From Effusibacillus dendaii (GTDB lineage Bacteria > Bacillota > Bacilli > Tumebacillales > Effusibacillaceae): a DNA stretch of 64,000 nt. The stretch is taken from the NCBI RefSeq assembly GCF_015097055.1, contig NZ_AP023366.1:1278501-1342500 (forward strand), given 5' to 3'. The position numbers and the translations under genes are program-made. The notes below the pieces were generated by a model. It was not told the DNA's origin and did no database searches. It worked only from the letters and a program-made list of their open reading frames with translations. Positions 1 through 64,000 of the stretch are shown here, in pieces; positions within the stretch are counted from its first letter, which is position 1; every line of letters starts with the position of its first letter.

Positions 1-100
1 GACGGTCAGGGACTTCGCAATGACCGGCGTCGATTATATTTCGCTTGGCTGGCTGACCCATTCGGTCCGCGCGTTCGATATTAGTCTTGATCTTTCCTAA
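1..100 (+). CDS. nadC: Nicotinate-nucleotide pyrophosphorylase, C-terminal end (partial)
   Basis: The first 100 bases hold the last 32 codons of a gene that begins before the window, read from base 2 to the TAA at 98-100. The peptide contains TGVDYISLGWLTHSVRAFD, which matches the C-terminus of quinolinate phosphoribosyltransferase, where the GVD-x-ISxGxLTHS strand closes the barrel. The enzyme makes nicotinate mononucleotide from quinolinate and PRPP in the cytosol. nadA follows 35 bases later on the same strand, so this is the tail of a nad biosynthesis operon. The order nadC-nadA-niaR supports the call, although only the tail is visible. Confidence 0.85.
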   Translation, partial: TVRDFAMTGVDYISLGWLTHSVRAFDISLDLS

Positions 101-135
101 CTGTTGATTTATCACTTCTGAAGAGGGGGATTCCC

Positions 136-1236
136 ATGTCCGCACCGGTCAATTTTTCGATGCAGTCTGAAATTCATGAATATGCATTGCTGTCTTCCGA
201 AGAGTTGGATGAACGGATTCGAGCCGCCAAACGAGCGTTGGATAAAGATCTCGTGATTTTAGGACACCACTACCAGCGGGATGACGTCATTGCCCATTCT
301 GACCATCGCGGTGATTCGCTGCAGTTGGCACGAATTGCCGCCTCACTGGACAGTGCCCGCTATATCGTTTTTTGCGGCGTACATTTCATGGCGGAAACGG
401 CTGACATATTGACCGCCAGCGAACAGATCGTAATCCTGCCTGATCAAAATGCAGGCTGTTCGATGGCCGATATGGCAGATGATCAGGAAGTGGAAGAATG
501 TTGGGAAATGATCACGAATCTGTACGGAGATTCCATCATCCCGGTAACGTACGTGAATTCCACCGCTGCCATTAAATCGTTTGTCGGGCAACACGGCGGG
601 CTGACCATCACTTCATCGAACGCCGAAAAAATATTTGCTTACGCACTGCAGGCGAAACGGCGCATCCTGTTTCTGCCCGACCAACATTTAGGGCGCAATA
701 CGGCAGTAAAATTTGGCATTCCGCTGAACGAAATGTGCGTTTACAACCCGCAGCAAATGAATCTTGAGTTTCCTTACGGAAAAGGAGACCCGCGTGTTAT
801 ACTTTGGAAAGGACACTGTTCGGTGCATACCAAATTCGAGCCGCGCCATGTTCATGAAGTGCGTGCCAAATATCCGGGTATCCGTGTCCTGGTGCATCCC
901 GAATGTATGCATGAAACAGTCCAATTGGCAGACGAAAACGGTTCCACCGATTTTATCATTAAAGCGGTTCGCAATGCTCCCCCCGGTACCAAATGGGCGA
1001 TCGGCACGGAGCATAATCTGGTGAACCGCTTAAAACAGGAACACCCGGAACAACTGATTGTTTCCTTGAACGAAATGATTTGCCCTTGCTTGACCATGAA
1101 CCGGATTGACCGGCCGCACCTGCTTTGGTCGCTCGACAACATTCTGACCGGCAAGCCGCAAAACATCATCATGGTCCCGCCTGACACCGCCCGCTGGGCG
1201 AAAGCGGCAATCGACCGGATGCTGCAAATTTCCTGA
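136..1236 (+). CDS. nadA: Quinolinate synthase NadA
   Basis: NadA condenses iminoaspartate with dihydroxyacetone phosphate to quinolinate in de novo NAD synthesis, using an oxygen-sensitive [4Fe-4S] cluster. The protein has 366 residues, the usual length of the long Bacillus-type form. Cys108, Cys228 and Cys318 sit where the three cluster ligands of B. subtilis NadA lie, each with an offset of two. HHYQRDDVIAHSDHRGDSL (about 44-62) and CMHETVQLADENGSTDFI (about 257) are substrate-site signatures. The ATG at 136 follows a GAAGAGGGGGA ribosome site. It lies between nadC and niaR, the classic nad operon with its own repressor at the end. Confidence 0.96.
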   Translation: MSAPVNFSMQSEIHEYALLSSEELDERIRAAKRALDKDLVILGHHYQRDDVIAHSDHRGDSLQLARIAASLDSARYIVFCGVHFMAETADILTASEQIVILPDQNAGCSMADMADDQEVEECWEMITNLYGDSIIPVTYVNSTAAIKSFVGQHGGLTITSSNAEKIFAYALQAKRRILFLPDQHLGRNTAVKFGIPLNEMCVYNPQQMNLEFPYGKGDPRVILWKGHCSVHTKFEPRHVHEVRAKYPGIRVLVHPECMHETVQLADENGSTDFIIKAVRNAPPGTKWAIGTEHNLVNRLKQEHPEQLIVSLNEMICPCLTMNRIDRPHLLWSLDNILTGKPQNIIMVPPDTARWAKAAIDRMLQIS

Positions 1237-1263
1237 TTTCTTGTTAAAGGAGGATGTCTGTAC

Positions 1264-1773
1264 ATGGATCGCCGACAGCAGCTGTTAGAGATTTTGAAAG
1301 CATCAAAAGATCCGATTGCGGGCGCCGATCTGGCGGAACGATTGGATGTCACACGGCAGACCATTGTGCAAGACATTGCATTTTTGCGAAGAGACGGATT
1401 TTCGATCATCAGTACAACACAAGGTTACATTTTGGAACGGACACCCAAAACACGTCATCGCGAAATATTGAAAATTATCCATACGTCTGAGCAGCTGCCA
1501 AGAGAACTGGAAATTCTGGTAGCCCACCATGTTATGGTCGAGGATGTGTTTATTGAGCACCCTGTCTATGGCCGGATTCGCGGCTCGCTTGATATTGCCA
1601 CTCTGAAAGATGTGAAAGAGTTTCTGCAAAAGCGGTCGGAATCCGGTATCCCACTTTTTTCGGAAGTAACTGGCGGACTGCACTACCATACGCTGGCGGC
1701 AGACGATCCGGAATCGATTCAGGCAGCGAAAGAAGCGCTCCGCGCAGAAGGATACGCTTGTTGGTTAGTCTGA
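1264..1773 (+). CDS. niaR: NAD biosynthesis repressor NiaR (3H domain)
   Basis: This is a nicotinate-responsive transcriptional repressor of NAD synthesis and niacin uptake genes (YrxA/NadR of B. subtilis). Residues 1-60 form a winged helix-turn-helix of the HTH_11 type (AERLDVTRQTIVQDIAFLRR). Residues 75-169 form the 3H domain, recognisable from its conserved histidines in AHHVMVED, EHPVYGRIRG and GGLHYHTL, which bind metal and nicotinate. The start at 1264 has an AAAGGAGGA ribosome site 8 bases upstream. It is the last gene of the nad operon, 27 bases after nadA, and its end overlaps the convergent GNAT gene by a few bases. Autoregulation of the operon is expected for the family; the operator would lie before the window. 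Confidence 0.93.
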   Translation: MDRRQQLLEILKASKDPIAGADLAERLDVTRQTIVQDIAFLRRDGFSIISTTQGYILERTPKTRHREILKIIHTSEQLPRELEILVAHHVMVEDVFIEHPVYGRIRGSLDIATLKDVKEFLQKRSESGIPLFSEVTGGLHYHTLAADDPESIQAAKEALRAEGYACWLV

Positions 1774-2193
1774 ACCATACAATTGATCGATCGGCACTAC
1801 CCGTTCCATATGCATGTCCGGAACGGCCACCGTTTGAAATCCGAATTTTTCGTAAAGCCCTTGCGCGTCTTGAGTCATCAACATGAAGCGGCGGATCCCC
1901 TGCAAATCGGGATGCGACAAAATCGACTCCAGCAGTAATTTGGACAGTCCCCGTCCGCGGTGCGGCTCTGTAATAAATACGTCAGCCAGATAGGCATATG
2001 TGGCAAAATCGGAAATCACCCGCGCGAAACCCACCTGTTCTTCCCCCAGGTACACTCCGAAGCAAAGCGAGTTCTGCACCGAACGAATTACAATTTCACG
2101 CGGTATCCCCTGGCTCCAATACGCCTCCTTATGTAAAAAAGAATACACACGGTCAAGATCGAGCCGATCACGGTCAGTCGATACGGTATACAT
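1765..2193 (-). CDS. GNAT family N-acetyltransferase
   Basis: A small 142-residue GCN5-related acetyltransferase. The acetyl-CoA pyrophosphate loop is visible as PHRGRGLSKLLLESIL (about residues 80-95), preceded by the beta-4 strand LADVFITEP. The C-terminal YEKFGFQ is the usual last helix and strand. The substrate cannot be read from sequence. The ATG at 2193 was chosen because GAGAGGAGA lies 7 bases upstream; a GTG two codons earlier sits inside that site. The gene is convergent with niaR and overlaps its 3' end by 9 bases. Confidence 0.85.
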   Translation of the reverse strand: MYTVSTDRDRLDLDRVYSFLHKEAYWSQGIPREIVIRSVQNSLCFGVYLGEEQVGFARVISDFATYAYLADVFITEPHRGRGLSKLLLESILSHPDLQGIRRFMLMTQDAQGLYEKFGFQTVAVPDMHMERVVPIDQLYGSD

Positions 2194-2263
2194 CTTCACT
2201 TCTCCTCTCTATAATGGCCTTCCTTACTGAATGTACACGCAAACGGTCGATCTGTCTCCGGCC

Positions 2264-2293
2264 AATTGGCGGTTTTGTTACCCGCCAATTTTT
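2264..2293 (+). terminator. Hairpin plus T-tract ahead of the MocR gene
   Basis: AATTGGCGG at 2264-2272 pairs perfectly with CCGCCAATT at 2282-2290 across a 9-base loop and runs into TTTTTA. It lies about 40 bases upstream of the MocR-like start at 2333, so it may be a terminator or attenuator, or an inverted-repeat operator. A TATGAT -10-like hexamer follows at 2295-2300. Confidence 0.45.
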
Positions 2294-2332
2294 ATATGAT
2301 AAAGGCAAACGTTACAAAAAGGAGGCGATTCG

Positions 2333-3571
2333 TTGGACTGGAAACCGGATCCCAATAAGGCAGAACCGATTTTTCGCCAGATCGTCCATTATTTTGAAGA
2401 AGAGATATTGAAAGGCGAACTGGCTCCCGGCTCGCCGCTTCCAGCGGAGCGTCAAATGGCAGTCAATCTTGGCGTTCACCGCAGCACCGTCACGCTCGCT
2501 TACGATGAACTGAAGGCGACGGGTCTCATTCAATCCCGGCAAGGCAGCGGTACGCGGGTTAGCGAGCATCTGTGGGGTATCGATCCGAAACGAGTACCCA
2601 ATTGGAAAAGCTACACAACGAATGGCGCATTTCAGCCCAGCTTGCCAATCATCCGAAAAATCCGGGATGCGAGTCAGATTCCGGGCATTATCAATCTGGC
2701 CCGGGGAGAACTGGCGCCCGACCTGTTACCTTATCAATCTTTGAACCGTCTTCTCCAGCAGGCATCGCTCTCCATCCCACTCGGCTACCCCGATCCGAAG
2801 GGGGATCTCACTTTACGTTCCACACTTGCCGATCTTCTGGCAGTGGAACATTCTAGCCGTGTGTCTCCTGAGCAGATTATAATTACTGCAGGAGCCCAGC
2901 AGGCGCTGCATCTGATTGCCATCTGTCTGCTGCAGCCGGGCGATGCGGTTGGCTTAGAGGAACCGTCCTATTTATATTCCTTGCCGCTGTGTAGTTCTGC
3001 CGGACTTCGCCTGTTTCGCATACCGATGGATGAGGACGGGCTTTTGCCGGAAGCAGTCGCTTCGCTCCAACGAAAACATAGAATCAAGATGATTTTTGTC
3101 AACCCTACCTATCAGAATTCGGCAACCACCACTCTGGATTTGGACCGCAGGCAAAAACTGCTCGATATCTGCACTCGGCTTCGCATCCCGATTGTAGAGG
3201 ATGCTGCGTATGCGGATTTAAACCTGCAAGGGACAGCCTTGCCTCCGCTGCCTCTATTCGTGATGGATAACGGAAATCAGACCGTCATGTATGTAGGAAG
3301 TCTTTCCAAATCGGTGGCGCCCGGGTTGCGTATTGGCTGGATCGTGGGACCTGAGCAGGTGATCGGGAGACTTGCCGACGCGAAGCAGCAGATCGACCTG
3401 GGAACAAGTGCTGTCAACCAGCACATAACCCACATCTACCTGACTGCAGGTGAGTGGAAAGAAAATGTGGAAAAATTACGACGGAAGTTGACGATTCGAA
3501 GAGATCGAGGAGGGGATTCAGCGGCTGCGGGCTGTATTAAGATAGTCCGTTCGGTTTCCTACAGAACGTAA
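2333..3571 (+). pseudogene. MocR-type GntR/aminotransferase regulator with an internal deletion
   Basis: MocR regulators join a GntR winged helix to a PLP aminotransferase-fold domain and usually control vitamin B6, GABA or similar genes. Residues 1-75 are the DNA-binding domain (APGSPLPAERQMAVNLGVHRS). From about 110 the PLP fold follows, with AGAQQALHLIAICLLQPGD and the lysine motif SLSKSVAPGLRIGW. The reading frame reaches LRRKLTIRRD and then turns into unrelated residues. The other frame over the same bases (about 3498-3545) reads EEIEEGIQRLRAVLR followed by TAG, a typical MocR C-terminus. An out-of-frame deletion of very roughly 60-90 codons has therefore joined the two parts. The start is TTG 2333 behind AAAGGAGG. 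It is probably inactive as a regulator. Confidence 0.75.
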
Positions 3572-3609
3572 GCTGACAGGGATTTTCTCCCTACTCGCTC
3601 GGCCCTGCG

Positions 3610-4317
3610 TTACCTCGCCCGGCACAGCGTAAAACCTTTTACAACGCCTGTTCGTTTCTTCGTTGTCAGTAATAGTTTTGGATGTTTCGGATCCTCTTCC
3701 AATTTCAGTCTCAGCTGTCGTATTTAAACATAAAGGTTGTTGATATTCACTTCTTCTCTGTCCTGCCATACAAGCTCATATAATTCCTGACTGCTTAACG
3801 GCGCTTCTGTTCGCTGCACAAGCGCCAACAGGAGACGAAATTCTATATTGGTAAGCTGAAACAATTTCCCGTTTCGGATCACCGTCCGGTTTAAATAATC
3901 AAAATATACATTGTCCCCGAGCGGAACGCTATTTTCAATCATTTCCTGCGAAACGGCCGACTGAACCCGCATTGGGCGGTTCAAAAACTGGAGAAATTTA
4001 CTAAATCCTTCTGATAACCGCAACGCCGTTTGTTCGTACTCTTGCACGCTTCCTGATTCGGTTTGCTCTGAACTTAACAGCAAAACAGGTGCATTCGTAT
4101 TTTTGCGCATTTCCCGGAAAAACTGAAAATCCTCATGGGTACATTGCGGAATATCCAATAACACGGTCATCCAATCCGTTTCTTTCAGTTGTTTCCGGGC
4201 TTGCGCCCGGGACGGAACATGAATGACTTCCAGTTCCGTGAACAGATGTTGAAACAACGTAACTTGCGCATCGTTTTCTGAGACAAGCATCAATTTAATG
4301 ACCAGCCCCCTTTCCAT
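3610..4317 (-). pseudogene. OmpR-type response regulator interrupted by an in-frame TAA
   Basis: Read from 4317, the protein has a receiver-like domain (about residues 10-120) and an OmpR/PhoB winged helix (FQLTNIEFRLLLALVQ, SQELYELVWQ). The frame stops at a TAA at 3724-3726, directly after NINNLYV. Beyond it the same frame continues with IRQLRLKLEEDPKHPK to a TAA at 3610-3612, which is the recognition helix and wing every family member has. The restored length of 235 residues is normal. The stop most likely replaces the family's Tyr or similar residue at that position. The receiver also looks degenerate: the N-terminal acidic pair is SEND, and the phosphoacceptor candidate is the Asp in LLDIPQ. 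The convergent neighbour is the damaged MocR gene. Confidence 0.8.
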
Positions 4318-4430
4318 GCAATTATTCCCAAAAGAAAGATACTATCGTAGCCTTCTTCATTGCTTGCTGCAAAAGATACGGATAGCTCAGCGACAAACAT
4401 TTTGTCACATCCCTATACCAGAAGCCGCAT

Positions 4431-4459
4431 AAAAAACGGACTTTCCATCGAAAAGTCCG
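4431..4459 (-). terminator. Rho-independent terminator after the NUDIX gene
   Basis: On the minus strand CGGACTTT pairs with AAAGTCCG (4437-4444 with 4452-4459) and is followed by six T. It lies 14 bases after the NUDIX stop. Confidence 0.8.
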
Positions 4460-4472
4460 CAAACCGAAACTG

Positions 4473-5084
4473 TTATTCCCGAACCAAATTGATAAAATGA
4501 TGCAAAATCCTGGCTGTCAATCCCCAGATGATACGCCCTTCATACTCATAAAAATATTCCGGTACTTGTCCCTTACGCCATTTATAGTTCCTGCCGTTTG
4601 GGATTTTTTCGAACGGAAAATCTTCCCGGGGCGTCATTTGCAAATCCACGTAGTGCAAGTCCGGCTCCGTATGTTTCAGAAAATCGAAAGGAACAAAAAA
4701 AACGCTTGCCACTTCGTTTGAGTCCGGCTGTATCCGTTCCCAATCGAAAATGCGTCCGACAAACGGTTGAACCATTTGAAACTGGTTAATCACCTGATCC
4801 AGTTCACCGAGAATTTCCAAATCGGTCGGTCGCAGTCCAAGTTCTTCACACGTTTCCCTGACTGCCGTCATTTGCGGATTTACATCATCCGGGTCCATCC
4901 GACCGCCCGGAAAACAAATCTCACCCGGCTGCCGATTCAAATGATGGGCTCGCTCTTCAAATAAGACGCACCACTCACCGTTTCGTTCTACCAAAGGCAG
5001 CAAAACAGCAGATTTAAATAGGTTTTCGTGTCCCATTACAAACGCTTTCCGGTTCCGAATAAATTGGTCAATCAACTCTCTCAT
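4473..5084 (-). CDS. NUDIX hydrolase, CoA pyrophosphatase-like
   Basis: A 203-residue NUDIX protein of the CoA pyrophosphatase (NUDT7/YeaB) branch, expected to split CoA into 3',5'-ADP and phosphopantetheine. The CoA-specific lead-in FEERAHHLNRQPGEICFPGG (about 41-60) runs into the NUDIX box with TAVRETCEELGL (about 72-83), which carries the metal-binding glutamates. The start ATG 5084 follows GGCGGGG. It is a single-gene unit with its own terminator. The neighbours are pseudogenes, so context adds nothing about its role. Confidence 0.88.
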   Translation of the reverse strand: MRELIDQFIRNRKAFVMGHENLFKSAVLLPLVERNGEWCVLFEERAHHLNRQPGEICFPGGRMDPDDVNPQMTAVRETCEELGLRPTDLEILGELDQVINQFQMVQPFVGRIFDWERIQPDSNEVASVFFVPFDFLKHTEPDLHYVDLQMTPREDFPFEKIPNGRNYKWRKGQVPEYFYEYEGRIIWGLTARILHHFINLVRE

Positions 5085-5254
5085 GTTTTCCCCGCCTATT
5101 CTATTTTATGGTATCACAAACGAATCTCACCCCGCAATGGAAGCTCTCTTAGAGGTAACCGGCATGCTCTTGTAAAACAAAGGCTTCTTCTATTAGACGC
5201 TGCTTCTTCTTGAATATGCTTCGGTAGAAGCCTTTTGTATAGGCTACAGGCAAA

Positions 5255-6297
5255 AAATTCTGTTTGCTCGTATACGGCATCCAACCGGGAGAGAAGGTGG
5301 CCATCCTGTCCACCAACTGGCCACAGTGGGCGATCAGCGATTTTGCCCTGTCGTATCTGCCGCTGTCCCATATATTTGAACGAACGGTTGGCCAATTCGC
5401 CACCCTGGCAAGCGGCGCGGCAATCGCTTACGCCGAAAGCATTGAACAGATTCAACAAAATCTGAAGGAAGTCCGCCTCACAGTGTTATGTACTGTTCCC
5501 AGGCAATTGGAGAAGGTGTATTCCGCCGTTAATCAGAAAGTGTCCCGAATGCCTAAATGCATGCAAAATTCCCGACTGTTGCAGCGATCCATCCAGAAAA
5601 AAATCCGGTCCGGGTTGAGCGGCAGAATACGCCTGGTGGTATCAGGAGGGGCCGGATTGGCGGAAGAAATTGCTGAATTTTTCAATAAATCGGGTGTGCC
5701 GGTGTATGAAGGCTATGGCATGACCGAATCAGCGCCGGTTATTTGCGCCAATCCGCTGGGTGAGGCCCGCCCCGGCACTGTGGGTCGCCCGATTCCAGGT
5801 GTGGAGGTCAAATTGGCGGAGGATGGAGAACTGCTGGTCAAAGGCCCAAACGTGACGCAGGGATACTATCGCGCTCCGGAAGCGACCGCTGAGCTGTTCA
5901 CACCGGATGGTTGGCTGCAGACAGAAGATATTGCGGCAATTCATGACGGGTATGTATCCATCGTCATCGGAAAAAGGATATTCTCGTACTGGCAACCGGT
6001 AAAAATATTGCCCCATGGCCCATCGAAAACAAAATTACACTCAGCCCCTATATCGCAGAAGCGTTGTTAATTGGCGACAAACACAACTATGTCACCTGTT
6101 TGCTGGTGCCTGATTTTTCGGCTTTACAGCCGATCGCGGCGGCAAACGGATTGGGAGAAAACCGGGAAGTATGGGTGCAGTCGGGCGTCATCCAGTCGCT
6201 TTTGCGGCAGGAAGTAAGCAGGCTGACAGAAGATTTTGCCGAATTTGAACGGCCGAAACGGGCGCTTGTGCTGAGTTCCGAATTCGTGCCGGTCTAG
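5255..6297 (+). pseudogene. Long-chain acyl-CoA ligase remnant (deleted and frameshifted)
   Basis: A fragmentary AMP-forming acyl-CoA synthetase. It begins inside the N-terminal domain (YGIQPGEKVAILSTNWPQW) with no start region. It jumps from WAISDFA directly to LSYLPLSHIFERT, so the stretch carrying the P-loop signature is missing. It then runs through VSGGAGLAEEI, YEGYGMTESAPVIC and the AMP-binding core. A frameshift near 5960 leads into nonsense residues, while another frame continues KDILVLATGKNIAPWPIEN and on through LLIGDKHNYVTCLLVPDF to TAG 6295-6297. Three separate lesions make it a clear pseudogene. A 10-bp inverted repeat (5179-5188 with 5226-5235) lies just before it. The broken coiled-coil genes follow immediately and were probably co-transcribed with it. 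Confidence 0.88.
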
Positions 6298-6787
6298 CCT
6301 TTCTTATTCCGTTTGCAGTCATTGTCTTCTCGCCTGTCCCACGTGTCCCGGAACAATTGGATGTAATCGGATTGATTCGTCATATCTATGCCCACAACAA
6401 TGGCATCAACGATGTAAACAGCCAGGTTCTCGGCAATATGCAGCAAATTGATTCCCTGGCGACAACCCCCACACGAATTAGCGGGTATTTGTCGAATCTG
6501 CAGGGAGGTTTGGGCGAACAAGATGCGTCGCTTTCCAATTTGAACCAGTTTTAAAAGCAGGTGGAATTGAGCGATAACCTTCATCGATTGGCTGATACTC
6601 TAAAAAACGACCTGCAGAGCGTTAAAAACCATTCTGCCAACCAATCCGGTTCGATTCGGCAAATGCAAAACACATCCGGGCAAATTTCCACAATAGCCGA
6701 TCAGGCTGCGGCATCAACAAACGAATTGCTGACAAACTGAGCCAAGCCGCGGCAGGAACCGATCAGCTCGTCCAAAATATGCCCTAA
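6298..6787 (+). pseudogene. Broken membrane-anchored coiled-coil protein 1
   Basis: An open stretch begins with a hydrophobic segment (AFLIPFAVIVFSPVP) followed by an alanine- and glutamine-rich coiled coil (GINDVNSQVLGNMQQIDSL and onward). The frame is cut by an in-frame TAA at 6552-6554, continues KQVELSDNLHRLADTLKND in the same frame, then needs a shift near 6725 to read KLSQAAAGTDQLVQNMP and TAA 6785-6787. I do not recognise the family. The heptad-like pattern and the spaced L/Q residues resemble the cytoplasmic helices of chemoreceptors or phage tape-measure-like proteins, but no signalling tip is visible. Its position right behind the acyl-CoA ligase remnant suggests one old operon. Confidence 0.55.
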
Positions 6788-6789
6788 CA

Positions 6790-7138
6790 GGTTGGGGGGA
6801 GACCAATAGGGTACTGAAAGCATTGGGATATGTGGTGATGGTCGTCGTGATGGGTGTTTTTCTGCAAACGACAGTGACCACCTTTTACCTCGGAAAAATT
6901 TACCACGGACTGAATACGAGCCTGGATTCCACATCCCGACTGATCACTGTCCAGAAAGCGATTATAGACAAAAACAAATCGCTGCAGAATGTAATGGTAC
7001 CACCCGGCAAATAGATCAACAGGTAACGTAAACATTGGTTCAACTGAAAGAGATTACCAATCAGGATCGGGCAAATCTGTCCCGCATGAAGCAGGACACG
7101 GATGAGATGAACAGCAAGCTGCCGGGGGTGACCCCATG
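6790..7138 (+). pseudogene. Broken membrane-anchored coiled-coil protein 2
   Basis: A frame opening near 6805 encodes a transmembrane helix (YVVMVVVMGVFLQTTVTTF, ORF start near 6823) followed by a helical region (DSTSRLITVQKAIIDKNKSL). It hits TAG at 7012-7014. A shifted frame carries on with TRQIDQQV, an in-frame TAA, and LVQLKEITNQDRANLSRMK to TGA 7136-7138, overlapping the ATG of the next gene as ATGA. The layout (one helix, then coiled coil) repeats that of its two neighbours, so the three probably arose by duplication or form one complex. Function unknown; at least two lesions. Confidence 0.5.
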
Positions 7139-7602
7139 AAACCGATTCATAAGTTACTGAGCCTATCCATTCCCCAAAAGATCACTCTTCTATGCCTGCT
7201 GGGATTAAGGGCTAATGGGCTGATTCAAATGGGACTGCAGAACAGGATCGTGGTGAATGCGGGACAACTCAAAACACAAGTGACGGAAGCCCAGCAATTG
7301 TTTAGCGGCATGAAAGACGGATTGGGCGGGTTGACAGAGTTGAAAGCGGTGACGGTCCATATGTCTGGCAACGTACAGGAACTGCAGTCGGCAACCGCCG
7401 ATATGGATCAGGGCCTGCAAACGTTAAATCAGACTGTCAGCGGTATCAATCAATCGGTTGCAGGCGACAGATCAGTCCGCCTCACAAAGCGGCCGGAAGG
7501 CCGATCAACTGACAGAAATCAACCGCTTGACCGAAGAATCGATTGCCCAGTTGACACAATTGAATGCGAAATTGTACCTGCTTCGACAACTGCCTTAGCC
7601 AA
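7136..7602 (+). pseudogene. Broken membrane-anchored coiled-coil protein 3
   Basis: It starts with ATG 7136 in a 4-base ATGA overlap with the preceding remnant. It encodes a hydrophobic N-terminus (KITLLCLLGL) and a long helix with regular leucine/glutamine spacing (MSGNVQELQSATADMDQGLQ). Near 7460 the frame departs into arginine-rich residues, while the +1 frame reads TDQSASQSGRKADQLTEINR and onward to LNAKLYLLRQLP and a TAG stop near 7597. Treated as one frameshifted gene. Family not recognised. Confidence 0.5.
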
Positions 7603-7664
7603 GCTTCACCGCCCAACGGGTGGAAAACTTTTTGCAACGCTGACACGAGCCTCTCCTTATACGC

Positions 7665-7711
7665 AAAAGACCTGCGGGGAATAAATGGATAACTCTCCGC
7701 AGGTCCCTTTT
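7665..7711. terminator. Bidirectional terminator
   Basis: GACCTGCGG pairs with CCGCAGGTC across an AT-rich loop, with AAAA on the left and TTTT on the right. It separates the coiled-coil remnants from the convergent alcohol dehydrogenase gene. Confidence 0.75.
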
Positions 7712-7726
7712 CATTCAAACACAACT

Positions 7727-8782
7727 TCATTCAAACGTAACAACCACTCGTACCGGATTTCCCCGTTTCTCATGCAAGGTATCCAAGGCCTCGTTTACCT
7801 GATCGATGGGGAATGTATGTGTGATCGATTCTTCCAACTGCAAACGTCCTGCTGATACCAATTCAACCAGTTGTTCAATCGTCCGCTTCGTAAAACCGTA
7901 AGAACCGAGCAGCGACAACTGTTTCCGGACAAATATGGTCGGCGGCAGAATTGTAATAGGGTCCGGTCCAAGTCCCACCACCACAACCCGGCCCCCCGAA
8001 ATGACCGATTCAACAGCCTGACCGATGGTTTCTCTGAGACCGATCAGTTCGGCCGCTACGTCGACGCCCAGCCCATTCGTATGCTGCAAAATCACCTCTA
8101 CAGGTGATTCTTTGGTCGAATTGACTGTAATATCTGCCCCCAGTTTACGAGCCCGTTCCAACTGATCGTCACGCACATCCACTACAAAAATCTGCTTGGC
8201 ACCCGCCATCTTGGCAATCTGCACCGCATGCAGCCCTAATCCGCCAGCACCGTAAATGGCGATCGATTCTCCCGAGCGGAGTTCTGCCCGGTCAATCAAC
8301 GCATGAAAAGGTGTTGCAACAGCATCCGTAATGATCGCACCGACCGTAAACGGTACGTTATCTGCAAGACGGACCAAATTTTTGGCTGGTATCACCAGAT
8401 ATTCGGCCAATGCCCCTTCTGTTTGAATGCCGATCACTTTTCGATTCAGACATATTTCGGCGTGGCCTGTGATACAGTTTTGACAGGAACCACAGAATAT
8501 CCCGGGTGTAACAGACACACGGGTCCCAACTTCCCATCCTGTCACGTTCGCCCCGACCTTTGCCACTATACCGGCCGGTTCATGTCCAAGGGTGATAGGA
8601 CGAAAAGCGGTCGGTGTAATACCTTCATATACGATATGCACATCAGAACCGCAAAGACCGACCGCCTTGATCTGCACCAGCACTTCATCATCCTTGATGT
8701 CCGGCACAGCTACCTGATCGATCCGCAACGGCTGGTTGACTTCATAAAATCTTGCCGCTTTCATGGTTATCGGAATGTTCAT
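7727..8782 (-). CDS. Zinc-dependent alcohol dehydrogenase (MDR family)
   Basis: A 351-residue medium-chain dehydrogenase/reductase that oxidises an alcohol or polyol with NAD(P). Catalytic zinc ligands are Cys44 (GLCGSDVH) and His67/Glu68 (GHEPAG). The structural zinc site is complete: Cys97, Cys100, Cys103 and Cys111. The Rossmann motif GAGGLG lies near residue 175, followed by an acidic VVDVRDD that favours NAD. The ATG at 8782 follows AGGGGGA. The nearest relatives by pattern are sorbitol/threonine/2,3-butanediol dehydrogenase-like proteins; the substrate is not readable. It is the first gene after a tandem-repeat leader and is separated by a terminator from the phosphotriesterase-like gene upstream. 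Confidence 0.9.
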   Translation of the reverse strand: MNIPITMKAARFYEVNQPLRIDQVAVPDIKDDEVLVQIKAVGLCGSDVHIVYEGITPTAFRPITLGHEPAGIVAKVGANVTGWEVGTRVSVTPGIFCGSCQNCITGHAEICLNRKVIGIQTEGALAEYLVIPAKNLVRLADNVPFTVGAIITDAVATPFHALIDRAELRSGESIAIYGAGGLGLHAVQIAKMAGAKQIFVVDVRDDQLERARKLGADITVNSTKESPVEVILQHTNGLGVDVAAELIGLRETIGQAVESVISGGRVVVVGLGPDPITILPPTIFVRKQLSLLGSYGFTKRTIEQLVELVSAGRLQLEESITHTFPIDQVNEALDTLHEKRGNPVRVVVTFE

Positions 8783-8796
8783 CAGCCAATCCCCCT

Positions 8797-9117
8797 AAAG
8801 AAAACTTGGCTTCACCAAGCCTCTGGCGCAGGTGGAGCCTTAGTTGCCCTTATACTGTCGAACGCTTCAAGTTATACATTCCGACAGTGTAAAGAAAACT
8901 TGGCTTCACCAAGCCTCTGGCGCAGGTGGAGCCTTAGTTGCCCTTATACTGTCGAACGCTTCAAGTTATACATTCCGACAGTGTAAAGAAAACATGGCTT
9001 CACCAAGCCTCTGGCGCAGGTGGAGCCTTAGTTGCCCTTATACTGTCGAACGCTTCAAGTTATACATTCCGACAGTGTAAAGAAAACTTGGCTTCACCAA
9101 GCCTCTGGCGCAGGTGG
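8797..9117 (-). repeat. 94-bp tandem repeat, three full copies plus a partial fourth
   Basis: Units at 8797-8890, 8891-8984 and 8985-9078 are nearly identical; the third has TGGC where the others read TTGGC context (AACATGG against AACTTGG). A 39-base partial unit fills 9079-9117, and a diverged continuation is still recognisable to about 9132. Each unit holds two hairpins: ACTGTCG pairing with CGACAGT over 21 bases, and GGCTT-CACC-AAGCC. The array ends 8 bases before the ribosome site of the alcohol dehydrogenase, so it lies in that gene's 5' leader on the minus strand. The period is not a multiple of three, and no coding signal repeats. Confidence 0.95.
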
Positions 9118-9130
9118 CGCCAAAGTTGCA

Positions 9131-9159
9131 CCCAACAAAGTGACAAGCACTTTGTTGGG
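9131..9159. other. Strong hairpin beside the repeat array
   Basis: CCCAACAAAGTG (9131-9142) pairs perfectly with CACTTTGTTGGG (9148-9159) over a 5-base loop. There is no T-tract on either side, so it is not a standard terminator. It lies between the repeat array and the terminator of the upstream gene. It may be a processing or stabilising structure. Confidence 0.5.
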
Positions 9160-9172
9160 GCCCATCGCCCAA

Positions 9173-9208
9173 TTAAAAACCCTTTGCCCCAAAAACGGGG
9201 ACAAAGGG
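9173..9208 (-). terminator. Terminator after the phosphotriesterase-like gene
   Basis: On the minus strand CCCTTTG-T-CCCC pairs with GGGG-CAAAGGG and is followed by TTTTTAATT. It closes the acyl-CoA ligase/acyl-CoA dehydrogenase/phosphotriesterase-like operon. Confidence 0.85.
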
Positions 9209-9247
9209 TGTCGTCGCTAAGTTGTCAGTTCCCCTAAACTGTTGTTG

Positions 9248-10255
9248 TTAAGAAACTTTCTGCTCAGCGAGCACTTCTGCTCCAAATGTTTTTGCCGGAT
9301 TGCTCACAAACAACGTGTGGAGCGTTTCATCCGAAATACCGGCTGCCTTCAATTTCGGAATGATATTGTCAAAAATATGGGTGATATGCCAGTTGGCGAC
9401 CATCTGCTGCATCGCTTCCGGCATATGTAACGGTCTGCCCAGCCAAATGTTGACCGTATCATGGGACAGCATAATCTGATTTTGATAGCCAAGACCGATT
9501 AATCCAAGCAGAACAGCTACGCGATCCACATCGTGCGGTGTACCTACGAGGCCTTCCAGGCCAAATCGGTCAAAGCCGATATTTACGCCATACTGCAGCG
9601 TTTGCAAATGATAGCTGACGTTCGTGTTTCCGTCCATATGCCCAATCATGACACGAGTCGGGTCTGCTCCATTTGACACCAGCAATTCAGCCTGTTGCGG
9701 CCCCATCGTGCCTTCCTGTGTATGGGTAAGAATGGTGATTCCCGTTTCCTTCTGTACTCTTGCAGCAGCACGGAAAAACATTTGCTCATACGGAGTGATT
9801 TGGTCTTTGCTGGAAGCCAGTTTGATAATTCCCGCTTTAATTCCAGTGTTTCCAATTCCCTCAGTGATTTCCTTCATATACATTTCATAAATTTCGTCTT
9901 CTACATTTCCCATTGCAGAACGGAATTTAAAATAGGCAGTCGCCGATTCACCTTCGTAATAGTAACCGGTGGCGCAGACGATCTGCACACCCGTCCGTTC
10001 TGAAATTTCTCGAAGAAGTTCCGGATCACGACCGCATTCATTCGGCGTCGGGTCAACAACTGTTTTTACGCCGTGCGCTTTTGCCCGTTCTGCCACCTCA
10101 ATACCGATTTGCAGATAGGCGTTGCGGTCGTAAGGGCCCAACGTGGTGTCTCCCTGAAATCCGGGATAGCCGAATATAAAATGTTCGTGCATCAATGTCT
10201 TTCCTAAATCTTCAGCTGCGACAGGACCTGTTACGGTATTCACCATGTTCCCCAT
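9248..10255 (-). CDS. Phosphotriesterase-family metal hydrolase (lactonase-like)
   Basis: A 335-residue amidohydrolase-superfamily protein of the PTE/PHP group. The binuclear metal site is visible: HEH near the N-terminus (LMHEHFIFG), the bridging lysine in AGIIKLASS, then THT (ILTHTQEG), GHMDGN and SHDT. Many members of this group hydrolyse lactones rather than phosphotriesters, and the long inserted loop YYYEGE fits that group. The ATG at 10255 was preferred over a TTG two codons earlier because of its spacing from AGGGGGAA. It lies downstream of acyl-CoA ligase and acyl-CoA dehydrogenase genes on the same strand, so a role in opening a lactone or ester intermediate of that pathway is plausible inference. 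Confidence 0.85.
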   Translation of the reverse strand: MGNMVNTVTGPVAAEDLGKTLMHEHFIFGYPGFQGDTTLGPYDRNAYLQIGIEVAERAKAHGVKTVVDPTPNECGRDPELLREISERTGVQIVCATGYYYEGESATAYFKFRSAMGNVEDEIYEMYMKEITEGIGNTGIKAGIIKLASSKDQITPYEQMFFRAAARVQKETGITILTHTQEGTMGPQQAELLVSNGADPTRVMIGHMDGNTNVSYHLQTLQYGVNIGFDRFGLEGLVGTPHDVDRVAVLLGLIGLGYQNQIMLSHDTVNIWLGRPLHMPEAMQQMVANWHITHIFDNIIPKLKAAGISDETLHTLFVSNPAKTFGAEVLAEQKVS

Positions 10256-10351
10256 ATCCAATTCCCCCTAAATTTTTATAATCAGCCGCAAAATGCGGTT
10301 GATTCCTTCACCATAGCGGGTTCATCCAGTTGGATTCATCGACGAGTTGGA

Positions 10352-11554
10352 TTATTGGTCAGCCAATTCCTGTTTTGCAATTGCGTTTTTATGCACTTCA
10401 TCCGGACCGTCTGCCAGGCGCAGCGTACGCGCATTTGCCCACATCGCTGCAAGCGGGAAGTCATCGCTTACGCCCGCCGCCCCAAACGCCTGGATGGCAC
10501 GATCCAATACCCGCAGCGCCACATTCGGAGCCACCACTTTAATCATGGCGATTTCCTTCTTCGCCACCTTGTTGCCGACCGTATCCATCATAAACGCGGC
10601 TTTCAGTGTAAGAAGACGCGCCTGTTCAATTTCAATCCGGGATTCGGCAATCCATTGCCGGATGACACCTTGATCAGCCAACGGTTTGCCGAACGCTACC
10701 CGATTTTTCACACGTTTTACCATCAATTCAAGCGCCCGTTCCGCCACGCCGATCGAGCGCATACAGTGATGGATGCGGCCTGGTCCGAGGCGTCCCTGTG
10801 CGATAGCAAATCCTTTTCCTTCTTCCCAGAGGATGTTGCTCACCGGTACGCGCACATCGGTAAAGGTAATTTCGCCGTGCCCGTGAGGCGCATGGTCGTA
10901 TCCGAATACAGGCAGCATGCGCTCGATTTTGACACCCGGTGTATCCAACGGAACCAAAATCATTGATTGCTGCTCATGGCGAGCTGCATTCGGGTCTGTT
11001 TTACCCATAAAAATGGATATTTTGCAACGGGGGTCGCCTGCGCCGGATGACCACCATTTACGTGCATTGATGACATATTCGTCACCCTCCCGCACGATGC
11101 TGGCCTGAATGTTGGTGGCATCCGATGAAGCGACATCCGGTTCCGTCATCGAGAAGCAGGAACGGATTTCCCCGTTTAACAACGGAACCAGCCATTTCTC
11201 CTGCTGCTCTTTCGTTCCATAACGAACCAATACCTCCATGTTCCCCGTATCAGGCGCGCTGCAGTTAAAAACTTCCGGTCCGATATGGGAACGACCCATA
11301 ATTTCGGCAAGCGGAGCGTATTCAAGATTGGTCAGCCCTGCTCCGTAATCGCTTTCCGGCAAAAACAGGTTCCACAGTCCGGCCGATTTGGCTTTCGCTT
11401 TCATTTCCTCCATCACCGCCGGAACCGTCCAGCGGCTTTCTGCCTCGCGCACTTGCTGTTCATACACCTTTTCGTTCGGGTAGACTACTTCTTCCATAAA
11501 TTCAGTCACTTGTTTGCGCAGTTTGTTCACTTTGTCTGAATACTCAAAGTTCAT
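10352..11554 (-). CDS. Acyl-CoA dehydrogenase
   Basis: A 400-residue FAD acyl-CoA dehydrogenase that introduces the alpha-beta double bond. The signature [17 protein letters not shown] (about 132-148) is the FAD/substrate loop. The middle beta-domain carries [17 protein letters not shown], and the C-terminal bundle has [19 protein letters not shown] and the end motif [16 protein letters not shown]. This spacing and the WWSSGAGDP loop place it with the ACAD10/11-like branch that handles hydroxylated or long-chain acyl-CoAs. ATG 11554 follows AAAGGGGAG. It is 36 bases after the acyl-CoA ligase and forms an operon with it and the phosphotriesterase-like gene. Confidence 0.93.
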
Positions 11555-11590
11555 GCGGCTCTCCCCTTTAGCTTTTTAGTGTAAAGATGC

Positions 11591-13261
11591 TTATTTTTTC
11601 AAGCTGGCCATCTCTTGCTCCTGCAATAAGCGCCAAAGAATTTTGCCGCTGCCGGACACTGGCAAGCTTTCGACAAACTGTACAATGCGAGGGTATTTAT
11701 AAGCAGCCATTTGCTCTTTTGACCAGTCAATAATCTCCTGCTCGGTAACTTTTCCACGGTCTTTTTCGTTTAAAATCACGTATGCTTTCACCGTTTCGCC
11801 CCGTTTTTCATCCGGAACGCCAATCACGCATGCCTGTTGAACAGCGGGATGTTTGTACAGGATCGACTCCACTTCAGTCGGCCATACTTTGAAACCGGAA
11901 GCGTTGATCATACGCTTCACCCGATCCACCATGAAGAAATATCCTTCTTCATCGTATCGACCGATATCACCGGTACGGAAAAACCGTTTTCCATCCAGTT
12001 CGATAAACGATTTCTCCGTTTCCTCCGGGCGCTGCCAATATCCCTTAAATACCTGCGGTCCATTGACAATAATTTCGCCTTCTTCATTGGGCCCCAATTC
12101 ACGAAGCGTTTCCGGATCTATAATTCTTGCATCCACATCAAAATGGGGAATGCCCAGACATTGCATTTTTGGACGATCGCCCGGATTGGTATGCGTTTGA
12201 GAAATCGTTTCGCTCAGCCCATATCCTTCCGCGTATCGTACTCCCGTCATATCAAACAGCTTCTGGCCGACTGCTTCAGGCAATGGTGCGCCGCCGCCGC
12301 CGATTGCTTTCAACGACGAAATGTCGTAGTCGGAAATGCGCGGGTTGGAGAGGAAATCCACCAGCATCGTGCTGATATTCGTCCAGTGCGTACAGCCGTA
12401 CCGCTGAATCAGATCGGCCGCAATTTCGCGGTTCCAACGGGTCATCAAAACCATCGTGCTGCCGGAAAAAATCGGGGCATTCATGCTGTGCTGCATTCCG
12501 GTCACATGGAAGAGAGGCAAAACGCTTAGGCAGACCGCATTTGGTGTAAGCGTATTCCAAACAACAGCGCCGACGAGCGTAGCCTGCATCGTGGCATGCG
12601 TGTGCATACACCCTTTCGGTTTGCCCGTAGTGCCGGAAGTATACGGCAAGCTTGCGAGATCATCCGACTCAACTTCCAGTTCATCCGGCTGCATATTTTC
12701 CGAAAGCGCTGTTTTCCAAGCAGTAACAGAAGGATTGTCAATTCTTACAGCAGCAGACGTAATGTCAGGTGTAAGCGGGTACTCCACATCGGAAGGCAAG
12801 TATTCGGAATAAGCTGCCACAATCACATTTTGCAGAGGCGTCGTACCGATCAGCGGAGCAATCCTTTCATACAATTCTTGCCCGACAACGGCAACTTTCG
12901 AATCACAGTCTTCCATATAAAACCGCAACTCTTCCGTAACATTCATCGGATTGAGCGGAACCACGATCGCATTGGCTCGCAGAATGGCATAAAAGGCGAT
13001 CATAAACTGCGGAGAATTTTGCATGTACAAAACAACGCGGTCGCCCTTTGACACTCCAAGCCGATTTTGCAGATAACCTGCCAGGGCATCAACTTGTGTC
13101 AAAAATTGCTGATAGGTGATCGCGTTTCCGTAATAAAGAATCGCCGTTTTGTCCGGATATCGCCGAGCGCTCACTAGCAAGTTATCATAGAGTGTCGTTT
13201 TTGGTAGTACCAGTGACTTGGGAATCCGATTTGGCCAAAACTCATGATGACGCGTGTTCAT
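11591..13261 (-). CDS. Long-chain-fatty-acid-type CoA ligase (AMP-forming)
   Basis: A 556-residue ANL-superfamily ligase that activates a carboxylate to its CoA thioester via an acyl-adenylate. The P-loop SLPYTSGTTGKPKG, the A5 motif GYGLSETISQTHTNP, the hinge RTGDIGRYDEEGYFFMVDR and the catalytic-lysine region SLPVSGSGKILWR are all present. The ATG at 13261 was chosen because it starts MNTRHHEFWP behind a GGGGGGCGGG stretch; an open upstream extension to 13336 has no such site. It is the first gene of a three-gene operon with acyl-CoA dehydrogenase and the PTE-like hydrolase, and would supply their substrate. Confidence 0.92.
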   Translation of the reverse strand: MNTRHHEFWPNRIPKSLVLPKTTLYDNLLVSARRYPDKTAILYYGNAITYQQFLTQVDALAGYLQNRLGVSKGDRVVLYMQNSPQFMIAFYAILRANAIVVPLNPMNVTEELRFYMEDCDSKVAVVGQELYERIAPLIGTTPLQNVIVAAYSEYLPSDVEYPLTPDITSAAVRIDNPSVTAWKTALSENMQPDELEVESDDLASLPYTSGTTGKPKGCMHTHATMQATLVGAVVWNTLTPNAVCLSVLPLFHVTGMQHSMNAPIFSGSTMVLMTRWNREIAADLIQRYGCTHWTNISTMLVDFLSNPRISDYDISSLKAIGGGGAPLPEAVGQKLFDMTGVRYAEGYGLSETISQTHTNPGDRPKMQCLGIPHFDVDARIIDPETLRELGPNEEGEIIVNGPQVFKGYWQRPEETEKSFIELDGKRFFRTGDIGRYDEEGYFFMVDRVKRMINASGFKVWPTEVESILYKHPAVQQACVIGVPDEKRGETVKAYVILNEKDRGKVTEQEIIDWSKEQMAAYKYPRIVQFVESLPVSGSGKILWRLLQEQEMASLKK

Positions 13262-13511
13262 TACTATCCCGCCCCCCATTCCGATCATCATATGATGTAA
13301 AGTACAATCTATTTCGATAAATATATTGTAATTCATCCGCTAGTTATACACCAGTCAAAATTTTCGATAAAATCCGACTTCGATTTGCGGCCGATAATCT
13401 TAATTAGTATTAGTTCCCCATGAAAAACTACTTGTTTCGTCTTCTGATAACTGTAATTGGAAAATAGGGTCGTTCCCGACTGGAAATTATCTTTTTGTTT
13501 ATCTTTGGTTC

Positions 13512-14330
13512 TTACTGGAGGACTATTTTGCTGCTTTTTTGCTTCATAGTGCGGCTTAATCGGTTGAGGTTACGGGCAAAAATGGCATAACCAGTCCAAG
13601 CCCCGGTTCCTTGTTTTCCATGGAACAGGCTTCTACGGAGTCCGTAACAACGTTTTAAGACACTAATAGTGGCTTCTCCCGCTGCCCGGAATCGCTGCAG
13701 TCTCTTGAATCCTGATGTTTTCTCGAATTCTCGTCGTTCCCTGCTGGTTTTACCTTTGCGAGGCAGACGGATCTTTTTGACTCCTCGTTGCCGAAGCGAC
13801 TCTTCATTGGATTTACTGGAGAATCCACGGTCTGTGGCTACGGCAGTCGGGACTCTTTGAAACGTCTCTTCAAATCGGTCAAGGGAGTCGTTGAGCAGCG
13901 TGTCGTCACCGGGATTTCCTTCGAATACGTCATAACCAACAATGATTTGATCCTCAGTCTCTTCTAAAAGAACCTTGTAGCCGAATTCAGTCCGCGGTAA
14001 TAACCTGTTGATCACTTTGGATGGAAGGGACTTCGCCTTCTCGGTTGTCTCCTGCAAAAGCGTCCAACCCGAGCGCACCACATCCTGAGTTACATCCAGA
14101 ATTTCGCCTGTAATCTGGCGGACTTCCGAAATAGCTTCTTGTGTGCGGCGCTTAAGAACCTTGCTAATTGAAAATACCTTGTTACGAATCGTCCGACTGC
14201 GGTCCTTGATTTGAGAGGTCAGTTCAGTGCTGCTTTCTTTCATAGCTTTTGCAATACGCGTGATGACGCGTACACCATCCTGCAGCAAACTTGCATCGGT
14301 AGGATAGTGAATATCGGTTTCCACCACAGG
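13512..14330 (-). pseudogene. ISNCY-like transposase, C-terminal remnant
   Basis: The frame opens with VETDIHYPTD and reads 271 residues to TAA 13512. VETxIHYPTD, the long basic helix in the middle, VATDRGFSSKSNEE and the basic C-terminus (KRCYGLRRSLFHGKQG) match the DDE region of ISNCY (ISDol1-like) transposases. In those proteins VETNIHYPTDSSLL is preceded by about 150 residues that are missing here. At about 14330 the sequence switches abruptly to a glycosyltransferase remnant. I could not identify terminal inverted repeats or target duplications, so only a fragment of the element is left. Confidence 0.75.
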
Positions 14331-14334
14331 GGAT

Positions 14335-15018
14335 CGGATGTAAATGAAAATATAGTGTTCTTCGGATCTCGTTGGGATGTACCCGCTTTATTGAGACTTT
14401 CAAACATTGTCGTACTTGCTTCCCTACAGGATATGCACCCGTATACGCTAATGGAAGCGCAAGTTGCAGGCAAAGCCTGTGTCACCTCAGTTGCCGGCGG
14501 AATACCTGAAGTCGTACAACATGGAGAAACAGGCTTAATCTTTAAAACAGGAAACAGCGTGCAACGCTGAAAAAATATTGGAGTTAATGAACGATCCGGG
14601 CCTCCGTCTCAGATTGGCGGCAAATGCGGCCAAAAGGGGGAGAGTGCAATATTCCTCCGCAACGTTGTTTGAAAAGACAATGAACATGTACGAGCTGACA
14701 CTCGATGCAAAAAACTCACCAACTCCTTACAGCCTGGAAACACCGAATTTAATTGGCCAGTACGGGTTGGTAAAAACCAGAACAGGTAAGGAAGATCCCG
14801 TTACAAAACTTTTTCAATTCGAATCGGACTCCTCAAAATTAGATGTTAATCAATGGCACCATGTTTTAAAAAGTGTCCCGATTGACTACTCGATTCCTGA
14901 TTCTGTTTATATAAAAGGTTTAGCCGAATATAAAGATTCCGCTCCCCACACGGCTCCGGAGACGGCCATGCAGGCAGGTCAAACGCCGGAGCGGGTGACG
15001 GACGCTTCGGAAGACTGA
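14335..15018 (+). pseudogene. Glycosyltransferase family 4 remnant
   Basis: The frame from 14335 reads VFFGSRWDVPALLRLSNIVV and HPYTLMEAQVAGKACVTSVA, then GGIPEVVQHGETGLIF. This is the nucleotide-sugar binding core of GT4 enzymes, including the conserved EA glutamate. The N-terminal half is absent, cut at the junction with the transposase fragment. A one-base shift near 14560 is needed to reach LKKILELMNDPGLRLRL, after which the frame runs to TGA 15018. The C-terminal tail of about 100 residues after LDAKNSPTP is not typical of the family. Its original target is unknown. Confidence 0.75.
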
Positions 15019-15124
15019 GGTAGTAAAGCAGGTCTGCAGCAACAAAATCACCGGTAAAAGGATGAATATAGTAGTGAGATGTACTATGTATCATCCTTCA
15101 TCTGTCTGAGTCATTATTCTTACC

Positions 15125-16693
15125 TTACAGTTGTTGCTGCAGAATCATTTCGTTCATCCGCTTTAACTGGTCGATCTTTTTCTCAAGTACCGTATCAATC
15201 GTTTCCACATAGGCTTTCGGTTCCCGTGGATTGCCAAGCCGTCCAAAGCTCCGGCCGTCAGGTCCAATCAGCTTGGTCGATGCACCGCCACCAAGTCCGA
15301 TAATGCACTGCCTTTCTTCCATGATGCTGATATTGTAAATCCCCTCTTTACCAGGCATGGCATATCCGGTATTTTCCAGATTGCCAAGAATATTTTTTTG
15401 CCGATACACATAATAAGGGCGATAACCCAAATCCCGCGCCCACCGGTCTGTCTCCGCCATCATCATTCGCACCAACTGCGTGTGGGGAATCGTAAACCTG
15501 TCTTTTTCTTTGTTCACTACAGCTGTCCGCTTAAATGACATCGTATGCACCGTTACGGAATCTGGCTGAAGCGCTCCGATTCGCTCCCGTGTATAACGCA
15601 CATCGTCCAAATCCTCACCTGGCAGCCCCAGGATCATGTCCATATTAATATTTTCAAACCCTGCCTCTTTCACCAGACGGAAACGCCGATCGACGATGTC
15701 CGGTGTATGGCCGCGCCCGATCGTTTTTAAGGTTTCTGCCTTATAGGTCTGCGGATTCACCGAAATCCGGTTGACAAAAAAACGCCGCAGTACTTCTACC
15801 CGTTCCGGCGTAATCGTGTCTGGCCGCCCAGCTTCCACCGTAAATTCTCGCCAAATGCCGCTTTTTGCCATGCCATTTCGACCCGCTTCCCTGCCCCGCT
15901 TTGCCCATGCTTCCCCGCCCGGTATCTCCCGATACAGCATTTCCATCAGAAATTCCAACTCCGGCGGATTCAAACTGGTAGGCGTGCCGCCGCCCAGGTA
16001 TACACTGGTGACCGGAATCCGGTATTCCCGTAAAAATCGGCCCACCGCCGCAAACTCCTTTTCCAGCGCCCGCAAAAAATCGGCCGCATACGTATACTTG
16101 TCTTCCATTGAATAAGCGGGAAACGTACAATATGCGCAGTGTGTCGGGCAAAACGGGATGCCGATGTAAAGGCTGGCCTGATCGGCAATCTGATAAAGAT
16201 CGGGCAGCGCATCCTGCTGGGCATCCAAAATGTCGAACAACAAACGAATCCGGTCCGGGGCAATCCGATAATGATCCTGCAGCACACACACAATCTCTTG
16301 CTGCGGCATTCCGCTTTGCACCATACCGTGCACCAGTTTCATAGGCCGAACGCCTGTCAGAATCCCCCACGGTTGGCCTTCTCCTGTATAATCAGCCAAA
16401 CAATCATGCAGAGCCTGCAGAACCGTTTGCTTGCACTTTTTGCGACGGGCAGCTTGCTCCATATCCGCCACCGCAAGTTGCCCGGAACTGCCGGTTGACC
16501 GTACCGTCCCTTTTTCGGACAGTTCGGCCTCCGCTGCAATCTGTTCCTGCCCGTCAAACAAACGGATACGGATTTCCAGATCCGGATCTCCATACGGTTC
16601 AAATGTCACAATATCTTCTTCAAAAAACAGATAGGTCATCCGTTCAACTTCCACCTGAAAATCAAATCCTATCTGGTTGACAAAAATACGCAT
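15125..16693 (-). CDS. hemZ: Coproporphyrinogen III oxidase-like radical SAM protein HemZ
   Basis: A 522-residue radical SAM protein of the HemZ type. HemN relatives decarboxylate coproporphyrinogen III anaerobically; HemZ is the Bacillus paralogue. The [4Fe-4S] motif is PFCPTHCAYCTF (C-x3-C-x2-C), preceded by YIGIPFCPT as in HemN/HemW. YLGGGTPTSL and SVNPQTYKAETLKTIGRGHT are SAM-binding and barrel motifs. An N-terminal extension of about 170 residues before the radical SAM core is characteristic of HemZ. ATG 16693 follows GGAAGGAGG directly, so the open stretch further upstream was not used. hemL lies 6 kb away but not in the same unit. Confidence 0.88.
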   Translation of the reverse strand: MRIFVNQIGFDFQVEVERMTYLFFEEDIVTFEPYGDPDLEIRIRLFDGQEQIAAEAELSEKGTVRSTGSSGQLAVADMEQAARRKKCKQTVLQALHDCLADYTGEGQPWGILTGVRPMKLVHGMVQSGMPQQEIVCVLQDHYRIAPDRIRLLFDILDAQQDALPDLYQIADQASLYIGIPFCPTHCAYCTFPAYSMEDKYTYAADFLRALEKEFAAVGRFLREYRIPVTSVYLGGGTPTSLNPPELEFLMEMLYREIPGGEAWAKRGREAGRNGMAKSGIWREFTVEAGRPDTITPERVEVLRRFFVNRISVNPQTYKAETLKTIGRGHTPDIVDRRFRLVKEAGFENINMDMILGLPGEDLDDVRYTRERIGALQPDSVTVHTMSFKRTAVVNKEKDRFTIPHTQLVRMMMAETDRWARDLGYRPYYVYRQKNILGNLENTGYAMPGKEGIYNISIMEERQCIIGLGGGASTKLIGPDGRSFGRLGNPREPKAYVETIDTVLEKKIDQLKRMNEMILQQQL

Positions 16694-17143
16694 TGCCAAC
16701 CTCCTTCCCAAACGTGCCGCTGTCTTCTCTCTACTATACTCCGAGTTGTATCCTTTCCGTCAACTGTCTGCTTCCCTATTCGCACACGCGGTACTGACAC
16801 ACGCCGCGTTAACTCCGGATCGCGTTTTGACAGATTCCCCTCACATCCTGTTTCGACACCACGTAGTTGCTTGAAACTGCTGCCTCTTGCCAGACGAACA
16901 CCTTTAGGGAACCATCATGCCGATCCATCCCCGTTCCCAAATGACCAACCGATTGATGGAACTGTGCCTGCCAACTCGTTTGCATTCCGATCGCCCCCTT
17001 CTCTTGCCAATTAGTTTCACCAGAAGAGGCGGAATCAAACCGGATCGAAAGCCCGATCGATCAAAAACAGGCTGCCTTTCCAAAAGGCAACCTGTCGCAT
17101 AAACGAAATATTTTCGAATCAAACGCAACCCGTTTGGCAAAAC
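16694..17143. other. Intergenic region between hemZ and selD
   Basis: About 450 bases without a supportable gene. It holds the hemZ leader next to 16693 and a terminator for selD at 17063-17094. I looked here for a selenocysteine tRNA on both strands because of the neighbouring sel genes and found no cloverleaf; a weak T-arm-like GGTTTGATTCC on the minus strand lacks the paired stem. Confidence 0.7.
17063..17094 (-). terminator. Terminator of the selA-selD operon
   Basis: On the minus strand CAGGTTGCCTTTT pairs with AAAGGCAGCCTG (one mismatch) and is followed by TTTTT. It lies about 50 bases after the selD stop. Confidence 0.85.
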
Positions 17144-18196
17144 TTACTTGACGACAATTTTGTTCGGGTGGTCAGCCACCACACGTCCGATTACGGCCGC
17201 CGTTTCCACACCGTTCTTTTTCAGTGCTTCCACAAGCGATTCTGCTTCCGCTTCCGGAACTGACAACAACAGTCCGCCGGAAGTCACGGCATCGCAAAGA
17301 ACTTTGCGGGTGACTTCGTCAATCGACTCATCATACTGCACATCGTCCGCCAACCATTCATAATTGCGCAGCGAACCGCCAGGGATGATGCCTTGTTTCG
17401 CCAATTCATAAGCGTCCGGCAGCATGGGGACTGAGTTTTTGTCAATTTCAACACCGACACATGCGCCGCGCGCCATTTCCGCCGCATGCCCCAACAGGCC
17501 AAAACCGGTGATGTCCGTGCATGCATGCACGGTATAATGGTGTGCGGTTTCAGCTGCCGCTTTGTTCAAAGTGGCCATCACCGTTTCCACCTGCCGGATC
17601 GCTTCCGGGGTGGCCTTTGCCCGTTTAATGGCGGTTGTCACAATGCCCACGCCTATCGGTTTGGTGAGGACCAACCGGTCACCTGCACGAGCGCCTGCAT
17701 TCGTCCAGACTTTGTCCGGATGCACAATGCCGGTCACCGCCATCCCGAATTTCGGGTCAGAATCATCAATCGAATGACCTCCCGCAATGACAGCTCCCGC
17801 CTCACGCACTTTATCCGCTCCGCCGCGCAAAATTTCGGCCAGAATTTTCTTGTCCAGCTTGCTGACCGGAAATCCGACAATATTTAAAACGGTCAGCGGT
17901 TTGCCTCCCATTGCGTATACGTCAGATAACGCGTTTGCTGCCGCAATTGCGCCGAACATATAGGGATCATCCACGATCGGCGTAAAATAATCGACCGTCT
18001 GCACGATCGCCGTATCGTCCGATAGTTTGTAAACACCTGCATCATCAGACGTATCAAGCCCGACAATCAGGTTGGCATCAGGCAAATTTTTGGGTAAGTA
18101 GCTCAATACTTGAGCCAAATCGGCCGGGCCGATTTTACAGCCTCAGCCTGCTTTTTCTGATAAAAGCGTCAGCCGTACGGCCTCAGCGGGCGTCAC
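17144..18196 (-). CDS. selD: Selenophosphate synthase SelD, itself a selenoprotein (in-frame UGA)
   Basis: SelD makes selenophosphate from selenide and ATP, the selenium donor for selenocysteine synthesis. The gene reads 350 residues from GTG 18196 if the TGA at 18143-18145 is decoded as Sec18. The local sequence is SEKA-G-U-G-CKIGPADL, the invariant SelD catalytic loop (A-G-C/U-G-C-K) with U at the reactive position and Lys21 after it. Downstream are the ATP-binding motifs LDTSDDAGVY, VDYFTPIVDDPYMFG and AIAAANALSDVYAMGG. A search for ordinary starts would truncate the gene to a TTG after the catalytic loop, which would lack activity. It begins 4 bases after the selA stop and is its operon partner; a terminator follows. 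GTG 18196 as start is a choice by family length; the frame stays open further upstream. Confidence 0.93.
18117..18135 (-). promoter_or_regulatory. SECIS-like hairpin of selD
   Basis: Seven bases after the UGA, AAATCGG pairs perfectly with CCGATTT around the loop CCCGG. Bacterial SECIS elements are short stem-loops just downstream of the UGA with a guanine in the apical loop; this one fits in position and form. It is coding sequence at the same time. Confidence 0.7.
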
Positions 18197-18200
18197 CGCA

Positions 18201-19613
18201 TCAGCCGAGCCGCTGATAGGCGTCACGGATGCTGCTGACGCATTCGTCAATTTCGGTTGGGAATAATGTTCGGACATCGAGTAATAAAGCCTCCTTTCGA
18301 ATTGTTGCCATGACTGGCAAATCTACTTGACGCATAGCGCTTTCAAGCGCATTCAGACTGAACTGGGAAGACCGTATGGCAACCGCGTAAGTCGGAAGAT
18401 CTTCTGTCGGCAGACTGCCTCCGCCGACCTGTGACACTGTTTCTGTCACTTCCACAACCGCCTGTCCAGCAAATACATTTACAAGCTGTTCAGCCAGGCG
18501 ATGCGCCTCGTGAACCAACTCTTCCTTCCGTCTTGTCAGCAAATAAAGAGTCGGAATCTCCCGGATCGCCCGCTGTTCATCGAGGTAGAGCAGCAACGTG
18601 GCCTCCAGCGCCGCCAACGTCAATTTGTCTACACGTAAAGCCCTCGTCAGTTGATTCCGTTTAATCCGATTGATAAACGTTTGCTTTCCTGCGATAATGC
18701 CTGCCTGTGTCCCGCCCAGCAGCTTGTCGCCGGAGAAGGACACAATGTCCACCCCCGCCGCCAGGGAAGCGCCGACAGTCGGTTCATCGCCGATGCCATA
18801 TTTGCGTAAATCAATTAACGAGCCGGAGCCCAAGTCCTCATAGACAGGAATCCTGTGGTCATGTGACAGTGTAACCAAATCGGCCAAATCCGGTTGATAC
18901 GTAAATCCGACGATTCGAAAATTGCTGGTGTGCGCCCTCATGATCAGGGCCGTGTTTTCGCCGATTGCCTGGATGTAATCCCGTTCATGCGTCTTGTTTG
19001 TGGTTCCTACTTCCACCAGAACCGCGCCCGACTCCTTCATGACTTCCGAAACCCGGAACGAACCGCCAATCTCCACAAGCTGCCCGCGTGATACGATTAC
19101 CTCCCGCCCTTTTGCCATCTCCCGCAGCACAAGCAAAACGGCTGCCGCGTTGTTGTTCACCACCAAAGCGGCCTCCGCTCCCGTTAACCGGCAGATCAAC
19201 TGCTCTACATGGTCATAACGGGACCCTCGCTCACCTGTTTCCAAATTCAGCTCCAGATTGGAATAGCCTCTCGCCGTACGCTCGATCGCCTCCAGGGCCG
19301 GGGCAGCCAAGGGAGCTCTGCCGAGATTGGTGTGAAGCACAACGCCTGTCGCATTCAACACGCGGCGGAAGTTCGGACGAAACCGGCCCTGCATATAACG
19401 GATCGTTTCCTCTAAAAGCTCTGCCTCCGCCACTTCCGTCACTCGTTGACCGGACAGAATCTGTTGTCTGGCGGCGTCCACAATGGCGGCAATTGCTTCC
19501 GATACGAGGTCATGCGAATAATGTACGGACAACTGCCGGGCTATCGGATGTTCAAGCAACCGATGTACTGCCGGAAGTTTACGCAGTAAAGCGGAATTCG
19601 GTTTGGCTGACAT
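18201..19613 (-). CDS. selA: L-seryl-tRNA(Sec) selenium transferase SelA
   Basis: SelA is the PLP enzyme that converts seryl-tRNA(Sec) to selenocysteinyl-tRNA(Sec) with selenophosphate. The protein has 470 residues, the bacterial SelA length. The N-terminal tRNA-binding region (LLRKLPAVHRLLEHP) is followed by VLNATGVVLHTNLGRAPLA, EAALVVNNNAAAVLL, and the PLP-lysine motif SFSGDKLLGGTQAGIIAGK (near residue 290). ATG 19613 follows GAGGTG. selD comes 4 bases after the stop. This operon, together with four UGA-containing genes nearby, shows that the organism makes selenoproteins. selB and selC must lie outside the window. Confidence 0.96.
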   Translation of the reverse strand: MSAKPNSALLRKLPAVHRLLEHPIARQLSVHYSHDLVSEAIAAIVDAARQQILSGQRVTEVAEAELLEETIRYMQGRFRPNFRRVLNATGVVLHTNLGRAPLAAPALEAIERTARGYSNLELNLETGERGSRYDHVEQLICRLTGAEAALVVNNNAAAVLLVLREMAKGREVIVSRGQLVEIGGSFRVSEVMKESGAVLVEVGTTNKTHERDYIQAIGENTALIMRAHTSNFRIVGFTYQPDLADLVTLSHDHRIPVYEDLGSGSLIDLRKYGIGDEPTVGASLAAGVDIVSFSGDKLLGGTQAGIIAGKQTFINRIKRNQLTRALRVDKLTLAALEATLLLYLDEQRAIREIPTLYLLTRRKEELVHEAHRLAEQLVNVFAGQAVVEVTETVSQVGGGSLPTEDLPTYAVAIRSSQFSLNALESAMRQVDLPVMATIRKEALLLDVRTLFPTEIDECVSSIRDAYQRLG

Positions 19614-19917
19614 ACTGACACCTCAAAAAATCAACGTTGTTCTCTATTTTACCGAAGCGGTCAACTAACTTCAAATACAGCCTTCCAAATTGAAAGCCGG
19701 CTTACAAAACAGATCCTTTAATTGAAAACCCACTTGCCAAACAGCTCTCCATCTGCCGACCTACCTATTGACTGGCGGATAGGCAATGGATAAAATTTAG
19801 TTAAGGGAAACTTTTTTAACCATAAAAAAAACATTTGCGGACAACGAATTTATTTTCTCATCACCAAATTACCTGCATACACATAAGGTAAGTGCAGAAA
19901 GGGGTGACATCGATCTT
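19614..19917. other. Divergent intergenic region between selA and mntH
   Basis: About 300 bases between divergent genes. It holds the selA leader on the left and the mntH leader with an AGAAAGGGGTGA ribosome site on the right. A possible MntR operator is listed separately. Three short near-repeats of the type GAAA-GCCGGCTT/AACCCACTTGCC occur around 19690-19740, but I see no gene or RNA in them. Confidence 0.6.
19796..19811 (+). promoter_or_regulatory. Possible MntR operator upstream of mntH
   Basis: TTTAGTTAAGGGAAAC resembles the B. subtilis MntR box at mntH (TTTGCCTTAAGGAAAC), sharing TTT, the TTAAGG core and GAAAC but with one extra base. It lies about 110 bases before the mntH start. The match is by eye and imperfect. 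Confidence 0.35.
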
Positions 19918-21189
19918 ATGGAAAACATCCAGCCTCAATCGTTTCCGACACTTTCGTCTCATGGAAAACTGTTTACTTTTCGTAAACTCTTGCCTTTTCT
20001 CGGGCCTGCTTTTATCGTTTCGGTGGGATACATCGACCCTGGCAACTGGGCAACCAACATTGCCGGCGGGTCCAGTTTTGGATACAAGTTGCTTTGGGTA
20101 TTGCTCTTGTCCAATCTGATGGCGATTCTGCTGCAAGTGCTGGCGGCTAAATTAGGAATTGCAACCGGCCGGTCGCTTGCCGAGAACTGCCGGGAGAATT
20201 TTGCCAAACCAATTGTCTATTTTCTTTGGATCACAGCTACATTGGCCGCAATGGCGACCGATCTGGCGGAGTTCTTGGGAGCGGCGCTCGGTTTTAAAAT
20301 CCTCTTGAACATTCCCATGTTTCCGGCTGCCTTGATTGCGGGCGTTGCCGTATTTTTCTTCCTTTGGTTGAAAAAATTTGGACACCGATCACTTGAAACG
20401 GTAATTTTTCTGCTGGTGGCGCTGGTGGGAATCGGGTATCTGGTGGAGCTGTTTTGGGCAAAACCGGATTGGGGTGCCATCGGGCAAAATATTTTTGTAC
20501 CCAGCATTGATTCACAAAGCATACTGGTTGCCATTGGGATGCTCGGTGCCACGGTGATGCCCCATAATATTTTTCTGCATTCAGACATTGTCAAAAGCCG
20601 TTTGATCCCTGGCAACAAGGAACACAATCGAAATTTGCTGCGGTTTACCAAAATCGATTCTGTGGTTGCGCTAAACCTCGCGTGGTTCATCAATTCGGCC
20701 ATGATTATCATGGCGGCCGCCGTATTTTTCAAAAACGGGATTGCTGTAGAATCGATCGAACAGGCGCATGCTACGCTGACACCTCTGCTCGGGACTGCTT
20801 CCAGCATGATTTTTGGTATTGCATTGCTGTCGGCGGGCCTGTCCTCGGCGACAACCGGAACTATGGCGGGACAGTCGATTTTGGAAGGATTCATGCATAT
20901 CCGCTTGTCTCCTTTTGTTACCCGGCTGATTACGATGATTCCGGCCCTGGTATTAATCGGACTGCAGGTTGACACCTTGCAGGTGCTTGTCCTTTCCCAG
21001 GTGGTATTGTCACTGCAGCTTCCGTTTACGATTGTGCCACTGATCCTATTCACGCGATCCAAGAAACTAATGGGCGAATTCGCGAACAAACCGTGGGTCA
21101 ATACGCTGGCCTACCTGATTGCAGCGATTGTGATTCTATTGAACGGATTGCTTCTCTATCAAACGTTTGGCGGCAAGTTTACGTTTTAA
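19918..21189 (+). CDS. mntH: Nramp-family manganese/divalent metal transporter MntH
   Basis: A 423-residue proton-coupled Mn(II) (and Fe(II)) importer of the inner membrane with about eleven helices. The metal-site signatures are intact: DPGN (Asp40-Asn43 in SVGYIDPGNWATN) in helix 1 and the MPH motif in helix 6 (ATVMPHNIFLHS, near 217). ATG 19918 follows a GAAAGGGGTGACA site. A strong terminator follows 16 bases after the stop, so it is a single-gene unit. Regulation by MntR is expected for the family. Confidence 0.95.
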   Translation: MENIQPQSFPTLSSHGKLFTFRKLLPFLGPAFIVSVGYIDPGNWATNIAGGSSFGYKLLWVLLLSNLMAILLQVLAAKLGIATGRSLAENCRENFAKPIVYFLWITATLAAMATDLAEFLGAALGFKILLNIPMFPAALIAGVAVFFFLWLKKFGHRSLETVIFLLVALVGIGYLVELFWAKPDWGAIGQNIFVPSIDSQSILVAIGMLGATVMPHNIFLHSDIVKSRLIPGNKEHNRNLLRFTKIDSVVALNLAWFINSAMIIMAAAVFFKNGIAVESIEQAHATLTPLLGTASSMIFGIALLSAGLSSATTGTMAGQSILEGFMHIRLSPFVTRLITMIPALVLIGLQVDTLQVLVLSQVVLSLQLPFTIVPLILFTRSKKLMGEFANKPWVNTLAYLIAAIVILLNGLLLYQTFGGKFTF

Positions 21190-21204
21190 TTGAAATCAAT
21201 CTGT

Positions 21205-21231
21205 CCGTGGCCTGTACGGCCACGGTTTTTT
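21205..21231 (+). terminator. mntH terminator
   Basis: CCGTGGCC pairs perfectly with GGCCACGG around TGTAC and is followed by TTTTTT. Confidence 0.9.
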
Positions 21232-21259
21232 CTGTTGTAGAGACAAAGTCCGTCTGTGC

Positions 21260-21450
21260 GGCTAGCTTTTACGGAGTGCGGGACTGTACACGCTGTTCCA
21301 CATACGAGATGCGTTCTCTAGCCCAACGCCGAAGCGGGCGTGCGGCTGCCGCTTGAGCGGTACCTGCACGTCCACTGCGGGCGATGGCAAAAAACATCTG
21401 CATTCGCATACACTGCATGACGGTCCTCACTCCGTAAGAAGCAGCAACTC
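21260..21450 (-). repeat. Degenerate dispersed repeat, copy A
   Basis: Part of this stretch (minus strand, roughly 21350-21410, around GGACGTGCAGGTACCGCT) is similar to plus-strand sequence near 27600-27660 (GGACGTGCAGGTATCGCT). The similarity continues through GCAGATNTNT, CCANCGCC and the flanking GCGAAT/GAACGCAGAT blocks. The stretch has no intact frame; the open frame on the minus strand runs antisense into the ZIP gene. It looks like the debris of a small mobile or repeated element. Confidence 0.45.
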
Positions 21451-21466
21451 TGTCTCCTGAGCGTAT

Positions 21467-21498
21467 TTGACAAGCGCCCCCTGTTAACGTTACATAAT
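21467..21498 (+). promoter_or_regulatory. Probable sigma-A promoter of the ZIP transporter
   Basis: TTGACA at 21467-21472 and TACATAAT at 21491-21498 are separated by 18 bases. It lies about 100 bases before the ZIP start, in an otherwise gene-free leader of about 360 bases. The -35 is perfect and the -10 moderate. Confidence 0.4.
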
Positions 21499-21596
21499 AA
21501 CCATTACGATTTGCAAACAGGTGTGGGACACCGCTTTGAAAGAGACGGGTACTGTTCGTCCTGCCAGGCAGAATAAAACAGGGAAGGAACCGGCAC

Positions 21597-22346
21597 ATGT
21601 CACACACGGCCAGCATTATTCTTTTAGTGATCGTCACCTCCATCGCCAATGTGCTTGGCGGGGCATTGATCGTAATGAAGAAGTCTTGGTCAGACACCGC
21701 ACTGAACGCCTTCATGGCGATAGGCGCCGGTTTTTTGCTGTCGATCGGCCTGCTTGATCTGCTGCCGGAAAGCCTGCAGGCCTCCGCCCACAACATCTAC
21801 TTCGCGCTGATCGGTTTTCTGGTTGTCTATTTGTTTCAGAACGTAATCTCGACTCACTTCCATTTCGGCGAGGAAACTCATGAGCACGAGTACGGTTCGC
21901 GAATCGGCATCTATATCGGTATGCTGACACACACATTTTTTGATGGTGTGGCTGTCGCATCCGGTTTTGAAGTGGACATCAAGTTGGGAATTCTGGTTTT
22001 CTTCGCCGTTCTTCTACATAAAATCCCTGATGGTTTGACGATCGCATCGGTGACGCTTGCCAAAAACGGCTCCCGTAAACGGGCGCTGCTCGCATCCGCT
22101 TATCTCGGAGTCTCCACACTGCTTGGCGGTTTGGTCATTATCTTACTGGGAAAAACGATTCATCTGGACAATCTGGTTGGTGTTGCACTGGCGTTTTCGA
22201 GCGGAGTTTTTCTCTATGTAGCCTGCACCGACCTGCTCCCGGCGGTAAACCGTACGGAGAACCGGAAAAATTCGCTTTTCGTTTTTTTGGGCATCGCCTT
22301 GTTTTTGTTCAGTTCGCTCGCCTCTCAGGTTTTCGGAGGTCTTTGA
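21597..22346 (+). CDS. ZIP family divalent metal transporter
   Basis: A 249-residue membrane protein with about eight helices and the ZIP metal-site motifs in helices 4 and 5: HTFFDGVAVASGF and HKIPDGLTIASV. A histidine-rich loop (STHFHFGEETHEHEYG, about 88-103) is typical of the variable region between helices 3 and 4. ZIP proteins move Zn(II), Fe(II) or Mn(II) into the cytosol; the metal is not readable here. The ATG at 21597 follows GGGAAGGA. It is the second metal transporter after mntH but a separate transcription unit, with its own promoter and terminator. Confidence 0.9.
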   Translation: MSHTASIILLVIVTSIANVLGGALIVMKKSWSDTALNAFMAIGAGFLLSIGLLDLLPESLQASAHNIYFALIGFLVVYLFQNVISTHFHFGEETHEHEYGSRIGIYIGMLTHTFFDGVAVASGFEVDIKLGILVFFAVLLHKIPDGLTIASVTLAKNGSRKRALLASAYLGVSTLLGGLVIILLGKTIHLDNLVGVALAFSSGVFLYVACTDLLPAVNRTENRKNSLFVFLGIALFLFSSLASQVFGGL

Positions 22347-22384
22347 CAAATTTGTCCCACCAAAGCAACGGAAAAACGCAACAG

Positions 22385-22418
22385 AAAAGGCCGACTCAAA
22401 TGGGGTCGGCCCTATTTT
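22385..22418. terminator. Bidirectional terminator
   Basis: GGCCGAC (22389-22395) pairs with GTCGGCC (22405-22411). AAAA lies on one flank and a CTATTTT tract on the other. It serves the ZIP gene and the convergent small gene. Confidence 0.8.
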
Positions 22419-22476
22419 CGGCAAACATTCGTGGTACCCGTTCAAAACTCGACGGTTACGGGTTTGAATGCGCTTT

Positions 22477-22773
22477 CTATGCGGTTTCGCTTACTTTATT
22501 AATTCGGTTTGGCTGTAGAATCGGCATGAGCGAAGAATTTCGTTTTCCTGAGGAAGTGACGATCTGTTTGAACTGGATTTCCCCTTCCACTTCCACACTT
22601 TCGCCTACTGCCTGAGGGATTTGCGAATCTTCGCTAAGAATCGGAATGATTTTGATTTTATCTCCGTTTACGACTACGCCATCATCGATTTCAAGAAACG
22701 TGATACAGTTGATATTGCGGTCTTCGCTGTCAAAATAGGCTCTTTTTCGAACGATTCTGCCGGTCAGTTTCAC
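22477..22773 (-). CDS. Small hypothetical protein, OB-fold-like
   Basis: A 98-residue protein I do not recognise by family. The start is GTG 22773 ([16 protein letters not shown]), chosen because GGGGGGAG lies 5 bases upstream. The pattern of short strands ([47 protein letters not shown]) resembles an OB-fold or single-stranded DNA/CSD-like barrel. That is a guess from strand spacing. It has no signal peptide or cysteine pair. It lies between convergent terminators and divergent hemL. Confidence 0.6.
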
Positions 22774-22876
22774 GGTACTCCCCCCTACCACCAGTTATAC
22801 ATCTTGTTTTACAATCGAGTCAACAAGCTTTATTTGTTTTATTTTATCATTTTTCCGTAAAAGGGGTAACAAAAAA

Positions 22877-24175
22877 ATGAATTTCCAAAATTCGGTTCAC
22901 TATTACCAAGAAGCGCTGCAATACATCGTTGGCGGTGTCAATTCGCCCTCCCGTTCTTTTAAGGCGGTTGGCGGCGGAGCGCCGGTTTTTATGGAACGGG
23001 GCAAAGGAGCTTATTTCTGGGATGTGGACGGCAACCGCTACATCGATTATCTGGCCGCTTACGGGCCTTTGATTCACGGTCATGGCCACCCGCATATCGC
23101 AAAAGCGATCGGACGGGCAGCCGAAAACGGGCTTCTGTACGGCACCCCCACCAAGCTCGAGATCGATTTTGCCAAAATGCTGCGGTCAGCCATCCCCTCT
23201 TTGGAAAAAATTCGATTTGTCAACTCCGGAACAGAGGCGGTAATGACCACGATCCGCGTGGCGCGGGCGTTTACGAAACGGAATAAAATCATTAAATTTG
23301 CCGGCTGTTATCATGGCCATTCCGATTTGGTGCTGGTCGCCGCCGGTTCCGGCCCGTCCACACTGGGGATCCCCGATTCGGCAGGCATTCCCCAATCGAT
23401 TGCAAACGAAGTGATTACCGTACCGTTTAACGATTTAGGAGGACTGGCAGAAGCGCTGCAGCATTGGGGCCATGAAACAGCAGCCGTATTGGTGGAGCCG
23501 ATTGTCGGGAATTTCGGGATGGTGCCGCCGGAGCCCGGTTTCTTGCAAGGCGTCAATGAGTTAACCCATCGCTATGGAGCGCTGGTGATCTATGACGAAG
23601 TAATTACCGCCTTCCGCTTTCATTATGGCGGTGCGCAGGATCTATTGAACGTATATCCGGACATGACAGCACTTGGCAAAATTATCGGCGGCGGTCTGCC
23701 CATTGGAGCGTACGGCGGCAGGCAGGAGATCATGGAGCAGGTGGCGCCGCTCGGCCCTGCCTATCAAGCGGGTACGATGGCCGGCAATCCGGCATCCATC
23801 TCGGCTGGCATCGCCTGTCTCGAACTTCTGCAGGAAGCGGGCGTATACGATCGGATGGATCAGTTGGGACGAATGCTGGAAGAAGGATTGCTTGCGACAG
23901 CAAAGCGATATGGTCATCCGGTTGTGATAAACCGTATAAAAGGCGCCTTGACCTTATATTTCGGCAGAACGGAGCCGGTTCGCAATTATGACGATGCACA
24001 GTCGACTGACGGGGAGCAGTTCGGCCGATTTTTCAAATTGATGTTGGAAGAAGGCATTTGTCTCGCTCCTTCCAAATATGAAGCCTGGTTTGTTTCAACG
24101 GCTCATACAGAGGAAGATATTCAATATACGATTCAAGCCGCCGATCGGGCGTTTGCCAAATTGGCCGATCAGTAA
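22877..24175 (+). CDS. hemL: Glutamate-1-semialdehyde 2,1-aminomutase
   Basis: This PLP enzyme converts glutamate-1-semialdehyde to 5-aminolevulinate, the first committed step of C5 tetrapyrrole synthesis. The 432-residue protein has the family landmarks [15 protein letters not shown] at the N-terminus, [39 protein letters not shown] and the PLP lysine in [17 protein letters not shown] (near 270). The start ATG 22877 follows AAGGGG. It lies alone rather than in a hemAXCDBL operon, so it is probably the GsaB-type second copy known in bacilli. hemZ at 15-16.7 kb is the only other haem gene nearby. Confidence 0.93.
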
Positions 24176-24260
24176 GCAACGGACAACTTTCAGCCCATGC
24201 CGCACCTGAATATACATGCTTTACACAGGGCTTCCGCCTATGAAAGGGTGTGTATAGCGT

Positions 24261-25646
24261 ATGGGCATTGAACTTACCGCATTGCATTGGATCTATCTGT
24301 TGTTTATTCTGCTGATCATTCTTGTGATGGTGTTGCGGCGGGACACCACACTGGTTTGCGTCATCGGGATTTTTGCAATCGCATTGCTGGCCACCCGATC
24401 ACTGAGCCATGCACTAAGCAGTATTTTTAACGGGTTTATATTCGCGATTACAGAACTGTTGCCAACCATTCTGGTAATCTGTCTGATCGTTGCCATGAGC
24501 AGAGTGTTAACCAATTCGGGAGTCAATGAAACGATGATTCGTCCGATTGCGAAACTGATGCGTGGTCCTGGTATCACTTACTGGGTGATCGGAATTGTGA
24601 TGATGGTAATCTCCTGGTTTTTCTGGCCGTCACCTGGCGTCGCGCTGATCGGGGCTGTTTTGCTGCCTGTCGCGCTGCGGGTCGGACTGCCTGCTTTGGG
24701 AGTAGCGATGGCGATGAACCTGTTTGGCCACGGGATCGCGCTGTCGGGGGATTTTGTCATTCAGGGGGCACCGTCGATTACCGCGAAAGCGGCCAACATT
24801 CCGGTTTCCGAAGTCATTTCGGCCAGCGTGCCGCTCGTATTCATCATGGGAATTGTTACCACTGTCATTGCGTATTGGTTATTGCGCAAAGATTTAAAAG
24901 CGGGGATCCTGCAAGTGAACCAAACGCAATTGAACGAGTTGTCAGGCCGTCCCCCCTCTGCCGTTTCCCCTTCCGTGAAATGGTTGGCAGTGCTGGTTCC
25001 GCTTCTGTTCCTGCTGGATATCATCGCTATGCTGTCGCTTCACCTGACAGGCGGCGATGCAACGGCGCTGTTGGGCGGCACGACTGTGCTGATTTTGATT
25101 TTGACCACTTTGCTGCATCATAAAACACAGCGAATGGAGACAATCACCCGTTATTTGATTGAAGGGTTTGAATTCGGTTTTAAAGTGTTCGGGCCTGTAA
25201 TTCCAATCGCTGCTTTCTTTTACTTGGGAGATTCGGGCATCGGGAAAATTATTGGCGACGTGCTGCCAAAGGGATCGCTTGGCATCGTAAACGATCTCGG
25301 AGTGGCGCTGGCCCATACAGTCCCATTAAATTCAGGAATTGCGGCTGTTACACTGACGATTGTCGGTGCGATCACCGGTCTTGACGGATCCGGTTTTTCC
25401 GGTATTTCACTGGCCGGATCGATCGGTCATCTGTTTGGCTCGGCAATTCATGGCGGCACGGCCACATTGACGGCACTCGGTCAGATTGCCGCCATCTGGG
25501 TCGGCGGCGGAACGTTGATTCCCTGGGCGCTGATTCCGGCAGCTGCCATCTGCGGCGTCGATCCGTTTGAACTGGCACGCCGCAATTTGCTCCCCGTCCT
25601 GCTCGGTTTGGTCGTAACAACGATATTTACGATGTTTCTGATATAA
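24261..25646 (+). CDS. Ion-transporter-superfamily permease, substrate unknown
   Basis: A 461-residue polytopic membrane protein with about twelve helices. Glycine- and proline-rich re-entrant stretches (SWFFWPSPGVALIGA, GPVIPIAAFFYLGDSGIG, GHLFGSAIHGGTATL) are typical of the IT superfamily. Weak resemblance to NhaC/citrate-type or gluconate-type permeases is visible, but no signature settles the substrate. ATG 24261 follows GAAAGGGTG. It is followed by a terminator and is independent of hemL 85 bases upstream. The function is open; a carboxylate/proton or sodium symporter is the likeliest class. Confidence 0.75.
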   Translation: MGIELTALHWIYLLFILLIILVMVLRRDTTLVCVIGIFAIALLATRSLSHALSSIFNGFIFAITELLPTILVICLIVAMSRVLTNSGVNETMIRPIAKLMRGPGITYWVIGIVMMVISWFFWPSPGVALIGAVLLPVALRVGLPALGVAMAMNLFGHGIALSGDFVIQGAPSITAKAANIPVSEVISASVPLVFIMGIVTTVIAYWLLRKDLKAGILQVNQTQLNELSGRPPSAVSPSVKWLAVLVPLLFLLDIIAMLSLHLTGGDATALLGGTTVLILILTTLLHHKTQRMETITRYLIEGFEFGFKVFGPVIPIAAFFYLGDSGIGKIIGDVLPKGSLGIVNDLGVALAHTVPLNSGIAAVTLTIVGAITGLDGSGFSGISLAGSIGHLFGSAIHGGTATLTALGQIAAIWVGGGTLIPWALIPAAAICGVDPFELARRNLLPVLLGLVVTTIFTMFLI

Positions 25647-25678
25647 CTTGCATAAAACGTTAACCCCAAAGGAAAAAG

Positions 25679-25725
25679 AGGCTCCTGCGTTGCGTATAGT
25701 TCCGCCATGCAGGGGCTTATTCTTT
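25679..25725 (+). terminator. Terminator after the permease gene
   Basis: AGGCTCCTGC pairs with GCAGGGGCTT (with G-T wobbles) over a loop of about 20 bases and is followed by a T-rich ATTCTTTC tract. Confidence 0.6.
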
Positions 25726-25800
25726 CTGTTCGAAAATTATGGTATACTTTTTTCGTTACTATTTTCAGTGTTAGGCAGGAAGAGCAGGTGTAAATTTACT

Positions 25801-26418
25801 ATGGTCCACATCATCAAAAAACACTGGTTTACTTCCATCGTGGTTCTGTTGGTTTTAGCTTTTATCGGAGGGATCTATTATTGGGTTCAGTGGGCGACGG
25901 CACGTCCGCCGGTGAATAATACAGCTCCGCATTTTCAGGTAATGAATCAGGCTGGGCAAACGGCCGATTTTTTTGATCTGTCCCATAAGGTGCGGGTCGT
26001 GTATTTCTTTAACTATGAATCTTCTGCGGCTGTTCAAGATATGATACATTTGCAGCAAACCTTAAAACAAAAGGGGCTATTCGGCAAAGATGTCGTATTG
26101 GTTCCTGTTCCGCTTGATAAACGGCTGTCTCCTGATTTGATCAGCGAATACCAAACAACTTACAAAGCCGATCTTAGCGGCTGGTGGTTCCCAAAGGGAG
26201 ATTCCGCCAAAATTTCTTCCGGATTCGGCCTCAAACTGAATCATTCCGGTCAAATTGACACACAAGGCAGAGATTATACCATTGTGGAAACGGATCGAAA
26301 CAATATCGTCCGAAGAGTGATTAACGGCTCTTTTCGAGGCAATGCCCTCGACGTCGAGGAAGGTTCTCATGGTGAAAACAGCTTGCTGCAGGATATTAAC
26401 TTTTTAGCCAAGGAGTAG
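25801..26418 (+). CDS. Membrane-anchored Sco/thioredoxin-fold-like protein without cysteines
   Basis: A 205-residue protein with an N-terminal membrane helix (TSIVVLLVLAFIGGIYYW) and an exported domain. The domain has the Sco/TlpA layout: NTAPHFQVMNQAGQTADFFD, the strand VRVVYFFNYESSAAVQ where the CxxxC motif should be, then VLVPVPLDKRLSPDLISEY and TIVETDRNNIVRRVING. There is no cysteine anywhere in the chain, so it cannot do disulfide chemistry or copper transfer of the usual kind. The ATG at 25801 begins the membrane helix; the open frame upstream overlaps the terminator and was not used. It is a single-gene unit. Confidence 0.7.
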   Translation: MVHIIKKHWFTSIVVLLVLAFIGGIYYWVQWATARPPVNNTAPHFQVMNQAGQTADFFDLSHKVRVVYFFNYESSAAVQDMIHLQQTLKQKGLFGKDVVLVPVPLDKRLSPDLISEYQTTYKADLSGWWFPKGDSAKISSGFGLKLNHSGQIDTQGRDYTIVETDRNNIVRRVINGSFRGNALDVEEGSHGENSLLQDINFLAKE

Positions 26419-26425
26419 AGAAATA

Positions 26426-26474
26426 AATGGCGTATCTAAACCCGCGTGAACACTGGGTTCGGATACGCCATTTT
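26426..26474. terminator. Bidirectional terminator
   Basis: AATGGCGTATC pairs with GATACGCCATT, extended by AACCC/GGGTT, with TTTT on the right. It lies between the Sco-like gene and the convergent DUF5667-like gene. Confidence 0.85.
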
Positions 26475-26509
26475 GTCATAAAGGGCTTCCGCCTAATGAA
26501 TTCAAAAAA

Positions 26510-27388
26510 TCAGTCATCCTCGTGTTCTTTCTTGTTGTGCTGCTTGCCGTGTTGTTCGTTGTCATCGTTATTCCGATGCTTCACTTGCCCGAGATGCAGT
26601 CCGTTATCGTGGTGATTCATACCGGTGATATTCGAAGACGTATTGGCGTCATTCGCCCCGATGATGATATTCGAAGACGTGTTGGCGTTATTGGCCAAGT
26701 CGGTGTTGTTCGGAGTTGTACCTGCACCATTTTCCGAAATTGTGACTGTCGCGTTCCCCGCCTGGTTGCCACCTTCTGTATGGACGGGCAGTTCCATCAC
26801 GACTCCCTTTTTTGCCAATTCGGCAACTTGTTTGTCGAGCGCTTTTTGAATTTCCTCCTTGCCTTCTTCAGGCACTTTCGCAAGCAACATTTGCAGTACG
26901 GCAATCGAATGTTTTTGAGCCAGAATCGCAGCTTGTTCCTTGTTGGCAACCTCCACATTCACCGTTTCATCTTTGTTTGCTTTCGCCGCCTGCTTGGCTT
27001 GTTCCAATGCTTCTTCCGCTTTGCTCAGAGCGTCATCAATGTCATGAACAAACTTTTCGTTATAGCCGACTTTCCCTGCCTGATTCAGCGTTTGCAGTTC
27101 GGCAAGCTTTTGGTCTGCCTGCTTCAGCAGCAAATCTGCCTTTTGTTGATCCTTAAACGTAAAGGCCAGGTGAAGTTGAGCAAGTAACTCCCTCAGTTTA
27201 TACAAAAACGATTCAGGGTCCACAGCGGTTGTGGTGGTGCCTGCCGTTGTTGCGTTACCTGTTGCTGGTGTTGTTTCCGTAATCGTAACACTCTGGTTGG
27301 TTGCGGTTGCTGCTCCGACTGCGATAACAGGAACCGTACCGCTTAAAACGATTGACGCTAGAAACGCCGAAGTGATTTTTTTATTCAC
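26510..27388 (-). CDS. Secreted DUF5667-like protein with Asn/Thr- and His-rich tail
   Basis: A 292-residue exported protein. The start GTG 27388 follows AAGGGAGAG and begins a signal peptide (VNKKITSAFLASIVLSG, cleavage near AVGA-A). The mature part has a helical region (ESFLYKLRELLAQLHLAF, DQQKADLLLKQADQKLAELQ, KHSIAVLQMLLAKVPEEGKE), the pattern of DUF5667 proteins found in many bacilli. The tail is low in complexity, with an imperfect repeat of DANTSSNI-like units and a charged, His-rich end (NNDDNEQHGKQHNKKEHEDD). The function is unknown. It is a single gene with a terminator downstream. Confidence 0.8.
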   Translation of the reverse strand: MNKKITSAFLASIVLSGTVPVIAVGAATATNQSVTITETTPATGNATTAGTTTTAVDPESFLYKLRELLAQLHLAFTFKDQQKADLLLKQADQKLAELQTLNQAGKVGYNEKFVHDIDDALSKAEEALEQAKQAAKANKDETVNVEVANKEQAAILAQKHSIAVLQMLLAKVPEEGKEEIQKALDKQVAELAKKGVVMELPVHTEGGNQAGNATVTISENGAGTTPNNTDLANNANTSSNIIIGANDANTSSNITGMNHHDNGLHLGQVKHRNNDDNEQHGKQHNKKEHEDD

Positions 27389-27466
27389 AGAAAATCTCTC
27401 CCTTGATGTTTTCTCTGCTTCACTCAGAGATTTCGGACAAGGAGGGATTTTTCTGTCCATCCCGAA

Positions 27467-27735
27467 ACGGTGTATCACATACGCCGCGAATCACTTGTTC
27501 CGAGCGGTCCTCCTTTGTAAAAGTACCGCGCTCAGGAGACAGGGCTACCGTCTGCACGCCACATGCATAAACGGCTCCCTTACCGTGTAAACGAACGCAG
27601 ATATATCACTACCAACGCCGGAACGGACGTGCAGGTATCGCTTACCCGGATTCAGATGCGTTTGCTTCCGATGGCAGGAAGGAGAAACCGACTTCGCTTT
27701 AAGACAAGTGAGACACGGCGTATGTGATACTCCGT
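27467..27735. repeat. MITE-like segment bounded by about 20-bp inverted repeats (dispersed repeat, copy B)
   Basis: ACGGTGTATCACATACGCCG at 27467-27486 and its inverse with one mismatch at 27716-27735 frame about 230 bases that carry no supportable gene. The inner 15 bases (GTATCACATACGCCG) match perfectly. The interior at about 27590-27660 is similar to the minus strand of the 21.3-kb stretch. A second inverted pair, GAAACCGACTT with AAGTCGGTTTC (about 27684-27750), overlaps the right end. No transposase is present. Confidence 0.55.
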
Positions 27736-27873
27736 CGAAAAGTCGGTTTCGATTTCCCGACAGGAAAAGCAGCCCTTCGCATCTGTCCGCGAGACGCGGT
27801 GCCTGTACGTCCGCTTTGCGAAAACAAAGCGGCCCTCTTTGTGAGGCCGCTTCAGGAAGTGTTACATGATCGG

Positions 27874-28518
27874 TCAAATCGTTTTCAACGTATCCAAAAT
27901 ATCGGATGGTTCCATCCGTTTCGTAAAATCCTGATCCACTAAGGCCGAGCGGATGACGCCGTTCCGGTCGATGATGAATGTAGCCGGAACCGGCAGATGC
28001 CAACCGGAGTTGGCACTGACCTGGCTGAGATCAAATTTCAGGCCTTCGCGATACTGAGCCTGCAAAGCAGGCGACAACTCCCAGAGAATGTTGTAGTTTC
28101 GCGCTGTCTGTCCCCCCTCGTCCGACAAGCACGGGAAGGAGAGTCCATGTTTTTGCACCATTTCTTTTATCCGCTCGGGCTTTTCCACACTGATGGCAAA
28201 CAGTTGTGCGCCCGCTTTCCGAAAATCCGGGTACACTTCATGCAACGCACGAAGTTCAGCGATACAGTAGGGTCACCAGCTACCCCGGTAAAAAGACAGT
28301 ATGGCGGGTCCATTATGCAAAGCGTCAGACAACTGATAGGTCTTTCCATCCGCACCCCAGAGCTCAAAATCGGGCGCCTTATCCCCCGCCTGCAGCCCAA
28401 TGGCTGTCCGGGATCCTTTTAAGTTTTGGATCTCTTTCGAAGTGGTCTGCAAAAACTCTTTCGACACGCGATTTGACGCTTGCGCAGCGATCTGCTGCAA
28501 TTGATCTTGCAGTGCCAT
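27874..28518 (-). CDS. Peroxiredoxin-like selenoprotein (AhpC/TSA family, UxxC)
   Basis: Read from ATG 28518 through the TGA at 28273-28275 to TGA/TAA at 27874, the protein has 214 residues with Sec82. The active site reads ILSFYRGSW-U-PYC-IAELRAL; in the common family the same position is FYRGxWCPYCxxEL. Before it come GDKAPDFELWGADGKTYQL, and after it AISVEKPERIKEMVQKHG and VPATFIIDRNGVIRSALVD, the normal thioredoxin-fold order. These proteins are thought to reduce peroxides, with the second Cys (Cys85) resolving. The ATG has AAAGGAGGGG 6 bases upstream, a very strong site. Upstream and downstream halves lie in the same frame, so this is recoding and not a frameshift. A SECIS-like hairpin follows. 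Confidence 0.88.
28235..28255 (-). promoter_or_regulatory. SECIS-like hairpin of the peroxiredoxin-like gene
   Basis: Seventeen bases after the UGA, ACTTCGTGC pairs with GCATGAAGT (nine pairs, one G-T) around the loop GTT. The loop guanine sits about 27 bases after the UGA, within the range of bacterial SECIS elements. Confidence 0.7.
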
Positions 28519-28558
28519 GTGAACCCCTCCTTTATGGTCAACAATCAGGCAACTCCAA

Positions 28559-30466
28559 CTAGCTGGCAAAAATCAGCCTTCCGGTGTCACGACAACTGTA
28601 CCCGCCAAGCGATTCAACCTGTTGCTTGAAGCTGTCCGACGCCATTACAGACCGCAATACCTGCCCCCCTTCGCTTTCATAAAATTGTTTGGTCATCAGC
28701 AAATCGTAGCGTTCTTCCGCGACCGGCACAAAGTCGAGTCCAAACGCTTTTGCTGCTGACAAAATCCCCAATCCGCAATCCGCCGTTCCGCCCGCTACAG
28801 CAGCTGCTACACTTAAATGGGAGAAATCCTCCCGGTTGTAGCCGTAAATTTGTTGCGGATCGATACCCGCCTGTTTCAGCAAATAATCAAACAACAAACG
28901 AGTGCCTGCTCCTCGCTGTCTGTTTATATACGTGATATTTTCCTGCTGCAAATCCTCTACCGTTTGTATATGTCGGGGGTTTCCCTGCGGTACAATCCAT
29001 CCCTGTTGACGGTAGACCAAATTGACCAGAACAAACGGCGTATCCGCCAAATACTGTCTGGCAAAAGAAACGTTGTACTCCCCCGTATTTTCATCCAGCA
29101 AGTGAACGCCCGCTGCATGCGCTTCTCCCTTGCGAATCGCCAAAATGCCGCCCATGCTTCCTACATGCGCGGAAGACAGGAACCGGTTCGGATCTGCTTT
29201 ATGAACCGCAGTAGCCAACAAATCAAGCGTCATATCGTGACTTCCTGACAAGACCATTGTTTTCTCGATCTGCTGCAGAGGCCGATACAGTTCAATATCC
29301 ACTTCTTCTCCCTGTTCATATCCAAGGCTGGTTGCCGGAATTCGCAACAGTCCGTCCGCGCGTACCATGGACATGGTGACACCCGCATTGCGCGTCAGCG
29401 GATTGGCAATCAATTTTCCGCCCACCGCGCCAATCGTCATACGGACAAAATCTTCCGCCCCCATCACAGACACGACACGGCGTCCCAAAGTGACTTTTAC
29501 TTTGTCCCGTTCGATTTCGGAAATCCCTAAATAATGATGAATCAGAGGCCTCGCAAACCATTCCAAAGCCAAATAGGCAGAAACCGGGTACCCAGGCAGC
29601 CCGATTACCGGTTTCCCGTCTACGATCCCTACTACAACCGGCTTGCCCGGCCGGGTCGCCACACCGTGCGTCAGCACTTCACCGAGTTCCCCGATCACGT
29701 GAACCGTAAAATCTTCCGATCCGGCAGACGATCCGGCATTCAACAGCACGATATCGCATGTTTCCACAGCCGACTGGACAGCCGATTTTATTTTCTCGTA
29801 GTTGTCTTCCACAATTCCTCGATAAACGGGTTCTCCGCCCCATGTCTGCACATAGCCGGCAAATACAGTCCCGTTAAATTCCGGAATTTCTCCCCGTTCG
29901 ATTCGCCTGCGCGGCGGCACCAACTCGGTTCCTGTCGGAATGATCGCCACCTGCGGCTTTGATACAACAGGCACTTCCAGTACCCCACCCGCCAGCAGCG
30001 CGCCCAAGTCGACAGGACGCAGCACATGACTGGCAGGCACAATCAGTTCGCCCGCAACCACGTCTTCGCCGATTTGCCGGATATGCTGCCAGGGACTGGC
30101 CGGTTCGATGATTTCATATGTGTCTTCATCAATCATATGTACGTTTTCGATCATAATAACCGCATCGTGCTCATCCGGAATCGGATCGCCCGTATCGACA
30201 ATTCGGAAGTCGACCCCTTTTTTCAGCCGCAACGGGTTTTTTTCATGCGCCGAATACGTTTGACTTGCTTTTACCGAGATACCGTCCATCGCCGACGCAT
30301 GAAAGTTGGGCATCGACACCACGGCAAAAATCGGTTCGGCCGTCACGCGCCCCAACGCGTCCACCGTAGGAATCCGCTCCATACGAGCTGCAAATTCAAC
30401 AGCAGTCAGGAGTTTCTTCTGTGCCTCTTTGAGCGGAGTGTCTTCCAGATAGATCTTCCTCTTCAC
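28559..30466 (-). CDS. MoeA-like protein fused to a periplasmic-binding-type domain
   Basis: A 635-residue two-domain protein. Residues 1-400 are MoeA (molybdopterin molybdenumtransferase): AMDGISVKASQ, IPTGTELVPP, NAGSSAGSEDF and GLPGYPVSAYLALEW. Residues about 415-635 are a type 2 periplasmic-binding fold (LSGSHDMTLDLLATAVHKAD, GSMGGILAIRKGEAHAAGVH, VAGGTADCGLGILSAAKAFG), like the molybdate/effector-binding domain of LysR-type and ModE-linked proteins. It carries no export signal, so the second domain probably senses or delivers a ligand in the cytosol. GTG 30466 follows GAGAGGGGGATC and overlaps the end of the preceding moeA by 71 bases. Both belong to the FDH-cofactor block. Confidence 0.88.
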   Translation of the reverse strand: MKRKIYLEDTPLKEAQKKLLTAVEFAARMERIPTVDALGRVTAEPIFAVVSMPNFHASAMDGISVKASQTYSAHEKNPLRLKKGVDFRIVDTGDPIPDEHDAVIMIENVHMIDEDTYEIIEPASPWQHIRQIGEDVVAGELIVPASHVLRPVDLGALLAGGVLEVPVVSKPQVAIIPTGTELVPPRRRIERGEIPEFNGTVFAGYVQTWGGEPVYRGIVEDNYEKIKSAVQSAVETCDIVLLNAGSSAGSEDFTVHVIGELGEVLTHGVATRPGKPVVVGIVDGKPVIGLPGYPVSAYLALEWFARPLIHHYLGISEIERDKVKVTLGRRVVSVMGAEDFVRMTIGAVGGKLIANPLTRNAGVTMSMVRADGLLRIPATSLGYEQGEEVDIELYRPLQQIEKTMVLSGSHDMTLDLLATAVHKADPNRFLSSAHVGSMGGILAIRKGEAHAAGVHLLDENTGEYNVSFARQYLADTPFVLVNLVYRQQGWIVPQGNPRHIQTVEDLQQENITYINRQRGAGTRLLFDYLLKQAGIDPQQIYGYNREDFSHLSVAAAVAGGTADCGLGILSAAKAFGLDFVPVAEERYDLLMTKQFYESEGGQVLRSVMASDSFKQQVESLGGYSCRDTGRLIFAS

Positions 30467-31712
30467 TGACGATCCCCCTCTCTGTCACAAAACAATTGAC
30501 ATTCACCCATTCACCTTGCAGCAATCCCTCTTTCCGTGCAGGGATTTCGATCACGCCGTCACTTTCGCTGATCACCGAAATCAGACCTGACTTTCCAAAA
30601 ACAGGAATCGCCCACATTTCACCGTCCCTTTTTTCAAGCCGAACTCGAACATAATCGGATCGGCCGACAGCAGACGGAAGATTGCGACTCAACCGCGCCC
30701 GGATGCGTGGATCGAATGGATGCGGTGTTCTGTCGTACAAACGGTTCACAATCCGTCTTACCACCAGATCGAAAACAATCAATGCCGATACCGGGTGTCC
30801 CGGCAGCCCCACAACCGGCTTGTGGCCCGCCTTCGCCAAAATAGTCGGTTTGCCCGGTTTGAGGGAAATCCCATGCACCAAAATCCCCGGTTCGCCCAGC
30901 GCTTCCATCACCTGTACGCTGAAATCGCGGGTTCCCACCGAACTGCCACCTGACATCACCAACAGATCCACTTTTTCAAAAAGTTCGCGGGCCCGTCGCA
31001 AATATTCCTGTAAATCGTCTTTCACAATGCCGCCATACAGGACATCCGCCCCCATGCTTTGCAAAGCGGCGCCAATCGTAATCGTATTGACGTCACGTAC
31101 CTCGCCCGGTCGTAGCTGCTTGGTTTCAGGCGGTACGATTTCATCACCGGTTGACAAAATCCCCACGACCGGTTTGGCGAACACTTTTACGCGAGACACA
31201 CCCGCAGCCGCCAGTACACCCAAATCCTGCGGCTGCAGACGGTGCCCCCGCTGCAGGACGCGAGATCCGGCTTGGATGTCTTCCCCTTTTTTGATTACGT
31301 TTTCGCCGGGAGCCACCTGTTTGTGCACATTCAGGAGCGATCCCACTTCTTCCGCATGTTCCACCATTACAACAGAATCGGCGCCGGATGGCATCATGCC
31401 GCCGGTCGGGATGTATTTGGCTTTCGCCGGAGCAATCGCTCCTCCCTCTTTTCCCATCTCGATCACACCTGACACATCGAGAAAAGCCGGCATCGATTCG
31501 GATGCGCCATACGTATCCTGCGCCCGCACCGCATACCCGTCGACCGTTGAACGGTCAAAGCCGGGAACGTCTTCCGACGCCACTACATCCTCCGCAAGAA
31601 CACGGTCAAACGCCTCATACAGAGAAACTTCTTCGGTCCGTTCCAACGGCTTGTACGTATCTTCAATCAGACGCAACACGTCACTCGTTTCATGAACCTG
31701 AAAAAACTTCAA
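30396..31712 (-). CDS. moeA: Molybdopterin molybdenumtransferase MoeA
   Basis: MoeA inserts molybdate (or tungstate) into adenylated molybdopterin. The 438-residue protein has PGFDRSTVDGYAVRAQDT (about 49-66), IPTGGMMPSGADSVVMVE, ILSTGDEIVPP, VMSGGSSVGTRDF and GLPGHPVSALIVFDL, all MoeA landmarks. Domain IV closes the chain before an unusual charged tail (SEEEDLSGRHSAQRG) that arises where the frame runs into the next gene. It starts 4 bases inside the mobA end. A second MoeA-like gene follows, so the pair may serve molybdenum and tungsten or act in sequence; that is inference. Confidence 0.94.
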   Translation of the reverse strand: MKFFQVHETSDVLRLIEDTYKPLERTEEVSLYEAFDRVLAEDVVASEDVPGFDRSTVDGYAVRAQDTYGASESMPAFLDVSGVIEMGKEGGAIAPAKAKYIPTGGMMPSGADSVVMVEHAEEVGSLLNVHKQVAPGENVIKKGEDIQAGSRVLQRGHRLQPQDLGVLAAAGVSRVKVFAKPVVGILSTGDEIVPPETKQLRPGEVRDVNTITIGAALQSMGADVLYGGIVKDDLQEYLRRARELFEKVDLLVMSGGSSVGTRDFSVQVMEALGEPGILVHGISLKPGKPTILAKAGHKPVVGLPGHPVSALIVFDLVVRRIVNRLYDRTPHPFDPRIRARLSRNLPSAVGRSDYVRVRLEKRDGEMWAIPVFGKSGLISVISESDGVIEIPARKEGLLQGEWVNVNCFVTERGIVSEEEDLSGRHSAQRGTEETPDCC

Positions 31713-32398
31713 TTCCCGTTCCTCCCCTCATCCATTATCCATTGCTGAACCTGCCGCCATTCATCGGGCGTGTTCATATTGAAAAAAACCTGATTTACAT
31801 CGATATAGTTCGGAAAATCCGCTTCGGTCAACTGTTTGACCTGTAATTGACGCAGCAACTCCACCATCCGAAGCTGCTTGTTCAAAAGCATATCTTCGAT
31901 CCGCTCCGCACAACGCTTATGATATACGGCAAATAACGGGTGAAGCTGTCCCTCGATAACAGGTACCACCGCATCTATATCCGGATGTTCCGTACCAATC
32001 GCGACCTGCAGCATCCACTGCCCGGCCTCTGCCGTCACCAGCGGCATATCACAAGCGACTACCAAATTCCATTCGGCCACGGCGGCCTGCAAACCGACCT
32101 GAATACCAGCCAACGGCCCAAGTCCCGGATATTTGTCGCTTACCATCCGTTCCCCCAGGAATTGGTATGTATCCGGTTCATTTGTTACGATCAGGCATGG
32201 CAGGAAATCCTGCTCGGCGCCGTTTGGCGGCATACCAGGCTGATGGCGCACATGCACGCCGCGCAACACATCACGAATGTGTTGAATATTCGGTTTGCCG
32301 TCAATCGGCAGCAATGCTTTGTTCGTTCCCATTCGACTTGAGCGGCCGCCAGCCAAAATCACAATGCCAACCGACTCCTGTTTACTGAAGCGTCCCAT
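31709..32398 (-). CDS. mobA: Molybdenum cofactor guanylyltransferase MobA
   Basis: MobA attaches GMP to the molybdenum cofactor to give the bis-MGD form used by formate dehydrogenases. The N-terminal nucleotide-binding motif is complete (VGIVILAGGRSSRMGTNKAL), as are DKYPGLGPLAGIQVGL and VVACDMPLVT. The C-terminal half has VEGQLHPLFAVYHKRC and YIDVNQVFFNMNTPDEW, also typical. The ATG at 32398 (MGRFSKQ) gives 229 residues. It overlaps the end of fdhE by 17 bases and the start of moeA by 4, so the genes are translationally coupled. Confidence 0.92.
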   Translation of the reverse strand: MGRFSKQESVGIVILAGGRSSRMGTNKALLPIDGKPNIQHIRDVLRGVHVRHQPGMPPNGAEQDFLPCLIVTNEPDTYQFLGERMVSDKYPGLGPLAGIQVGLQAAVAEWNLVVACDMPLVTAEAGQWMLQVAIGTEHPDIDAVVPVIEGQLHPLFAVYHKRCAERIEDMLLNKQLRMVELLRQLQVKQLTEADFPNYIDVNQVFFNMNTPDEWRQVQQWIMDEGRNGN

Positions 32399-33263
32399 CC
32401 GGTTTTCCGCCTTTATAATAGCCTTGTTCAACTGCAAACATGTCGAGATGAGTGGTCGACAAATCATCCAAAATCAACATCTCCGGTTCAGACGGCTGCA
32501 ATTTGTGCGATACTTTCAAATAGGATTTGCATTCTTCACAAACGTCCACTTGCCAGGTCCCACCTGTTTTCTCATCTTCGATCAGAAAGCTTTCCAGTTT
32601 TTCGTGATCGTGGTTGTCACATACAGGGCATTTGATACGTCGAAAAGGCCAGTCGCTGCCACACGACATACAGCGCAAATAGCGGAATCGCTCCGAATCC
32701 CGAATTTCGCCGAGCGCCGCCTGGTCCCCGCAGACCGGACAGAACCCTTCCGACCAGCTTTCCAGCATAAACGATTTGTCGGGAAGCAGTCCCTCCGTAT
32801 GTTTGTAAAGCGTAGGCAATAAACTGTATTGAATGAGAACGGTTATGGCATCCTGCGGCAGGCGGTTTTCAAGCGTCCAGCGGGTAAACGGTTCCAGATC
32901 ACCTTTTAACCAGCCCCGCAACACCTTTTCAATCTCCTGATCGGACAGCGATTTGCCCCATTTTTTCAGTTGTTTTCTTTCATCACCCGTGCCGGACCAA
33001 TCGGTCAAATCACGGAACAATGCGACTGCAAAACGCAAATCGACCTGCTCTTCCGCCCCTTCCATCAACGGTGTTTTGGCTTTCAATTTGGCGATCTTTT
33101 CATCATTGGGCATGGTAAACGCAGTGACATGCGGTGCATGTTTTTCCATTCGTTCCACAAGGTCGATATGTACCTTGGCAATGTCTTTAAACTGTTTTTC
33201 TTTATCCGTTAACTGCTGCCAGCGCTTTTTCACCTGATCCAGCACACTCATTTTGGCTGCCAT
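32382..33263 (-). CDS. fdhE: Formate dehydrogenase accessory protein FdhE
   Basis: FdhE is a rubredoxin-like assembly protein for exported formate dehydrogenases. The 293-residue protein has four CxxC pairs in its C-terminal half: CPVCGDQAALG, RCMSCGSDWPF, CPVCDNHDHEKL and CEECKSYLK. These form the two iron-binding knuckles. YLRCMSCGSDWPFRRIKCP is the most conserved run of the family. The start lies near ATG 33263, or at the ATG four codons later. It follows the FDH structural genes across a terminator-like hairpin and leads the mobA-moeA-moeA fusion unit. Confidence 0.94.
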   Translation of the reverse strand: MAAKMSVLDQVKKRWQQLTDKEKQFKDIAKVHIDLVERMEKHAPHVTAFTMPNDEKIAKLKAKTPLMEGAEEQVDLRFAVALFRDLTDWSGTGDERKQLKKWGKSLSDQEIEKVLRGWLKGDLEPFTRWTLENRLPQDAITVLIQYSLLPTLYKHTEGLLPDKSFMLESWSEGFCPVCGDQAALGEIRDSERFRYLRCMSCGSDWPFRRIKCPVCDNHDHEKLESFLIEDEKTGGTWQVDVCEECKSYLKVSHKLQPSEPEMLILDDLSTTHLDMFAVEQGYYKGGKPDGTLQ

Positions 33264-33335
33264 GTGTCATACCACCTTCTTCTACGGCGTTTGCCGATTT
33301 TCCTTTATTCCTCATTGTATCCTATTTTCCCGAAG

Positions 33336-33370
33336 AAAAAAGAGGGGTGAACAACCGTCCACCTCCTCTA
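33336..33370 (-). terminator. Terminator between the FDH membrane subunit and fdhE
   Basis: On the minus strand AGAGGAGGTG pairs with CACCCCTCT and is followed by TTTTTTC. It lies just after the membrane subunit stop and may let only part of the transcripts read on into fdhE. Confidence 0.75.
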
Positions 33371-33387
33371 GTTCCTGTCTTGCATTT

Positions 33388-34323
33388 TTAGAATCCGAAA
33401 TAACCGGATTGCGGGCCCATGATCACTACATAGCGCAGGACATACCCGCCAACCAAAATTAACAAACTGCTGACAAGCGTCGTCCGATGGCCGAGCAGGT
33501 TCGGCTTCCATTTCAACAGCAAGGGAAGCAGCAAACCGATCAGCACGACTCCAACCCAGAGCAGGAACCCGTAAAATCCGGTCGTGACTTTACCTGCCCA
33601 TTGTCCGAGCGTGATCAGGAACAGCGCCAAAGCGACAAGTTCCAAAATCACCATGTATTTGTCAGCCCGTTCCAGCTTGTGCTTGTATTCGTTCAGTTCA
33701 CTCTTTTTCGGCGTAACAAGCAGCATAAGCGCCATACCAGCCGACATTCCGGAAGCGAGGAACAGAACCGGCAAGAGCGGACTTGCCGTCCAGCCCGGAA
33801 GCTGGGAGGTGTTTGCCAATACCCCTGTATAGGTTCCCAGGTAGAATCCACACAGCATACCGATAATCAAAAACAGTTTCGAAAACGCGCTTTCGTGGAA
33901 AAAGGACGTCAATTTCACCAACCAGGGTGTCTTGATTTTTTCCATCTTCACCAGAGCGTACAGGAAACCGATGAAAGAAAACGCGCCAAACAATCCAACT
34001 ACCCAACCACCTACTGACATTGGGGAGTGCGCCTTGAACATCGGGATATTCTCGCGCGGATACCATAACATGTGCAGGAATCGCGTCGGGCTGTCCAAGT
34101 CGGTCACCAGCAGGATTCCACAAATCAGAATGACTGGAAATCCGATTAGATAACCGCGAATCACACCCTGCAGATCATTTTTGCTTCCGGCGAGTTGAGC
34201 GATCGTGGACGTAATGTATGTCCCGGCTGCAATCCCGGCAAAGAAGAAATACCAAACAATTTCCCAATGCCATGCAGGAGACGTTACTTGATGCGTAAAG
34301 TAATCATATGGATTTACAGGCAT
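33388..34323 (-). CDS. NrfD/polysulfide-reductase-type membrane subunit of formate dehydrogenase
   Basis: A 311-residue integral membrane protein with eight to nine helices of the NrfD/PsrC family, which passes electrons from an iron-sulfur subunit to menaquinone without haem. The signature WHWEIVWYFFFAGIAAGTYI opens the chain, followed by DLDSPTRFLHMLWYPRENI and SPMSVGGWVVGLFG, both conserved in NrfD. ATG 34323 follows AAGGAGG. It is the third gene of the FDH operon after the catalytic and the four-cluster subunits. It replaces the cytochrome b subunit (FdnI) of enterobacterial enzymes. Confidence 0.93.
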   Translation of the reverse strand: MPVNPYDYFTHQVTSPAWHWEIVWYFFFAGIAAGTYITSTIAQLAGSKNDLQGVIRGYLIGFPVILICGILLVTDLDSPTRFLHMLWYPRENIPMFKAHSPMSVGGWVVGLFGAFSFIGFLYALVKMEKIKTPWLVKLTSFFHESAFSKLFLIIGMLCGFYLGTYTGVLANTSQLPGWTASPLLPVLFLASGMSAGMALMLLVTPKKSELNEYKHKLERADKYMVILELVALALFLITLGQWAGKVTTGFYGFLLWVGVVLIGLLLPLLLKWKPNLLGHRTTLVSSLLILVGGYVLRYVVIMGPQSGYFGF

Positions 34324-34335
34324 CTCAATTCCTCC

Positions 34336-35145
34336 TTACACGACATGGGATTGATCTTGATCAATATCTGTTTTCTGGCTCATCCGTTTGCTGCGGAATG
34401 CGAGCAGCGCAAGCACTCCAGCCGCCACCATGCCCGCCACCGAGAACATGTAGCTTTTTGCCATGTTCTTTTGCGGCAGCTGCGGGTTCTCTGGAAGCCC
34501 GTAAACTTTCGGCTCTTCTGTCAGCATGTAGAATACGTTCAACCCGCCCAGAATATCGGATTTCCCGTAAATTTGCGCTTTGCTATGGCCCATGTTTTTC
34601 AACAGGACTTCCCGCTCTTCCGCAATTTTCATCAGGCTGGACACTTCGCCAAACTGGATGCAGTCAGTCGGGCATGCCTGCGCGCAAGCAGGTTGCTGAC
34701 CGACTTGCAGACGGTCGTAACAAAGCGTACATTTTTGAGCCGTACCGGAAATGTGGCTGATTTCAATCACGCCAAACGGACAGCCGGTAATACAATAGCG
34801 GCACCCGATACACGTATCCTGATCGATATATACCGTGTCAAACTCAGTACGGATGATCGCGTTGGTCGGGCATACTTCCATGCATCCGGCGTGTTGACAG
34901 TGTTTGCAGGAATCGCTCAGGAACAGCCAGCGAGCATCGCTGCGGTCTTCGCTGAACAGTTCTACAAACTTGACATGACGCCAGTTCGTATCAGACAAAT
35001 GTCCCGTATTGTCATAACTGGTTCCGAGGAATTTGATTTCGTCTTCCATCGGGAGTTCGTTCCATTCTTTACAGGCTACTTGACATGCTTTACAGCCGTG
35101 GCAGGTAGATGTATCGACGAACATCCCCATTTGCTGTTCAGCCAT
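34336..35145 (-). CDS. fdhB: Formate dehydrogenase iron-sulfur subunit with C-terminal membrane anchor
   Basis: A 269-residue ferredoxin-type electron transfer subunit. Four [4Fe-4S] sets are visible: CHGCKACQVACKEWN, CKHCQHAGCMEVCP, CIGCRYCITGCPFG and CTLCYDRLQVGQQPAC/CPTDC. A single C-terminal helix (YMFSVAGMVAAGVLALLAF) anchors it in the membrane, as in FdnH/FdoH. It has no Tat signal of its own and presumably travels with the Tat-exported catalytic subunit. ATG 35145 overlaps the fdhA end region, with GGGGGTG as ribosome site. It delivers electrons to the NrfD-type subunit next door. Confidence 0.95.
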   Translation of the reverse strand: MAEQQMGMFVDTSTCHGCKACQVACKEWNELPMEDEIKFLGTSYDNTGHLSDTNWRHVKFVELFSEDRSDARWLFLSDSCKHCQHAGCMEVCPTNAIIRTEFDTVYIDQDTCIGCRYCITGCPFGVIEISHISGTAQKCTLCYDRLQVGQQPACAQACPTDCIQFGEVSSLMKIAEEREVLLKNMGHSKAQIYGKSDILGGLNVFYMLTEEPKVYGLPENPQLPQKNMAKSYMFSVAGMVAAGVLALLAFRSKRMSQKTDIDQDQSHVV

Positions 35146-35148
35146 CGA

Positions 35149-38100
35149 TTACACCCCCTGCTTGATACGGCCCTTGCGAAGATTGACCGTGAATGCTTTT
35201 GATTCGTGAATGGTGACGTTTGGATCGCCGACCATCAAAGTTAATTCGTTTGAAATACTGCCTTTGGCAACCCCGGCATAACCCCAGTGAATCGGCATGC
35301 CGATTTCGTGAACGGTTTTGCTGCCCAATTTAAGCGGACGCATGCGGCGTGTGACAAGCGCTTTCGCTTCCGCTTTACCGCGTTCCGTTTCAACCGTTAC
35401 CCATTCACCGTTGTTAATGCTCAACTGGCCAGCCAGTTCGGGACTGAGTTCGACAAACAGTTCCGGCTGCAATTCAGCCAACCACGGCAGCCAGCGTGAC
35501 ATCGGACCGGACAGATGGTGTTCTGTCAATCGGTACGTTGTCATCACGTATGGGTATTTCTCGTTTGCAATACCATGAATCTTGTTGTTATCAACATTAA
35601 AGTAGGTAGCTGCCGGATTGTTCTGCTGTTTATAAAGCGGGTTCGCTACAGGCGTATCAACCGGTTCATAGTGAGTCGGCAACGGACCGTCAGCCAATCC
35701 ACCAAACAACTGCAGCCGCCCGTCCGGATGCATAAAGAACGGATCATTACCGGACAGATAATCCATGCCAATTCCTTCATCCTTGCCTGGGGAATTAGGC
35801 GCTTTGTTTGCCACAAAGTCTGGCACGTCGAGACCGGTCCACGTTTTCTTCACATCATCCCACCAGACCAGCTTTTTGCGGTCAGACCACGGACGACCGT
35901 CCAGATCGGCGGATGCGCGGTTATACATGTTATGGCGGTTGGAAGGCCAGCAGAATCCCCAACCGAGTGACATATAGTTGTCACCTTTGCGGTTTTCCGC
36001 TTTGTTTTTCCCATCTTCGGTCATGATACCGCTGTAAATCCATGCCCCGCAGGCGGTTGAACCGTCGTCTTTCAATGCCGCAAAACCGGCAACCGGCTTG
36101 CCATCCTTGACCGTATAGCCGTTAATTTCCTTAACGATCGCATGACCATTCGGCTCGTGCACTTTCCATCCATCGTTCGGATTCGGAGCATAATGATCCC
36201 AAGTCATGTTTTTGATCGGCCAATCGCGATCCAGCGTACTGTCTTTATACAACGCTTTCAGCCGCTTACCGAGCTCGTAGGTAAAGAAGGTATCAGAACG
36301 CGCATCTCCCGGCGGATCGGCCGCTTTTTCCTTCCATTGAGCCATCCGGTTGGTATTCGTAAAGCTGCCATCCGTTTCGGCAAATACGGCAGTTGGCATA
36401 AAGAAGATTTCTGTTTTAATATCCTGCGGCTTCACTTCTCCGTTTACGACTTCCGGCGCCGATTTCCAGAAAGTAGCCGTTTCCGTCAGGAACGGATCAC
36501 AGACGACCATCCAATCCAACCGTGCCATCGCTTTCCGGTGGAAAGTGGCATTCTGACCGCCAGCAGCCGGATTTTGTCCCATCACGAAAAATCCTTTGAT
36601 CACCTTGTTATACATGTCAAGGAACATGTTGTAGTGGGAATGGTTTTTCGTGCGCTTTGGCAGGTAATCATAACCGTAATCGTTATCTGCCGTTGCTGCA
36701 TCACCGTACCATGCTTTCATCAGGCTGACGAAATATTTCGGCGTGTGCACCCACCAGCCTGTCGGTTTCGACTCGGTTTTCAGATAGTCCATAAATGTAT
36801 CGTGCTTTTTGGTGATGATCGGGAGCTGCAAGTAGCCTGGCAACGTATCCCACAATGTGGAGATATCGGTTGCACCCTGCACGTTTGCATGACCCCGCAA
36901 TGCCAAGATTCCGGAACCCGGGCGCCCCACATTGCCGAGCAAGCCCTGCAGAATACCGCCGGCACGAATCATCTGAACCCCGACCGTATGCTGCGTCCAC
37001 CCCATCGCGTAAACAAATGCGGAAGTCCGATCACGACCGGAATTTTTCGCAAGCGTTTCTGCGACCATCAGAAATTTCTCTTTCGGTGTGCCGCAAACCT
37101 GCTCCACCAATTCCGGTGTATAGCGGGAATAGTGGCGTTTCACGATCTGGAACACAGAACGTGGATGCTGCAAAGTGGGATCCATTTTTGGACGACCCTT
37201 CTTGATGGCATACGCCACCTTATCGGTCAACGTTTGCGGTTCCGTACTCGGGAGCTTGACTTCATCCCGCTCAAAGTCCCACGTGGATTGATCATAGACC
37301 TTCTTCTCCGCGTTAAAGCCGGAGAACAGACCGTCCAGGTCCTCTGTGTCCTTGAAATCTTCCCGTACGAGGAACGGGGCATTCGTATAGTTCACAACAT
37401 ACTCTTTAAAATACTTCTCGTTGCTGATGACATAGTTAATCAATGCTCCCAGGAACACAATATCGGTTCCGGAACGCATCGGAACATAGTCAGTAGCCAT
37501 CGCCGATGTCCGCGTGAAGCGGGGATCGACATGGATGACGCGGGCTCCTTTATCGCGCGCCTGAATGACCCATCGGAAACCGACCGGGTGATTCTCTGCA
37601 AAGTTTGAGCCCATGATGATGATACAATCGCTCTCCGCCATATCACGCGGCGTTGTCGTGGCACCGCCACGGCCAAAACTGGTGCCCAGACCGGGCACAG
37701 TCGAGCTGTGTCAAATACGAGCCTGATTTTCGAGGTTTACGACACCGAGTGAGCGCATCAATTTGGCCCACACGTAGTTCCACTCGTTTTCCATCGTCGA
37801 TCCGCCAAGTGAGGCAATCGCCGGGTTCTGGTTTACTTTTTTGCCCTCGAATGTTTCTATGAAGTACTTGTCACGAGTTTCCTTCACTCGTTGCGCAATC
37901 TGGTCATAGGCCCAATCAAGCGGCTTTTCTTGCCATTCGGTAGCGCCAGGGGCGCGATACAATACTTTTTGTTGCCGGTTCTCATTGTGTACCAACTGAT
38001 AAGAAGCGGCACCCTTCGGGCACAACGAGCCCAGATTGACGGGGCTATCCGGATTCCCTTCAATATTGATGATCTGTCCCGTTTTTTCATCGGATGTGAT

Positions 38101-38289
38101 AATTAAACCACAGCCAACAGAACAATACGGGCATACACTCGGATACTGTTTCCCTTTTTTAGCGCTCAGTTTGATGCTGTTTACCCGCGCCTGCACCGGT
38201 TTAATGTCTAGTCCACCGATCGATGCGACTGTCAGCCCAGCGGCAGCCACACCTGTTCGTTTTAAAAACTCCCGGCGGGAAATCGCCAT
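35149..38289 (-). CDS. fdhA: Selenocysteine-containing Tat-exported formate dehydrogenase catalytic subunit
   Basis: The gene spans 1046 residues if the TGA at 37711-37713 is read as Sec193. The local sequence VNLENQARI-U-HSSTVPGLG is the invariant active-site loop of Sec-FDHs (ARxUHSxTV), with the catalytic His following U. The N-terminus has the Tat motif SRREFLK and a hydrophobic run to PVQA. The [4Fe-4S] ligands are Cys53, Cys56, Cys60 and Cys90. Later landmarks include GGTATTPRDMAESDCIIIMG-type bis-MGD binding (GRGGATTTPRDMAE) and MGQNPAAGGQNATF. It oxidises formate to CO2 outside the membrane and passes electrons to FdhB. Splitting at the TGA would give two useless halves. ATG 38289 has an AAGGAG site. 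Confidence 0.96.
37682..37698 (-). promoter_or_regulatory. SECIS hairpin of fdhA
   Basis: Twelve bases after the UGA, GTGCCC pairs perfectly with GGGCAC around the loop GGTCT. The E. coli fdhF SECIS has a GGUCU loop in the same position, so this is a close structural match. The element lies inside the coding region. Confidence 0.85.
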
Positions 38290-38403
38290 ATCGCCTCTAC
38301 TCCTTCCTGCTTTGCTTGATGTGAAAACTTATATAAAAAGGGTTCACAAACTATCATGCTTACGAATCTTTCAAATTTCAAGCGAAAGTTAATGAACCTC
38401 TCT

Positions 38404-39168
38404 TTATCGTACATGTAATTCCGCTTCGGAAGCAGATGGCAGGATCCGGGACCCTCCCGTATAAACCTGCATCATCTGTCCACGGATATAACCAACGACT
38501 TCAATCCCCAGTTTTTCCGCCAAGCGAACTGCCTGGTCTGTCGCTGCCGTCCGGGAAGCCACTACACTGCCCCCAAAACGGGCTACTTTTGTAACCATTT
38601 CATAGGAGATGCGGCCAGTTGTCAGAATAAAAATATCGTTCGGATCAAGCCCCATTTTCAATGATGTGCCTATCGCTTTGTCCACTGCATTGTGACGACC
38701 GATATCTTCTTTCACAAATAACGGTCCTGATGATGAAGCTACAGCAGCGGCGTGCATGCCTCCAGTCTCTTGGTACAAGACAGCTTCTTTGTACATAAAA
38801 CGCATGCACTCTGTCAGCAGCTCCTGTTTCACCACGACGCTCGGGTTAACAGGGCGCAAAGAAAACGCGTCCTCAAAAGAGGAAAAGGTAATTCCTTTTC
38901 CGCAGCCAGAAGTTAGGAAACGTTTTTTTCCTTCAGCAGAACGCCGTTTCACATCGCCTTTTATATCGGTCCAGATCATCCCATGATCTTCGTCGATCAC
39001 GATTTTTTCAAGTTCATCTGGTCGAGTGATCATACCTTCACCAAACAAAAAACCAATTGTCCACTCTTCCAGTTGAACGGGCGTCAATTGAATCGTCAGG
39101 AGTTCTTCATCATTCACATGCAAGGTGACAGGGTATTCAACAGGCATTCCTTTCTTTCCTTGTCCCAT
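38404..39168 (-). CDS. fdhD: Formate dehydrogenase sulfurtransferase FdhD
   Basis: FdhD transfers sulfur from IscS-type desulfurases to the molybdenum cofactor of FDH and is needed for its activity. The 254-residue protein has EYPVTLHVNDEELLTIQLTP, EEWTIGFLFGEGMI, the reactive-cysteine loop FLTSGCGKGITF (near 92), TGGMHAAAVAS, FVKEDIGRHNAVDKAIG and SYEMVTKVARFGGSVVASRTA, all family motifs. Only one cysteine is in the loop, not the CxxC of E. coli. ATG 39168 follows AAGGAG. It lies 114 bases upstream of fdhA on the same strand and probably leads the operon. Confidence 0.95.
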   Translation of the reverse strand: MGQGKKGMPVEYPVTLHVNDEELLTIQLTPVQLEEWTIGFLFGEGMITRPDELEKIVIDEDHGMIWTDIKGDVKRRSAEGKKRFLTSGCGKGITFSSFEDAFSLRPVNPSVVVKQELLTECMRFMYKEAVLYQETGGMHAAAVASSSGPLFVKEDIGRHNAVDKAIGTSLKMGLDPNDIFILTTGRISYEMVTKVARFGGSVVASRTAATDQAVRLAEKLGIEVVGYIRGQMMQVYTGGSRILPSASEAELHVR

Positions 39169-39352
39169 GCTGTCAACTCCTTACACCTATTTATATACCT
39201 GAATTACTTTAAAACACAAAACCTATTTACAATAAAAGTATACTACGAGTTGGGACGTGTGTGTCAAAAAAAATTCACGCAGCTTTGATTGATTCTAGTT
39301 TTTTGCGGAAGCAATCGTTATAATATGGATTGTCCCGAAAGGAGTGGCTATC

Positions 39353-39886
39353 ATGATCAGGCAAACGCGATTGGATCGGTTTCTGGCACGATTTGAAACA
39401 ATTGGCAACAGTATTTCGTTCTATATACTTCTCTTGATTGTCATACTGGGTATCTGGATTCTGACTCCGTTCGCCCCAGATTGGCGACCAAACGGAAAAG
39501 TATTCGGCATCACGGCGATGGTGTTTGCCATATTTACCATGCTGCACGGGATTTTATGGTTTTTTTTGACGCGCGATTACATCAAAATGCCGAAAAAAGC
39601 CCGCGCTTCCCTTACCATGACTGTTCGTATACTGCGACCGTTGCATATGATGAGCGGTTTATTCGCATTGGGCATCGTCCTGATCCATGCATACGCTTTC
39701 GTTAAAACCGGTTACGGTTGGAACCGTTATTCGATCAGCGGCGCGCTGAGCCTGCTGACTCTCTCCATTCTGGCGATAGACGGAATCGGATTGATGTCCA
39801 GTCCGTTTCTAAGCCGTGTCGTGCACCGTTGGATTGCCGTGTTGTTTACCGCTTTGCTTGCAATTCATTTATGGTATGTTTTATAA
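39353..39886 (+). CDS. Four-helix membrane protein, cytochrome b561-like (uncertain)
   Basis: A 177-residue membrane protein with four hydrophobic helices. Histidines lie at helix positions that could ligate haem: LHGILWF, RPLHMMSG, VLIHAYAF, VVHRWIAVL and IHLWYVL. The pattern resembles cytochrome b561/ferric reductase-like four-helix proteins, but I cannot name a family. ATG 39353 was taken because AAAGGAG lies 8 bases upstream; the GTG at 39344 is adjacent to that site. It is divergent from fdhD, so a redox role near FDH is possible but only inferred from position. It has its own terminator. Confidence 0.6.
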   Translation: MIRQTRLDRFLARFETIGNSISFYILLLIVILGIWILTPFAPDWRPNGKVFGITAMVFAIFTMLHGILWFFLTRDYIKMPKKARASLTMTVRILRPLHMMSGLFALGIVLIHAYAFVKTGYGWNRYSISGALSLLTLSILAIDGIGLMSSPFLSRVVHRWIAVLFTALLAIHLWYVL

Positions 39887-39896
39887 AAACGGGACC

Positions 39897-39953
39897 AAAA
39901 AGAGGGGCAATCCCTTAGTCATTCACATGACTTTCGGGACAGCCCCTTTTCTC
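39897..39953. terminator. Bidirectional terminator
   Basis: AAAAAGAGGGGC pairs with GCCCCTTTT, extended by TCCC/GGGA, over an interior loop. It separates the four-helix gene from convergent tatA. Confidence 0.75.
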
Positions 39954-39965
39954 ATGTACTCCAGT

Positions 39966-40232
39966 TTATTTTACCTCTGCAGAAGGCTTTTCTGCTTCTG
40001 CATGTGAAACTGCTTTGTTGACCGCTGAATCCTGCGGCTTGTCAGCAGTTGCCTTGTTCGTGTCGACCGACGGTTTGTCATCGCCATCAACAAGACCTTT
40101 CGTCGCATCTTTAAATTCCCGCAGCGTACGGCCAAACGCCTTGCCCAATTCAGGCAGTTTGCTTGGACCAAACACAATCAAAGCGATGATCAATATAAGG
40201 ATCAAACCGGGAACACCAATTTGTGAAAACAT
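39966..40232 (-). CDS. tatA: Twin-arginine translocase subunit TatA/E
   Basis: An 88-residue Tat pore-forming component. The N-terminal membrane helix ([21 protein letters not shown]), the hinge [20 protein letters not shown] and a charged amphipathic helix ([10 protein letters not shown]) are diagnostic. The C-terminal tail is hydrophilic. ATG 40232 follows GGAGG at 5 bases. No tatC is in the window. It lies beside the formate dehydrogenase genes whose catalytic subunit carries a twin-arginine signal, so it is probably devoted to that export, as in other FDH-linked Tat loci. Confidence 0.93.
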
Positions 40233-40310
40233 CGCAACCTCCATAGACTGTAAAGTATAGAACATGTTTGTAAACTTTATTATACCGGTTTGTACACCTC
40301 TTGAACAGTG

Positions 40311-41153
40311 TTATTCCAGATAACTGGGGCGATCGATTTCCCGTCGCAGATAGGCAATTTCCTCTTTATACCTGCCTTCCGGAGTTTCCAGAATCAGTGG
40401 CATGTCCGCCAAAAGATCATGATGCACAATCCGCATCATCGCGTCCGTTCCGATCGAACCCAATCCAATATTTTCGTGACGGTCTTTACGCGAGCCAAAC
40501 GGCGTCTTGGAATCGTTGATATGAAACACTTTCAAACGATCCAAGCCAATGATGTCGTCAAACTTTTGCATCACGCCATCAAAATCGTTCACAATATCGT
40601 ATCCGTACGAATAAAGGTGGCATGTGTCCGCACAGACCCCTAATCGGTCCTTATGCTTGACCAGGGAAATAATTTCAGCAATTTCCTCGAAGCTGTTCCC
40701 CACTTTGGACCCGTCGCCTGCCATCGTTTCCAGGCAGACAAACACATCTTCCTCACCCGTAAGGATTTCGTTAAGGCCCTCTGCAATCCGCTTTAAGGCA
40801 TAACTGACGCCTTGTCCAACATGTGCGCCCGGATGAAACACCACATAACGAATCCCCAGATAGGAGGTTCGTTTAATATCTTCCCCAAGCAGTTCGACAC
40901 CATATTCCCAGGTATCTTGAACGGGAGATGCCAAATTGATCAAGTACGGTGCATGCACCACAGGATCCGCAATGTTGTGCAGTCGCATTTTTTCATACGC
41001 CTGATCACGGTTGAACAATTCAATTGGGCGTGCTTTGCCGCCCCTGTTTGACCGTGTGTAAATCATAAACGTATCCGCCAAATAAGAGATGCTTTCTTCT
41101 ACAGCAGCCAATAGTCCCGTTTTCGCTATGGAAACGTTTGCACCGATTCGCAA
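40311..41153 (-). CDS. nfo: Endonuclease IV (AP endonuclease)
   Basis: Nfo cuts abasic sites 5' of the lesion in base excision repair. The 280-residue TIM barrel carries the three-zinc ligands: VVFHPGAHVG, FVCLETMAGDGSKVG, GVCADTCHLYSYGYD, FHINDSKTPFGSRKDRHENIGLG and LILETPEG. Length and motif order are those of bacterial Nfo. The start appears to be TTG 41153 (read as Met before RIGANVS), with AAAGGGG upstream; no ATG lies in front of the conserved RIGANVS opening. It has no obvious operon partner. Confidence 0.95.
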   Translation of the reverse strand: MRIGANVSIAKTGLLAAVEESISYLADTFMIYTRSNRGGKARPIELFNRDQAYEKMRLHNIADPVVHAPYLINLASPVQDTWEYGVELLGEDIKRTSYLGIRYVVFHPGAHVGQGVSYALKRIAEGLNEILTGEEDVFVCLETMAGDGSKVGNSFEEIAEIISLVKHKDRLGVCADTCHLYSYGYDIVNDFDGVMQKFDDIIGLDRLKVFHINDSKTPFGSRKDRHENIGLGSIGTDAMMRIVHHDLLADMPLILETPEGRYKEEIAYLRREIDRPSYLE

Positions 41154-41184
41154 GCAAGTAAACCCCTTTCCGGAAAAACAACAA

Positions 41185-41209
41185 AGTCGTGCACCAAGCG
41201 GGCACGACT
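41185..41209 (-). terminator. Terminator of the thioredoxin gene
   Basis: AGTCGTGC pairs with GCACGACT (inside AGTCGTGC...GGCACGACT), with TTTGTTGTTTTT following on the minus strand. It follows the trxA stop by about 15 bases. Confidence 0.75.
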
Positions 41210-41223
41210 ATTGTCAGTTTCGA

Positions 41224-41550
41224 TTACATCACATCAGCCAGCTTGTCGAGCAGGTCCTTTTTGGACATATAACCGACAAGGCTTTTCACTACTTCACCGT
41301 TTTTAAAAACAAGCAATGTGGGAATCGACATGATGCCATACTTTTGAGAGATGTTTGGGTTTTCATCAACATTCAATTTGGCAACTGTCAGCCTGTTTTG
41401 ATTTTCAACCGCAATTTCGTCCAAAATAGGCGCCAGCATTTTGCATGGCCCACACCACTCTGCCCAAAAATCAACCAGTACGGGTTTATCTGATTGGACA
41501 GCTTGTTCAAACGTAGCATCTGTTACTTTTGCAATTACGTCAGCAGCCAT
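41224..41550 (-). CDS. trxA: Thioredoxin
   Basis: A 108-residue thioredoxin, the cytosolic disulfide reductant. The active site is AEWCGPCK (Cys33, Cys36), preceded by PVLVDFW. The cis-proline strand is [15 protein letters not shown] and the C-terminal helix [15 protein letters not shown] 41550 follows AAGGAGG. It is a candidate reductant for the selenoprotein peroxiredoxin nearby, which is inference. The nfu gene lies 26 bases upstream on the same strand. Confidence 0.97.
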
Positions 41551-41576
41551 TTTATAGGCCTCCTTCCGTTCGTCTG

Positions 41577-41810
41577 TTATACCGCTACGACTTCTTTAAT
41601 TTCAGGAACAGAAGCCCGGATGGTCCGCTCGATTCCCATCTTCAGTGTCATGGTAGACATCGGGCAGCCGCCGCAAGCGCCCACCATTCGAATGGTAGCC
41701 ACCCCTGCCTGCTCGTCGACATCGATCAATTCTGCATCGCCACCGTCAGCCATCAAACCGGGGCGGATTTTATCAAGTGCGTCCTGCACGCGTTGACGTA
41801 TATCTTCCAT
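41577..41810 (-). CDS. NifU-like iron-sulfur scaffold protein (Nfu/YutI)
   Basis: A 77-residue NifU C-terminal-domain protein that carries a [4Fe-4S] cluster between two subunits and delivers it to apoproteins. The CxxC motif is [15 protein letters not shown] (Cys46, Cys49), preceded by [16 protein letters not shown] 41810 follows GGAGGG. It is the upstream gene of trxA and a natural partner for the iron-sulfur-rich FDH machinery. Confidence 0.95.
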
Positions 41811-42073
41811 ATAAAACCCTCCAATCCATAATCAAAATTAGTATCACCAACATCCGGTCTGTCATGCAAGCAAACCTTTGTTTAATCATTTTACATTGCA
41901 TGTTTCCCGTTGGATGTAATGAACAATACAAAACCTTTCGATTAAAATTATAAAGCTTCTAAATTGAAAAATCAACCAAACCGATCGCGGATGAACAGGA
42001 TGAACAGCATCAAAATATCGCATAACCCTTGCGCAATGCCAAAGAATAAGAGAAACTGTGGGGGAGCGAGGTG

Positions 42074-43249
42074 ATGGATGGCATGGATTCATTTCAATTG
42101 GCGTTCGCCCGGCATATGGTGCAAAAACAAAGCTACAGCTGGTTTCCGCCAGGCGTGGTATATCCCGAATTAACTTTATTTAAAGCGTACGCTGGGCGCG
42201 GTACATTAATCCGTATTATCCCGTATGAAACCGCGACTTCCTTCGAGAATCTCTTGCAGACCTCGTTTGCTGAAGCGGCAGAGATTCTGCAGGACCATCC
42301 GTATCGGGGCCTGACCGTTCTGCAAATTATCCTTTTCCAAACGGCTCCTGGTTTGGAATTACAAAAACAGTTAGAAAAACTGGAAAAGCTGCAAATCTCA
42401 CCCGATGTTTCGGTTTTTTCAGCTTGGATCGAACTGGAAACAGGCAGCTTTACATCCAATTTGCCCTGGTTTTCAAAAGGAATTCTGCCAAAATCGGCGG
42501 TTCGGGAAGCGTTTTCCGAATCGCAAAGCCACCCCGAAATATTGCAGGAGGACATTCAACAAACGCTGCAAAAACGGGAGTCGGAGTGGAGAAACGTCTA
42601 TGTTCAACATTCTTCCAAAGCGGTCTATTCTTTACTTGGAATTATCATTGGAGTGTTTCTCTGGATGGCAGCAACGGAAAGCCAGATTGGCATTGATGTG
42701 CTGGTTCGTTTCGGCGCCAAGGTGAATCGCCTGATTCTCGCAGGAGACTATTGGCGGTTATTTGTACCTATGTTTCTGCATGCTTCTTTTTTGCATCTGA
42801 TTGTCAATTGCTTTGCGCTCTATTCCCTGCGTGACGTAGAGTGGATTTACGGCAGCAACCGTTTTTTGCTGATTTTTCTCGTATCCGGAATTGTCGGCAA
42901 TGTAGCAAGCTTCGCTTTTTCACCCTATCCGACAGTTGGCGCTTCTGGAGCTATCTTTGGCATTTTGGGATCTCTGCTCTATTTTGGAACACAGCGTCGG
43001 GACTTTTTCCGGCGCACAATGAGCAGCGCCGTCTGGAGCACGCTGCTGGTTAATTTGCTGCTTGGTTTCGCCATTCCGCAAATCAGCAACTCGGGACATA
43101 TCGGGGGGTTAATAGGCGGGTTCCTCATGTCAGCGGCAGTTGGATTGCCGACTGAACGTTTTCGTTTTTCACGTGCAGCGGCAGGCTTTTTGCTTGTGGC
43201 TGGTTTGCTGGCCACTTTATGGATCGGTTTTAAAGTCAGGTTGGTATAA
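42074..43249 (+). CDS. Rhomboid family intramembrane serine protease (GluP/YqgP-like)
   Basis: A 391-residue protein with a cytosolic N-terminal domain of about 190 residues and a C-terminal seven-helix rhomboid core. The catalytic serine lies in TVGASGAIFGILG and the histidine in SGHIGGLIGG; the oxyanion-type asparagine is in HLIVNCFALYSLRDVEW. The N-terminal domain (FARHMVQKQSYSW and on) is shared with B. subtilis YqgP, which cleaves membrane metal transporters. The start was set at ATG 42074 behind GGGGAGCGAGG; GTG 42071 and ATG 42083 are alternatives. It is a single gene between an unpaired leader and the convergent histidine kinase. Confidence 0.9.
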   Translation: MDGMDSFQLAFARHMVQKQSYSWFPPGVVYPELTLFKAYAGRGTLIRIIPYETATSFENLLQTSFAEAAEILQDHPYRGLTVLQIILFQTAPGLELQKQLEKLEKLQISPDVSVFSAWIELETGSFTSNLPWFSKGILPKSAVREAFSESQSHPEILQEDIQQTLQKRESEWRNVYVQHSSKAVYSLLGIIIGVFLWMAATESQIGIDVLVRFGAKVNRLILAGDYWRLFVPMFLHASFLHLIVNCFALYSLRDVEWIYGSNRFLLIFLVSGIVGNVASFAFSPYPTVGASGAIFGILGSLLYFGTQRRDFFRRTMSSAVWSTLLVNLLLGFAIPQISNSGHIGGLIGGFLMSAAVGLPTERFRFSRAAAGFLLVAGLLATLWIGFKVRLV

Positions 43250-44282
43250 CAGGGAGCACGACAGTAAAAGTTGTTCCCTGCCCCTCTTTGCTTTCCATCA
43301 AAATTTGCCCATTATGATTTTCCACAATACGATATGTGATCGGCAGACCAAGCCCGATCCCATAGGCTTTCGTTGAAAAGAACGGTTCAAAAATCCGCTT
43401 CCGGATTTCATCCGGAATTACAGGTCCATCGTTGGAAAAGGAAATTTGGATGTATTCCGCTTCTTCCCGGACTTGAATGATAAGATGACCGCCTGTCAAC
43501 AAACTGTCAAACGCATTCGACAACAGATTGACAAAAACCTGACGAATTTGATGGGGGTCAGCCAACAGTTCCGCGACATCTTCCGCAACCTGCAGATCTA
43601 CAGAAATGTTTCTTTGCCGGGCGATCCAATCGTATTAAGCAACAACATCAGCCAGCGTTTCGGCCAGATTGAATCGTTCATATTTGGGTGCCGACGGATT
43701 GGTCAAAAGCAGAAAATCGTTAACCAGCGATTCCACTTTTTCCACCTCTTGCAATAAAAGAGACCAGGAGTCCGATCGTACGACCTGATTCTTTTCGTAT
43801 AGCTGCAGATACCCTTTAATTACAGTAAGCGGGTTTAATAATTCATGTGCCAAACCGGCAGACAGTTGTCCGACAACGGCAAACTTTTCGGATTGTCTTG
43901 TCCGTTCCTCCGCTTTCCGCTGAACGGTTACATCCTGCAGACAAAAGGTAATTCCCAACAGGGTGTTCTGTTCGTCAAACAGATGACTTTTTTTAACCAA
44001 CCAGATTCGATCATTCCACGGTACATCCGATTCACCGATTGGCGAATTGCACAAGCACCTGATAAACTCCCTTGTTTCATCCGTTTCCAATACTTTATAC
44101 GAACAGCCAACCAATTCATCACACTTGAACCGATCTTCGAGCAAAATAGCAAGTGTTTTCTCATTAATGGACAAGATTACACCGTTCGGATCAAGAACTA
44201 CAATGCATTCTGAATATGATTTTATCAATTGGTGGTCCGTTTCCATCCATTTCTGGATATGTAAATTTTGCATGTGAGTCAT
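43236..44282 (-). pseudogene. PAS-domain histidine kinase interrupted by an in-frame TAA
   Basis: From ATG 44282 the protein has an N-terminal PAS-like sensor region (SECIVVLDPNGVILSINEK), a HisKA domain with the phosphoacceptor in GLAHELLNPLTVIKGYLQL, then a stop: TAA at 43635-43637 after LADVVA. In the same frame the chain continues YDWIARQRNISVDL and on into the HATPase domain (PHQIRQVFVNLLSNAFD, FEPFFSTKAYGIGLGLP) to the TAA at 43236. The kinase is thus intact except for one ochre codon, probably an original Leu or similar. Without read-through there is no ATP-binding domain, so it is inactive. No response regulator gene accompanies it. Confidence 0.85.
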
Positions 44283-44400
44283 CCTGCCGCCTCCTTGCCT
44301 GTCCCCTTTCTCATTCTACCAATTTCCGTTTCGCGGGAAAGTCTATTTTTTCCGATAAGGTTCGACATTTTCAGCACAAAAAACCTGGAAATAAAAGCCG

Positions 44401-44434
44401 AAAAAAAAGACCTGCGCAAACTTCCTGCGCAGGC
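44401..44434 (-). terminator. Terminator of the catabolic gene cluster
   Basis: On the minus strand CCTGCGCA pairs perfectly with TGCGCAGG over AAGTT-like loop bases, followed by TCTTTTTTTT. It ends the dctP gene at 44459. Confidence 0.9.
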
Positions 44435-44458
44435 CTCTCCTCGACTTACTTGCACAAA

Positions 44459-45493
44459 TTACATATTGCGCGCGCCGTCAATATATTCTTTACCGATCAC
44501 AGATTCATATTGTTTGTAAACCGGTTCCATCTTTTTCACGAATTCTTGACGTTGCGCATCCGTCATTTCAATAATCTGCAGCTTGCCAGACTTTCTAAGT
44601 TTGTTTTCAGAAGCCTTATCCTCATCCACAGAAAGCTGTCTTTCCAACTTGGTCGCTTCTGCCATCGATTCGTCAAACGCTTTCTTGATATCAGCCGGCA
44701 GCGCATCATACCATTGTTTGTTAGTCAATACCGCATAGTCGACGCGGCCATGGTTGGAAACCAACAGATACTTTTGAACTTCTTCGTATTTTTGTGTATC
44801 GATGTTATTCCATGTGTTCTCTTCGCCGTCTACCGTACCCTGTTGCAGAGCGTTATAGGTTTCACCAAATGCAATGGTAGCCCCAGCGGCGCCCAATGCT
44901 TTAAACTGGGCATCCAGCACTTTTCCTGCCTGCGTACGGAATTTCTGCCCCGCAAAATCTTCCGGTTTGGAAATCGGTTTGTTGGAAGTAAACTGTTTGA
45001 AACCGTTTTCCCACATGGCAAGACCTTTCAGGTTTTTGCTGTCCAGACTGGTGAGCAATTTCTTGCCAAGATCCCCATCCCAGAATTTCACAACCGAATC
45101 ATGGTTTTTGAACAGGAACGGCATATCCGTAATTTGGAACGAAGGGTTAAAACCGACCAATTTTGTCATAGAAGGCGCGATCACCTGGACATTGCCAGCC
45201 TGCAGCGCTTCCAGCTCATCCTTGTCTCCGTACAACTGGGAAGACGGATACACTTCTACTTTCACACGACCGTCAGTCTTTTGCGCCATCAATTCAGCAA
45301 ATTTAGTAGCCGCTTTCCCTTTCGGGGTGTCAGCCGTCACCACGTGTGAAAACTTGATCACCAACGGTTTCTCTTTTGTGTAGTTGGCGGAATTTGACGG
45401 GCTTGCATTATTGCTGCTGCTGCCACAACCTGTCACAACTGCCATGGAAGCAGTCAATGCCATACCCAAGAATACTTTTGTCCCTTTTTTCAA
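44459..45493 (-). CDS. dctP: TRAP transporter solute-binding lipoprotein DctP (paralogue 1)
   Basis: A 344-residue extracytoplasmic binding protein of the DctP family for TRAP carboxylate transport. The signal peptide ends in a lipobox (AVVTGCGSS), so it is lipid-anchored. The fold signatures are VIKFSHVVTADTPKGKAA, KTDGRVKVEVYPSSQLYGD, FKQFTSNKPISKPEDFAG and KFRTQAGKVLDAQFKALGA with the substrate-binding arginine. The start is TTG 45493 (MKKGTKV) with GGAGGG 7 bases upstream. It is the last gene of the cluster; dctQM lie 12 kb away on the same strand, and a damaged paralogue lies at 53 kb. Confidence 0.9.
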   Translation of the reverse strand: MKKGTKVFLGMALTASMAVVTGCGSSSNNASPSNSANYTKEKPLVIKFSHVVTADTPKGKAATKFAELMAQKTDGRVKVEVYPSSQLYGDKDELEALQAGNVQVIAPSMTKLVGFNPSFQITDMPFLFKNHDSVVKFWDGDLGKKLLTSLDSKNLKGLAMWENGFKQFTSNKPISKPEDFAGQKFRTQAGKVLDAQFKALGAAGATIAFGETYNALQQGTVDGEENTWNNIDTQKYEEVQKYLLVSNHGRVDYAVLTNKQWYDALPADIKKAFDESMAEATKLERQLSVDEDKASENKLRKSGKLQIIEMTDAQRQEFVKKMEPVYKQYESVIGKEYIDGARNM

Positions 45494-45612
45494 GACATAA
45501 CCCTCCATTCGACTTGTCTAGTTAGTTTATCTAGCTCAGTTAATAATACAATAATATAATAATAGAAAACTTTTGGTCAATTCTTGCGTTTTGGTAAGTT
45601 TATACGATTTGC

Positions 45613-46485
45613 TCAATTGTTCCGCTGCAAAAACTCCGCTTGCCGGACAATCCGTTTCGCACGCTCCGCCACAGGATAATCGATCATTTTTCCGTCCAGT
45701 TGGATGGCGGCCGAACCTTCAAGCAAAGCCTCGTCAAATGCTGAGACGATTCGTTTTGCTTCTTCGATTTCTTCCTGTGTCGGCGTAAACACATCGTTTA
45801 CAATGCCGATTTGGTCCGGATGGATCACCATTTTCCCCTGAAAGCCCAACTGCTTGGCCAATTTGGTATCCCGCAGCAATCCTTCCCGGTCTTTCATCTG
45901 CACAAAAACAGCGTCGATCGGCGGCTCAATTCCTGCCGCCCGGGAGACCACAACCAAATGGGAGCGCGCGTACAATATTTCGGTCCCCTCGTGTGTTAAT
46001 TGCGCCTGGATGTCAAGCGTGAAATCAACAGAACCGAATGCAAGCCGTTTGACCCTCGGACTTGATGCAGCAATTTCAAACGCCTGGTAGAGTCCTAAAG
46101 CGCTTTCAATCAAAGGAACAATTTCAATGTCGCCCAATTGCCTGCCGCTTTTTGACTCAGCTTCCGCCAGCGCCTGATCGGCTGTCAGAATATCCTGTCT
46201 GCTGTTCGCCTTCGGGAGAACGATGCCGGCAAGTAAAACACCAGCCAGATCCGCTATATCGTCCGCAAAAAAACCGCTTGCCAGGTCATTAACTCTCACA
46301 AAACTGCATGCTGCGCGGCTGTTCCGTATCGTTTGACAAACCAATTGCCGAGCGTTTTGTTTCTCGCTCAGGGGAACTGCGTCCTCCAGATCAAAAATAA
46401 TCACATCAGCCGTCAGATCGTCCACTTTCGCCAATCTTCTTTCACTGTTTCCCGGCACAAACATCCAGGAACGGAATAATGACAT
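45613..46485 (-). CDS. HpcH/HpaI aldolase/citrate lyase beta-type protein
   Basis: A 290-residue TIM-barrel lyase of the CitE/malyl-CoA/citramalyl-CoA lyase group, which cleaves a 3-hydroxyacid or its CoA ester to acetyl/propionyl-CoA or a ketoacid. Visible motifs are RSWMFVPGNSERRLAK at the N-terminus, IIFDLEDAVPLSEK with the metal acid, FVRVNDLASGF, EIVPLIESALGLYQAFEIA and GFQGKMVIHPDQIGIVNDVF near the C-terminus. ATG 46485 follows AAAGGGGGTGAGG. It follows the fumarase-type hydratase genes, so the pair could take a mesaconate- or fumarate-like acid through hydration and C-C cleavage. The substrate is inference. Confidence 0.87.
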   Translation of the reverse strand: MSLFRSWMFVPGNSERRLAKVDDLTADVIIFDLEDAVPLSEKQNARQLVCQTIRNSRAACSFVRVNDLASGFFADDIADLAGVLLAGIVLPKANSRQDILTADQALAEAESKSGRQLGDIEIVPLIESALGLYQAFEIAASSPRVKRLAFGSVDFTLDIQAQLTHEGTEILYARSHLVVVSRAAGIEPPIDAVFVQMKDREGLLRDTKLAKQLGFQGKMVIHPDQIGIVNDVFTPTQEEIEEAKRIVSAFDEALLEGSAAIQLDGKMIDYPVAERAKRIVRQAEFLQRNN

Positions 46486-46518
46486 ATCCTCACCCCCTTT
46501 CCGCAACTGATTTACCAG

Positions 46519-47073
46519 CTAGATCTCCCTGTACTTTTCTTTTCCTTCCATGTACAAATCGTTCCCATACATGTCGTTGATCACAACCGCAGGGAAGTTT
46601 TCAATCGTCAAGCGGCGGATCGCTTCCGGTCCCAAATCTTCATAGGCGACGATCTCCTGGCTTTTAATTGCCCTTGCCAGGAGCGCCCCCGATCCGCCAA
46701 CAGCCGCAAAATAAACCGCCTTGTTTTTGACGATTGAATCTTTTACTTCCTGGTTGCGGTATCCCTTGCCGATCATCCCTTTTAATCCAAGGTCAAGCAA
46801 CGTTGGCGCATACTTGTCCATCCGCCCGCTTGTCGTAGGTCCCGCCGACCCAATCACCTGGCCCGGTTTGGCAGGCGTCGGTCCGACATAGTAAATGGTC
46901 TGGCCCTGGATATCGATCGGCAGTTTTTCGCCTCGCTCCAAAAGTTCGATCATGCGCTTATGAGCGGCGTCCCTGGCAGTATAAACGGTGCCGCTGATCA
47001 AGACGCGGTCACCCGCCCGCAAAGTCGAAATGGTTTCTTCTGTCAACGGTGTTGTAATTTGTTTGGCTGACAT
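46519..47073 (-). CDS. Class I fumarase/tartrate dehydratase beta subunit
   Basis: A 184-residue C-terminal-domain subunit of Fe-S hydrolyases (fumarate, mesaconate or tartrate hydratase). It opens with ITTPLTEETISTLRAGDRV and contains YVGPTPAKPGQVIGSAGPTT, GRMDKYAPTLLDLGLKGMIG, YFAAVGGSGALLA and AVVINDMYGNDLY, all typical of the beta chain. ATG 47073 follows AGGAGGAGAAC. It overlaps nothing but lies 9 bases after the alpha subunit frame. With the alpha subunit frameshifted, the enzyme may be unable to form unless slippage repairs the frame. Confidence 0.93.
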   Translation of the reverse strand: MSAKQITTPLTEETISTLRAGDRVLISGTVYTARDAAHKRMIELLERGEKLPIDIQGQTIYYVGPTPAKPGQVIGSAGPTTSGRMDKYAPTLLDLGLKGMIGKGYRNQEVKDSIVKNKAVYFAAVGGSGALLARAIKSQEIVAYEDLGPEAIRRLTIENFPAVVINDMYGNDLYMEGKEKYREI

Positions 47074-47082
47074 GTTCTCCTC

Positions 47083-47926
47083 CTAAAGCACCGCTTCTTT
47101 GTGTCGGCTGGCATGGCAATTGATATTGACTGCAACTGGCAGCGATGCGATATGTGACGGATAAATCTCGATTTTTACATCGAGTGCGGTAGTCCGTCCA
47201 CCCATTCCCTGCGGGCCGATTCCCAGTTTGTTGCTCAGTTCCATAATCTCTACTTCCAAAGCGGCAATTTCCGGCAGCGGGTTGCGATGACCAATGGGGC
47301 GAAACAGTGATTTTTTTGCCAGCAAAGCCGATTTTTCAAAAGTGCCGCCAATCCCGACCCCGACAATGATCGGCGGGCACGCGTTAGGTCCCGCTTGGCG
47401 AACCGTGTCAAGAATAAAATCTTTCACCCCCTGCAGTCCGTCGGACGGTTTCAGCATTTTCAGAGCGCTCATGTTTTCACTGCCGCCGCCTTTGGCTGTC
47501 ATATGAAGAGTGAGTTTATCGCCGGGCACCAGTGCCAGGTGCACCACAGCCGGCGCATTATCGCCTGTGTTTACACGTTCCAGGGGATGGCCGACAATCG
47601 AATTGCGCAAATAACCTTCTCCGTATCCTTTTCGCACGCCGTCATGAATGGCGTCATAGAGGCTGCCGCCGACGATGTGGCAGTCCTGTCCCAGTTCGAC
47701 AAAAAAAAACAACGTACCCGGTATCCTGACACATCGGCACCCGTTCCGCCGATGCAATTTCCGCATTTTCAATCAACTGCAAAAGAACGTCTTTGCCCGT
47801 TTCGGATACTTCCGTTTCGAGAGCACTCTTAAAAGCGTTGACCACATCTTCCCCCAGATCGTAATTGGCCCGTTGGCACATGTCAGCCACCGCGTCGACA
47901 ATCTGTTGGTAATGAACCTCTCTCAT
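47083..47926 (-). pseudogene. Class I fumarase/tartrate dehydratase alpha subunit, frameshifted at a T9/A9 tract
   Basis: The alpha chain of the same Fe-S hydrolyase. From ATG 47926 the frame reads EVHYQQIVDAVADMCQRANY and AERVPMCQDTGYVVFF, then leaves into CRTGTGLPHRRR. The other frame resumes VELGQDCHIVGGSLYDAIHD and runs to the natural end with NAPAVVHLALVPGD and MGGRTTALDVKIEIYP. The break is a run of nine A on the plus strand at 47701-47709; eight would restore VVFFVELG. So it is a single-base slip at a homopolymer. The cluster ligands (MCQDTG, GSENMS region, CPPIIVGVGIGG) are otherwise intact. The start has AAGGGGGG upstream. It may be a real phase-variable or recoded site, a mutation or a sequencing error. 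Confidence 0.85.
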
Positions 47927-47980
47927 GATCGTTCCCCCCTTGCCACTGAATTTGTTCCCCGCCTGGATTTGTTTCCCGCC

Positions 47981-48469
47981 TCATTGGTGAAAAAATGTGC
48001 CCAAAGCAGTAGCTACCAATTGGTCCTGATCGTTGACAATTTTGCATTCGGCAACGATTGTATTACGGCCCCAGTGGAGAATTTCTGATTTGCAGCGCAG
48101 CGCATCGCCCGTTCCCGGCCGGATGTAATTCATCTTCAACTCCAGCGTAGCCACCCGTCTCTCCGGTTCCAGACGTGACAAAATCAGATATCCCATCGAA
48201 ACGTCAGCCAGCGTGTAGACCGCCCCGCCCTGCGCAACGCCAAAATAATTTTCGACATGCGGTCCCAGCCGCATTTTCGCCACTTGCTCAAGATCATCCC
48301 GGTCCGGCAGTTCAATATCGAGAAAATTTCCGTAAAAATGAAAATCTTTTGTCCGCGATTTACGGATGGCCCGGATGGTGTGCTGGACAAGATCGAGTTC
48401 CTGATCGTCCAACTCGGCCAGTTGTTCCGCCAAGGATTGTATTTTAGCGGCGTAAGATTCCTGCGTCAT
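47981..48469 (-). CDS. PaaI-type hotdog thioesterase
   Basis: A 162-residue hotdog-fold protein of the PaaI/YbgC group, expected to hydrolyse acyl-CoA or aryl-CoA thioesters. The central motif is FGVAQGGAVYTLADVSMGYL with the conserved Gly-Gly-Ala and Asp, and the strand RVATLELKMNYIRPGTGDAL. ATG 48469 follows AAGGAG with 8 bases spacing. It lies between the flavoprotein and the fumarase-type genes on the same strand, so it is probably part of the acid-degradation cluster, perhaps releasing a stalled CoA ester. Confidence 0.85.
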   Translation of the reverse strand: MTQESYAAKIQSLAEQLAELDDQELDLVQHTIRAIRKSRTKDFHFYGNFLDIELPDRDDLEQVAKMRLGPHVENYFGVAQGGAVYTLADVSMGYLILSRLEPERRVATLELKMNYIRPGTGDALRCKSEILHWGRNTIVAECKIVNDQDQLVATALGTFFHQ

Positions 48470-48487
48470 CTCATTCACTCCTTAGCG

Positions 48488-48605
48488 AGACCTGATGCAT
48501 AGCGCCATGGCGAGACTTGTGCCCTTTGGGTGCTTAGCGCGACTCGGCAGTTTACTGCCGCAGCGCGGAGTTGTGCCCCTTGGGTACTTGCCCCCTTGCT
48601 GGGAT
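48488..48605. repeat. Short imperfect direct repeats
   Basis: Two copies of a GTTGTGCCC(C/T)TTGGGTxCTT motif (near 48517 and 48567), with related GCGAGAC/GCGCGAC blocks, fill the gap between the thioesterase and flavoprotein genes. No gene is visible. It may have arisen by slippage. Confidence 0.5.
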
Positions 48606-48613
48606 CTGTACAA

Positions 48614-50242
48614 CTAAGGCAACAAATTGCCAGGTTGTGCATCATTCCGTTTGGGTGCAGCGTAGTTCAGCAAAGGCCAAAACGAAAGTTCCTCGCCTTC
48701 GATCATCAAATTGCCGATCCACTCGTCCCGCTCACCGGGAAAATCAATCACTTGATGAGCGCCCCGGCTTTCTTTCCGTTCCAATGCGGAACGAGCTACC
48801 ATTGCGGCTGCCCGCACCATATCCAAAAGCGGCAGATACGGCTCTGCTTCCGCCGCGAGTTGACCCAATTGAACAGACGCTTCCGCAAGACCGGCCGCAG
48901 AACGTTCGATACCGACTTGATTCCACATGATTTCCTGTACCTTCTTGCGAATGGCAGCTGTCGCTTGTTTGCCCTCCTCCGTGAAGAACAGAGGTGGTTT
49001 TCTATGGCGCAATTCCTGCTCGATTTTCGTCACAAAATCAGGCGTCTGCAGAACCGTTTCTTCCGCTGCCGCAAACCCGGCCCGCGCCCCAAACACCAAC
49101 GATTCGGTCAAAGCCCCTCCGCCCAGGCGGTTGGCTCCGTGTACACCACCGGTACACTCACCGCAAGCGTATAAACCTTTTACACTGGTTTTGCCGTATT
49201 GATCGATCGAAATGCCGCCGATCGAATAATGTTCCACCGGCTGCACTTCCAGTTCCCCTGCGTACCCTTTTGCCAGCAATCCGTGCAATCGCGGACTGGT
49301 CGCTTTCAGATCCGAGTCACTGACTTGCGATATGTCGAGCAGCACTTTTCCCTGTTTGAACATTTGATAGCAGATCACATCACGCGTTTCCAGTTCCTTG
49401 CGGGGATAGCCGGCCATGAACCGTTCTCCCTGCAGATTTCGCATCATTGCACCATTAGAAAACAATTTCGTATAAAGATCGAGATTGACAGGTGAAACCA
49501 GGCGATAAGGGTAAAACTGAACAAACTCCATATCCTGCAGTCGCGCACCATGCCGCCAGGCCATGCCAATCGTTTCGCCCGAAACGTCGATCGGATTGTC
49601 GGACTGGGCATAAATCCGTCCCATACCGCCGCTGGCCAGAATCGTACTGCCTGCCACAAACACAATCCAATCCTCATTTGCCCAACCGAGCGCTCCGCAA
49701 ATCCGGTCGCCGGAACCGGGCAACCGGTCAGGCCCAGTATCAGCCAATCCGTGCTCATTCAACAGATCCACAATCCAGGTTTTTTCATGGAACTGGATAC
49801 CGATTTCCTGTGCGTACTCGCGCAGACGGCGGGTAATGTGAGCGCCGAGTCCCGCTTTGTGATAGCAGCGGCGCGGAAACGAATGACCGGGCGTAACCAG
49901 TTCCCGTTCAAACTCCAATTCAATGCCAAACTCGCTCAATTCCTGAACCCTCGCGGTACAATCCTCTGCAAGCGCGCGAGCCAATTCCGGCCTGTTAATC
50001 CGTTTGCCGCCTTTTAAAATATCCTGATAAAAAATATCGGGCGAATCTTCTGGCGAAAGAATGGCAGAGTGAATCGTATCAGAAATGGCGGAAGATCCGC
50101 TGGAACCGATCTGCCCTTTCGATACCATCACCACGTTCGCGCCTTTCCGACGCGCTTCAATGGCAGCCCGCAAGGCAGCTTCACCACCGCCGATGACTAA
50201 CACATCTGTTGTTACGATTCGACCGTTCCCATTTGCAATCAC
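48614..50242 (-). CDS. FAD-binding oxidoreductase of the fumarate reductase/L-aspartate oxidase flavoprotein family
   Basis: A 542-residue flavoprotein with the FAD motif TDVLVIGGGEAALRAAIEARRKG near the N-terminus, HKAGLGAHITRRLREYA, ILASGGMGRIY, and the C-terminal GVHGANRLGGGALTESLVFGARAGFAA, as in SdhA/FrdA/NadB. The catalytic proton-relay region (HYSIGGISIDQYGKTSVKGLYACGECTG) is present. It has no soluble or membrane SDH partners beside it, so it is a stand-alone member, like those in fumarate- or keto-acid-processing clusters. The start was set at GTG 50242 with an AGGTGG site; GTG 50254 is the alternative. It follows the MmgE/PrpD gene on the same strand. Confidence 0.88.
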   Translation of the reverse strand: MIANGNGRIVTTDVLVIGGGEAALRAAIEARRKGANVVMVSKGQIGSSGSSAISDTIHSAILSPEDSPDIFYQDILKGGKRINRPELARALAEDCTARVQELSEFGIELEFERELVTPGHSFPRRCYHKAGLGAHITRRLREYAQEIGIQFHEKTWIVDLLNEHGLADTGPDRLPGSGDRICGALGWANEDWIVFVAGSTILASGGMGRIYAQSDNPIDVSGETIGMAWRHGARLQDMEFVQFYPYRLVSPVNLDLYTKLFSNGAMMRNLQGERFMAGYPRKELETRDVICYQMFKQGKVLLDISQVSDSDLKATSPRLHGLLAKGYAGELEVQPVEHYSIGGISIDQYGKTSVKGLYACGECTGGVHGANRLGGGALTESLVFGARAGFAAAEETVLQTPDFVTKIEQELRHRKPPLFFTEEGKQATAAIRKKVQEIMWNQVGIERSAAGLAEASVQLGQLAAEAEPYLPLLDMVRAAAMVARSALERKESRGAHQVIDFPGERDEWIGNLMIEGEELSFWPLLNYAAPKRNDAQPGNLLP

Positions 50243-50261
50243 TGAACCAACCACCTATTCG

Positions 50262-51611
50262 TTAAACGAGAGTGGCAGCTTTCCAGAAATCGGCTGCCGA
50301 TTCTACTTTTTCGAGCGATAATACGGTTTCCACATATCGATTGATTTGTTCTTCCGAAAGCTCCGCCGCCAATTCCCGAAACTTGGCAACCAAATCATCT
50401 GCTGTCACCGGGTGTTCCGGATCGCCTTTCGGGTATTCGGTCGACAACTGGATACGTTTTCCGTCCTGTGTTTCGATTTCGACGACGGAACCCCATTTTT
50501 CCGGGTAGGCGTCATTCACCGCCGAATCGAGCGTCAGCTCGACTTTGGGAATCAGGGACCGAATCTCCGGATCCCAAAGCGATTCTTCCGTAAAATCGGG
50601 CAACCCGGCTTTCCCTTTCACAAGCGCCAATGAGACGCAGTACTGCAAACTGAATTTGGCCGCATAAACCGTCTGCGGATTCGGATTGTCGGTTATATTG
50701 ATGACCGACTGGTATCCTCCGACATGAATTTTTCGTATATCGGAAGGCTGCAGGGAATGTTCCTTTTTGGCCCGGATGATCAGATCGACAGCCGGATGAG
50801 TGTGACGGCAGGACGCATGAATTTTGAAGGAATTCTCCGTAATTTTAAAACGTTCACCGAGCCCATTGGTGATTCTTGTTTCATCGTACGATTCTGACAT
50901 CGCCTTGAAAAACCCGCGATCTCCTTCCAGAATCTTGGACGGTCCGGTAAAACCTTTTTGCGCCAAAAGGGAAGCCAGCAAACCGTTCATCGCTGCTTTT
51001 GCCGTGTGCAGCTGCTTGCTCATCGCCCCATCGACAATAAACTCCCACAGACCGGCCGCCTGGGTTCCTGCATTGCCAAGCGCATGCACAATCTGCTTTT
51101 CGTCAAGTTCCAGCAGTTTCGCCACGGCGGCTGCCGATCCAAACGTTCCGCAGGTGGCAGTATTGTGCCAGTAATAATAGTGAGAGGGGCTGACCGCTTC
51201 GCCAATTCGAAAACACACATCATATCCGACGGCGACCGCTGTAATAAGATCCTTGCCGCTTTTGCCCATCCATTCAGCTACTGCCAGGGCAGCCGGAACC
51301 ACTACTGTCGCCGCGTGGATAATCGATCCTTTATGAATGTCATCCAATTCCACCACATGCGAGGCCGCCCCGTTTACCAACGCCGCGTTCGCTACGGATG
51401 TGCGGCCGCCTGTCACCAAAGTAGCCTGCTCGAAACCGCCCAATTCTTTTGCAAGTTGGTCTACCATCTGTACAGACGGTTTTACGGAACCTGCAATCGC
51501 CGAAGATAACCAGTCAAGGATGCACAATTTGGTAAACTCCACGACATCATGCGGCAAATCTTCATACTTTGTGTCGACAATAAATCGGGCCAGTTTTGCA
51601 CTTAATGACAT
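50262..51611 (-). CDS. MmgE/PrpD family protein
   Basis: A 449-residue MmgE/PrpD protein. The family includes 2-methylcitrate dehydratase, cis-aconitate decarboxylase and iminodisuccinate epimerase, which act on tricarboxylic or substituted dicarboxylic acids. The all-helical N-terminal domain is recognised by LDWLSSAIAGSVKPSVQMV and GAASHVVELDDIHKGSIIHAA, the active-site loop by YDVCFRIGEA, and the C-terminal lid by FKIHASCRHTHPAVD. ATG 51611 follows GGGAGGGG. It is the first gene after GntR in the cluster, behind a TTGGATCCAA palindrome. The substrate is not decided by sequence. Confidence 0.88.
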   Translation of the reverse strand: MSLSAKLARFIVDTKYEDLPHDVVEFTKLCILDWLSSAIAGSVKPSVQMVDQLAKELGGFEQATLVTGGRTSVANAALVNGAASHVVELDDIHKGSIIHAATVVVPAALAVAEWMGKSGKDLITAVAVGYDVCFRIGEAVSPSHYYYWHNTATCGTFGSAAAVAKLLELDEKQIVHALGNAGTQAAGLWEFIVDGAMSKQLHTAKAAMNGLLASLLAQKGFTGPSKILEGDRGFFKAMSESYDETRITNGLGERFKITENSFKIHASCRHTHPAVDLIIRAKKEHSLQPSDIRKIHVGGYQSVINITDNPNPQTVYAAKFSLQYCVSLALVKGKAGLPDFTEESLWDPEIRSLIPKVELTLDSAVNDAYPEKWGSVVEIETQDGKRIQLSTEYPKGDPEHPVTADDLVAKFRELAAELSEEQINRYVETVLSLEKVESAADFWKAATLV

Positions 51612-51671
51612 ACTTTCCCCTCCCGAAATTTAAAATTTTTCGTAAATTCGCCACTCCTTGGATATAGGATA

Positions 51672-51681
51672 TTGGATCCAA
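51672..51681. promoter_or_regulatory. TTGGATCCAA palindrome, candidate GntR operator 1
   Basis: ATTGGATCCAAATT at 51671-51684 is a near-perfect palindrome in an AT-rich region ahead of the MmgE/PrpD operon, between it and the GntR gene. FCD-type GntR regulators usually bind short palindromes of the TTGGATCCAA / TTGTATACAA class. The same core recurs at 58317 ahead of dctQM. Confidence 0.45.
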
Positions 51682-51773
51682 ATTAAAAATACTATATTTT
51701 CTTATACGGTATAAACTTTATAATTCCTGCTCCCAATTCCAATCTGTTTCCCCATTTTGCTAAAAACCGGTCC

Positions 51774-52502
51774 TCAAGTGGCGGAATCTCTCTGCACCGA
51801 ATCAAGATACTGTTTTAACGCATCTCCCGTTCTTAAAATATGCTCTTGTATGACCCGCTTCAGTCCTTCCAAATCACCCGTTTCAATCAGTTCCACCATT
51901 TTTCTATGTTCCTGCAGCGAACGTTCGATTTGGCGCGGCAAGATATTCGGGGTATGGGGTGGAAACCCGTGCCATAACATGTCAAGTATCATCTGGGTTC
52001 GCCGCCATCCGCATCCCTTTCGAAGCAATCTGTGAAAGTCATCATTCAGTTCTACAAAACGCTCAATATCGTCGTCTTCCACTGCGCGTTCCATATCAAT
52101 AGTCAACTGTTTCAACATTTTCTTATCTTCTTCCGTCAAATTCGGCATGGAACGCTCAATTGCCAGCCATTCGAGAATGGCACGCAGCTGGTAGATTTCT
52201 TCAATATCTTCCGTTGTCACAGAAGTAACAACTGCGCCTTTGTGAGGTTCGAACATGATCAAGCCTTCTTTTTCCAATTGCCGCAATGCTTCCCGAATTG
52301 GCATGCGGCTTACCCCCATCGCTTCCGCCAATTCTTCCTGTACAAGCCGTTCTCCCGGCGCAAACTCACCTCGCATAATGGCCTGACGCAATCGGGAAAC
52401 CACCCGCTGATGAAGTGTGGACTTATCGTCCAAACGTAGCTGAGAGCGGTTCGGATTTGTATCAGACATATTCAAAACTTGCTTACGGTTTCCGCTTTTC
52501 AA
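51774..52502 (-). CDS. GntR family regulator, FCD type
   Basis: A 242-residue transcription factor with an N-terminal winged helix (RQAIMRGEFAPGERLVQEEL, MGVSRMPIREALRQLEKEGL) and a C-terminal FCD ligand-binding domain (ILEWLAIERSMPNLTEED, DDFHRLLRKGC, HGFPPHTPNILPRQIERSLQEHRKM). The FCD domain binds carboxylic acids with a metal held by an Asp and three His. It sits between the damaged dctP paralogue and the MmgE/PrpD gene and is the likely repressor of the cluster. The start was placed at TTG 52502 with AAAGGAGA about 12 bases upstream; ATG 52469 is the alternative without a clear site. Confidence 0.9.
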   Translation of the reverse strand: MKSGNRKQVLNMSDTNPNRSQLRLDDKSTLHQRVVSRLRQAIMRGEFAPGERLVQEELAEAMGVSRMPIREALRQLEKEGLIMFEPHKGAVVTSVTTEDIEEIYQLRAILEWLAIERSMPNLTEEDKKMLKQLTIDMERAVEDDDIERFVELNDDFHRLLRKGCGWRRTQMILDMLWHGFPPHTPNILPRQIERSLQEHRKMVELIETGDLEGLKRVIQEHILRTGDALKQYLDSVQRDSAT

Positions 52503-52590
52503 GTGAATGTGATTCTCCTTTCAACTTACCCACGCTGCTGATTAAAATTCTGCTTACCATTTAGTATAAGCAATTTCAAGTCAACAGCCA

Positions 52591-52629
52591 ACGGGCAACA
52601 TCCTCCCAGTATGGAAAGATGTTGCCCGT
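52591..52629 (-). other. Strong stem-loop after dctP paralogue 2
   Basis: ACGGGCAACATC pairs perfectly with GATGTTGCCCGT over about 15 bases. There is no T-tract after it, so it may be an mRNA-stabilising or attenuating hairpin rather than a terminator. Confidence 0.6.
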
Positions 52630-52639
52630 AAGGAGATTT

Positions 52640-53530
52640 CTACATTTTGCGTGCTGCGTCAATCATGTCTTTACCGATAGTATTTTCAAATTCCTTGTAT
52701 ACGGGTTCCATTTTTTGAATGAATTTTCCCCGTTCTTCCGGCGTCATTTGAACCATTTGCAATTTGCCGGATTTAACAATTCTGGTTTTCGACTCCTCGT
52801 CCAACTTTGCAGCCAGCTCGCGCTGATATTTTGTAGATTCCTGAATCGATTCATCAAATGCTTTTTTAATGTCAGCCGGAAGATTGTCATACCATTGCTT
52901 GTAGGTTTCCCCAAAAGCAATGGTGGCTGCCGCCGCACCCAGCGCTTTAAATTGGGCATCCAACACTTTTCCTGCCTGTGTACGGAACTTCTGTCCAGCA
53001 AAATCTTCCACTTTTGCGATCGGTTTACGGGAAGTAAATTGTTTGTAGCCAAGCTCCCATAACGCAAGACCTTTTAAATTCTTGCTTTCAAGTGAGTTAA
53101 ACAGTTTTTTTCCGTACTCACCGTCCCAAAATTTGACGACTGCATCGTGCTCTTTAAACAGGAAAGGCAGATCGTTCACCTGAAACGCAGGATTGATGCC
53201 GACCATTTTCGCGGTGGAAGGGGCAATCAGCTGAACGTTTCCTGCCTGCAACGCTTCCAGTTCGTCTTTATCTCTGTAAAGCTGAGAGGACGGATAGACT
53301 TCCACTTTCACTCGTCCCCCCGTTTTTTGCGCCATTAGCGCGGCAAACCGTTTGGATGCCTTTCCTTTTGGGCTATCTTCCGTAACCACATGTGAAAATT
53401 TGATAATCATCGGATTGTCTTTCGTATAAGAAGTCGGATTTTGCGCGGCAGGCTGGCCCCCGCATGCAGTAAGTGCCGCAACAGAGAGAGTTAGCGCAAA
53501 CGCAAAAACTGTTTGTAATCCTTTTTTCAT
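52640..53530 (-). pseudogene. TRAP solute-binding lipoprotein DctP paralogue 2 with an internal in-frame deletion
   Basis: A 296-residue paralogue of the protein at 44.5-45.5 kb. It keeps the lipobox (VAALTACGG) and the N-terminal half (KFSHVVTEDSPKGKAS, KFRTQAGKVLDAQFKALGA, ATIAFGETYK), then jumps to QWYDNLPADIKKAFDES. In the paralogue the two parts are separated by 45 residues (from NALQQGTVDGE to the end of the VDYAVLTN strand). The deletion is in frame and removes a substrate-binding loop and strand, so the product probably folds badly or binds nothing. ATG 53530 follows AAGGGGCGG. The gene opens the catabolic part of the cluster. Confidence 0.8.
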
Positions 53531-53639
53531 GTACACCGCCCCTTGGGAAAAATATAAAAAGTTAAGCCAGTTAAAATATTGCGTTAATTTCAGACAGATA
53601 AGCGCTGTTCCTATCCACCTCCTTCCGGCTTTGCAGTTG

Positions 53640-54065
53640 CTATTTAAACAGATTCGGTTTTAACGGACCCGGTTGTTGTTCCTGCCGGACGATCACTTTT
53701 TCCAAAGCATCCAGCGCCCGTTTTTGCTTCTGCCTCCATCTGTTTACGACGCTTGCGTAATCCTTTGCCTTCAATCCTGCCACAATATCCTTATATTCCC
53801 GCAAAGAGTGCTGCAAGCTGTTTGGAAAAGACAAAGACATGTAGCGAAAAGGGGCCAGCCGTTTCATAAGGCTCTCATATAAATCGAGCATGACCGCATT
53901 GTGAGCCGCCTCAAAAAATTTCATGTGAAGTTTTTCCATGGCATCAAAATATTTTTTGACTTTCCCATCCGGAATCGCTGCTTCCATTTGTTCCAACCAG
54001 ACATCAAACTGGCCAATGATTTCCGTTTCAGCCGCATCGATGATTTTTTTGAAAACAATTTCCTC
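53640..54065 (-). pseudogene. GntR FCD-domain remnant
   Basis: The frame reads EEIVFKKIIDAAETEIIGQF, KLHMKFFEAAHNAVMLDLYE and NSLQHSLREYKDIVAGLKAK to TGA/TAA at 53640, which is the helical FCD effector domain of a GntR regulator. The DNA-binding domain is missing: the sequence upstream is an amidohydrolase in another frame. It looks like the join of two genes by deletion. Confidence 0.75.
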
Positions 54066-54714
54066 CAGATGGTATACCAGTGGGTGTTCCGCAGGCAAAT
54101 GATACGCTTGTGGAAAATCCACCTTCTGTTCCCGTTGGATGAAGTAAAATCGGCAAGCCCATTTCCTCTGCCGCCTCATAGATCGGATGATAGTACCGGT
54201 TTCCCAACGAAATATTGATGAGCGGCAAAAATACTGCGACGACTCTTTTTTCATGCCCGATCCGCCGAATTTCTTTCGCCGCTTCAAGCGGATCGTGAAC
54301 AGCGACCACCATCGCCAGACAGTAACGCGGATCGACAGACAGCCATTTGTCTATGAAATAGTCATTAAACGCGCGGGCCAGTGCAATCGCTTCATTCGGA
54401 TTCGGGAGCGATACCAGCTTCCCGGCCTGAATGGATGACAATACCGCATATTCGATATTGTAGCGCTCGAGCAGATCTGTCTTGGCAAATACCGGATCAG
54501 AACCGCCAACTCCGCCACCCGGCGGCTTCGCATCTCTCCGTATGGAAGTAGCCCCTGCAAGCGGAGGCCGTAAAGGGTGGTCAGGCAACCGTAGTCGGCC
54601 ATCAAAATGCTGTTGCCACGATACGCTCAAATATGGCAGCAATCCTTCAATATCTCCGTTGATCCAAGGGTGCACGTCAGCGTCAATAATCCTTCTTGTT
54701 TCCGCTTCGTTCAT
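54066..54714 (-). pseudogene. Amidohydrolase (metal-dependent TIM barrel), C-terminally truncated
   Basis: From ATG 54714 (MNEAETRRIIDADVHPW) the frame covers the first 190 or so residues of an amidohydrolase-2 type enzyme: IIDADVHPWINGD with the metal histidine, LLERYNIEYAVLS, and ILLHPTGTEGG with a second metal site. It then degenerates and meets the FCD remnant. Family members are 350-400 residues long, so half is missing, including the catalytic Asp. GGAGGAAAGG precedes the ATG. It sits in the catabolic cluster upstream of dctP paralogue 2. Confidence 0.8.
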
Positions 54715-54778
54715 ATGCCTTTCCTCCCAGAAAACTAGATTCCAGCAGGACAGAGCTGCTCCTGTCCTCTGCTGCGAC

Positions 54779-55672
54779 TCAATCCGTATTGGAGTTGAGT
54801 TCGATTCCCGCCCACTTTTCGACAAATTTAACAATCGCGGTATGGTCCCAACGGCCCCCGCCCTGCCCGACAGCAAATCCCCAGAAATGCCGAACATTGC
54901 TGCCAAGAAATGTCGGAACCTCAACAGAGTCCGCAATTTCCATGGCAATTCCAAGATCTTTGTACATCAGATCAATGGTAAAACCGACATCAAAATTCCG
55001 ATCCAAAATCTTCGGGAATTTGTGTAGGCTGGAAAAACTGCTGCCGCTGCTGCTGTTGATCGCTTCCAACATTTTGTTCGGGTCGACCCCGAATTTCACA
55101 CCGGCAACCATTGCCTCAGAAGTCGCCAGAAGAGTGGTTGCAGTCAGCAAATTATTTAATGCCTTGACTGTGTGACCGCTGCCGAGCTCCCCGACATGTA
55201 TCAACTTCTGTCCGAGTACCTGAAGAATTGGGGTAACGGCCGCCACATCCTCCTGTCGGCCGCCCAGCAGGATTGACAGTGTTCCCTCGCGTGCACCTTT
55301 CACACCACCGCTGACAGGAGCATCGACCATGCATACACCTTTTGCCGCAAGTGACGACCCTATTTTTTTTGTAGAGATCGGAGAGGAACTGCTCATATCC
55401 ATAACGATGGAGCCTTCCTGAACACAATGAATCAAGCCGGATTCACCTATGATAGCGCTTTCAACCGCTGCCGCATTTGGCAGCATCGTAATGATGATAT
55501 TGCATTCTTCACCAATTTCTTTAGAACTTCGAGATAATTCCGCACCAAGTTTGGCAAACGGATCCATGTTGTCAGGATTTACATCAAACACCTTAAGGTG
55601 GTATCCCGCCTGAATTAAGTTGGCTGCCATCGGGTTTCCCATGTTGCCTAAACCAATAAAGCCGATTTTCAC
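54779..55672 (-). CDS. HIBADH-type beta-hydroxyacid dehydrogenase
   Basis: A 297-residue NAD(P)-dependent beta-hydroxyacid dehydrogenase (3-hydroxyisobutyrate, 2-hydroxy-3-oxopropionate or glyoxylate reductase family). The N-terminal Rossmann motif IGFIGLGNMGNPMAANL, the substrate-binding VDAPVSGGVKGAREGTLSIL and the catalytic-lysine region GSGHTVKALNNLL are complete. It starts with GTG 55672 behind GGGGGGAG. It probably oxidises or reduces a hydroxyacid intermediate of the cluster. The substrate cannot be read from sequence. Confidence 0.9.
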   Translation of the reverse strand: MKIGFIGLGNMGNPMAANLIQAGYHLKVFDVNPDNMDPFAKLGAELSRSSKEIGEECNIIITMLPNAAAVESAIIGESGLIHCVQEGSIVMDMSSSSPISTKKIGSSLAAKGVCMVDAPVSGGVKGAREGTLSILLGGRQEDVAAVTPILQVLGQKLIHVGELGSGHTVKALNNLLTATTLLATSEAMVAGVKFGVDPNKMLEAINSSSGSSFSSLHKFPKILDRNFDVGFTIDLMYKDLGIAMEIADSVEVPTFLGSNVRHFWGFAVGQGGGRWDHTAIVKFVEKWAGIELNSNTD

Positions 55673-55819
55673 TTGTCTCCCCCCTTTGATGCGAATTTAA
55701 AAATTGGTTTGGGTGAAAATTCTTTACAATTGCGATAGACTGGTGCATATATCGGTTTATTCCCAGATCCTATGCGTATCGTGTTACCCCAAAATTCTTT
55801 TGAAAAGAGGTTGTTGCAG

Positions 55820-56200
55820 ATGAATAAAGAAAGATTTGAAAAAGGAATGGAAGTCAGACGGGCTGTGGTCGGTTCGGAATATGTAGATCGTGCCATCCAG
55901 AATACGGATGATTTCAACAGCCCGTTGCAGGAGTTGGTCACCGAATATTGCTGGGGAGAAGTCTGGACAAGACCCGGCTTATCAAGGAATATCCGGAGTT
56001 TAATCAACCTCGCCATGTTAACCGCTTTAAATCGGCCCCACGAATTAAAAGTCCATATACGCGGCGCATTAAACAATGGGTGTACAAAAGAGGAAATCCG
56101 GGAAGTATTGCTGCAGGCCACAATTTATTGCGGGGTTCCGGCAGGAGTTGAAAGTTTCCGAATCGCCCAGGAGGTTTTTAAAGAGGAGCAGCAGAATTAA
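55820..56200 (+). CDS. Carboxymuconolactone decarboxylase-family protein
   Basis: A 126-residue small alpha-helical protein of the CMD/AhpD family. It reads NKERFEKGMEVRRAVVGSEYVD, then DDFNSPLQELVTEYCWGEVW, and the core IRSLINLAMLTALNRPHELKVHIRGALNNGCTKEEIREVLLQATIYCGVPAGVESFR. It keeps the EVLLQATIYCGVPAG helix of 4-carboxymuconolactone decarboxylase (PcaC), but the redox CxxC of AhpD is absent. ATG 55820 was chosen for AAGAGG upstream. It is the only plus-strand gene in this cluster and probably its own unit; a link to the pathway is positional only. Confidence 0.85.
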   Translation: MNKERFEKGMEVRRAVVGSEYVDRAIQNTDDFNSPLQELVTEYCWGEVWTRPGLSRNIRSLINLAMLTALNRPHELKVHIRGALNNGCTKEEIREVLLQATIYCGVPAGVESFRIAQEVFKEEQQN

Positions 56201-56301
56201 CGGCTGCCGGTTCACATCAGTCCATTTCATGATGCAAATGGATGAGGCAGGGGTGACTCCCCTGCTTCTTCTTTTGTGCAATCCATTCTTGTTTTAACAA
56301 G

Positions 56302-56346
56302 AAAAAAAGCCGCCCCCTCCTGGCTGCTTGCCAGGAGAAGAGCGAC
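56302..56346 (-). terminator. Terminator after dctM
   Basis: On the minus strand CTCCTGGC pairs with GCCAGGAG within a longer stem ending in GGCGGC, and TTTTTTTC follows. It lies just after the dctM stop. Confidence 0.8.
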
Positions 56347-56392
56347 CTGTTACGTAGTACGAATATGAAACAGCGAACTGACCCGTCCTCTT

Positions 56393-57667
56393 TTACTGTG
56401 CCGTGTGTTCCGGCAGCCAGAGCGACAGTTCCGGCCAGACGATGATAATCACCAAGACGATAATCATCAAGATAATAAACGGTAAAATGCCTTTCACAAC
56501 TTCTTCCAGTTTTTCTTTGGCAACACCACTGACCACAAACAAATTGAGTCCGACCGGCGGCGTGATCATTCCCAATTCCATGTTGACGGTCATAATGATC
56601 GCAAAATGAATCAAATCGATATGCAGCATTTTTAAGATCGGCAAGAAAATCGGCAACGTAATCAAAGTGATGGATGTCGGTTCCAGGAACATCCCCATGA
56701 TAAAGAACAAAATGTTAGCGGCAATTTGGAACGTCCACTGGTTTACATCGCTTGCCATAATCCATTTTGCAACATCCTGCGGCACCTGAGCGTTTGTCAG
56801 ATAGAGGCCAAACACAGTTGCACCGGCAATAATCATAAAAATCATCGAGCTGGTATTGATCGATTCACGCAAAATTTGTCTTACATCAGACCATTTGATT
56901 TGACGGTAAATGAATACGGCGACAAGCAGAGAATATACGGCAGAAACGACTGCTGCTTCTGTCGGTGTGGCGACTCCCAGATAGATAGTTCCTAAGATAA
57001 GAATCGGCAGGAATGCGGCAGGTATGGCTTTAAAACTCAAAATCCACCGTTCTCTCCAACCGAGTTTCGGCAACCGCCCGAAGTTTTTGATCCTTGCGTA
57101 TACAATCGCGGCTACAATCAGCACTGCCGTCAGGAACAAACCAGGCAGAATCCCGGCCATAAACAGTTTTCCGATCGACTCTTCCGATACGGTACCGTAT
57201 ACGATCAACGGAATCGACGGTGGAATCAGGATTCCGAGTGTTCCGGAAGCGGCCACCAGTCCCATTGAATATCTTTTGCTGTATCCCGCTTCCACCATCC
57301 CTGGGATCATAATGGCTCCAATCGCAGCAGCCGTTGCCGGAGAAGAACCGGAAATAGCGGCGAATACGGCACACGCCAGAATCGTCACGACAGACAGACC
57401 GCCGGAAAAATGGCCGACCCACGCACGCAGCGCATCAATCAGCGATTTGGATATGCCGCCGCGCGCCATCAAAACACCGGCAACCACAAAGCCCGGTACC
57501 GCCATCAACGTGGAAACATCGAGCGCGGCAAACATTTTTTGCGGCAAAACATTTAAATTGAAATGGCTGTCAAGCAGCGCAATCGCTGACGAGAATGTCA
57601 ACGCAATGAAAATCGGTACCCGCACAAGGAGGAGCAGCAGGAAAATAAGAAACACAAGCCATGCCAT
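56393..57667 (-). CDS. dctM: TRAP transporter large permease DctM
   Basis: A 424-residue membrane protein with about twelve helices, the transport subunit of TRAP systems that import carboxylates with sodium. Characteristic runs are PGFVVAGVLMARGGISKSLI, VGHFSGGLSVVTILACAVFAAISG, PATAAAIGAIMIPGM and TLGILIPPSIPLIVYG, and GMFLEPTSITLITLPIFLPI near the C-terminus. ATG 57667 begins 2 bases after the dctQ stop. It pairs with dctQ and one or both DctP lipoproteins of the cluster. Confidence 0.95.
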   Translation of the reverse strand: MAWLVFLIFLLLLLVRVPIFIALTFSSAIALLDSHFNLNVLPQKMFAALDVSTLMAVPGFVVAGVLMARGGISKSLIDALRAWVGHFSGGLSVVTILACAVFAAISGSSPATAAAIGAIMIPGMVEAGYSKRYSMGLVAASGTLGILIPPSIPLIVYGTVSEESIGKLFMAGILPGLFLTAVLIVAAIVYARIKNFGRLPKLGWRERWILSFKAIPAAFLPILILGTIYLGVATPTEAAVVSAVYSLLVAVFIYRQIKWSDVRQILRESINTSSMIFMIIAGATVFGLYLTNAQVPQDVAKWIMASDVNQWTFQIAANILFFIMGMFLEPTSITLITLPIFLPILKMLHIDLIHFAIIMTVNMELGMITPPVGLNLFVVSGVAKEKLEEVVKGILPFIILMIIVLVIIIVWPELSLWLPEHTAQ

Positions 57668-57668
57668 A

Positions 57669-58145
57669 CTATTTCAGCTCCCCTCTCAAATTGATAATCA
57701 GATTCTCCAGAAAACGGATGCCGAGCATAATCCCGCTTAACGGAATCACCAGATACACAATCCACAAATAAACACCGGTGTCGGTCGATTGCTGTTGCGT
57801 CAGCATATACAGATTCAACAGCTTCGAACCGAAGAATATAAAACATACACAGAAAAGAACACCCAACAGGTTTGAGAAAATATTGAAAATTCTCTTTACG
57901 GAATCAGGCACCCGATCGTACAAAATATCCACCTGAATATGATGTCCTTCCCTGAGTGCTACGGCAGCACCGGTCAGTGTACCCCAAACGACCAAATAGC
58001 CGGAAATTTCGTCAACCCATGATTTCGGGTCATTCATAAAGTAACGCATGACCACTCCGTAGAAAATAAGTGCCAATCCAACCGCGAGCAGAGTACCCGA
58101 CAAGTAATCTTCGAACACAGCGTACCCTTTTTTAAGCTTTTCCAA
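57669..58145 (-). CDS. dctQ: TRAP transporter small permease DctQ
   Basis: A 158-residue four-helix membrane protein, the small subunit of the TRAP permease. It contains the family run SWVDEISGYLVVWGTLTGAAVALREGHHIQVDIL after a first helix (LLAVGLALIFYGVVMRYFM), which is the DctQ signature. ATG 58145 follows GGAGGGA. It heads the dctQM operon, directly below a cre-like site and the second TTGGATCCAA palindrome. Confidence 0.93.
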   Translation of the reverse strand: MEKLKKGYAVFEDYLSGTLLAVGLALIFYGVVMRYFMNDPKSWVDEISGYLVVWGTLTGAAVALREGHHIQVDILYDRVPDSVKRIFNIFSNLLGVLFCVCFIFFGSKLLNLYMLTQQQSTDTGVYLWIVYLVIPLSGIMLGIRFLENLIINLRGELK

Positions 58146-58285
58146 TTGAGTCCCTCCTGTTCCCTATTTATATATGAAACTCTTAAAATACATTGTCCCA
58201 ACCAACGGAAAAGCGCCACCGTGGCACAAGATGTCCACCGGAAAGTTATGATACCATTTTTTTGTTAATTGAGACAACTTAAAAT

Positions 58286-58299
58286 AGTAAGCGCTTTCA
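58286..58299. promoter_or_regulatory. cre site (CcpA), candidate
   Basis: AGTAAGCGCTTTCA matches the palindromic consensus TGAAAGCGCTTTCA in 11 of 14 positions, with the core AGCGCTTTCA perfect. It lies between divergent dctQM and dctB, so carbon catabolite control of C4-acid uptake is likely. Confidence 0.65.
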
Positions 58300-58316
58300 A
58301 GTTAAAAATACTAAAT

Positions 58317-58326
58317 TTGGATCCAA
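58317..58326. promoter_or_regulatory. TTGGATCCAA palindrome, candidate GntR operator 2
   Basis: AATTTGGATCCAATT sits upstream of dctQM. It shares its ten-base core and AT-rich flanks with the site ahead of the MmgE/PrpD operon, which suggests common control by the GntR regulator. Confidence 0.45.
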
Positions 58327-58451
58327 TTGAAAAGGTTCTGACCATTTAGTTCATTTTATTCTTTTTGGTCTTACTTTATTTTCTCTTTGAATCTAATGCA
58401 GAATTTATGAGAATATAGAGGGGATGATTGGATTGGAGTGGTTAAACCAAG

Positions 58452-59474
58452 ATGAGAATCGCCAACAAAATCGGATTCGTTTTCGCGGCTGTTTTGCTGG
58501 GATTGCTGCCTGCCTGCGCGCCGCGGGTGATCGATCACGAACAGGTCAGTAAAAACGAGAAGATCGTGATTCGCTTCTCACATGTGGTGGGAGAAGATAC
58601 GCCTAAGGGACAGGCCGCCAGAATGTTTGCGAAATTGATGAAAGAGCGGACAAACGGCAAAGTGGAGGTTCAGGTGTTTTCAAACAGCTCTCTTTACAAA
58701 GATTCGGAAGAAACGGACGCGTTGCAGCAAAACCGCATTCAGATTATCGCACCGGCAACCCCAAAGTTAAGCAGTCTGGTGCCGGAATTGGCAGCATTCG
58801 ACCTACCCTATCTTTATTCCGATTTGGACCGCTACCATCAAGTGCTGGACGGACCTGTCGGTCAACAGATCGCCGCTTCTCTCTATCAGCAGAACATGGT
58901 CGAACTGGCTTACTGGGATGGTGGAATGAAACAGTTTACCAACAGCGTCCGCCCGATTCGGACACCCGAGGATTTGGCCGGAATGACCATGCGAATCATG
59001 CCCAGCGCTGTACTTGATCAGCAATTCAAACTGCTGCAGGTCACACCCGTCGAAATCAATTTTAACGATCTATATTCGGCACTTACCAAAAAACAGGTGG
59101 ATGGTCAGGAAAACTCGATCTCAAACATATACAGCAAACGTTTCTTTCAAGTCCAAAAATACCTGACCTTAAGCGATCATGGATTGCTTGGCTACGTGGT
59201 TGTGATGAACCGCGACTTCTGGAACTCCCTGGATCCCGAAACCAGACGAACGATCTCTCTGGTGATGCAGGAAGTAACCGACTGGGAGCGGCAACAAGCG
59301 GTTCAGTTTGAGCAAAACAATTTGAAAGCCATGTCCAACTGCCAATGTATCGAGATTGACCGTCTCAGCCAGGCGGAAAAAGATCGCTGGAAAGAATTTT
59401 ACCAGCCGCTTTATCAAACGATGGAGCAAAAGTTGGGGACGCATTTTTTCCGGCAATTGAATCCGCAGCCTTAA
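58452..59474 (+). CDS. dctB: DctB-like C4-dicarboxylate binding lipoprotein (sensor partner)
   Basis: A 340-residue DctP-family binding protein with a signal peptide ending in a lipobox (LLGLLPACAPR). Motifs are VIRFSHVVGEDTPKGQAA, NGKVEVQVFSNSSLYKD, GMKQFTNSVRPIRTPEDLAG and MRIMPSAVLDQQFK. In B. subtilis the DctB (YdbE) protein works with the DctS-DctR two-component system to sense C4-dicarboxylates; here it is likewise the first gene before dctS and dctR. It is most likely a co-sensor, not part of a TRAP importer. The next gene starts 42 bases on. Confidence 0.88.
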   Translation: MRIANKIGFVFAAVLLGLLPACAPRVIDHEQVSKNEKIVIRFSHVVGEDTPKGQAARMFAKLMKERTNGKVEVQVFSNSSLYKDSEETDALQQNRIQIIAPATPKLSSLVPELAAFDLPYLYSDLDRYHQVLDGPVGQQIAASLYQQNMVELAYWDGGMKQFTNSVRPIRTPEDLAGMTMRIMPSAVLDQQFKLLQVTPVEINFNDLYSALTKKQVDGQENSISNIYSKRFFQVQKYLTLSDHGLLGYVVVMNRDFWNSLDPETRRTISLVMQEVTDWERQQAVQFEQNNLKAMSNCQCIEIDRLSQAEKDRWKEFYQPLYQTMEQKLGTHFFRQLNPQP

Positions 59475-59515
59475 CTTGCAACCTTAACCTTTGAAAAACC
59501 GGAGAAACCAGCAAA

Positions 59516-61135
59516 ATGGCAAACAGACGATTCAAACTTACAGTGCGGACAAGAACAGCATTGATCGTGTCGGTGGTGGTCTTTCTGTCCGTCATCTGCG
59601 CAAATCTGATTCTCATTAACAAAATGACCGATACTTATCAACGCGAATTGGGCAAACGAGTGATGGCAATTGCGCAAACACTCGCACAATCCCCCAGTTT
59701 GCGGGAAGGTTTGCAAACGGCTAATGGCTGGCAGGAAATCCAGCCAATTGCGGAACGGGTTCGATTGGCAACCGATGTGGAGTATGTTGTCGTATTTGAT
59801 ATGAACAAAACCAGGTACTCAGACCCTCTGGAAGATCGCATCGGCACCCCGTTTGAAGATGGTGACGAAGGCCCTGCCCTTACCGAGCAATCTTATATTT
59901 CGGAAGCGCACGGTGTGAAAGGGGATGCCATCCGGTCGTTTGTTCCCGTCATGGACGAAGACGGATCCAAACAACTTGGCGTTGTGGTGGTGGGGATCCT
60001 GGTTCCCTCCTTTCTGGAAGTGCTGCTGAATTATCATACCGACCTGTACTTTTCTCTCCTGCTGGGAACTGTATTGGCCATTATCGGGGCCGTTTGGGTA
60101 GCCAATCGGATCAAGCGGCAAATGTTTAACATGGAACCGGATGATATTGCGCATTTATTTGAAGAAAGAGAAGCGGTCATCGAGTCGATCGCCGAGGGGA
60201 TCATCGCCATCGACAGTGAGGAACGGATCACTGTGTTCAATCAACAGGCGGCCAAAATGATGCGCGTTTCAAAAGATGTAATTGGCAAACCGATTCAGGA
60301 AGTGATTCAAGACAGTCGGCTGCCGGAAGTCCTTCACCATGGTGTTCCGCAATACCACCAACTGAGGGAAATTCAGGACAGTGTGCTGCTCGTAAACCGG
60401 TTTCCGATTCAGGTGAACGGCAAGACGACCGGCGCCATGTCCATGCTGCAGGATCGTACAGAAGTCTATCAACTGGCACAGGAACTGACCGGTGTCCAGA
60501 AATTCATTGACGCGCTGCGTGCGCAAAATCATGAATACCTGAACAAACTGCACACGATTCTCGGTTTGATTCAAATGCAGCGCTATGACGAAGTGATCGA
60601 CCGGATTGTAAGCTTTAACCAGGAAAAAGAAGCGGAAACCTATTTTCTGACGGAACGGATCAAAGATTTCAGCGTTTCCGGCTTGATTATGGGAAAAATC
60701 AGTCACGCGAAAGAACAGGGTGTTGATCTGCTGCTCGACAAGCGGTCTTCGCTGACCACTATACCTGCCAATCTTGAAAAATCGGATTTGCTGATGCTGT
60801 TGGGAAATTTATTGGAGAATGCGATCTATGCGGCAGCCAAATCCACGCGTCCGCATAAACAGGTGGAGCTGTTCCTGGAAGGGAACGAAGATGGGCTGGA
60901 AATTCAAGTGTCTGACAACGGGATCGGGATAGAAGCGGATATCCAGCCGAAAATTTTTGATTACGGTTTCAGTACGAAAGGTTCGGGCGGCCAAGGAATC
61001 GGGTTGTATCTGGTAAAGCAGTTGATCGATTTCTTGGGCGGCGATATTCAGCTGGAATCCCGCCCCGGTGAAGGAACCCGCTTTGTGGTGGTGCTTCCCG
61101 GACCTGATTGGGAAATGGAGGAAAAACAAACATGA
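59516..61135 (+). CDS. dctS: C4-dicarboxylate sensor histidine kinase DctS (CitA/DcuS family)
   Basis: A 539-residue membrane sensor kinase. A first helix (ALIVSVVVFLSVICANLILI) and a second (FSLLLGTVLAIIGAVWV) frame an extracytoplasmic PASp domain (about 35-170). A cytosolic PAS follows (IESIAEGIIAIDSEERITVFN). The DcuS/CitA-type phosphoacceptor motif is RAQNHEYLNKLHTILGLIQM (His near 340), and the HATPase has LLGNLLENAIYAA, VSDNGIGIE and GSGGQGIGLYLVKQL. Its 3' end overlaps dctR by ATGA. Together with dctB and dctR it reproduces the B. subtilis C4-dicarboxylate sensing operon. Confidence 0.95.
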   Translation: MANRRFKLTVRTRTALIVSVVVFLSVICANLILINKMTDTYQRELGKRVMAIAQTLAQSPSLREGLQTANGWQEIQPIAERVRLATDVEYVVVFDMNKTRYSDPLEDRIGTPFEDGDEGPALTEQSYISEAHGVKGDAIRSFVPVMDEDGSKQLGVVVVGILVPSFLEVLLNYHTDLYFSLLLGTVLAIIGAVWVANRIKRQMFNMEPDDIAHLFEEREAVIESIAEGIIAIDSEERITVFNQQAAKMMRVSKDVIGKPIQEVIQDSRLPEVLHHGVPQYHQLREIQDSVLLVNRFPIQVNGKTTGAMSMLQDRTEVYQLAQELTGVQKFIDALRAQNHEYLNKLHTILGLIQMQRYDEVIDRIVSFNQEKEAETYFLTERIKDFSVSGLIMGKISHAKEQGVDLLLDKRSSLTTIPANLEKSDLLMLLGNLLENAIYAAAKSTRPHKQVELFLEGNEDGLEIQVSDNGIGIEADIQPKIFDYGFSTKGSGGQGIGLYLVKQLIDFLGGDIQLESRPGEGTRFVVVLPGPDWEMEEKQT

Positions 61136-61845
61136 AACCGATTCGACTTGTGATTGTGGAAGATGACCCGATGGTTATGGAAGTCAATTCGGAATTTGTT
61201 TCCCGCATTGACGGATTTGAGCTTGCAGGAAAAGCATGTAACGGCTCCGATGCTCTGCAACTGATTACAAACATACAACCGGATCTCGTCTTGCTTGATT
61301 ATTTTCTGCCTGATACGGACGGCTTTTCTCTGCTTAAGGAAATCAGACAGCAGGAACTTTCGCTCGACGTCATCTTTCTGACAGCCAACCGTTCGGCCGA
61401 GCATGTACAGCAAATTCTTCGATTGGGAGCGGTCGATTATATTTTCAAACCGTTTCGCTTTGAACGGTTTCGAACCGCGCTCGAACAATACCGAACCCTT
61501 GTTGAAAAACTGAACAGCACAGAGCAGTTGGAACAGAGCGACCTGGATCTTTTGATCGGGATGCGGAGAGACAGTAAGAATACGCCTCCAAAAATCCTGC
61601 CGAAAGGATTAAACGACCACACTCTGCAGCAGATCATTCAGTTCTTGCAGACTCAAACGGAATTTCTTTCGGCTGAAGATGTAGCCGCAGGCACCGGACT
61701 GGCAAGAGTGACGGTACGCCGTTATCTGGAATATCTGCAGACAAAAGGGCGTGTTCAACTTGATATTCAATATGGCTCGATTGGCCGGCCCGTAAATCTT
61801 TATAAAATGCAAACATCCTCGTTAAATAAACAAACGTTTGAGTAA
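61132..61845 (+). CDS. dctR: C4-dicarboxylate response regulator DctR (CitB/DcuR family)
   Basis: A 237-residue response regulator. The receiver has the acidic VEDDPMVM (Asp11, Asp12), the phosphoacceptor Asp56 in LVLLDYFLPDTDG and the switch VIFLTANRS, with the conserved Lys in DYIFKPF. A linker is followed by the HTH of the DcuR/CitB type (FLSAEDVAAGTGLARVTVRRYLEYL). ATG 61132 overlaps the dctS stop as ATGA, with GGAGG upstream. Its likely targets are the C4-acid transporters on either side. Confidence 0.94.
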   Translation: MKPIRLVIVEDDPMVMEVNSEFVSRIDGFELAGKACNGSDALQLITNIQPDLVLLDYFLPDTDGFSLLKEIRQQELSLDVIFLTANRSAEHVQQILRLGAVDYIFKPFRFERFRTALEQYRTLVEKLNSTEQLEQSDLDLLIGMRRDSKNTPPKILPKGLNDHTLQQIIQFLQTQTEFLSAEDVAAGTGLARVTVRRYLEYLQTKGRVQLDIQYGSIGRPVNLYKMQTSSLNKQTFE

Positions 61846-61846
61846 C

Positions 61847-61911
61847 AAAAAAACCCCTTAGAGCAGCACAGGAAGCCATCGTTGCGGCGTGAGCTGCTTT
61901 AAGGGGTGTTT
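61847..61911. terminator. Bidirectional terminator
   Basis: AAACCCCTTA pairs with TAAGGGGTGTTT, extended by AGCAGC/GCTGCT, between dctR and the convergent symporter gene. Confidence 0.8.
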
Positions 61912-61938
61912 GATTATAAATCATCGATTGGAAAGGCT

Positions 61939-63216
61939 TTAGGAAGCTTTCACCTGAGGCTCGCTGCGGCCTGAGAGCAGACGATTTTGCTCAATCATCT
62001 TGCTTTCGTCAAACTCTTTTTCCATTTTGGATACTACCACAGTTGCCACACCGTTACCGACCAGGTTTACCAATGCGCGCGCTTCCGACATGAACCGATC
62101 AACGCCTAACAAGAGCGCCAGGCCTTCCACCGGTACCACATGCGTAGCGGCAAGCGTGGCGGCCAGTGTTACAAATCCGCCTCCCGTTACAGCAGCGGCG
62201 CCTTTTGAAGTGAGCATAAGAATGGCAATAACCGTCAACATTTGTCCAATACTGAGATGGACGTTATACACTTGCGCAATAAAGACCACGGCTGCCGACA
62301 AATAAATCGCGGTGCCGTCCAGATTAAACGAATATCCGGTTGGCAGCACCATTCCTACTACAGGCTTCGAACAGCCGTATTTTTCCATCTTATCCATCAT
62401 GCGAGGCAATACCGATTCCGATGAGGAAGTCCCCAGAACGATCAACAGTTCATCCTTGATGTAGCGGATAAATTTAAAAATGCTGAAACCATACAGTTTC
62501 GCGATCGATCCGAGCACGACCACAACGAACAGAATCATCGTGGCATATACGCAAATCATCAATTTGCCCAATGGGATTAAGGACGCGATGCCAAACTTCC
62601 CGATCGTGAAGGAAATCGCCGCAAAAGCGCCAATCGGAGAAACCTTCATCACATAACCGACCACTTTAAACAACACATCGGAAATTTTTTCGAAAACGAT
62701 GAGCAGCGGTTTCCCTTTTTCCCCGAGCGCCGATAAGCCCGCGCCAAAAAAGACAGAGAAAAACAGAATTTGCAGCAGATCCCCTTTTGCAAACGCATCT
62801 ACCACATTGTTTGGCACTACATGCAGGAAAAATTGCAGCCAATCGGTTTGCGCCGCCGCTTTCGTGTAGGTGTCGATATTCCCTTTCGCCAGCGATGCCA
62901 GATTCAGACCGGCCCCCGGTTTCAGAATGTGAACTACGAATAGCCCGATGGCCAACGCGATCGTCGATACAATCTCAAAATAGAGGATCGCTTTGCCGCC
63001 TACTCGGCCTACCTTTTTCATGTCCCCCATATTGGCAATCCCGACAACAATCGTAACAAACACAATCGGACCGATCACCATTTTGATCATATTAATAAAC
63101 GTGTCGCCGATCGGTTGCATCTGAGTGCCGACTTTCGGCCAGAGAAATCCGACTGCAATACCCAGCACCAAACCGATCAATACTTGAACGGTAAGGGACA
63201 GGCGCTTTTTCTTCAT
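61939..63216 (-). CDS. dctA: C4-dicarboxylate:cation symporter, DAACS family
   Basis: A 425-residue dicarboxylate/amino acid:cation symporter of the glutamate transporter fold. Motifs include MIKMVIGPIVFVTIVVGIANMGD, GTSSSESVLPRMMDKMEKYG (the TSSSS serine-rich hairpin 1), GYSFNLDGTAIYLSAAVVFIAQ and TSKGAAAVTGGGFVTLAATLAAT (hairpin 2). It imports succinate, fumarate or malate with sodium or protons. ATG 63216 follows GGGG. In B. subtilis the homologue (DctP/YdbH) is the target of DctS-DctR; here it lies convergent with them. Very likely the regulated gene. Confidence 0.95.
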   Translation of the reverse strand: MKKKRLSLTVQVLIGLVLGIAVGFLWPKVGTQMQPIGDTFINMIKMVIGPIVFVTIVVGIANMGDMKKVGRVGGKAILYFEIVSTIALAIGLFVVHILKPGAGLNLASLAKGNIDTYTKAAAQTDWLQFFLHVVPNNVVDAFAKGDLLQILFFSVFFGAGLSALGEKGKPLLIVFEKISDVLFKVVGYVMKVSPIGAFAAISFTIGKFGIASLIPLGKLMICVYATMILFVVVVLGSIAKLYGFSIFKFIRYIKDELLIVLGTSSSESVLPRMMDKMEKYGCSKPVVGMVLPTGYSFNLDGTAIYLSAAVVFIAQVYNVHLSIGQMLTVIAILMLTSKGAAAVTGGGFVTLAATLAATHVVPVEGLALLLGVDRFMSEARALVNLVGNGVATVVVSKMEKEFDESKMIEQNRLLSGRSEPQVKAS

Positions 63217-63358
63217 GTTGTAACCCCCTTGTTGTATTCGCTTTCATCGAAAATGCTCACCAAGTTAGTAAAACAGATTTAACAGGACAGTTAAATATTT
63301 TGTATTTAAAGTTCTTTTAGTTCTTTTTAATCTCGGAAATCGGACCTTTTCGGAACAG

Positions 63359-63385
63359 AAAAAAGGACCCGGTAGATCGGGTCCT
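63359..63385 (-). terminator. Terminator of the GrdB-like selenoprotein gene
   Basis: On the minus strand AGGACCCG pairs with CGGGTCCT around ATCTAC and is followed by TTTTTTC. It lies just after the stop at 63401. Confidence 0.85.
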
Positions 63386-63400
63386 GAGTACGTAAAGAAA

Positions 63401-64000
63401 TCAGTAAGTTGAAAATCGGATCGTGTGGATCTGCCCCGGCTCCTGCTTGTTTTCCAACTGTGCCAAGGCAGCCTTCACAACAGCCGTTTGCGTTTCTTTG
63501 TCGAACGGTTTGCCAAGCGAATGGCCAAATTCAAAGCCTTCCGGATGGATCGCACGCGGCGGCCGCATCAGTCCTGACTGTTCCGTATCAAGCGTAACCA
63601 GTACGGTTGGAATGCCCTGCGATTCAATAGCCCGTTGTACCGTGACCACGGTACGGTGGCAGAGCGGTCAACCAGCGGTCAGAATAACAGCGTCCGCTTT
63701 CGAACGGGTCACTTCTTTCGCAATCGCCGGAGCCGTCTCCGTGTTTATCTGGTTAAGCCGCATCGAATAGCCCATCATGGAAATATGTTTTTCCGCGACT
63801 CCCTGGATAAATCCTTCCGCCGCCAACTCACGCAAGCGATCGATCGGAAAGATGCAGTTGATGTCTTTTTTGGGTTCGTCCGTGTTGTAGTGCTCTTTCG
63901 GAGCCCCGTGTGTGACGGTAAAATCTTCCGCTTTCACGTCGCCCGGAATCACACGGTAGGAGATGTCTCCCTCCGTGTTAAAAGGCTCCTGATCTTTCAG
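63401..64000 (-). CDS. GrdB/PrdB-like glycine/betaine/sarcosine/proline reductase-family selenoprotein (partial, UGA recoded)
   Basis: The last 199 residues of a gene that enters from beyond the right edge. A TGA at 63668-63670 lies in the middle of ADAVILTAG-U-PLC-HRTVVTVQRAIES, in the place where the family has a UxxC/CxxC redox site. Both halves share one frame. Upstream are RVIPGDVKAEDFTVTHGAPK, FPIDRLRELAAEGFIQGVA and QINTETAPAIAKEV; downstream EIPTVLVTLDTEQ-like GIPTVLVTLDTEQSGLMRPP and HSLGKPFDKETQ, a recurrent pattern in GrdB-type proteins. True glycine reductase needs GrdA/GrdC partners that are not visible, so this may be one of the stand-alone paralogues of unknown substrate. The terminator at 63359 ends the unit. 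Confidence 0.85.
63637..63654 (-). promoter_or_regulatory. SECIS-like hairpin of the GrdB-like gene
   Basis: Thirteen bases after the UGA, GTACCGT pairs perfectly with ACGGTAC around the loop GGTC. The loop guanines are about 21 bases after the UGA. The form and spacing fit bacterial SECIS elements. Confidence 0.75.

Follow-up and report, generated by a model that had tools for sequence, protein, structure and literature searches.

The prdB-like gene at the right-hand end of the window, the whole stretch of 64,000 nucleotides analyzed here (G000:C1:1278501-1342500, from the single 3.45-Mb contig of the source genome, G000, Effusibacillus dendaii), is predicted to encode a PrdB-derived selenoprotein whose neighbour, here and in related bacteria, is a second selenoprotein, an AhpE-type peroxiredoxin designated Prx-U. 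We put the probability at about one-half that this protein has moved out of amino-acid reduction and serves in peroxide defence together with Prx-U, direct exchange between the two being the likeliest form of the partnership. The family itself is known; what appears to be new is the genomic partner of this PrdB-derived subfamily.

The gene, its selenocysteine codon and the SECIS hairpin

The tail of the window corresponds to L002:1-7500, and the gene, which lies only partly inside the window, was completed from the genome. The start codon, at position 64093 in window numbering (L002:7593), lies 93 bases outside the window; the product has 230 residues with one Sec, U142. The translation around the in-frame TGA reads ADAVILTAG-U-PLCHRTVVTVQRAIE, with the motif TAG-U-PLC-HRT; an earlier claim, that a TGA occupies the UxxC site with both halves of the protein in one frame, is thus borne out on the minus strand. 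The terminator expected at the end of the gene is present as well. Coordinates are collected in Table 1.

Table 1. Features of the prdB-like locus and the Sec genes of the window, in window numbering unless L002 is given.
Feature	Position	Strand	Basis and remarks
prdB-like selenoprotein gene, part inside window	63401..64000	-	stop TGA 63403-63401
In-frame TGA as selenocysteine, first residue of UPLC (UxxC) motif	63668-63670	-	motif, homologue alignment
Bacterial SECIS apical hairpin	63654-63637	-	GTACCGT-GGTC-ACGGTAC, 7 bp, starts 13 nt after TGA
Intrinsic terminator 3' of prdB-like gene	63385-63364 (L002:6885-6864)	-	8-bp stem, then T run
AhpE-type seleno-peroxiredoxin (Prx-U) gene, beyond window	L002:8287-7787	same strand, upstream of prdB-like	in-frame TGA, TPVUGAQ
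dctA, C4-dicarboxylate transporter	61939..63216	-	NF002461, 626 bits; downstream past terminator
selD (Sec-type)	17144..18277	-	own in-frame TGA, GUGCK motif
selA, L-seryl-tRNA(Sec) selenium transferase	18201..19613	-	TIGR00474, 610 bits

In an alignment of 38 homologues, the column of the TGA contains U in 36 and C in two, a PrdB from a prd operon (L021, CGTC) and a sister protein (L034, CPYS). Both align their Cys at the TGA position, which is therefore the redox site in the Cys homologues too. This alignment (A4) was made without L061 and L072 (the same genomes as L016 and L019), L066, L069 and L026, whose frame looks broken.

The hairpin after the TGA is exactly as given in the preliminary description, a perfect 7-bp stem with a GGTC loop. 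Comparable hairpins, defined by a perfect 7-bp stem, a loop of 3-6 and a start 8-19 nt downstream of the TGA, follow 12 of the 2141 TGA triplets in the window (0.6%, both strands, this one included). Among 20 clade sequences including our own (alignment A6; 19 distinct rows), 98.5% of cells in the stem remain paired, and in the distinct rows two pairs are changed on both sides, giving 12 double-change cells; the alignment was made without L065, L069, L115-L122, the six Acidobacteriota and the repeats L061 and L072, and a smaller one of 10 sequences was also prepared. Shuffling 500 times never yielded as many paired cells, as many double-change cells or as strong a covariation. Doubly changed pairs were at least as numerous in 461 of the 500 shuffles and further pair types in all 500, so neither of these two counts stands above the shuffles. 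Because single-sequence folds of the region are unexceptional in energy (z -1.06 for our own), the case for the SECIS rests on covariation; in L018, another structure has the best energy. The RNAalifold consensus for the SECIS of Prx-U is weak (10 pairs, covariation term -0.08), and Rfam at the gathering threshold gave no match in the window.

The genome contains a full Sec set. The selA and selD genes adjoin each other inside the window, selB was found elsewhere in the genome, outside the window, and tRNA-Sec with anticodon TCA lies 10.8 kb to the right of the window. Outside the window, at G000:C1:3410608-3411048, the genome encodes another peroxiredoxin whose active site contains an in-frame TGA (L101; TPGUITE) and which has a relative in G007 (L102). 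Thus, four or more selenoproteins appear to be encoded in this genome: SelD, Prx-U, the PrdB-like protein and the L101 peroxiredoxin.

We take the TGA to be read as Sec because its flanks are conserved on both sides across the 38 homologues, the SECIS stem covaries in relatives, the Sec machinery is in the same genome and Cys homologues exist at the same position. These same facts make it extremely unlikely that the TGA terminates translation and that the downstream frame is a remnant, with no full-length protein made, a reading favored by the relative from G041 (L026), in which the frame looks broken. The predicted selenoprotein, its kinship with GrdB and PrdB, and the lack of an assigned substrate were all put forward in the preliminary description, and these three points are upheld.

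Relationship to PrdB and GrdB

The PrdB family model TIGR04483 matches residues 10-226 with 186.1 bits, as compared with a cut-off of 300 and with 397.6 and 462.1 bits for two control PrdBs from prd operons of the same class (L020 and L021). PF07355 (GRDB) scores 32 bits (cut-off 22) over its last 85 positions only, profile 262-346 of 347, or 215-346 in the genome search. The glycine reductase model TIGR01917 gives 45.5 bits versus a cut-off of 602. There was no match to NF041046 (UGSC family) at E 0.001, and this model recognizes a prd-operon PrdB only weakly (25 bits versus a cut-off of 125). From these matches, the product is judged to be a whole PrdB-length protein, closest to PrdB over its full length. 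The kinship proposed earlier therefore stands, but the description of a C-terminal GrdB domain does not, since TIGR04483 is matched over the full length of the 230-residue protein; the search with PF07355 that had been suggested reaches the C-terminal part of the profile only, and TIGR04483 fits better. A PDB sequence search returned nothing credible.

PrdB, the 26-kDa selenoprotein subunit of D-proline reductase, resembles the PrdB-like protein in whole-length homology, in its UxxC(H) site and in size; an in-frame TGA is likewise seen in one of the two PrdBs from prd operons. The PrdB-like protein differs in having no PrdA or prd operon, in carrying UPLC rather than UGTC or CGTC, in its link to a seleno-peroxiredoxin and in scoring below the family cut-off. 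GrdB, selenoprotein B of glycine reductase (PF07355, TIGR01917/01918), is homologous in its C-terminal half around UxxC, but is about 430 residues long as compared with 230, and the source genome lacks a GrdE-type partner.

Each control PrdB is adjoined by a PF09338 protein, a family that comprises the pyruvoyl subunits GrdE and PrdA; further prd gene names around these controls are our reading of the neighbour listing. The preliminary description placed any partners to the right of the window, and a grd or prd operon there was rejected after extension past position 64000. No PF09338 protein was found in a search of the source genome, in a set of 15 genomes of which G001, G007, G017 and G133 gave positive controls and the other 11 had none. 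Among up to 32 distinct genomes that bear the clade described below (17 of them reached through loci, with completeness not stated, and several being MAGs), three contain PF09338 (G001, G171, which is G400, and G408), in each case as a full-length GrdE-like match with E < 1e-183. The weak, PrdA-like kind of match seen in the prd operons (6e-27 and 9.8e-25) never occurs in these up to 32 genomes.

The protein is named PrdB/GrdB by annotation, and TIGR04483 is indeed its best family, with the UxxC in the same place as in PrdB. A function as D-proline or glycine reductase subunit is nevertheless very unlikely, given a score of 186 bits against controls of 398 and 462, the PF09338 distribution and the position of the prd-operon PrdBs on a separate branch of the tree. 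Because PF09338 is absent or GrdE-like only, and the PrdB and glycine reductase scores are under their cut-offs, we conclude on comparative grounds that the PrdB-like protein is predicted to be no working reductase subunit of any recognized kind.

Other stand-alone subfamilies (L081-L084 and L123-L127) have the motifs UPVCN, UGICN, UPVCH, UGLCN, UPVCQ, UPICH, UGHCH and UGYCH, and their hosts are Chloroflexi, Nitrospirota, Deltaproteobacteria and Bacilli; the flanks covered for these loci gave no Prx match. A UYICHQ subfamily (L051:1319-8707 and L053:7940-16501) has a shared cluster with ABC-transporter-like genes and membrane proteins, to which a flavin oxidoreductase-like gene is added in L053, these roles being assigned by reading the translations.

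Association with the seleno-peroxiredoxin

A partner gene does lie to the right of the window, but it encodes Prx-U (166 residues) and is neither grd nor prd. The 193-nt gap between the two genes (L002:7594-7786) contains three consecutive stable hairpins (z -7.7). The last of these is terminator-like and is near the prdB-like start codon, and terminator-like hairpins thus separate both genes in the source genome; from the sequence, attenuation is possible. Farther to the right, on the Prx-U side, are genes for a MerR/ParB-like regulator and, by reading, a pseudouridine-synthase-like protein, both of which were considered and set aside.

Named genomes were scanned for relatives of the N-terminal half of the PrdB-like alignment, and 24 related loci were recovered. 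Prx-U is upstream on the same strand in 20 of these (14 Bacillota and six Acidobacteriota, two of the 20, L061 and L072, repeating genomes already counted), its match starting 466-915 nt before that of the PrdB-like protein; the four most distant loci have no Prx-U upstream. All 20 have U in the peroxiredoxin motif, which is TPVUGAQ in 14 and TPVUTAQ in the six Acidobacteriota. In L074, the Prx-U gene is cut by a contig end. The six acidobacterial PrdB-like proteins (L075-L080) all have UPNVC or UPSVC, a UxxxC arrangement whose spacing is unusual among Sec redox motifs. Intergenic gaps were given for 22 loci, one of which (L058, G041) is unusable because the PrdB-like start is unclear, and in the 21 readable loci they range from 16 to 456 nt. 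In ten loci, the two genes are only 16-38 nt apart, which suggests that they may form one operon, and several of these loci have an AAGGAGG stretch resembling a ribosome-binding site between the genes.

Among the loci compared, no neighbour other than Prx-U recurs beyond a few genomes. The C4-dicarboxylate genes that the preliminary description had named as neighbours proved to be positional only, a dctA relative being near the gene only in the source genome and G002.

The UPLC form of the PrdB-like protein is present in 16 of 398 genomes of the class, spanning 11 genera and 9 families; 15 are full length, and G041 has the apparently broken frame. The latter (G041:C96; L026/L058) lies beside an intact Prx-U gene, as a result of decay or sequencing error. 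Prx-U (E < 1e-50) occurs in 28 of the 398 genomes, including all 16 UPLC genomes versus 12 of the 382 others (Fisher p 2e-21, genomes counted without removing relatedness). When the comparison is confined to the 27 genomes with a PrdB-family match (E 1e-20), Prx-U accompanies 16 of 16 UPLC forms and two of 11 other forms (Fisher p 1.2e-5, again with relatedness retained). The two genes are linked in 11 of the 16 genomes and unlinked in five (G066, G080, G332, G341 and G377).

In a 50-row tree, drawn with a midpoint root and containing several long branches, a single clade of 32 rows (support 92/92) takes in every one of the 25 rows that adjoin Prx-U and seven unlinked rows; the prd-operon PrdBs and other subfamilies are outside it. 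The rows omitted from A4 were left out of this tree, as were L116 (the same genome as L064), the full-length GrdBs L027, L032 and L033, and second copies lacking a locus (G152:C2, G321:C21 and G329:C11). None of 17 other-subfamily loci matches Prx-U or Tpx at E 1e-4 in flanks of mostly 1.5-10 kb, shorter at contig ends. The Cys-containing sister protein (L034; L049:7558-13002, G080), 47% identical, is on a long branch next to the 32-row clade, a placement that is weakly supported (95/48). Its gene is divergent to that of a Tpx thiol peroxidase, which is followed by catalase-peroxidase and SelO genes, a neighbourhood whose predicted functions point to peroxide defence.

The PerR box TTATAATNATTATAA is known from Bacillus, and this consensus was applied to upstream regions. 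A perfect PerR-like box is found 102 nt before one PrdB-like gene copy in G080. In G066, sites with 1 mismatch lie at 90 and 229 nt upstream of one PrdB-like copy and at 132 nt upstream of the unlinked Prx-U gene. Three sites (2, 2 and 3 mismatches) lie upstream of a glutaredoxin-PrxU-PrdB-like cluster in G032, and 2-mismatch sites are near -100 in G001 and an Ammoniphilus. The Fur box fits these sites worse in the regions compared. The source genome has no box within 3 mismatches upstream, its best site having 4, and neither G066 nor G080 has one before its second PrdB-like copy; the Prx-U gene of G080 has a 3-mismatch site at best. For 28 of the 35 regions examined upstream, more than 5 of 300 shuffles contained a site as good as the best one. 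In three genomes (L047, L048 and L046), a Fur/PerR-like gene is close to the PrdB-like gene or operon or divergent to it (at 4.4 kb in L046), and scores 117-125 bits with the PerR model, below its cut-off of 180; in a fourth (L119), a Fur-family gene, cut by the locus end, scores 93 bits with the Irr model and 88 with PerR. Divergent sites could serve the regulator itself. Predicted PerR-type regulation thus has patchy support, and in G066 it would link the unlinked pair.

These data bear on whether the pairing might reflect co-inheritance of Sec-dependent genes with no functional link, for example by joint transfer. Every linked pair in which the peroxiredoxin motif was read is a double selenoprotein, and the available portion of one study states that transfer of the Sec trait is accompanied by at least one selenoprotein gene (PMC1794560). 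Yet Prx-U follows the UPLC form specifically among genomes bearing the PrdB family, the unlinked Prx-U gene of G066 and one of its two PrdB-like genes both have PerR-like boxes, and the short gaps suggest a single operon. We consider mere co-inheritance unlikely.

Electron donors and a proposed role in peroxide defence

Mycobacterial AhpE is a Cys enzyme that is reduced by mycoredoxin. It is also the closest relative of Prx-U with a solved structure (Rv2238c/MT2298; PDB 4x1u and 1xvw), from which Prx-U differs in having Sec at the peroxidatic position, and no mycoredoxin-type gene linked to Prx-U was seen in the source genome. In seven of 21 Prx-U sequences, Sec is the only Cys or Sec residue, and no second Cys is conserved (the table was compiled without the sequence from the source genome, which has a Cys in PLCSDF). 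Therefore, Prx-U needs an outside reductant. The PrdB-like protein is probably a redox partner of this one-Sec peroxiredoxin.

U142 and C145 are the only invariant or near-invariant chalcogen residues of the PrdB-like protein. An AlphaFold2 model (pLDDT 94, pTM 0.92) has an alpha/beta fold in which U142 is located between strand 135-139 and helix 143-157, where the strand meets the helix N terminus. In thioredoxins, a helix N terminus lowers the thiol pKa. Because Prx-U lacks a second Cys, U142 and C145 are conserved and the site is at a helix N terminus, we propose that these two residues reduce the selenenic acid of Prx-U. Prx-U would reduce a (hydro)peroxide to the alcohol or water and be converted to Prx-SeOH; the selenolate of U142 would attack this to give a mixed diselenide, which C145 would resolve to leave a U-C selenenylsulfide in the PrdB-like protein; and cellular thioredoxin or glutaredoxin would then re-reduce the protein. 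Of this mechanism, we are least sure of the direct-reduction steps.

Foldseek against the PDB gave no match for the model at E 0.001 or better (best E 3.3e-3). The best hit in a VIA structure comparison is an unrelated enzyme, microcystinase C (Z 9.3), followed at 8.0-8.5 by LacI-type cores and RbsB, so that the fold comparison yielded no clear relative; no thioredoxin-fold protein is among the structural matches listed. In its most specific form, our proposal is that a PrdB-derived and apparently non-thioredoxin-fold selenoprotein acts as a dedicated Prx-U reductase through a U/C-to-U selenol relay, so that two selenoproteins would make up a peroxidase system found in Bacillota and Acidobacteriota, the latter having the UxxxC variant. 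We advance this form tentatively, at clearly less than even odds. Several observations speak against a role in peroxide defence by direct reduction of Prx-U: five of the 16 pairs are unlinked, our own two genes are split by terminator-like hairpins, the source genome has no PerR-like box within 3 mismatches upstream, the structural matches listed include no thioredoxin fold, and polar residues (D43, R47, H62, D77 and R154) are common to the PrdB-like protein and true PrdB. By comparison with PrdB, these residues could form a small-molecule pocket.

Alternatively, the PrdB-like protein may take part in the peroxide response as an independent selenol-dependent enzyme, whose substrate, a small electrophile or an oxidation product, would be reduced or dealkylated in such a PrdB-type pocket. 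Prx-U would then be fed by glutaredoxin-thioredoxin reductase (Grx-TrxR), and the two genes would share regulation but not electrons. This is a serious possibility, although we do not regard it as the probable one. It draws on the shared polar residues and on the distribution of Grx-TrxR fusions, which have an AhpF-like architecture, adjoin the same Prx-U in order-mates and are candidates for the same electron-donor role, but belong to another family with another sequence, a CxxC and their own flavoprotein domain. Among the 12 of 28 Prx-U genomes without the UPLC form, Prx-U adjoins such a fusion in six (seven copies; L132-L134, L136, L137, L139 and L146) and a lone glutaredoxin in a seventh (G005; L135), and in the other five (G030, G031, G046, G050 and G244) neither gene is beside it in the flanks covered. 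Another reductant may thus suffice for Prx-U.

Twelve of the 16 UPLC genomes, our own among them (its copy is 62% identical), also encode the fusion, at a site that does not adjoin Prx-U, and glutaredoxin, Prx-U and PrdB-like genes stand in a row in G179 and G032. Simple displacement of Grx-TrxR by the PrdB-like protein was rejected on the ground of this retention. The usual source of electrons for Prx-U may therefore be the fusion, and the PrdB-like protein may have another task in the same stress. The word GrdB-like appears once in the available text of a paper on monofluoroacetate dehalorespiration (PMC10838667). What weighs against a separate enzyme is that among the loci compared only Prx-U recurs, with no gene for a small-molecule enzyme or transporter found beyond a few genomes.

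The reading that we prefer, a role in peroxide defence with Prx-U, concerns a branch of a family that has been filed under another function. According to the portions available of the papers concerned, UxxC "PrdB" selenoproteins are known and abundant (PMC1088965, PMC2398784, PMC5029168, PMC9312934, PMC13188914). Surveys of the Sargasso Sea and GOS data describe UxxC members that are abundant in the open ocean and file them as proline reductase PrdB (PMC1088965, PMC2398784); PrdB-type proteins are likewise counted among the most widespread bacterial selenoproteins and filed as proline reductase (PMC9312934, PMC5029168). The selenoprotein operons listed in the text seen of another study include grdA-grdB, prdB-prdC, Prx with a SelW-like gene and a Prx-like with an AhpD-like gene, and not Prx with PrdB (PMC13188914). 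No report of a PrdB-peroxiredoxin pair was found in the open-licence PMC literature, which does not imply its absence from print. A branch that has no recognized PrdA-like partner and travels with a seleno-peroxiredoxin would correct the proline-reductase annotation and offers a testable function for stand-alone PrdB-like proteins. It is also a possible case, in Bacillota and Acidobacteriota, of electron transfer between two selenoproteins.
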